DNA from: a virus
Virus record (IMG/VR): IMGVR_UViG_3300002514_000038
Location: 26,786 to 50,482 of that record
Direction: 5' to 3' (one strand)
DNA length: 23,697 nucleotides
Shown here: positions 1 to 23,697 of the stretch, one piece after another
Position numbering within the stretch: position 1 is the first letter of the stretch
How the letters are laid out: every line of letters starts with the position of its first letter
Made by a program: the position numbers and the translations under genes
Notes under the pieces: generated by a model
What the model saw: only the letters and a program-made list of their open reading frames with translations
Databases searched by the model: none
Told to the model about the DNA's origin: nothing

Positions 1-2
1 TA

Positions 3-158
3 AAGAAAGATTTAACCAATAAAGAATTAAGGATAAACCAACAAAAAGAAGAAATAAAAAAAATGGAGGATGTATTAGAACACTTTAAGCATGTCACAGT
101 AAATAGAAGAGCACAATACTTAAAAACCTCTAATTTAGAAGACACATACTTAGATTAA
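3..158 (+). CDS. 3' end of an unknown protein (5' truncated by window)
   Basis: An open frame runs from the window edge to a TAA at 156-158 and encodes about 51 residues. It is rich in Lys, Glu and Gln (KELRINQQKEEIKKMEDVLE), a composition typical of an alpha-helical or coiled-coil C-terminus. An ATG at 63 could in principle start a 31-aa protein, but the frame stays open to the left edge, so a truncated longer gene is more likely. The next gene starts 5 nt downstream. No family was recognised. Confidence 0.6.
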   Translation, partial: KKDLTNKELRINQQKEEIKKMEDVLEHFKHVTVNRRAQYLKTSNLEDTYLD

Positions 159-163
159 ATATT

Positions 164-496
164 ATGGAATTAATAATTTGGATTTTAGCAGCATACGGAA
201 TGTCTCAAATACTAGTATTTGGGAGCATATTTGAGAAACATAGAAATTGGATAACCAAACACTCAACGTTCTTTGGTGATTTATTAGGATGTATGATGTG
301 CACATCTACCTGGGTAGGAGCTTTCTTTTCTTTGGCATTTTATTCACCAACGTTATCTATGATAACTATACCATATACTAATATATTTTTTGACGCAATG
401 TTAGCTAGCGGTGCAGTTTGGGCTATTAATGCTATGGTAGAATGGTTTGAAGAAACCAAACCCCAAGATGAAGATAAAGGCCCCGGAATTCTATAG
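164..496 (+). CDS. DUF1360-like small membrane protein
   Basis: This 110-aa protein has an N-terminal hydrophobic segment (residues about 3-20), a central C-M-M-C pair followed by TSTWVGAFFSLAF, and a third hydrophobic stretch (about 85-100) before an acidic tail. The arrangement of a Cys-x-x-Cys-(x)n-Trp-Val-Gly motif next to a membrane segment matches my recollection of DUF1360 proteins, which occur in phages and bacteria and have no established function. The ATG lies 5 nt after the preceding stop in the context TAAATATTATG, without a Shine-Dalgarno site. Membrane location is inferred from hydrophobicity; the family call is moderate. Confidence 0.6.
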   Translation: MELIIWILAAYGMSQILVFGSIFEKHRNWITKHSTFFGDLLGCMMCTSTWVGAFFSLAFYSPTLSMITIPYTNIFFDAMLASGAVWAINAMVEWFEETKPQDEDKGPGIL

Positions 497-526
497 TATA
501 ATTTGATTTATCTTGTAGAATATTTT

Positions 527-540
527 ATATTTTACATATG
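527..540 (+). promoter_or_regulatory. 14-nt start context shared with the gp46-like gene
   Basis: The sequence ATATTTTACATATG, ending in the aminotransferase ATG, is identical to 3490-3503, which ends in the ATG of the gp46-like gene. It may be a promoter or A/T-rich translation-initiation element. No Shine-Dalgarno site is present at either place. Confidence 0.4.
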
Positions 541-1728
541 AATAAAGTACAAATACCACTTTTTAAAGTTTTTATGTCGCCGGATGCACCTACAGAAGTA
601 GGTAAAGTATTGATGTCTGGATTTGTGGGGGAAGGCCCACAAGTTAAAAAATTTGAAAAAGTATTAAAATCTTATTTTAATAATAATAATTTAATAACAT
701 TAAATTCCGCTACTTCAGCTCTACATTTAACACTTCATTTACTAAAAAATCCCGTAACTCATATAGAATCATCATATACTCATGCCCCACAATTATCAGA
801 CTGGCCTGGACTAAAGAAAGGGGATGAAGTTTTGAGTTGTCCTTTAACGTGTACAGCAACTAATTGGCCAATATTAGCAAATAATTTAAATATAAAATGG
901 GTAGATGTAGACCGAGATACATGTAATATGTGTTTAGATGATTTGGAATCTAAATTATCCAAAAAAACCAAAATAATTATGCTAGTACATTGGGGTGGTA
1001 ATCCAATAGATTTAGATAGAGTAGAAATAATAAAACAAAAATGTAAAGAAAAATATGGGTTTAGACCTATTGTTATTGAAGATTGTGCACATGGTTTTGG
1101 GTCAGAATATAAAGGAGAAAAACTAGGAGCATCAAAATACGATAATTTCACGATTTATAGTTTCCAAGCTATAAAGCATTTAACTACCGTTGATGGTGGT
1201 TGTTTAATATTACCAGATAATAAATTTTATAAAAGAGCTAAATTATTAAGATGGTATGGAATAGATAGAGAAGATAATAGAAAAGATTTTAGATGTGAAA
1301 ACGATATATCGGAATGGGGGTTTAAGTTTCATATGAATGATATTGCAGCAACTATAGGATTAAGTAATTTTAAACACATTAAAACTATTATAGAAAAGCA
1401 TAAACAGAATGCTAAATACTATGATAAAGAATTAAAAAATATAGAAAATATTAAATTAATAAATAAGGGTGATAATAACCCTACTTATTGGACATATACA
1501 CTTAAAGTAAAACACCAAAAAAGGTTTATGGATATGATGGAATCAAAAGGAATTATGGTTAGTAGGATTCATGAACGTAATGATAAACATTCTTGTGTTT
1601 CTAAGTATAAAACAAAATTACCTAATTTAGATAGGTTAGTTAATGAAATGATTTGTATACCAGTAGGTTGGTGGCTAACTAAAGAGGATAGAGAATATAT
1701 AGTTAAGTGTATTAAAGGAGGATGGTAA
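538..1728 (+). CDS. DegT/DnrJ/EryC1/StrS-family aminotransferase (nucleotide-sugar)
   Basis: A 396-aa protein with the layout of PLP-dependent sugar aminotransferases. Visible motifs are the phosphate-binding NSATSALHL near residue 60, VHWGGNP near 150, the EDCAHGFGSEY segment whose Asp contacts the PLP ring nitrogen near 180, and the Schiff-base lysine K213 in FQAIKHLTTVDGG. Length is normal for the family (370-400 aa). Such enzymes aminate 3- or 4-keto sugars on nucleotide carriers. An insertion near residues 80-92 (SSYTHAPQLSDWPG) precedes the KKGDEVL segment. It overlaps the glycosyltransferase gene by 7 nt, so the pair probably acts on a glycan: phage-particle glycosylation, modified DNA bases, or host surface change are all possible. 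The family is clear; the substrate is not. Confidence 0.9.
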   Translation: MNKVQIPLFKVFMSPDAPTEVGKVLMSGFVGEGPQVKKFEKVLKSYFNNNNLITLNSATSALHLTLHLLKNPVTHIESSYTHAPQLSDWPGLKKGDEVLSCPLTCTATNWPILANNLNIKWVDVDRDTCNMCLDDLESKLSKKTKIIMLVHWGGNPIDLDRVEIIKQKCKEKYGFRPIVIEDCAHGFGSEYKGEKLGASKYDNFTIYSFQAIKHLTTVDGGCLILPDNKFYKRAKLLRWYGIDREDNRKDFRCENDISEWGFKFHMNDIAATIGLSNFKHIKTIIEKHKQNAKYYDKELKNIENIKLINKGDNNPTYWTYTLKVKHQKRFMDMMESKGIMVSRIHERNDKHSCVSKYKTKLPNLDRLVNEMICIPVGWWLTKEDREYIVKCIKGGW

Positions 1729-2762
1729 GAAATAAAAGTATTTCGTGTATAGTAATCACAAATGGATTAAATAATAGATTTCTCAAGGAGAGAACCTTAT
1801 TTAGCATTTTAAATACCACTAACACAATAGGGTGGGACGTAGAGATTATAGTAGTAGATAATAGTCCCGAACAAAATATTAAAACTATTTTAATAAATGA
1901 AGGATATAATAATGTAATAAGTAAAAGAATAAAGATAATAAATTCATTACCCAATCATTTACCAAAAGCTTTTAATCTTGGAGTAAAAACATCCACTAAA
2001 AAATATATAGCTTTATTTCATGATGACTGTGAAATACTAGATAATAAATGGGTTGAAAAATTAACTAGTGAACTAAATGATGATGTATATGCAGTAGGAC
2101 CAGAACTCCATACAAATGTAACCCCACATAAAATAATAACACAAAAATCATATCTTAAAGAAGTTCCTACTGTATTAGAAAGAGAAAAATTTTTATCCTT
2201 GGGAGGATATGATGAAACTTATTATTGGGGGTTTGAAGATGTGATGTTTTCCGCAAACATATTAAATCAAGGAAAAAACATAAAACAAATTCCAATAGAA
2301 TATGTTCATTTTGATGGCATGTCTACAATTCTACTACAAAGAAAAAATCATCCAAAAGTAGATAAAGATAAGTTTATAGAAATTCAAAATACTTTTGTAG
2401 GGATGAAAAGGAAAGAAGAATTCACCACCCACCAAGACGAAAACATGGAATATTTGGAAGTTAAGATTAAAGATGTAGCGCCTAATAAAGCGATGTATGC
2501 CTCACTTGTAGTCCTTAATAAATCATTTAAGATGAAAATAAGAAAAAATATAGGGGTAAATTTAGGGTATGGACAAACTTTTAAATACTGGAAAAGTGCC
2601 AATATACCTACAGAGGTATTAATAGGGCTGATGCCGAAAACTAAAAATGATATAGAAGTTTTAATGAAAGATATCAGAGAAAATAAAGATGGAGAACTTT
2701 ATAGTAGTTTAGAGAAATATAAAGGAGAGATATTTAAAAGATATTTTGAAACTACCCTTTAG
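1722..2762 (+). CDS. Family 2 glycosyltransferase (GT-A fold)
   Basis: A 346-aa protein starting at an ATG inside AAAGGAGGATGG, one of the few starts in the window with a strong Shine-Dalgarno-like sequence, although at very short spacing. The N-terminal part shows a GT-A fold: ISCIVITNG, then VEIIVVDNSP around residue 45, and the ALFHDDCEILD segment around 95-105, where the DD pair replaces the usual D-x-D. The GGYDETYYWGFEDVMFSANI motif near 160-180 is typical of GT2 enzymes (acceptor/catalytic region). The roughly 120 C-terminal residues (from about 220) are not recognised. The gene overlaps the upstream aminotransferase, so co-translation in a sugar pathway is likely. Its 3' end overlaps the convergent M23 gene by 11 nt. 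Confidence 0.85.
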   Translation: MVRNKSISCIVITNGLNNRFLKERTLFSILNTTNTIGWDVEIIVVDNSPEQNIKTILINEGYNNVISKRIKIINSLPNHLPKAFNLGVKTSTKKYIALFHDDCEILDNKWVEKLTSELNDDVYAVGPELHTNVTPHKIITQKSYLKEVPTVLEREKFLSLGGYDETYYWGFEDVMFSANILNQGKNIKQIPIEYVHFDGMSTILLQRKNHPKVDKDKFIEIQNTFVGMKRKEEFTTHQDENMEYLEVKIKDVAPNKAMYASLVVLNKSFKMKIRKNIGVNLGYGQTFKYWKSANIPTEVLIGLMPKTKNDIEVLMKDIRENKDGELYSSLEKYKGEIFKRYFETTL

Positions 2763-3459
2763 CGTTTGGGTCACAGAATTTACCTGCTCTATTTTCCCTC
2801 CCACCAGCAGGAATAGTACCACCATCCTCAATCATATTTATAGGGTTAATTTTATCCTCACCTCTCCAGGTTATATAATGTAAATGAGGACCACCAGAAT
2901 TACCTGCTCCCGGGTCATACTTTGCACCACCGGTTATCCCAATAGGGAAACCCTTAGGTACCTTTAAACCATATAAATTTTCATTAACAACTCTTAAATG
3001 ACAATACCCTACAGCATCACCATTATTACACTGTAGTTTTATAAAACCACCACAGTCACCCTCACCATCACTTGCTTTTGTTATTACACCCGCACATGCA
3101 GAGATTATAGGCTGATTATTTGAAACTCCAGTAGTATCTATATCTATACCTGAATGCATCCTATTAGTACCAGTAGCTGTTCTAAAACCATAACAACTAT
3201 TAATGTACTTAGGTAACCCTAAGAAAGTAGGTATAGGGTATAGTGTTGGAGCATCCTTGTTCTTTTTATATGAATCGGGAATAAAGGATAAGGCCTTTTC
3301 AAACTTTTCCTTACTTAAACGTGATAAAATTTGAAAATCTAGAGCTGTTGGATTCTGTAATCGTTTAACAAGTGCTTTTATTTTCTTTTTAAGTACGTAT
3401 TCCCACGCTTGTTCCGTTATTAATTCTTGGTATTGTTTTTCTGTAAGTTGTATTTCCAC
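2752..3459 (-). CDS. M23-family (LytM/lysostaphin-type) metallopeptidase
   Basis: Encodes a zinc peptidase that would cut peptidoglycan cross-bridges. Zinc ligands are visible as H102 and D106 in RMHSGIDID and the HLH motif (192-194) in GPHLHYITW. The frame is open upstream to an ATG at 3528, but that start would overlap the divergent gp46-like gene and give an odd N-terminus. I chose GTG at 3459 (235 aa) because it yields VEIQLTEKQYQELITEQ, which aligns residue for residue with the N-termini of the lysozyme (22608) and DHH (23177) proteins. An ATATTTAT box sits 19 nt upstream on the same strand. No signal peptide is present. It is one of three minus-strand genes. Family call strong; exact start moderate. 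Confidence 0.88.
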   Translation of the reverse strand: MEIQLTEKQYQELITEQAWEYVLKKKIKALVKRLQNPTALDFQILSRLSKEKFEKALSFIPDSYKKNKDAPTLYPIPTFLGLPKYINSCYGFRTATGTNRMHSGIDIDTTGVSNNQPIISACAGVITKASDGEGDCGGFIKLQCNNGDAVGYCHLRVVNENLYGLKVPKGFPIGITGGAKYDPGAGNSGGPHLHYITWRGEDKINPINMIEDGGTIPAGGRENRAGKFCDPNAKG

Positions 3460-3478
3460 TTCATATTGATTTATACTA

Positions 3479-3486
3479 ATAAATAT
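3479..3486 (-). promoter_or_regulatory. ATATTTAT box upstream of the M23 gene
   Basis: The minus strand reads ATATTTAT, ending 19 nt before the proposed GTG start at 3459. It is one of nine such boxes (one with a mismatch) found close to starts on both strands. Candidate phage promoter core or A/U-rich initiation element. Confidence 0.35.
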
Positions 3487-3489
3487 ACG

Positions 3490-3503
3490 ATATTTTACAT
3501 ATG
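3490..3503 (+). promoter_or_regulatory. 14-nt start context shared with the aminotransferase gene
   Basis: ATATTTTACATATG, ending in the ATG of the gp46-like gene, repeats exactly the sequence before the aminotransferase start at 527-540. Confidence 0.4.
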
Positions 3504-5828
3504 GAAATAGATAAATTAGAAAACCCATTTATTAAGGTAACATGGGATGATATACCAGAAAATTTTACTCAGGAACGGATAAAAAGAGTTAGGAGTTACT
3601 TCCAGAATAAGTATAATTCTAAAAATGTGACGGTTTTAACTCGAGGAATTGATAGAAAATCTGGTAAGGAACTCGATATAGACTTGGAACAAAATGTTAT
3701 GGACCCAATATATCAAAGAAAGTTGATGTCACAATTTGTAATGGCAAATGATATTGGTGCAGATATTAAATTATTAAAAAGATTAGATGATAAAGTAAAT
3801 GCAAAAATATCTGACGAACTAGAAATAGATACTAAATATAAAAGAGTTTATATTAAAAATATAAAATTTTCTAATTTTCTATCCTTTGGTGATGGTAACA
3901 TAGTAGATTTTAATAAATTAGGTGGAATCAGTGTAATCGACTCCAACCCCCCAAACTTCGGAGGTAAATCAGTGTTAGCGGTAGATTTAATATTATTCTT
4001 ATTTTTTAATACCACAACTAAAACAACTAAAGCTATGGACATCTTTAATAGATTTAGAAAATCTAATGAAGTATTAGTGCAAGGAGAAGTGGAAATAGAT
4101 GGTAATGATTATATAATAGTTAGAAAAATTAAAAGAAGAAAAACTAAAAAAGGTGATTGGTCAGTTAGTACTAGTTTAGAATTTTTAGAAAGAAAAAAAG
4201 ATGGGTCTTTACAAAATTTTACCGGAGAACAAAGACGTGAAACCGAGAAATTCATAAAAGAGTCTATTGGTACAATGAATGACTTTCTACTAACTGTACT
4301 GTCCACAGCAGGCAATCTAGAGTCACTGATAGACTCAAAACCCACAGAAAGAGGTAATATTCTAAGTAGATTTATAGGATTAGAAATTTTAAAGGATAAA
4401 GAGGATGTGTGTAAGAAAATGTACTCAGAATGGTCCAAAAAACTTATTTCTAATGTCTATAATACAGAAGAATTAAAAGAAGAAATAATAACATCACAGG
4501 AAGAAAAAGATAATCTATTAGAGATAACCATAAATCACCAAAAGGAACTAAACACAATAGTTACCCAACTTAAAAAAAAGAATAATTCTAGAGACGAATT
4601 AATAAGTCAAAAAAACACTGATATAGAGATAGAGATACAAAAGGTAAATCCTCGTCTTATAAAAGAAAATATTACTAACCATACCACTGATTTAGAATTA
4701 TTAAATAAAAAATTAACTGTGTATGGTGATAGTGAAAAACCAGACAGTGCAGACTTAGAGTTATTGAAAAATAAAAAAATAGAACTCAACACATTAATTT
4801 TAGAGAAAACTACCGATAACGCTAATTTGAGGAATGTAAATAAAACTACGAAAGAATTAGAAGAATCTGAAATATGTCCTTTATGTAAAAGAAATTTAGA
4901 TGATGTTGACCACAGTAACGAAATTAAAAAATTAAAGACTAAAATAACCAAACTTACTACCACTATAGATAAAAATAATAAACTTATAGAGAAATTAGAA
5001 AAATCAATTGATTTATTAGAATCTAAAAAAATAGTTTTTTATGAGTATGAAAAAGAGATTTTAAAAAAAGAAAGATTGGTATTAGAAATAGGACAAAAAG
5101 AATTAGTTATTACTAAATTAAAAGATAAATTAATAAAATGGAAAGAAAATAAAGAGAAGTTAGAGAAGAATGCAGAGATAGAGAAAAAAATATTAAGTTT
5201 AAATTCACAGTTAGATATATTAGAAACTAATAAGGATAAATTTTTTAGAGAAATAGAAACTTATAGTAATAGAATAAAAAATATTGATATTTTAGTTTCT
5301 GAACATATTATTAAGATAGATAAGATTAAAAAAGAGAATGACGTTAATAAAGTTTTTAGGGCTTATTTAACAGTATTTGGTAAGAATGGTATTATAAAAA
5401 CTATAGTTAAAAGTGTCGTACCTAAGTTAAATAATGAACTAATGAGGTTATTATCGGATGTTACTAATTTTATGGTAGAAATAAAAGTTAATGACAAAAA
5501 TGAAGTAGAATTCTGGATGGTAGATAACAACACAAATGTAGAAAAACTTTTAGCTAGTGGAAGCGGGTTTGAAAAAACATTAGCGTCTTTAGCTATTAGA
5601 ACAGTATTAACCAAAGTATCTTGTTTACCTAGACCGAATATAACAGTATTTGATGAGGTACTGGGGAAGGTCAGTAATGAAAATCTAGACCAAGTAGGGG
5701 TATTTTTTAAGCGAGTCAAAGAGTATTTTGAAAATATATTTTTAATAACACATAATCCTTTAGTAAGAGAATGGGCAGACAATATCGTAACTATTAATAA
5801 AGAAAATAATATTTCTAAGCTCAAATAA
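3501..5828 (+). CDS. gp46/SbcC/Rad50-like recombination ATPase subunit
   Basis: A 775-aa SMC-like ATPase. Visible are a Walker A-type loop N-F-G-G-K-S (K156), long coiled-coil arms, a zinc-hook CPLC (459-462), a divergent ABC signature A-S-G-S-G-F-E-K-T-L-A-S-L around 685-697, and Walker B TVFDEVLG with D718/E719. In T4, gp46 pairs with the nuclease gp47 for end resection, recombination-dependent replication and host DNA breakdown. It is longer than T4 gp46 (about 560 aa), partly because some 110 residues precede the usual N-terminal strand (here YKRVYIKNIKFSNFLSFG). No gp47-like phosphoesterase is visible nearby. The A-T-rich start has no Shine-Dalgarno site. Family call is strong; the N-terminal extension is unassigned. 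Confidence 0.9.
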   Translation: MEIDKLENPFIKVTWDDIPENFTQERIKRVRSYFQNKYNSKNVTVLTRGIDRKSGKELDIDLEQNVMDPIYQRKLMSQFVMANDIGADIKLLKRLDDKVNAKISDELEIDTKYKRVYIKNIKFSNFLSFGDGNIVDFNKLGGISVIDSNPPNFGGKSVLAVDLILFLFFNTTTKTTKAMDIFNRFRKSNEVLVQGEVEIDGNDYIIVRKIKRRKTKKGDWSVSTSLEFLERKKDGSLQNFTGEQRRETEKFIKESIGTMNDFLLTVLSTAGNLESLIDSKPTERGNILSRFIGLEILKDKEDVCKKMYSEWSKKLISNVYNTEELKEEIITSQEEKDNLLEITINHQKELNTIVTQLKKKNNSRDELISQKNTDIEIEIQKVNPRLIKENITNHTTDLELLNKKLTVYGDSEKPDSADLELLKNKKIELNTLILEKTTDNANLRNVNKTTKELEESEICPLCKRNLDDVDHSNEIKKLKTKITKLTTTIDKNNKLIEKLEKSIDLLESKKIVFYEYEKEILKKERLVLEIGQKELVITKLKDKLIKWKENKEKLEKNAEIEKKILSLNSQLDILETNKDKFFREIETYSNRIKNIDILVSEHIIKIDKIKKENDVNKVFRAYLTVFGKNGIIKTIVKSVVPKLNNELMRLLSDVTNFMVEIKVNDKNEVEFWMVDNNTNVEKLLASGSGFEKTLASLAIRTVLTKVSCLPRPNITVFDEVLGKVSNENLDQVGVFFKRVKEYFENIFLITHNPLVREWADNIVTINKENNISKLK

Positions 5829-5836
5829 ATATTTAT
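5829..5836 (+). promoter_or_regulatory. ATATTTAT box upstream of 5842 gene
   Basis: ATATTTAT begins directly after the TAA of the gp46-like gene and ends 5 nt before the next ATG. Part of the recurring start-associated box. Confidence 0.35.
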
Positions 5837-5841
5837 ATTAT

Positions 5842-6396
5842 ATGGAACCAAGAGTTAAACAATATCTTTTATTTATGTTCGGACAATGGAACACTCTAGA
5901 AAATAATACCGAGGTAGTTAATAACATTAAAGATGTTATGGGAACTATTGTCGCTGAAGAAGAATTTACATTTATAACTGGAGACCATGTAATAATAATG
6001 TGTATAAAATCTCGTATGCCTTTCGAAGAGATAGAAGAAGTATTAAAAGAGTTTCTAAGCCCTCATATCAACACATTATTTTTAATACCAAGACCAAGAA
6101 AATTATTTTTTAGATTGGACGAAAATCTTAAAAACCATTTATTTGGAAGCCCCAAAAAAAGGTATAAACACATAAATCCGAAAATTGCAGAAATTTTAAG
6201 TCAACAACTAAAATCTATCGTCGATAAAAGAGTAAAAAAATTAAAAAGAGATATTGATTTCTCTAAAAAAGATAATACCATTAAAAAGCTACAGCTCCTA
6301 CCAATGACAATAGATAGTTTATTGGATAAAATAATAGACCATGGAATTGATAGTCTAACAAAAGAAGAAAAAGAATTCCTAAATAGTTTTAATTAA
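5842..6396 (+). CDS. Conserved phage protein of unknown function with a C-terminal SLTKEEKEFL motif
   Basis: A 184-aa protein. The N-terminal half (to about residue 95) looks like a compact alpha/beta domain (TFITGDHVIIMCIKSRMPFEEIEEVLKEF), followed by a basic segment (120-140) and a C-terminal helix pair, SLLDKIIDHGIDSLTKEEKEFL. That ending resembles a short module I recall at the C-terminus of several Bacteroidota proteins (the DUF6576-type ending, LDKI..GIDSLT..EK..L); this comparison is from memory. It sits between the gp46-like gene and a thioredoxin-fold gene, 13 nt after the former, so it may be co-expressed with recombination functions. No enzymatic motif is visible. Confidence 0.75.
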   Translation: MEPRVKQYLLFMFGQWNTLENNTEVVNNIKDVMGTIVAEEEFTFITGDHVIIMCIKSRMPFEEIEEVLKEFLSPHINTLFLIPRPRKLFFRLDENLKNHLFGSPKKRYKHINPKIAEILSQQLKSIVDKRVKKLKRDIDFSKKDNTIKKLQLLPMTIDSLLDKIIDHGIDSLTKEEKEFLNSFN

Positions 6397-6402
6397 TAAA
6401 AT

Positions 6403-6741
6403 ATGAAATTAGATACCTCAAAATATAAAATAACCCTTATGACAGAAACTGTATGTCCTACTTGTCAGGAGATACAACAATTATTCACTGATAATCTTAT
6501 AAAATATGTCAACAAATGTATTACCCACAAGGTCGCGGGTGACCCAGTAACTAATAAAGAATTTGGAGAGAATAGATGGGAGTTTCACGACCTTGCGACA
6601 GACTTTCCAGATAGAGTAAATAACACACCAGTAATGATAATAGAGCATTTAGATGGAAAAAAAGAAATTTTTAGTGCTGGTAGAGGTTATGAAAGTGCTG
6701 AAGAAGCTTTACAATTAGTAAAAGAAAATTACTGCATTTAA
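6403..6741 (+). CDS. Glutaredoxin/thioredoxin-fold protein with CPTC active site
   Basis: A 112-aa protein that begins with strand KYKITLMTE, then VCPTCQEI, a Cys-Pro-Thr-Cys redox motif at about residues 18-21, and later NTPVMII around 75, where the Pro matches the cis-proline of the thioredoxin fold. Length and order fit a glutaredoxin-like protein. Phage glutaredoxins commonly serve ribonucleotide reductase or capsid/tail disulfides; no reductase gene is seen in the window. An insertion of about 30 residues (CITHKVAGDPVTNKEFGENRWEF) separates helix 1 from the later strands. It starts 6 nt after the preceding stop and is the last gene before the sigma-factor promoter. Confidence 0.75.
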   Translation: MKLDTSKYKITLMTETVCPTCQEIQQLFTDNLIKYVNKCITHKVAGDPVTNKEFGENRWEFHDLATDFPDRVNNTPVMIIEHLDGKKEIFSAGRGYESAEEALQLVKENYCI

Positions 6742-6757
6742 AAAATCTTTAAAATCC

Positions 6758-6788
6758 TTGTTCGTTACAAATTAATTTTTTATCTTTG
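6758..6788 (+). promoter_or_regulatory. Bacteroidota-type housekeeping promoter for the sigma-factor gene
   Basis: TTG at 6758-6760, 20 nt, then TATCTTTG at 6781-6788. This matches the -33 TTTG / -7 TAnnTTTG consensus of Bacteroidota sigma-A promoters (established knowledge). The predicted start of transcription is about 6792, giving a roughly 87-nt leader. This implies that host polymerase transcribes the gene, so it is probably early. Confidence 0.75.
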
Positions 6789-6797
6789 TACTCGTAT

Positions 6798-6826
6798 GTT
6801 ATACCTGACAAAAAGTCAGGTATAAC
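6798..6826 (+). promoter_or_regulatory. Perfect 12-bp hairpin in the leader of the sigma-factor mRNA
   Basis: Arms GTTATACCTGAC (6798-6809) and GTCAGGTATAAC (6815-6826) flank an AAAAA loop. It is followed by CCCTGG, not a T-run, so it is not an intrinsic terminator. It begins about 6 nt after the predicted transcription start. It could be a 5' mRNA-stabilising hairpin, a translation-control element, or, as DNA, an operator. Confidence 0.7.
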
Positions 6827-6878
6827 CCCTGGTACACTTATTGTACTATAATAGAGTAACTAATAAAAAATTAATATA

Positions 6879-7676
6879 ATGGCAAAAAACATATTCATCA
6901 ATCAAAACGAAATATCACATTATCTCAAAGATGTAAGAAAAAGAAAAATACTTACTCCAGTAAGAGAAAAAGAACTAGCTAAAATAATGTTAAACGAGAA
7001 CCCAGATATAGAAACTATACAAGAAATTCACCTTGAGTTATTAGAAGGAAATTTAAGGTTTGTGATTAGCGTAGCAAAAGATTATCAAGGACAAGGAGTG
7101 CAGTTAAGTGATTTAATTGCTGAAGGGAATTATGGACTTTTAAAAGCAATAAAGAACTTTGATTGGAATAAAGGATTCCGATTTATTTCTTATGCAGTAT
7201 GGTGGGTAAGGCAATCTATTTTACAATGCCTTAATGAACATGCAAGAACTATAAGGTTACCAGTTAACATTATACAACAACTACAAAAAGAAAGAAAAAA
7301 AGCAGGACAAGAAATAGAAAAATGGAATAGTAAACTTGCCTTATTACCGACTACAATAAATTATGATAAACCCATTAATGATGAAGGTGATACTTTGATA
7401 GATATGTTAGTTAATAATAATGCAGATAATCCAGAAGATATTTTTGCAGATGAATTAAATTTAAAAGATGAATTATTTAAACTAATGTCTACTTTAGATG
7501 AAAGAGAAAAAAATATAGTAATAGATTATTATGGGCTGTGTGGAACTCCTATGACCTTACAAGAAATTGGGGACGAATTAAGCCTAACCAAAGAAAGGGT
7601 TAGACAAATTAAGGAAAAAGTACTAAGAAAATTAAGAAATGATAGTTATCAGTTATTAGAATACTTAAATGACTAA
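6879..7676 (+). CDS. Phage-encoded sigma-70 family RNA polymerase sigma factor
   Basis: A 265-aa protein with region 1.2/2 at the N-terminus: LEGNLRFVISVAKDYQ, then the region 2 core DLIAEGNYGLLKAIKNFDW, and YAVWWVRQSI (-10 recognition helix) around residues 75-115. The C-terminal region 4 HTH is MTLQEIGDELSLTKERVRQI (about 222-241). Region 3 is short. The layout resembles Bacteroidota primary or secondary sigma factors rather than T4 gp55, so it would redirect host core polymerase to phage promoters, with the ATATTTAT boxes as plausible targets (inference). It has its own host-type promoter and leader hairpin. The large membrane-protein gene follows 20 nt downstream. Confidence 0.92.
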   Translation: MAKNIFINQNEISHYLKDVRKRKILTPVREKELAKIMLNENPDIETIQEIHLELLEGNLRFVISVAKDYQGQGVQLSDLIAEGNYGLLKAIKNFDWNKGFRFISYAVWWVRQSILQCLNEHARTIRLPVNIIQQLQKERKKAGQEIEKWNSKLALLPTTINYDKPINDEGDTLIDMLVNNNADNPEDIFADELNLKDELFKLMSTLDEREKNIVIDYYGLCGTPMTLQEIGDELSLTKERVRQIKEKVLRKLRNDSYQLLEYLND

Positions 7677-7683
7677 TATTTAT
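7676..7683 (+). promoter_or_regulatory. ATATTTAT box upstream of 7697 gene
   Basis: ATATTTAT begins at the last base of the sigma-gene stop codon and ends 13 nt before the next ATG. Confidence 0.35.
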
Positions 7684-7696
7684 CAATAAAAGATAA

Positions 7697-9259
7697 ATGA
7701 AAAAAAGACTATTTCCTTCTATTGTTGCGTTGGCAGCATTATCTGTGGCTGGGTCCGCAGCTTTCTACTCTGTATTTGGTTTAAGTAAATTATTTGCAGG
7801 AGCTAGTACTGAAGTAATTATAATGGCAGGTTCACTTGAATTTGCTAAATTAGTAGTTGCGTCATTATTATACCAGTACTGGGACACAATAAATAAAATA
7901 TTAAAAGGCTATCTCATGATAGCCTGTTTTGTTTTAATGGTAATAACATCAGGTGGTATATATGGATTTTTATCTGGAGCCTATCAATCAACTGCTACAC
8001 AATCAGAGTTATTAGACAAGTCACTTGTAATACTTGAACATAAACAAACTAGATTTACTGAAACTAAAGATGACCTAACACTTGAGAAGACTCAAATAAA
8101 TCAATCAATATCAGATTTAAGAATATCATTATCAAACCCACATCAAGTGTCATGGTATGATAAAAATTCTGAAACAGTAATCACATCATCATCTAGTTCT
8201 GCAAGAAGAGCATTACAAGCAGAATTAAAAACTACAATAGCAGATAGAGATAACCTAAACTTAAAATTAGAAGCTATATTAGATTCAATAAGTAAAACAG
8301 ATATAGCTTTACTAGAAAAAGAAATAGATAATGAAGGCCAAAGAGAATTAGGTCCATTAAAATATCTAGCATCAACAACTGGGTGGCCAATGGACAAGGT
8401 TGTCAATTACTTTTTACTTTTAATTATATTTGTATTTGACCCTCTAGCAATAGCACTTGTAGTAGCGGCTAATATGGCATTTGCACAGTTAACCCCTAAA
8501 CGTAAAGAAGAAGATTATTTTACATCTAGAAATGAACATCTAGAAAAAATAATAGAAATGGAACCACCAGTAGGACTACGAGAAGATAATACAACTCAAC
8601 CATCTGAATCTCTCAAACAACGAGTAAAAGAAAATCAGGAGAAATTAAAAAAAATAGATGAAGACTATTTTAGTGATTTAGAAGGGTATATAAAATATAC
8701 TAGAGAAGAAGATATAGAGAACTTAACCTACCCCCAATTCATAGAAAAACATTATCCTAAATCAGAAACAACAATAAATACCTATGGGGATGATGATTGG
8801 GCAACCCCACAAGTTAGTAAAGAAGATAAAGAGAAAACAAAATTAATAACTTCTACTGATGAGTTAACAGAAGAAGAGATTGATGAGATTAGTAGAGAAA
8901 TTGGTAAAACAGAAACAACAGATGAACCAACACCAATAAACCCAACCGAAGAAGAGCTTGAGAAATTAGAAGAAATACTAGAAGAACCCAAACCCATAGA
9001 GCCAACTAAAAAAGACCTTGAGAAATTATCTAAAGCTCTTAATATTAAGTATGATGACGAGATTGGTGACATAGACCGATTAACAGATACGACACAAACC
9101 CTAATTGTTAAAACCAAAAAAGAAGAGGATGATATAAAAGTTATTAAGTCAGAAGATGATTTGGAAGAAGAACCAACAATTACTGTAGAAGAATGGAATA
9201 ATATGTCTGAAAAAGAATATGAAAACAAAATACTTACATACAAAGGAAGGAAAAAATAG
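7697..9259 (+). CDS. Large membrane protein with coiled coil and acidic repetitive tail
   Basis: A 520-aa protein. Two or three transmembrane segments lie near residues 5-32, 36-60 and 70-95. A coiled-coil-rich segment follows (about 100-210), then another membrane segment (VVNYFLLLIIFVFDPLAIALVVAANMAFA, about 236-265) and a 250-residue charged cytoplasmic-type tail. The N-terminal GLSKLFAGAS / GSLEFAKLVVASLLYQYW pattern recalls a conserved but uncharacterised membrane protein of marine myoviruses. The tail has near-repeats (EEELEKLEEILEEPKPIEPT and KKDLEKLSKALN). An internal hairpin plus T-rich stretch lies at 7906-7935. It ends inside the amidase-like gene (41-nt overlap). Possible roles include host-membrane takeover; none is established. 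Confidence 0.85.
   Translation: MKKRLFPSIVALAALSVAGSAAFYSVFGLSKLFAGASTEVIIMAGSLEFAKLVVASLLYQYWDTINKILKGYLMIACFVLMVITSGGIYGFLSGAYQSTATQSELLDKSLVILEHKQTRFTETKDDLTLEKTQINQSISDLRISLSNPHQVSWYDKNSETVITSSSSSARRALQAELKTTIADRDNLNLKLEAILDSISKTDIALLEKEIDNEGQRELGPLKYLASTTGWPMDKVVNYFLLLIIFVFDPLAIALVVAANMAFAQLTPKRKEEDYFTSRNEHLEKIIEMEPPVGLREDNTTQPSESLKQRVKENQEKLKKIDEDYFSDLEGYIKYTREEDIENLTYPQFIEKHYPKSETTINTYGDDDWATPQVSKEDKEKTKLITSTDELTEEEIDEISREIGKTETTDEPTPINPTEEELEKLEEILEEPKPIEPTKKDLEKLSKALNIKYDDEIGDIDRLTDTTQTLIVKTKKEEDDIKVIKSEDDLEEEPTITVEEWNNMSEKEYENKILTYKGRKK
7906..7935 (+). terminator. Intragenic hairpin with T-rich tail (possible attenuator)
   Basis: AGGCTATC (7906-7913), loop TCAT, GATAGCCT (7918-7925), followed by GTTTTGTTTT. 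This is the shape of an intrinsic terminator, but it lies about 210 nt inside the 7697 coding region. It may reduce transcription through the long gene, or be a coincidence of coding sequence. Confidence 0.4.
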
Positions 9260-9773
9260 TCAAATACTTTTAAGTAATACTAATAGGGATATTAAAAATT
9301 ATTTACTGGGATTAAAATTACGTAATAATGGTAAATATAAAAAGATACCCAATTATGTTATAGATAAAGAAGGTAAAGTACAACAATTAACTAAAAAAGA
9401 TGTGACATCACATTTTCTAGAAGACTATAGAAATAATGGTGTAATTATTATATGTTTAGAGAATAATGGGTGGTTGGCTAGAAGAAGTAGTGACGGTAAG
9501 TATGTTGACTGGCTAGGAGATATTTATAATAATAAAGTATTCTCTAAAAAATGGAGAAATAAATTATTTTGGGATAAGTATACCGATAAACAAGTAAAAG
9601 CTACAAAAAAATTGATAAAAGAAATTTGTGATAAGAATGATATACCTAATGAATTCATCGGTCATAATGTATTAGTAGAAGGAATAGAAAATTTTAAAGG
9701 TATCGTATCACGGAGTAATTATAATGAATATTGGACTGACATTAACCCGTCATTTAATTTTGAAATATTATGA
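9219..9773 (+). CDS. Diverged N-acetylmuramoyl-L-alanine amidase-like (PGRP/amidase_2) protein
   Basis: A 184-aa protein; the only in-frame ATG overlaps the upstream gene by 41 nt. The order of motifs follows the amidase_2 fold: strand QILLSNTNR, PNYVIDKEGKVQQL, VIIICLENNGWL near residue 80, then YTDKQVKATKKLIKEIC, IGHNVLVEG around 147-155 and TDINPSFNF at the end. The His that normally opens the domain (zinc ligand) appears replaced by Ser in LLSN, so catalysis may be impaired or changed. Closely similar proteins, as I recall them from marine phages, carry the same late motifs. With the M23 and GH24 enzymes it would be the third cell-wall-related protein here. It sits directly upstream of a possible spanin pair. 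Confidence 0.6.
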   Translation: MKTKYLHTKEGKNSQILLSNTNRDIKNYLLGLKLRNNGKYKKIPNYVIDKEGKVQQLTKKDVTSHFLEDYRNNGVIIICLENNGWLARRSSDGKYVDWLGDIYNNKVFSKKWRNKLFWDKYTDKQVKATKKLIKEICDKNDIPNEFIGHNVLVEGIENFKGIVSRSNYNEYWTDINPSFNFEIL

Positions 9774-10315
9774 AAAAACAAACTAGACATATTAAGGACT
9801 ATAGTGATTACAGTAATCGCCAATATGATGAAATGAAATCACTTTTAGATAAATCTAAAAAACTTTTTGAACAAACAACCCCCAGCCTAGAAACAATTAC
9901 TTTGGATAGAGAGGAAGAAAAAACAAAAGAATATGATGTATCTAGTGGTAAAATTGTAGTACATGGATATACAACACCAGATATTACTTTAACTGATGAA
10001 GAAAAAAATACTTATCAGGAAACTATGGATGATTTTGTAGAGCAAGTATCTGATTTAGTAGATTATAACGCATTAAACATATATGAAAATAATGTGGAAT
10101 GGTCAGGCATTCTTGTAAAATTTGATACAGAATTCTTTTATACAGTAGGAGAACAAAATGGAGTATATGTTACTGGAAGTATGCTTAAGATAGATGAGGA
10201 AGCTTTAGAGATGTTTACTAAATTGAAGGAATACTATCAAATATTTTCGGCAAAATGGGCAAAAGTATTAGCAGATAGAAAATCTACTCATAAAAGAGAA
10301 GAAGAAAACGAATAA
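9770..10315 (+). CDS. Unknown protein upstream of the spanin-like pair
   Basis: A 181-aa acidic soluble protein that overlaps the amidase-like gene by 4 nt (ATGA). The N-terminal 60 residues are charged and probably helical (IKDYSDYSNRQYDEMKSLLDKSKKLFEQ). The middle has beta-like segments (SGILVKFDTEFFYTVGEQNGVYVTGSMLKI, about 120-150), followed by a helical C-terminus. No signal peptide, membrane segment or known motif is visible. Position in an apparent lysis/virion operon is the only functional clue. Confidence 0.7.
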   Translation: MKKQTRHIKDYSDYSNRQYDEMKSLLDKSKKLFEQTTPSLETITLDREEEKTKEYDVSSGKIVVHGYTTPDITLTDEEKNTYQETMDDFVEQVSDLVDYNALNIYENNVEWSGILVKFDTEFFYTVGEQNGVYVTGSMLKIDEEALEMFTKLKEYYQIFSAKWAKVLADRKSTHKREEENE

Positions 10316-10316
10316 T

Positions 10317-10634
10317 ATGGAATTTTTAAAAAAATCTTGGAAATGGATAGTAGGAGCAATAGGATTCTTTATTGGGCTCGTGTGGTTTATGAACTCAAAC
10401 TCTAGTAGAAAAGTTAAGAAGATTAAAAAGAAGATTAAGACCAATGAAAAAAAGACCAAAGAAGTTGATAAAAAAATAGAGAATATTAAAAACGAAAAGA
10501 AGGTCACAAAGAAAAAAATAGCCAACACTAACAAGGAATTAAAAAAGATTAAAAAGAAAAAACCTAAGGCAAAAAAGAAAACTGGAAAACAGGCAAGTAA
10601 TTCTCTAAGAAATAGACTTAAAAAAAATAAGTAA
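10317..10634 (+). CDS. N-terminally membrane-anchored, Lys-rich coiled-coil protein (possible i-spanin)
   Basis: A 105-aa protein with one transmembrane helix near residues 10-27 (WIVGAIGFFIGLVWFM), then an extremely basic coiled coil of Lys-Lys-Ile heptad-like repeats. It starts 1 nt after the previous stop, and the next gene begins 2 nt after its stop. The topology (N-in anchor plus long periplasmic coiled coil) is that of inner-membrane spanins such as Rz, and the neighbour at 10637 could be the partner. No sequence homology was recognised; a DNA- or envelope-binding structural role is also possible given the charge. Confidence 0.7.
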   Translation: MEFLKKSWKWIVGAIGFFIGLVWFMNSNSSRKVKKIKKKIKTNEKKTKEVDKKIENIKNEKKVTKKKIANTNKELKKIKKKKPKAKKKTGKQASNSLRNRLKKNK

Positions 10635-10636
10635 TT

Positions 10637-11011
10637 ATGAAAAAACTAATATTAATATTATTATTGCTTACCCCAGTATGGGCCTTCACTCAAACACATA
10701 CTTTTACTGATAAAGAAGTAGTTGAGATGGATTCACTATTTCAAGTACATGAACAAAATGATAGCTTACAGAAAATAGAGATTAATTTATTAAATACCCA
10801 AATTACAAATTATAAGACATTACATATACAAGATAGCTTACATATAGCTTTCATGAACGAGAAGACAGATTTATTAAACCAAAGAATAGTTTTATATAAA
10901 GATTTAACAAAAGAATTAAGACCGAAATGGTATAATAAACCCATAATTCATTTCTTTTTAGGTGCAGCAACAATTGTTACAGCATCTTGGGTCGTATCTA
11001 ATGTTAACTAA
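10637..11011 (+). CDS. Secreted coiled-coil protein with C-terminal membrane helix (possible spanin)
   Basis: A 124-aa protein with a clear signal peptide (MKKLILILLLLTPVWAF, probable cleavage after ALA-like WAF-TQ), a coiled-coil body rich in Asp, Ser, Leu and Gln (about 25-95), and a C-terminal transmembrane helix (IIHFFLGAATIVTASWVV, 101-118). No lipobox Cys is present. A protein spanning the periplasm with both ends at membranes recalls the unimolecular u-spanins of some phages, although those use a lipoprotein N-terminus. Located immediately after 10317 and near the amidase-like gene, it fits a lysis cassette. Function is inferred from topology only. Confidence 0.7.
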   Translation: MKKLILILLLLTPVWAFTQTHTFTDKEVVEMDSLFQVHEQNDSLQKIEINLLNTQITNYKTLHIQDSLHIAFMNEKTDLLNQRIVLYKDLTKELRPKWYNKPIIHFFLGAATIVTASWVVSNVN

Positions 11012-11018
11012 TATTTAT
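11011..11018 (+). promoter_or_regulatory. ATATTTAT box upstream of 11024 gene
   Basis: ATATTTAT overlaps the last base of the preceding TAA and ends 5 nt before the ATG at 11024. Confidence 0.35.
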
Positions 11019-11023
11019 AGTAT

Positions 11024-11266
11024 ATGGCATTAACTAGTACAGACAAAAATCAAATTGGGGTAATAGCTCGAAAAGAAATAAAAGATTTCATGACTAAACC
11101 TCAGTTTAAAAATGAAATAAAAAAATTAATGGTTGATGAAATTAAAAAAGGTAGAAATACCAGAGATGAAATTGTGGACATAATAAGTAAAGTTACATTA
11201 GAACTTTATAAAACATTCTGGTTTAGACGTAGTATGTGGCAATCAGAAATAAAAAGAGTAAAATAA
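11024..11266 (+). CDS. Small basic helical phage protein, unknown
   Basis: An 80-aa protein, probably all helical (TSTDKNQIGVIARKEIKDFM). It ends with an aromatic-basic stretch KTFWFRRSMWQSEIKRV. Its TAA overlaps the next ATG by one base (TAATG), which indicates translational coupling with 11266. Short proteins of this type recur in marine phage genomes as far as I recall, without assigned function. Confidence 0.7.
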   Translation: MALTSTDKNQIGVIARKEIKDFMTKPQFKNEIKKLMVDEIKKGRNTRDEIVDIISKVTLELYKTFWFRRSMWQSEIKRVK

Positions 11267-11964
11267 TGGGTATAGAAGACAATTTTAAAAAAGCGTTAAA
11301 GAAAGCGATTCATAAAGACCCAATAGGGTATAGAGAGATGCTTAAAGAAGAGAAAATAGAACACCCAGGGAAAACCTGTGAAGAAGCTCATACAGGTATG
11401 GAGCACGCAGAGTGGGAAGCACTTCAAGTAGGGCCAGAAGGAGAAGGTAATCCAGATGGAGAAGTAGAAGAAGCAACTTCAGCTGGAAGTGCAGGAGCAT
11501 TTGAGGCACCATTAGGATTTGACCCTAGATTTACTAAAAAGAAAAAAGAAGAAGTAGGAGAAGCTACAGGTGCAGAAAGTGCAGGAGCTTATGAGACACC
11601 ACAAATGTGGGCAAAAGACGAAAAGAATTGGAGAGGAAAAGCTAAAACTACTTGGCCTGGTGGCAAATTTGTAAAAGTTAAGAAAAAATGCAGCACCTTT
11701 CCTTACTGTAATCAAGGAGATATAAATGCACTTGAATTAACAGATAATAAAATGGTTAAAGCCGCAATACAAGAAGTTACAAAAAAGACAGGAAAAGATA
11801 AAAAGTATGTCAAAGAGTTAGTTAAAAAAGAAATAGAGGAGATTATAAGAAGAAGTTTTTATAAGTCCCCGATTACATCTATATTAGGACCAAAAACAAA
11901 AATGGACAAACCAATAGGTAAAATTTATACAATGGGGTCTAATGTAGGAGGAAAATACGAATAA
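11266..11964 (+). CDS. Unknown protein with a duplicated EAT-(x)-SAGA-[FY]-E-x-P peptide motif
   Basis: A 232-aa protein. The frame extends upstream to a non-ATG codon, but ATG at 11266, overlapping the previous stop, is the likely start. Helical N-terminus (NFKKALKKAIHKDPIGYREM), an acidic Gly-rich linker, then two copies of a peptide: EEATSAGSAGAFEAPLGF (about 66-83) and GEATGAESAGAYETPQMW (about 97-114). Between and after them are Lys-rich segments. The C-terminal half contains a Cys-rich bit (KKKCSTFPYCNQG) and a helical basic domain. Similar EAT-x-(S/A)-(x)-GxY-x-TP peptides occur, from memory, in virion-region proteins of marine T4-like phages. Role unknown; structural or scaffold-associated is a guess. 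Confidence 0.75.
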   Translation: MGIEDNFKKALKKAIHKDPIGYREMLKEEKIEHPGKTCEEAHTGMEHAEWEALQVGPEGEGNPDGEVEEATSAGSAGAFEAPLGFDPRFTKKKKEEVGEATGAESAGAYETPQMWAKDEKNWRGKAKTTWPGGKFVKVKKKCSTFPYCNQGDINALELTDNKMVKAAIQEVTKKTGKDKKYVKELVKKEIEEIIRRSFYKSPITSILGPKTKMDKPIGKIYTMGSNVGGKYE

Positions 11965-11968
11965 ATAG

Positions 11969-11976
11969 ATATTTAT
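11969..11976 (+). promoter_or_regulatory. ATATTTAT box upstream of 11989 gene
   Basis: ATATTTAT lies 4 nt after the preceding stop and ends 12 nt before the ATG at 11989. Confidence 0.35.
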
Positions 11977-11988
11977 AATAAAAACATT

Positions 11989-13200
11989 ATGGGAGATATA
12001 TTAGCAAAAAATCCAGATTTAACAAAAATTATTAAAAAAGCTGTTAAAAGAATAGGTGAGAATCATGCTTTAGCAAGAGATAAAGAAGGGATGGTCATTA
12101 GTAACGAAGGAGAAAGTTACAAATACACACCAACAAAAGGGAGACACCCCTCAAGGCTGAAAGAATCAGTTAAGGAGACGAAAGTTATTGAAGAAGCTTT
12201 AAAAGCCGCTGCGGATGAAATGGCACAAAAACTTGTATTAGAAAATACTATAGACAATATGGTAAAGGAAACTCTACAGGGACAAACAGCTATAGGTAAT
12301 ACATTAAAAAGTGTGGGAGCTGGCTTTGTAGATAAACAAGGTAGTTCTGATACTTTAACAAAATTTACTAAACGTCAAGAAATGGGAGAACAACAAGAAA
12401 TGATAAGTGAAGAAAATTCTTCTGTAGCTGAGTTAATGGAACGTGGAACACCATGGACAAATTTAACTACTGCAGAAAGACAAATGGTAGAAGAGGCCGG
12501 TTATGATAAGGATTCATGGACGAAAGCAATTAGCTCATCATCTGACGAGGCACCTAAAGTAAATGAAACTACTACTGATTTGATTAAAAAGTTAGTTAAC
12601 AAGAAGTTAAAAGATAAATTAGCAGAAGCAAACCTAAGTCCAAGTAAAACAGTACCTGGATTAGACGCGTATAACAAAGCCATTAAAAAATCTAAAACAG
12701 AAACAGATAGTTACCATAAAGATGTAAAAAAGAAATTTAAAGATTATAGTAATTTTGATGGTAATACAAATCCTGAATTCCCACATCAAGTAGACTCTAA
12801 AACGGACCCAGATAATATAGGGTATCGATATTATAGAAATACTGATGATGACCAAGAATTTATTGATGATTTTGGTTATCCTGGATTACAAGATTTTGAT
12901 GTACATAATCAAGATATGAAAAGATTAACCGATTATTTAGAAGGGTCGAGTGAAACAGGAAATGCTCAAGAAGACAAAGATGGAGAAACTTTAGGCAATG
13001 TGGTACAAAGTAATTTAGGAAAAATAATGAAAAAGTCTGTTGAAAGAAGAAAAGAAAAGATAGCGGCAGAAAAAGCTGCAATGACTAATCTTAGAGGATA
13101 TAGCCCAGACGTACAAAAAGTTAAACAAGTAAAAGAAAGTGTACAAATAGATACGGACGTAATGAAGAAATTATGGTCCTATAATGAAAAAACCCAGTAA
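11989..13200 (+). CDS. Large hydrophilic protein of unknown function
   Basis: A 403-aa protein, highly charged, with long predicted-helical stretches separated by Ser/Asp/Asn-rich linkers. Segments include IIKKAVKRIGENHALARDK (14-32), VIEEALKAAADEMAQKLVLE (about 64-83), a Thr/Ser-rich middle, a Tyr/Asp-rich patch (NIGYRYYRNTDDDQEFIDDFGY, about 276-297) and a Lys-rich C-terminus. No membrane segment, signal or enzyme motif is visible. The style resembles scaffold, prohead-core or internal virion proteins, but that is inference from composition. Preceded by an ATATTTAT box and without a Shine-Dalgarno site. Confidence 0.75.
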   Translation: MGDILAKNPDLTKIIKKAVKRIGENHALARDKEGMVISNEGESYKYTPTKGRHPSRLKESVKETKVIEEALKAAADEMAQKLVLENTIDNMVKETLQGQTAIGNTLKSVGAGFVDKQGSSDTLTKFTKRQEMGEQQEMISEENSSVAELMERGTPWTNLTTAERQMVEEAGYDKDSWTKAISSSSDEAPKVNETTTDLIKKLVNKKLKDKLAEANLSPSKTVPGLDAYNKAIKKSKTETDSYHKDVKKKFKDYSNFDGNTNPEFPHQVDSKTDPDNIGYRYYRNTDDDQEFIDDFGYPGLQDFDVHNQDMKRLTDYLEGSSETGNAQEDKDGETLGNVVQSNLGKIMKKSVERRKEKIAAEKAAMTNLRGYSPDVQKVKQVKESVQIDTDVMKKLWSYNEKTQ

Positions 13201-13205
13201 ATCAC

Positions 13206-13237
13206 TTTACCTATACTGCTCTTATTGCCTATCTTTA
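13206..13237 (+). promoter_or_regulatory. Candidate host-type promoter for the 13252 operon
   Basis: TTTA at 13206-13209, a 20-nt spacer, then TATCTTTA at 13230-13237, close to the Bacteroidota TTTG-N20-TAnnTTTG pattern. The same spacing is found at the stronger sites 6758 and 21126. Predicted start about 13241, 11 nt before the ATG. Confidence 0.4.
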
Positions 13238-13251
13238 AATTTATAAAAGAT

Positions 13252-13722
13252 ATGGAAAGAAGAAGATTATTACCAGAACAATTTTTTAAATATGTTACAC
13301 AACTCGTAAGTCGTGAAGATATGAATTTATGGGTTAAGGTTAATAATATTCATATCGAAAAGATTAATCTCTTTGGTGATTATTTAAAATCACTATATAT
13401 AGTTGTAGTGGAAACTTATTTAGGAAAAGATGTAATTAAAAATGATGACGAAATAAAGGGGCATTTTAATTGGTGTTGGGATAAAATTATAGATAATTTT
13501 AATAAAGAAAATATATTCTTTAAAAAAGAAGGCCCACACTATGAGTATTTTTTTAATTTCTTTTATGAATCTTTTTATGCAAATAAACATGAAGAACAAC
13601 GGGAAAAAATTAAAGAATTTTTAAATCATCTTTTTATAGTACATAATGAAAAAACTAAATCGGAGTTAGACATGCTATATGAAATGTATGTTCTTTTAAA
13701 TGAGAGCTTGACAGTCAAGTAA
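13252..13722 (+). CDS. Unknown 156-aa aromatic-rich protein
   Basis: I chose ATG at 13252 rather than an upstream TTG (13225) because the candidate promoter lies between them. The protein is mostly helical, rich in Phe, Tyr, Trp and Lys (HFNWCWDKIIDNFNKENIFF, YEYFFNFFYESFYANKHEEQ). No known motif was recognised. It heads a tight run of small genes up to 15096, including the histone H1-like gene. Confidence 0.7.
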   Translation: MERRRLLPEQFFKYVTQLVSREDMNLWVKVNNIHIEKINLFGDYLKSLYIVVVETYLGKDVIKNDDEIKGHFNWCWDKIIDNFNKENIFFKKEGPHYEYFFNFFYESFYANKHEEQREKIKEFLNHLFIVHNEKTKSELDMLYEMYVLLNESLTVK

Positions 13723-13742
13723 TATTTTTTTACAATTACACA

Positions 13743-13946
13743 ATGAGAATAATTAGTATAATAAACAATGAACTTATAGTTCAAAAACAAAAACTAGAAA
13801 CAGAATTAGAAAGAATTTTGAATCAAACTGAAATTAGTACTGAAGAGAAATTGAAAACATCTCTAGAACTAATAAATAAATTAAGTATGATAAACGCAAG
13901 TGTTGTGACGTGGGAGTCGTACCAAAGTAAAGAGAAAGAAAAGTAA
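13743..13946 (+). CDS. Small coiled-coil protein, unknown
   Basis: A 67-aa helical protein (ELIVQKQKLETELERILNQT) with a second helix around residues 38-58. It starts 20 nt after the preceding stop in an A/T-rich context and ends 1 nt before the histone H1-like gene, so the two are almost certainly co-transcribed. No family was recognised. Confidence 0.65.
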   Translation: MRIISIINNELIVQKQKLETELERILNQTEISTEEKLKTSLELINKLSMINASVVTWESYQSKEKEK

Positions 13947-13947
13947 T

Positions 13948-14121
13948 ATGGAAACATTAACACAATTAGAAACACTTGTAACAGCAATTAAAGTAGATGC
14001 TGAGAAATTTTTTGACAAAAAAAATAAAAGTGCAGGTATTAGGGCAAGAAAAGCAGCACAAGAATTAAAAGGTGTATTACAAACACTAAGAAAAGAAATT
14101 TTACAAGAAAGTAAGAAATAA
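13948..14121 (+). CDS. Histone H1-like DNA-binding protein (Bacteroidota Hc1-like)
   Basis: A 57-aa protein. The core, F-D-K-K-N-K-S-A-G-I-R-A-R-K-A-A-Q-E-L followed by LQTLRKEILQESKK, matches the pattern of Bacteroidota histone H1-like proteins, which I recall as KGNKAAGTRARK..LEL..L.KE.RK...ESKK. Those proteins are about 55-60 aa, the same length, and are thought to bind DNA through their basic C-terminal helix. The start ATG lies 1 nt after the previous stop, and the next gene starts immediately after the TAA. A phage copy could compact or protect phage DNA, or displace host nucleoid protein; this is inference. The family match is by eye. Confidence 0.75.
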   Translation: METLTQLETLVTAIKVDAEKFFDKKNKSAGIRARKAAQELKGVLQTLRKEILQESKK

Positions 14122-14301
14122 ATGGGACATTGGGGATTTACATTAGTTTTTATATTCTCCTTATTAGTAATAAGTAGGAATATTTTATTATTTATTAGAA
14201 AATTATTTGCCACCGAACCAACCACTTACGAATTAAAAAGAGATGAATTAGTTTTATTAGGGGTTGCACTATCCTATATTTTAACTTATTGGATATATTA
14301 G
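14122..14301 (+). CDS. Small protein with two membrane segments, unknown
   Basis: A 59-aa protein with hydrophobic stretches at about residues 4-23 (WGFTLVFIFSLLVISRNILL) and 44-58 (LVLLGVALSYILTYW), separated by a short charged loop. The ATG directly follows the TAA of the histone-like gene, and its TAG is followed directly by the next ATG, so the reading frame is well supported by packing. Two-helix topology would suit a holin or other small membrane effector, but no evidence beyond topology is present. Confidence 0.65.
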   Translation: MGHWGFTLVFIFSLLVISRNILLFIRKLFATEPTTYELKRDELVLLGVALSYILTYWIY

Positions 14302-14763
14302 ATGAAATTATATAATAACATATTAGAATTTGGGGATGTTTTTAATAGTGTTAGAATGCATGAAGATTTTATGGTGGTAGATTTAAAATTACCTATTACA
14401 TGGGAAGATAAAAAAATTATTTCTAGCAGAGGAGGAATAATACAAATGAAAATTGGAAATAGTAACGAAACACATAAATTAGTGTCGTTTTTTAATGTAT
14501 TTACTTCGGAAGGATGCGACGTATTAGTAGAAGAAATAAAAGCTATTATTAAATGGAATAAAGATATTGAAGAAAAAAATAATTTATTAAATTTAAAGAT
14601 GTTAGAATTGAAAAAGGTGTTTGTGGAGAATAGTGTTGACTCTTTAAGAAAATTAAACTTTGAATTTAATAAGAATAATATAGAATTAGGTGGAAAAGAA
14701 AAAAATAGAGAGCTGGTTTCGCGAGGAAGTATTGAAGGACCAACAGGAGGTACGCCAGCATAA
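14302..14763 (+). CDS. Unknown 153-aa protein with a Gly/Pro-rich tail
   Basis: Starts with ATG immediately after the stop of the preceding gene. N-terminal alpha/beta-looking part (FMVVDLKLPITWEDKKIISS), a central helix (FTSEGCDVLVEEIKAIIKW, about 67-85), then a coiled-coil segment and a disordered end SRGSIEGPTGGTPA. The last 74 nt overlap the next gene in another frame. No family was recognised. Confidence 0.7.
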   Translation: MKLYNNILEFGDVFNSVRMHEDFMVVDLKLPITWEDKKIISSRGGIIQMKIGNSNETHKLVSFFNVFTSEGCDVLVEEIKAIIKWNKDIEEKNNLLNLKMLELKKVFVENSVDSLRKLNFEFNKNNIELGGKEKNRELVSRGSIEGPTGGTPA

Positions 14764-14896
14764 AAAAAGAATAATAGAAGAGATAAAGAAAACTAATATC
14801 CATGAAGTTTTGGATAAATACTACAGCACTGAAAAAACCCCACAAAAAGAAAATAAAGGGATATGGAAGAAAATCAAAAACATTCTAAAGTTTTAG
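14690..14896 (+). CDS. Small charged protein (ESWF...EIKK type), overlapping start
   Basis: A 68-aa protein that begins at a GTG, with no in-frame ATG, and overlaps the upstream gene by 74 nt. The sequence IESWFREEVLKDQQEVRQHK followed by KRIIEEIKKT and a basic hydrophobic C-terminus GIWKKIKNILKF resembles short helical proteins I have seen in related marine phages, which supports translation of this frame despite the overlap. Function is unknown; the amphipathic basic tail may contact membranes or nucleic acid. Confidence 0.6.
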   Translation: MEKKKIESWFREEVLKDQQEVRQHKKRIIEEIKKTNIHEVLDKYYSTEKTPQKENKGIWKKIKNILKF

Positions 14897-15096
14897 AAGA
14901 TTGTGCAGAGATTGCACAAAAGATAAAAGACAATCCATATTTAAAAACATCACAAGTAGTTTTAAAAGTACATCCAGATAAATTTAACGAAATTTTAAGA
15001 GAGATAGAGGATTTTGTTAGAATAAAAGTAGATAGGGCACAATCTAAGATATCTATAGATATTAGTGAAACAGAATTTATTTTTATAAAAGATTAA
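14863..15096 (+). CDS. Small alpha/beta protein, unknown
   Basis: A 77-aa protein beginning at ATG 14863, overlapping the previous gene by 34 nt. Pattern: helix (KVLEDCAEIAQKIKDNP), strand (SQVVLKV), helix (DKFNEILREIEDFV) and strands (KISIDISETEFIFI). Its TAA shares the palindrome TTAA with the stop codon of the convergent gene. No family was recognised. Confidence 0.65.
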   Translation: MEENQKHSKVLEDCAEIAQKIKDNPYLKTSQVVLKVHPDKFNEILREIEDFVRIKVDRAQSKISIDISETEFIFIKD

Positions 15097-15728
15097 TAGG
15101 TATATTGTTTTCTTAAGAATTCTCTACCATACCCAACCGACTCTAGTAAATTATAAAGTTGTTTTCTCTGTACAGTACTAGTATCCCTAACAAATAAACA
15201 ATCGTATATTCCACTATTTAAAAACTCTAACTCAATAATGGTAAGTAACCTTAAAGCGTCCGCTACTGTTTTTAAACTAAAAAGATTAAATAAATCGTCT
15301 TCTTGTATAATAACTTTATTATTTAGAGTAAAAATTTGTTTAAAATCTTTATTGTGTAAATACTTCTCCATGAACACTTCAAAAGATATCTTAGACTTTA
15401 ATTTATGGTCATAGATTTTTTCTTCTTTCCAGTAAGGTAACATTTTTATAAAATTATAATTAGAATCCCCTAAAACTATTTGTTTAGTTCTTCCTAAAGA
15501 ATCTTTAACATATAAAGTCTCTTCAGATTTTTCTGTAGTAATAATTGCAAGCTCAAACATTACTTTTTTACGAGAAATATATTCTGTTACAAATTTAGGC
15601 TTTTTTTCTTCAATAAATTTAGTATATTTCTTTAAAATACTTTTTTTATTGTTGGAAGAAAAAAAGACTTTATTTCTTTCACCAGTTTTAAATAAAACAA
15701 TTTTATACCGATTTCTATCGTAAACCAT
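15093..15728 (-). CDS. Conserved phage protein of unknown function (MVYDRNRYK type)
   Basis: A 211-aa soluble protein starting MVYDRNRYKIVLFKTGERNK, which I recall as a typical opening of an uncharacterised family in marine phages. The N-terminal half looks beta-rich with Lys/Arg patches, the C-terminal half helical (SLKTVADALRLLTIIELEF, about 150-168). Its start codon abuts the start codon of dnaJ on the other strand (no base between), and its stop overlaps the stop of the plus-strand gene 14863-15096. Both convergent and divergent neighbours imply its own promoter, lying inside dnaJ. Confidence 0.75.
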   Translation of the reverse strand: MVYDRNRYKIVLFKTGERNKVFFSSNNKKSILKKYTKFIEEKKPKFVTEYISRKKVMFELAIITTEKSEETLYVKDSLGRTKQIVLGDSNYNFIKMLPYWKEEKIYDHKLKSKISFEVFMEKYLHNKDFKQIFTLNNKVIIQEDDLFNLFSLKTVADALRLLTIIELEFLNSGIYDCLFVRDTSTVQRKQLYNLLESVGYGREFLRKQYTY

Positions 15729-16739
15729 ATGAATAAAGATTATTACAAAACTCTAAATATCAATAGTAACTCATCTACAGATGAGATAAAAAAGGCATTT
15801 AGAAACTTATCTAAAACTCATCATCCAGACAAAGGGGGTGATGAAAATAGATTTAAAGAAATTTCAGAAGCTTATGATACATTGGGTAATGAAGAAAAAA
15901 GAAGAGAATATGACCATCAAAGAAGTAATCCTTTTCATGGAAGACAACACCATGGAGGAGGACCAAATATGGATGATTTATTTAACCAATTTTTTAATAG
16001 AGGAGGACAACAACAACAAGTTAAAAAGGGTCGAAATTTAAATATACCTTTAACCGTATCCTTGGAAGATGTATTTTTTGGTCACACTAAAAAATTAAGA
16101 TATAGTAGAGAAGTTAAGTGTGGAACTTGTAAGGGTACCGGAGGTAATAGTCATACATGTCATATATGCAAAGGCCACGGACATGTTGAGAATGTAGTAG
16201 GGAATGCATTTTTTAGACAAATTAGAAGGGAAGTTTGCAATCAATGTCAAGGCAGTGGAAAAATAATAGTACAAGCATGTAATGAATGTGGAGCTAAAGG
16301 CACAGTAACGACAGAAAGCACAGTAGACTTTAAATTACCAACTGACTTAATGACAGGCCAATTTTATACATTTAGAAACTTAGGAGATGAAATAGAAAAT
16401 GGGGTAGCAGGAGACCTAGGCATCCAAGTTGTTATAGAACGCCATCCACACTTTACAGTAAGAGATGCTGATATAATATATGAGGTAAAAATACCTATTT
16501 TACAAATGTTAGTAGGAACGCATATACAAATTCCATTTTTCACAGGACCAATAAGTATTAAAATTCCACCATTAAGTGATATTAAAAGGAATTTTAATGT
16601 AAGAGGTAAAGGAATGAGAACGAAACATGGAGTAGGAGATTTAATAATTAGTCCACAAATTGTAATGCCTAAGAAACTTACAACTGAAGAACAATCAATT
16701 TTAAAAAGCTTAGAGAAAAAAGATAATTTTAAAATATAG
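15729..16739 (+). CDS. dnaJ: DnaJ (Hsp40) co-chaperone
   Basis: A 336-aa type-I DnaJ. The J domain (1-70) has the HPD motif in HHPDKGGDENRFKEISEAYD. It is followed by a Gly/Phe/His-rich linker (PFHGRQHHGGGPNMDDLFNQ) and four zinc-binding repeats CGTCKGTG, CHICKGHG, CNQCQGSG and CNECGAKG (about 130-195). The C-terminal substrate-binding domains end near 336. All core elements are present, so it should stimulate a DnaK ATPase. No dnaK or grpE is seen, so it would work with host DnaK, perhaps in virion assembly or replication-complex remodelling. Starts are divergent with 15728; the end overlaps the minus-strand gene 16729 by 11 nt. Confidence 0.95.
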   Translation: MNKDYYKTLNINSNSSTDEIKKAFRNLSKTHHPDKGGDENRFKEISEAYDTLGNEEKRREYDHQRSNPFHGRQHHGGGPNMDDLFNQFFNRGGQQQQVKKGRNLNIPLTVSLEDVFFGHTKKLRYSREVKCGTCKGTGGNSHTCHICKGHGHVENVVGNAFFRQIRREVCNQCQGSGKIIVQACNECGAKGTVTTESTVDFKLPTDLMTGQFYTFRNLGDEIENGVAGDLGIQVVIERHPHFTVRDADIIYEVKIPILQMLVGTHIQIPFFTGPISIKIPPLSDIKRNFNVRGKGMRTKHGVGDLIISPQIVMPKKLTTEEQSILKSLEKKDNFKI

Positions 16740-16962
16740 AAATGAGAAATCTAACTATAGTTATATAACCTATAATTAATGGAAACCAGCACAAGATAAG
16801 GAGAATTAACCGCTCACTCATCTTAAGTTTACCCCCAGTTTTATCCCATACGTTTTTAATAAGTCGCTCTTTATTTTTCTCACTATCGAAAACAGGGGGA
16901 TTTGACAACAGGTGATTTAAAGTTTCCATTGATTTAGCAGATTTACAATTTTTACAGGCCAT
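16729..16962 (-). CDS. Small CxxC membrane protein, unknown
   Basis: A 77-aa protein with an N-terminal C-K-N-C motif (residues 3-6), a charged middle section and a C-terminal hydrophobic segment (LILLILCWFPLIIGYITIVRFLISIF, about 52-77) long enough for one or two membrane helices. Small Cys-pair, tail-anchored proteins like this are frequent in marine phages and flavobacteria; function is unknown. It overlaps dnaJ tail to tail by 11 nt. An ATATTTAT box precedes the start by 15 nt on the same strand. Confidence 0.7.
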   Translation of the reverse strand: MACKNCKSAKSMETLNHLLSNPPVFDSEKNKERLIKNVWDKTGGKLKMSERLILLILCWFPLIIGYITIVRFLISIF

Positions 16963-16977
16963 AGTTTTTCTTTAAGC

Positions 16978-16985
16978 ATAAATAT
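16978..16985 (-). promoter_or_regulatory. ATATTTAT box upstream of 16962 gene
   Basis: The minus strand reads ATATTTAT, ending 15 nt before the minus-strand ATG at 16962. A minus-strand gene carrying the box in the same orientation supports a directional signal. Confidence 0.35.
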
Positions 16986-17044
16986 ATGGGGGATAGAAGT
17001 CAACAAAACTTGAAATAACACATAAATATTTTTATTATTATAAC

Positions 17045-18220
17045 ATGAACACACAAATGACATTATTTGACAATATAAAAGAACAAGGGACCTTCAATTT
17101 TGACGAGGCAAAACAAAAACTCATCGATAATTTAGACATGCTTAAAGAAATGTCTGTAGAAGAACAAACACTTTATAAAAAGTGGCAAGAAATGAATAAG
17201 GGTGGTAAGATGGCCAAGATAAAGAACAAATTATACACATACCGATATAATCTATGGTTACCATCAGATTTAGATAATTTAGAAAAGACTATAAAACAAA
17301 TTGAAGACTTAGAGCCTTATGTAGAACTAGCAGAACCAGGAAAAGGTGTTACTGAATGGGTAAACTATCGTAAACTTATCCATACAATGGAATGGGTTGC
17401 AAATCCGGGAAGAAATATGAAATTCTGGGTTAGAGATAGGAAAACGGATAAAGTCCTAGGATTGATTTGTTTGGGGTCTGACGTTACCAGTATTAAAGTA
17501 AGAGATGCCTATATAGGGTGGGATAAAGTTAATAAATTCGACCAACATAAATTAAATTGTACAGCAATTGCTACCACTATATGTAGTACACAACCAGGTG
17601 GTTATAATATGTTAATGGGTAAATTAATTGCTGCATTAACTACATGTAAGGTTATTAGAGATGCATGGGAAGAAAAATATGGAGATAAATTAATTGCAGT
17701 AGGAACCACATCATTATATGGAGTACACTCAATGTACAACGGAATGCCTCATTTTAAAACACTTGGAGAGACTACAGGGCAAGTTAGATTAAAACCAGAT
17801 GATGAGGTTTATTTACCCTGGAATACTTGGTTAAAAGAAAACCATCCAGAAGAACATAAGAAAGCAATAAACGCTACAGGGCCTAAACAGAATGTCATTA
17901 ACAAGGTTTTTAAGCATTGTGGTATAAAACCTTCACAATATGACCACGGGTTCAAGAGAGGGGTTTATATTGCAATGATGTATGAAAATGGTAATGAATT
18001 CTTGAGAGGGGAGATAGAAGAAAAAGCTTTAAAATTAAAACAAAAATTTGAAGAAGACGTACCATATACTGAAAGATGGTGGAAGAAAAAAGCGGTTAGA
18101 AGATATAAAAATATGTATGACCAAGACAGAATTAAACCAGAACAATTATTTTATTGGGATGTAATTGATTTATCTTGGGAGGATACACAAGAGAAATATA
18201 TAAAAGAGGTTGGAAGATGA
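17045..18220 (+). CDS. DUF4338/DruA-like protein
   Basis: A 391-aa protein. The middle shows a conserved pattern, KFWVRDRKTDKVLGLICLGS (about 121-140), then VRDAYIGWD (about 155), LNCTAIATTICSTQPGGYNM, LMGKLIAALTTCKVIRDAWEEKYGDKLIAVGTT and LGETTGQVRLK. This order (own-residue strand, RD-x-IGW, N-x-x-T-x-L/I, then GxTTG) matches my recollection of DUF4338, the family of DruA in the Druantia anti-phage system. Phage copies exist but their function is not known to me. It ends at TGA within the ATGA shared with the next gene. The start follows ATAAATATTTTTATT, a variant of the box. Family call moderate. Confidence 0.55.
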   Translation: MNTQMTLFDNIKEQGTFNFDEAKQKLIDNLDMLKEMSVEEQTLYKKWQEMNKGGKMAKIKNKLYTYRYNLWLPSDLDNLEKTIKQIEDLEPYVELAEPGKGVTEWVNYRKLIHTMEWVANPGRNMKFWVRDRKTDKVLGLICLGSDVTSIKVRDAYIGWDKVNKFDQHKLNCTAIATTICSTQPGGYNMLMGKLIAALTTCKVIRDAWEEKYGDKLIAVGTTSLYGVHSMYNGMPHFKTLGETTGQVRLKPDDEVYLPWNTWLKENHPEEHKKAINATGPKQNVINKVFKHCGIKPSQYDHGFKRGVYIAMMYENGNEFLRGEIEEKALKLKQKFEEDVPYTERWWKKKAVRRYKNMYDQDRIKPEQLFYWDVIDLSWEDTQEKYIKEVGR

Positions 18221-18435
18221 TTGAGAAAACATTACTAATATCTTTATTTATTGTAGAAATCATAGCTTTTGCCTGGTTAATTTTGGAAGCAAAATCATCA
18301 AGAAAACAAAGAGAGATTATACTAGAGGTAGAGAAACAAATCTTAAACCTAGAAAAAACAATAATATCCATGGAGAAAACCCTAATTAAGAAGGTAAATA
18401 AAATAAATGAAGGATTAATAAAAACAAAAAAATAA
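18217..18435 (+). CDS. Small membrane-anchored coiled-coil protein
   Basis: A 72-aa protein that starts at ATG 18217, overlapping the upstream stop as ATGA. An in-frame non-ATG start further upstream is possible but unnecessary. Residues 5-24 form one transmembrane helix (LLISLFIVEIIAFAWLILEA), then a coiled coil with heptad-like Ile/Leu spacing (REIILEVEKQILNLEKTI). The next gene begins 1 nt after its stop. Function unknown; N-anchored coiled coils can be spanins, but the location is away from the lysis genes. Confidence 0.65.
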   Translation: MIEKTLLISLFIVEIIAFAWLILEAKSSRKQREIILEVEKQILNLEKTIISMEKTLIKKVNKINEGLIKTKK

Positions 18436-18436
18436 T

Positions 18437-19813
18437 ATGAAAGATAGTAATATAGATTCGGATTGGGGAGTAATAGAATCAAATGAATTTAAAACGAACC
18501 CAACCCCCAATAAGAGGGTGTGGACCGTAGACAATTTTTACGAAAACCCAGATGAGGTTAGAAATTATGCGTTAAATCAAAACTATTGGGAGGATGGACA
18601 TGGTGGTGTTGGTTGGAGAACTAGAAAACAATTTATATTTGATGGTGTAAAAGAAAAAATTGAATCTATAATGGGTGCCAAAATTACAAATTGGGCTGAT
18701 GTTTATTCTATTTGTGGAGTATTTCAAGCTGGGTTTGGAGGAAGAGATGGTATACCACCCCAAGTCTATCATTGTGATGCCCAACAGTGGGCTGCTATGG
18801 TATTTTTAACACCAGACGCCCCTTTTGAAACAGGGACTAAAATTGTCGCAAATAAAAAATCAAAAATATATCATTCATCCCAAAGCGACAATGTCTTAGA
18901 TTATTTCCCCCAACAGGAAACTTTTTGTGATGGGACCTTATATGAAGATATTGATGTGATGGGTAATGTATACAATAGAATGGTTATTTTTGATGGTCGT
19001 GCTATCCACAGTTCATGTGGGTATTTTGGACATAGTATAGCTACAGGTAGGTTATGGCACATGTTCTTTTTTGATGCAGATATTAATAAAAATAATACTA
19101 CACATGACACACCACCAAGTAAGATAGAAGCAGAAATACCTTCTAATTCTGAATTTGAAGGTGGTAATTGGGGAGAAATTTTACCTTACATAGGTAAGGA
19201 TTACACAACCGCTGTTGAAACTGGTACATATTTAGGTGATACTACAAAATTTCTAATAAGACATTTTAATAAGGTTCATACTATAGAATTAGATGAAGGG
19301 TTATTTAAAGTTGCGGAAAGAAGATTTAAAAATAATAAAAATGTGGTATGTCATTTAGGAGATAGTTCTAAGATTTTAGATGGTGGTTTAATTCGTGAGT
19401 TAAATTTATCTATAGAAGATAAAAAAGTATTTTTTTTCTTGGATGCTCATTGGAGTGGAGATGATAATGTTGATTGGGAAAATTCAGAATGGAAAGGAGG
19501 GTGGAGTTATGCGAGGGGAAAAAATACAGCCCACAGAGGAGATGGTTTAATTCCTAACGCTGTTGAACAAGTTCCTTTAGAAGAAGAAATAATGCATATT
19601 TATAATAATTTTAAAAATGAATGTTTAATATGTGTTGATGATTGGGATAAGATTGGAAAAGATGGTTTTGGGAAAATTAATGAGAAATTTATAGGAGAAG
19701 ATTGGTCCAATATTAATTTTAATCATATCAAAAAACAGATTAACGATAGGTTAATTGAAGAACCTTTTGAAATTGGTAATAATAAATTATTAATAAAATT
19801 AAAGAAAATTTAA
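18437..19813 (+). CDS. Fusion of 2OG-Fe(II) oxygenase-like domain and SAM methyltransferase-like domain
   Basis: A 458-aa two-domain protein. The N-terminal domain (about 28-220) has a 2OG-Fe(II) oxygenase pattern: H112-x-D114 in YHCDAQQWAAMVFLTP, distal H191 in GRAIHSS, and R205 in TGRLWHMFFF, resembling DUF6445-type prokaryotic hydroxylases. The C-terminal domain (about 240-458) has a class I methyltransferase pattern: VETGTYLGDTT (260-270, SAM-binding loop), VHTIELDE around 290, and FFLDAHWSGDD around 333. This could hydroxylate and methylate one substrate. Substrate is unknown; glycan, peptide or nucleobase are all open. It follows the small coiled-coil gene by 1 nt. Domain calls are by motif reading. 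Confidence 0.75.
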   Translation: MKDSNIDSDWGVIESNEFKTNPTPNKRVWTVDNFYENPDEVRNYALNQNYWEDGHGGVGWRTRKQFIFDGVKEKIESIMGAKITNWADVYSICGVFQAGFGGRDGIPPQVYHCDAQQWAAMVFLTPDAPFETGTKIVANKKSKIYHSSQSDNVLDYFPQQETFCDGTLYEDIDVMGNVYNRMVIFDGRAIHSSCGYFGHSIATGRLWHMFFFDADINKNNTTHDTPPSKIEAEIPSNSEFEGGNWGEILPYIGKDYTTAVETGTYLGDTTKFLIRHFNKVHTIELDEGLFKVAERRFKNNKNVVCHLGDSSKILDGGLIRELNLSIEDKKVFFFLDAHWSGDDNVDWENSEWKGGWSYARGKNTAHRGDGLIPNAVEQVPLEEEIMHIYNNFKNECLICVDDWDKIGKDGFGKINEKFIGEDWSNINFNHIKKQINDRLIEEPFEIGNNKLLIKLKKI

Positions 19814-19824
19814 ATAAAAATAAT

Positions 19825-20196
19825 ATGAGTAAAATTAAAAAAAGAACATTAAACGAACTAAGACAAGTTAAAGAATATGGAGCGGGAACAGCATACACAT
19901 CTAGTAGTGTCTCGAACACAACAGACTACCCAAGAACTTTAAGTATTGAAAAGATTAAATCTTTGGTCGATACAATACCAAACGATATGGAGTTAGGTGA
20001 AAAAGTTAGAATGTTATTTTTCACCAACCCAAAAAGAAATGTTAAAGAAGATACTAATATATTTGGTAAAATTTCTGGGGATAACTACAAGTACTTAATA
20101 GAAAGTTACCAAACTAAAAAAGGAGAAGAATTTAACAGTTGGTATGGTGGGTTAACAAGTGAAGAAAAGATTTTCATAACTAGCATGTTTGATTAA
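19825..20196 (+). CDS. Unknown 123-aa protein
   Basis: A soluble protein with a basic Thr/Ser-rich N-terminus (MSKIKKRTLNELRQVKEYG) and a helical C-terminus (KYLIESYQTKKGEEFNSWYG). No recognisable motif. The start is preceded by an A-rich stretch without a Shine-Dalgarno site. It precedes a possible leaderless promoter for 20220. Confidence 0.65.
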   Translation: MSKIKKRTLNELRQVKEYGAGTAYTSSSVSNTTDYPRTLSIEKIKSLVDTIPNDMELGEKVRMLFFTNPKRNVKEDTNIFGKISGDNYKYLIESYQTKKGEEFNSWYGGLTSEEKIFITSMFD

Positions 20197-20207
20197 AAAA
20201 AAATTTG

Positions 20208-20215
20208 TACATTTG
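20208..20215 (+). promoter_or_regulatory. Weak candidate -7 element next to the 20220 start
   Basis: TACATTTG fits TAnnTTTG and ends 4 nt before the ATG at 20220. A TTTG at 20188-20191 is 16 nt upstream, shorter than the usual 20-nt spacing, so this is weaker than the sites at 6758 and 21126. If used, the mRNA would be leaderless or nearly so. Confidence 0.3.
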
Positions 20216-20219
20216 TATT

Positions 20220-20468
20220 ATGGAAACAAAAGAAAATTCAAACTGGGACACATATGACTTCCAAGACTGGGTGGTAAGAAATGTACACCTAATCCTGTCC
20301 GGTAAACAACTAGAATTATTTATTAAAAATAATTTTAGGTATGAAGACTTAAAACTTTTTGGTAAGACGGAAGAAGCAGAAAACCTAAAAAATGACTATC
20401 AATCAAAAGCAGTTGCACAAGTACTTACAGGTGGGTCACTGAATATTAATTGGACGAGTATTAACTAA
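20220..20468 (+). CDS. Unknown 82-aa protein
   Basis: ATG at 20220 was chosen over an in-frame TTG at 20205, because a -7-like element lies between them. The protein is acidic, rich in Trp, Phe and Asn (NWDTYDFQDWVVRNVHLILS), with a helical middle and an end GGSLNINWTSIN. No family was recognised. Confidence 0.65.
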   Translation: METKENSNWDTYDFQDWVVRNVHLILSGKQLELFIKNNFRYEDLKLFGKTEEAENLKNDYQSKAVAQVLTGGSLNINWTSIN

Positions 20469-20487
20469 TAAAAAATAAATTAAAATT

Positions 20488-20772
20488 ATGGGAAGTAAAA
20501 CAATGATGGAAAAAAGAGGACACCATATTTGTAAAATGGTGAATTATGAAGTAAGACAAAAAATTACACAATCTATTAGTAAGAGATGGCAGGGAAAGGT
20601 GACTACTACACCTAGTACTTTTGAAGTAATGATTTATAAAGGAAAGAAAAAGATTGAAGGAGACTTGAAAGATGTTAAAGTAGCAGCACAAAAAATTTAT
20701 GATATTCTTAAAAAAGAAAATAAAACATCTTATGTACCCAAAAGAAATATTAAAAAATATAATTTAAGCTGA
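20488..20772 (+). CDS. Unknown 94-aa basic protein
   Basis: A basic protein (MMEKRGHHICKMVNYEVRQK) with a helix (EVRQKITQSISKRWQGK), a beta-like segment (STFEVMIYKGKKKI) and a Lys-rich C-terminus. Such charge suggests nucleic-acid binding, but no motif was recognised. Its TGA is followed at once by the ATATTTAT box of the next gene. Confidence 0.65.
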   Translation: MGSKTMMEKRGHHICKMVNYEVRQKITQSISKRWQGKVTTTPSTFEVMIYKGKKKIEGDLKDVKVAAQKIYDILKKENKTSYVPKRNIKKYNLS

Positions 20773-20779
20773 TATTTAT
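20772..20779 (+). promoter_or_regulatory. ATATTTAT box upstream of 20784 gene
   Basis: ATATTTAT overlaps the last base of the preceding TGA and ends 4 nt before the ATG at 20784. It is followed by AAATATGG. Confidence 0.35.
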
Positions 20780-20783
20780 AAAT

Positions 20784-21110
20784 ATGGATATCGACATTCA
20801 GATTTATGTAAAAAAACTTAAAGATTTCTTTAAGAAAGATAAAGAGGCAAGGAAAGATATGTTCGGTACCAATAAGGTAGATATGAGTAAATTTTATTTT
20901 ATGGTAGCGGAACAAGCAGTTATTAATCATAAAAAAATAGGAGACCCCACATTATCCCCACCACAATTAATGGAGATAATGGCTGAATTAGTAATTAGAG
21001 ATGTAGTTGAAGAATTAGACCTTCATACAAGATTATATTTACAAGACGGAGATATTTCTAAAGTTTTCTATAAACCCATAAAAGGATTCCCTCCTTTCTG
21101 TCGTAATTAA
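20784..21110 (+). CDS. Conserved phage protein with FPPFCRN terminus, unknown
   Basis: A 108-aa protein, mainly helical: DIQIYVKKLKDFFKKDKEAR, then KFYFMVAEQAVINHKKIGDP and QLMEIMAELVIRDVVEELD. The C-terminus KGFPPFCRN is distinctive; I recall related marine-phage proteins ending FPP-x-C-x-N. No enzymatic motif is visible. A compact helical protein of this type could be a structural or regulatory component; function unknown. Confidence 0.65.
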   Translation: MDIDIQIYVKKLKDFFKKDKEARKDMFGTNKVDMSKFYFMVAEQAVINHKKIGDPTLSPPQLMEIMAELVIRDVVEELDLHTRLYLQDGDISKVFYKPIKGFPPFCRN

Positions 21111-21125
21111 ATTTCCCTTCACATC

Positions 21126-21156
21126 TTGACAATATTTTTACTATTAATTAACTTTA
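21126..21156 (+). promoter_or_regulatory. Candidate host-type promoter giving a leaderless mRNA
   Basis: TTG at 21126-21128, a 20-nt spacer, then TAACTTTA at 21149-21156, matching the spacing of the promoter at 6758. The box ends 3 nt before the ATG at 21160, so transcription would start at or beside the start codon. Confidence 0.5.
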
Positions 21157-21159
21157 AGT

Positions 21160-21495
21160 ATGAGTAAAGACATAACTAATACTGAAAGAATAGCAAATGA
21201 ATTATTACTAGAAAAGTATAGGCCACTAATGATAGTTAAATTATCCAAATCGACGACCTTAAGAATTGGGGGAGACGTAGAAAAATTTGCCTTAGATATT
21301 AGTGATAAGAGTGGTTATGAAGTTTTGATATTTCCCGAGGAAGATAAAACGGAAATAGAAATAGTAAGTGTATGTAATAGTAATTTTGTAGAGGTAGAAG
21401 AAATTAAAAATTATATATATGAAAAATATGAGAATAAACTTTTACATAACTCACCATATAAAAAAGTTAAAGATTTTATAAATAAAAAGAAATGA
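21160..21495 (+). CDS. Unknown 111-aa alpha/beta protein
   Basis: The protein has an N-terminal helix (NTERIANELLLEKYRPLM), alternating strands (LRIGGDVEKFALDI and YEVLIFPEEDKTEIEIVSV) and a helical C-terminus (VEEIKNYIYEKYENKLL). The stop overlaps the next start as ATGA. Likely first gene of an operon with DUF3310 and cyclophilin. No family recognised. Confidence 0.65.
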   Translation: MSKDITNTERIANELLLEKYRPLMIVKLSKSTTLRIGGDVEKFALDISDKSGYEVLIFPEEDKTEIEIVSVCNSNFVEVEEIKNYIYEKYENKLLHNSPYKKVKDFINKKK

Positions 21496-21878
21496 AAAAA
21501 AATAAACAAATGGTAAATCCAGCTGTTAACTCTGTACCTGGTTACGATATACCCACACACGACCCACAAACAGGAGAACAAAATCCGTATTATGAAGAGT
21601 TAACGGGACATAAACACCCAACACAAGAAGAAGTTATAGAATTTAATAGAAAAGAATCTAGAAAAAATGAAATGGTGGACCATCCAACTCATTACGGTGG
21701 AGAAGACAACCCATATGAGGCTATTAAAGTTATAGAAGCATGGAAGTTGGGGTTTAATTTAGGTAACACAATAAAATATGTATCTCGAGCTGGAAATAAG
21801 GTAGATATGTTAGAAGACTTGGAAAAAGCAAGTTGGTATATAAACAGAGAAATAAATAAATTAAAAAATGAAAGGTAA
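21492..21878 (+). CDS. DUF3310 family protein
   Basis: A 128-aa protein. The C-terminal half carries the DUF3310 hallmark: [20 protein letters not shown] followed by [20 protein letters not shown] and [17 protein letters not shown]3310 is common in phages and sometimes annotated as a nucleotide kinase-like protein, although no kinase P-loop is visible; it may act in nucleotide metabolism. The N-terminal 55 residues ([17 protein letters not shown]) are an unconserved extension. It overlaps the cyclophilin gene by 11 nt. Confidence 0.85.
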
Positions 21879-22296
21879 AATTAACACAAATAAAGGAACT
21901 ATGGTGGTAGAGTTCTATGAAAAAGACGCACCCAATACAGTAAATAATTTTGTTAAATTAGCAAAAGATGGTTTTTATAAAGACCTTAATTTCCATAGAG
22001 TAATCCCTGGCTTCGTAGCTCAAGGTGGTTGTCCTGATGGAAATGGAGCCGGAGGTCCGGGATATAAAATTGATTGTGAATTAGATGGTAGCAACCAATA
22101 CCACGATAAAGGTGTCCTATCTATGGCTCATGCTGGTAGAAATACAGGAGGTTCACAATTCTTCCTTTGTCATAGCAGACAAGGGACACAACATTTAGAT
22201 AAACAACATACATGTTTTGGTAAAGTAACAGAAGGGTTAGAGATTGTAGAAAAAATTCAACAAGGAGACAAATTTAGTGTAGAAATAGTGGACTAA
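21868..22296 (+). CDS. Cyclophilin-type peptidyl-prolyl cis-trans isomerase
   Basis: A 142-aa protein with the canonical cyclophilin core: [34 protein letters not shown] with the catalytic Arg, [15 protein letters not shown] and [15 protein letters not shown]. Length is normal for a minimal bacterial cyclophilin. Substrate-pocket residues look intact; [12 protein letters not shown] has His where Trp is common. It would assist folding of phage proteins in the cytoplasm, as no signal peptide is present. It overlaps both neighbours (11 nt and 1 nt), so it is co-expressed with DUF3310. Confidence 0.95.
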
Positions 22297-22478
22297 TGAT
22301 TAAACACTTAAAAGATAAAAATATTGGATATTGGAAACACTGGTTGATTGCAACAAAATGTGGACTAGCATTATTGATTCACGCATGGTTGCCATTTATA
22401 TTTGAAGATTATACAAGCAAAAAGATTTGTAAAGGTGATGATAAAAAGGGAAACGAATTTTTGTTTTGGGATAAATAG
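22296..22478 (+). CDS. DUF6356-like small membrane protein
   Basis: A 60-aa protein beginning at the ATG of TAATG. The pattern HLKDKNIGYWKHWLIA followed by a membrane segment ALLIHAWLPFIFED matches my recollection of DUF6356, which has HP-x-S-V-x-E-x-Y-x-x-H near its start and H-A-x-x-P-x-x-F in the membrane part. Function is unknown. The last gene before a short noncoding stretch (22479-22568) with no obvious gene. Confidence 0.55.
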   Translation: MIKHLKDKNIGYWKHWLIATKCGLALLIHAWLPFIFEDYTSKKICKGDDKKGNEFLFWDK

Positions 22479-22568
22479 ATGATTAATAAAACTAATGGAA
22501 TTAACATATTATGTGATAGAGGAGAAAGATATCTTAGTTGTCTAGAATAAGAGAGTACGGTATGTAGG

Positions 22569-22607
22569 AAGTCGTTTATGATTATATTTATTGTAAACGA
22601 CTTTTTT
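22569..22607 (+). terminator. Intrinsic terminator before the lysozyme gene
   Basis: Arms AAGTCGTTTA (22569-22578) and TAAACGACTT (22594-22603) flank a 15-nt loop; the T-run continues to 22607. It ends 1 nt before the ATG at 22608. The loop contains ATATTTAT, so a terminator and a possible promoter are nested. Confidence 0.6.
22584..22591 (+). promoter_or_regulatory. ATATTTAT box inside the terminator loop
   Basis: ATATTTAT in the loop of the hairpin at 22569-22607 ends 16 nt before the ATG at 22608. Confidence 0.35.
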
Positions 22608-23165
22608 ATGCGTATAATAATTACAGAAACACAACTAGAACTACTTTCAGAACAATTGGATATATCACAGTTTAAGAAGGCATCGGAGCTAAGAGCCTCA
22701 CAATGGTACTGGGACCATGTTAGAGATGAGGAAAGTTTAAAATGTAAAGCTTATGATATTGGTGATGGTAAATGGACAATTGGTTATGGGCATACTGAAG
22801 GGGTTAAAAAAGATGATATTTTAGGAGATGGTAAAAATTGTAAAATTGAAGCGGATGAGTTATTAAGAGAAGATTCTACTTATCATGCTGATAAATTAAG
22901 AAAGATTTTTAGTGTGTGGGAAGACGAAGGTCTAAATATATTAATAACACAAGGTATGTTTGATGCCTTATTATCCTTATCTTATAATGGTGGAGCAGGT
23001 GGCATAAGAAGGTCAGATGTAATAGCTTTATTAAAAAAGTCACAAACTATTGATAGAAATAAACTATATAAAGCCGCAGAAAGTATTAAAACATATAGAG
23101 TTAGTATGCCAGGTCATAAACCTAGAAGGGAATTAGAATACAAAAGATTTATAGAAGGATTGTAA
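22608..23165 (+). CDS. GH24 (T4-type) lysozyme with N-terminal tag
   Basis: An in-frame ATG at 22578 lies inside the terminator hairpin, so ATG at 22608 is chosen (185 aa, MRIIITETQL). The lysozyme domain begins near residue 35. It has catalytic E42 in EESLKCKAYD, then WTIGYGHT and later ITQGMFDALLSLSYNGGAGG, the usual GH24 order. The canonical Asp nine residues after the catalytic Glu (D20 of T4 lysozyme) is Ile here, with Asp at the eighth and eleventh positions, so the catalytic geometry differs. The N-terminal 34 residues (tag plus linker) are not part of the usual fold. No signal peptide. Substrate would be peptidoglycan. Preceded by a terminator and ATATTTAT box. Confidence 0.88.
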   Translation: MRIIITETQLELLSEQLDISQFKKASELRASQWYWDHVRDEESLKCKAYDIGDGKWTIGYGHTEGVKKDDILGDGKNCKIEADELLREDSTYHADKLRKIFSVWEDEGLNILITQGMFDALLSLSYNGGAGGIRRSDVIALLKKSQTIDRNKLYKAAESIKTYRVSMPGHKPRRELEYKRFIEGL

Positions 23166-23166
23166 A

Positions 23167-23174
23167 CTATTTAT
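23167..23174 (+). promoter_or_regulatory. CTATTTAT box (one mismatch) upstream of 23177 gene
   Basis: CTATTTAT ends 2 nt before the ATG at 23177. It is a one-base variant of the box. Confidence 0.3.
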
Positions 23175-23176
23175 AT

Positions 23177-23697
23177 ATGATGAAAATAGAGATAACAGAA
23201 CAACAATTAGAAAATATTAACGGAACACTTCTAAATGAAAGTGGTATTAGAGATATTAATAAGTTAGCAGACAGGTACTCTAAGGCTGAGATATATTTCC
23301 ATCAAGACTTAGACGGTGTGGTATCAGCCTTAGGAATGAAAAATTATCTTGAAAGTTATGGAATTGATGTTATAGGTTCACATGTGATACAATACGGGGA
23401 TAAAGAATTTTCTGTTAAAAAACCAGACGCAAGTGGTGACGTAATGCCAGTTCTAGTTGATTTTGCACACGGAAAACCAAGTTTTAAAATACATACAGAC
23501 CACCATGACTCACAATCCGGTGTAGAAGACGAAACATCAACACAATTTAGAGGAGCACGTTCGAATGTAGAAACTATATCACAAACTATAAGTCCGAGTG
23601 ATATTTTTACTGATGAAGATATTATGATGATTAATACTGTAGATTCTGCAGACTACGCAAAACACGATATTGAACCAGAACAAGTTATGAACTTGAT
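23177..23697 (+). CDS. DHH-family phosphoesterase-like protein (3' truncated by window)
   Basis: At least 173 residues are visible. Two adjacent ATGs (23177 and 23180) are possible; the second gives MKIEITEQQL. After the N-terminal tag (about 1-20) come IYFHQDLDGVVSALGMKNYL (D-x-D-G, first metal-binding motif), VLVDFAHGK and HTDHHDSQSGV, the DHH motif. This is the pattern of DHH phosphoesterases and exopolyphosphatase/RecJ/NrnA-like enzymes, which use two metal ions. Substrate could be nucleic acid, small nucleotide or polyphosphate. It shares its N-terminal tag with the M23 and GH24 proteins. The C-terminal part (DHHA1) is outside the window. Confidence 0.75.
   Translation, partial: MMKIEITEQQLENINGTLLNESGIRDINKLADRYSKAEIYFHQDLDGVVSALGMKNYLESYGIDVIGSHVIQYGDKEFSVKKPDASGDVMPVLVDFAHGKPSFKIHTDHHDSQSGVEDETSTQFRGARSNVETISQTISPSDIFTDEDIMMINTVDSADYAKHDIEPEQVMNL

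Follow-up and report, generated by a model that had tools for sequence, protein, structure and literature searches.

The gene at positions 18437 to 19813 of the window (the whole stretch of 23,697 nucleotides analysed here, bases 26786-50482 of an IMG/VR virus record of 50,482 bases) encodes a 458-residue protein in which a predicted 2OG-Fe(II) oxygenase is followed by a predicted class I SAM methyltransferase. We propose that this protein is a bifunctional tailoring enzyme that would hydroxylate and O-methylate a glycan or a glycosylated virion (tail-fibre) protein, with both halves acting on one substrate; the probability of this reading is put at roughly 0.5. For the fusion protein we infer activity, metal dependence, order of the steps, substrate and location in the virion. 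New are the domain order and the partner; phage tailoring enzymes as such are already known. The features of the gene are as follows.

18437..19813, + strand: fusion gene, 458 aa, from ATG at 18437 to stop at 19811-19813 (list of open reading frames)
18476..19087, + strand: 2OG-Fe(II) oxygenase domain, aa 14-217, DUF6445 / phrog_1644 (profiles, AlphaFold2, Foldseek)
18770..18778, + strand: HxD motif H112-C-D114, presumed iron ligands, invariant in homologues
19007..19009, + strand: H191, distal iron ligand, invariant in homologues
19049..19051, + strand: R205, 2OG-binding arginine, invariant in homologues
19088..19165, + strand: linker, aa 218-243, longer in the related contig L002
19166..19810, + strand: class I SAM methyltransferase domain, aa 244-458 (AlphaFold2, Foldseek, profile)
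19217..19237, + strand: motif I, E261-T-G-T-x-x-G267, SAM-binding loop, invariant in 11/11 sequences
19286..19288, + strand: acidic E284 at the end of strand 2 (SAM ribose), invariant in 12/12 and nearly so in the wider set
19442..19450, + strand: D336-A-H338 at the end of strand 4, candidate catalytic or metal site, D336 and H338 invariant in 12/12
19637..19642, + strand: D401-D402 at the end of strand 5, candidate metal ligands, invariant in the wider set of 18

Predicted folds and conserved residues of the two halves

The initial annotation had described one 458-aa frame with an oxygenase-like domain marked by H112, D114, H191 and R205. The frame is intact, all four residues are in place, and the domain was confirmed by profiles, conservation and fold. 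The N-terminal half matches the profile of phrog_1644 over its full length (E 2.9e-28, profile positions 9-219 of 220) and Pfam DUF6445 (PF20043) with 29.4 bits, which is above the gathering cut-off of 24. The four residues are unchanged in 37/37 and 34/34 homologues in two alignments; the role of H112-C-D114 as iron ligands is assumed from that of the motif in the superfamily. The two domains were folded separately by means of AlphaFold2, and the oxygenase model, which was built on an alignment of 34 rows, has a pLDDT of 87 and a pTM of 0.85. Of the PDB matches listed by Foldseek, all that carry a functional name are 2OG oxygenases (probability 0.99-1.00), namely the PKHD-type 3dkq, SnoN, PHD2, PiuC, OGFOD1 and the proline hydroxylase H11, with TM-scores of 0.36-0.54. 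A chance match of the motif is excluded, because the residues are invariant across homologues and the folds concur. Judged by sequence and model, the assignment of this half to the 2OG-Fe(II) oxygenases and its likely catalytic competence are well supported. Its substrate is not readable from the fold, which matches solved structures with moderate TM-scores (about 0.4-0.6).

The databases offer a different label for this family: phrog_1644 is named minor coat protein, and so are RefSeq entries such as NC_015287.1 SSSM7_264 and NC_031935.1 gp157. Taken at its word, the label would make the protein a structural component of the virion with vestigial enzyme folds. However, every aligned homologue retains the iron and 2OG ligands, the gene of phage S-SSM7 lies amid glycosyltransferases, and the papers searched offered nothing in favour of the label. 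A structural role is hardly credible, and the label is probably a propagated misannotation, since the catalytic residues are invariant and the gene is often found among glycosyltransferases. The literature search for DUF6445 yielded no paper naming the family. From the sequences at hand the family looks mainly viral; an origin from a host genome is rejected, because the set of genome contigs contained only nine distant loci (24-31% identity).

In the C-terminal half, the pattern VETGTYLGDTT, IELDE and FFLDAHWSG is present as had been noted, and its motif residues are invariant or nearly invariant in the closer set of relatives. The AlphaFold2 model (pLDDT 82, pTM 0.83) has 616 matches in the PDB with E<1e-3, among them TrmR (1.2e-7), SafC (1.5e-7), COMT, CCoAOMT and KsgA; among viral proteins the best fold match (1e-13, TM 0.67) is to a methyltransferase-domain protein of Iridovirus LCIVAC01. 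Searching PDB sequences with a profile of 18 relatives gave ErmAM (1e-5) and isoaspartyl methyltransferase (3e-5), and a weak match to COMT (E 0.06-0.13). The alignment with COMT ends at W339, which corresponds to COMT residue 143, and D336-H338 would therefore fall near the Asp-His-Trp site on strand 4 of COMT. Over aa 244-458 no Pfam family reached its cut-off (the best was RrnaAD with 12.7 bits versus 24), for which reason no named methyltransferase subfamily is assigned; the FkbM methyltransferase profile (PF05050) did not match the window gene. As a prediction from sequence and model, the assignment to the class I SAM methyltransferases is secure, with a fold nearest to the small O-methyltransferases TrmR, SafC and COMT. 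With these enzymes the domain shares the fold and the placement of the conserved acids; it differs in that it stays below every Pfam methyltransferase cut-off and in that its metal ligands are candidates. The conserved D336, D401 and D402, together with the COMT alignment, suggest a metal-dependent O-methyltransferase. Structure prediction, which had been named as the test that could overturn the annotation, did not do so: the models matched 2OG oxygenases for one half and SAM methyltransferases for the other.

The best PDB match, TrmR, is a tRNA 5-hydroxyuridine methyltransferase, and KsgA and ErmAM match as well. The protein might thus be a nucleic-acid modifier that hydroxylates and then O-methylates a nucleoside, in tRNA (compare ho5U to mo5U) or in phage DNA. 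Such a role is improbable: SafC, COMT and caffeoyl-CoA O-methyltransferases score about equally, the surroundings of the gene show no sign of nucleoside chemistry, and the partners of homologous oxygenases are glycosyltransferases and sugar-type methyltransferases, not RNA or DNA enzymes. Modification of DNA is not supported, as no gene for base modification was identified near the fusion gene and as the listed fold matches of the oxygenase belong to the PKHD, PHD2, PiuC and SnoN types and not to AlkB or TET.

Conservation and origin of the fusion

A search for the fusion elsewhere, as proposed in the initial annotation, identified it in three further contigs. L001 contains an identical copy (100%), L002 a copy with 93% amino acid identity, and L003 a partial copy with 94%; in L004 the methyltransferase end of the fusion is present. 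An assembly artefact or a read-through is excluded, because the diverged L002 and L003 carry the fusion at a synonymous divergence of 0.15-0.18. The Ka/Ks value of the whole gene versus L002 is 0.13, which indicates purifying selection at the level of sequence; the values for the parts are 0.07 (oxygenase), 0.145 (methyltransferase) and 0.33 (linker). Upstream lies an ORF of 86 aa, and the fusion ORF begins one base past its stop.

The domain layout was compared for 100 distinct oxygenase ORFs. The oxygenase is a single-domain protein in 58 and the C-terminal part of a longer protein in 33; six ORFs are truncated at their 5' end, and the three with a long extension behind the oxygenase are the fusions, which form a single lineage. 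The fusion is therefore rare, but the association of oxygenase and methyltransferase is not. L052 and L053 each encode a TPR-radical SAM-SPASM protein of 732 aa (L052 2050-4245; L053 3070-5265) that ends in the methyltransferase, and the next gene encodes the oxygenase. In these two contigs and in L068 the methyltransferase precedes the oxygenase, and the frames, taken from stop to stop, overlap by a few bases. The L052/L053 pair resembles the window protein in both domains (61-79% identity for the 2OG domain, 73-79% for the methyltransferase), in the adjacency of the genes and in the linker, where an IPxxSEF motif is common to IPSNSEFEGGNWGEILPYIGKDYTTAVETG of the window and IPEDSEFDDEKWRRILPYIGKDYTTAVETG, the linker in front of the methyltransferase in the L052 radical SAM protein. 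In contrast, the window protein is one polypeptide with the opposite order and without TPR and radical SAM domains. A scan of viral contigs for further TPR-radical SAM relatives gave L052 and L053 only. The radical SAM gene of L052 is preceded by a gene for a protein of about 350 aa, whose position resembles that of the "beta-mannosyltransferase" or "MGP protein" of named phages and for which no Pfam, PHROG or PDB sequence match was found.

Both trees point to the same relatives. The oxygenase of the window groups with those of L052, L053, L068 and L081-L089 (support 100/97), and the nearest non-fusion relatives of the methyltransferase are L068, L052 and L053, with support of 85/88 that is weaker than for the oxygenase. 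The fusion requires a rearrangement, because the gene order in the relatives is the opposite; simple loss of one stop codon between neighbouring genes is not supported as its origin. As far as can be read from the sequences, the fusion arose by reshuffling of a cassette, and the pairing of the domains is older than the fusion.

That both halves serve one pathway is argued mainly by the occurrence of the same pair in two arrangements. The earlier suggestion of two sequential steps on one target is therefore reasonable in view of the adjacent pairs in L052, L053 and L068; the order of the steps is our reading of the predicted chemistry. Two independent activities with separate substrates could also have been joined by chance, the fusion fixing only their ratio or their location. 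Neither half would then need the other, as the oxygenase is found fused to many different partners and the methyltransferase also occurs alone in L054 and L058. The recurrence of the pair in two arrangements and the conservation of the fusion under selection speak against such a chance joining, which is distinctly unlikely.

Neighbourhoods of related oxygenases and proposed function

The oxygenase of the window belongs with the DUF6445/phrog_1644 proteins of cyanophages and other aquatic phages, with which it shares the full-length match, the invariant residues and a domain identity of 45-50% in many contigs. Those proteins are single-domain enzymes or C-terminal modules; in the window protein the oxygenase is N-terminal, with the methyltransferase behind it. 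As a C-terminal module the oxygenase is attached to GT17, FkbM and Methyltransf_24 proteins. Similar partners are found as neighbouring genes. L083 contains the string TPR-SET-GT2-FkbM-oxygenase, in which the small SET-domain protein (2656-3036, Pfam E 1e-9) may add protein lysine methylation to the same cassette. L005 contains a TPR/GT2-Methyltransf_24-unknown-oxygenase string that adjoins a tail sheath gene. In phage DSL-LC02 the oxygenase lies beside a collagen-like protein, a beta-mannosyltransferase, FkbM and a tail fibre, in S-WAM2 it adjoins tail-fibre genes, and in S-SCSM2R it follows an "MGP protein". The context varies, because the oxygenases of L092, L094 and L100 are located in replication gene regions, the neighbours in the L092 group being DNA polymerase, chaperonin and clamp-loader genes. 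Among the targets that had been considered, namely a glycan, a DNA base or a protein, these neighbourhoods favour a glycan or glycoprotein; a DNA base is unsupported.

A related possibility is that the target during infection is not the virion but a small metabolite or a polysaccharide of the host surface (LPS, capsule). The partners GT17, GT2, FkbM and beta-mannosyltransferase would fit, and cyanophage sugar clusters in which 2OG oxygenases and O-methyltransferases accompany glycosyltransferases have been interpreted as systems for the decoration of capsules or metabolites or for secondary metabolism (PMC7824862). Several homologues, however, lie beside tail-sheath, tail-fibre and collagen-like genes and not beside nucleotide-sugar pathways, and we consider a host target unlikely, if readily conceivable.

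Collagen-like ORFs occur within about 6 kb of 12/77 distinct oxygenase loci, compared to 1/79 loci of tail-sheath genes (Fisher p 0.001) and 0/79 loci of clamp-loader genes (p 0.0001). These figures are rough, because the oxygenase loci were de-duplicated and the control loci were not, the control families stem from overlapping but non-identical sets of phages, and contigs often break at repeats. Thr/Gln-rich Gxy-repeat ORFs near the oxygenase were seen in L009, L012, L014, L017, L018, L020, L031, L034, L060, L114, L119, L129 and L152. In the repeats, Thr makes up 44% of X and 31% of Y, Gln 60% of Y, and Pro and Lys are almost absent. The enrichment is absent from the sub-clade of the window gene, and no collagen-like Gxy repeat was found within the window, which covers only this part of the phage genome. 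Hydroxylation of Pro or Lys of the collagen type is unlikely because the repeats near homologues are almost without these residues; a classical collagen prolyl or lysyl hydroxylase is rejected on this composition and on the lack of repeats in the window. To judge from composition, O-glycosylation of the repeat Thr is possible.

The lysyl hydroxylase-glycosyltransferases, mimivirus L230 and human LH3, are comparable by a works-like analogy only, as a 2OG hydroxylase and a transferase act there on the same polymer (PMC9546862). They differ in that the partner in the window is a methyltransferase and in that the collagen-like repeats near homologues are almost without Lys and Pro. In layout, the GT17-2OG fusions of phages come nearer still.

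In the proposed tailoring reaction, the N-terminal half would use 2-oxoglutarate, Fe(II) and O2 to hydroxylate a C-H position of the substrate, and the COMT-like C-terminal half, probably an O-methyltransferase, would cap a hydroxyl with a methyl group from SAM. The modified glycan or fibre would present a changed surface chemistry to the host and to competitors. On this reading the fusion is a reshuffled form of an aquatic-phage cassette that pairs the oxygenase with glycosyltransferases, methyltransferases and fibre genes. A more specific version holds that one polypeptide makes a methoxy group on a virion fibre or glycan by hydroxylating an unactivated C-H position and O-methylating the new hydroxyl, within a modular family that has interchangeable transferases beside fibre genes; in this full form the idea is speculative and rather unlikely.

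Marine T4-like phages usually have 1-5 2OG oxygenases per genome, and one has 24 (PMC9602691). Their role in T4-like cyanophages has so far been explained by speculation, with regulation of 2-oxoglutarate levels or DNA repair being discussed (PMC3037559). The fusions and neighbourhoods described above point one common phage oxygenase family toward the tailoring of glycans or fibres.

Source phage and further genes of the window

The remainder of the record contains large tail or baseplate-like ORFs, and the window itself has a Rad50-like recombination gene (with a zinc-hook Pfam match below cut-off), a sigma factor and dnaJ. Because of these genes, we infer that the sequence is a fragment of a T4-like phage, as which it reads. 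Within the window, the neighbours of the fusion gene are small ORFs, dnaJ and a DruA homologue; the lack of an adjacent glycosyltransferase or fibre gene counts against the proposed glycan or fibre target. The DruA homologue (17045-18220, Pfam PF14236, E 3e-25) is located just upstream and is 83% identical in L002. DruA belongs to Druantia, a defence system of bacteria.

A DegT aminotransferase (Pfam E 9e-69) and a GT2 glycosyltransferase (E 3e-10) form a pair at 538-2762 that had been suggested as a possible part of the same modification theme. The pair is real; it lies about 16 kb from the fusion gene, and a linkage was not found, a homologue of the aminotransferase being present in one of the 12 records (all partial) with related oxygenase genes. 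In that record, L094, the aminotransferase is 55% identical and an oxygenase of the same family is about 11 kb away.

L002 has two ORFs that the window does not contain. One encodes 342 aa (2897-3922) and lies between the DruA and the 86-aa genes; the other encodes 305 aa (7819-8733) and precedes a lysozyme-like gene. By comparison of the two sequences, this difference is one of local gene gain or loss.
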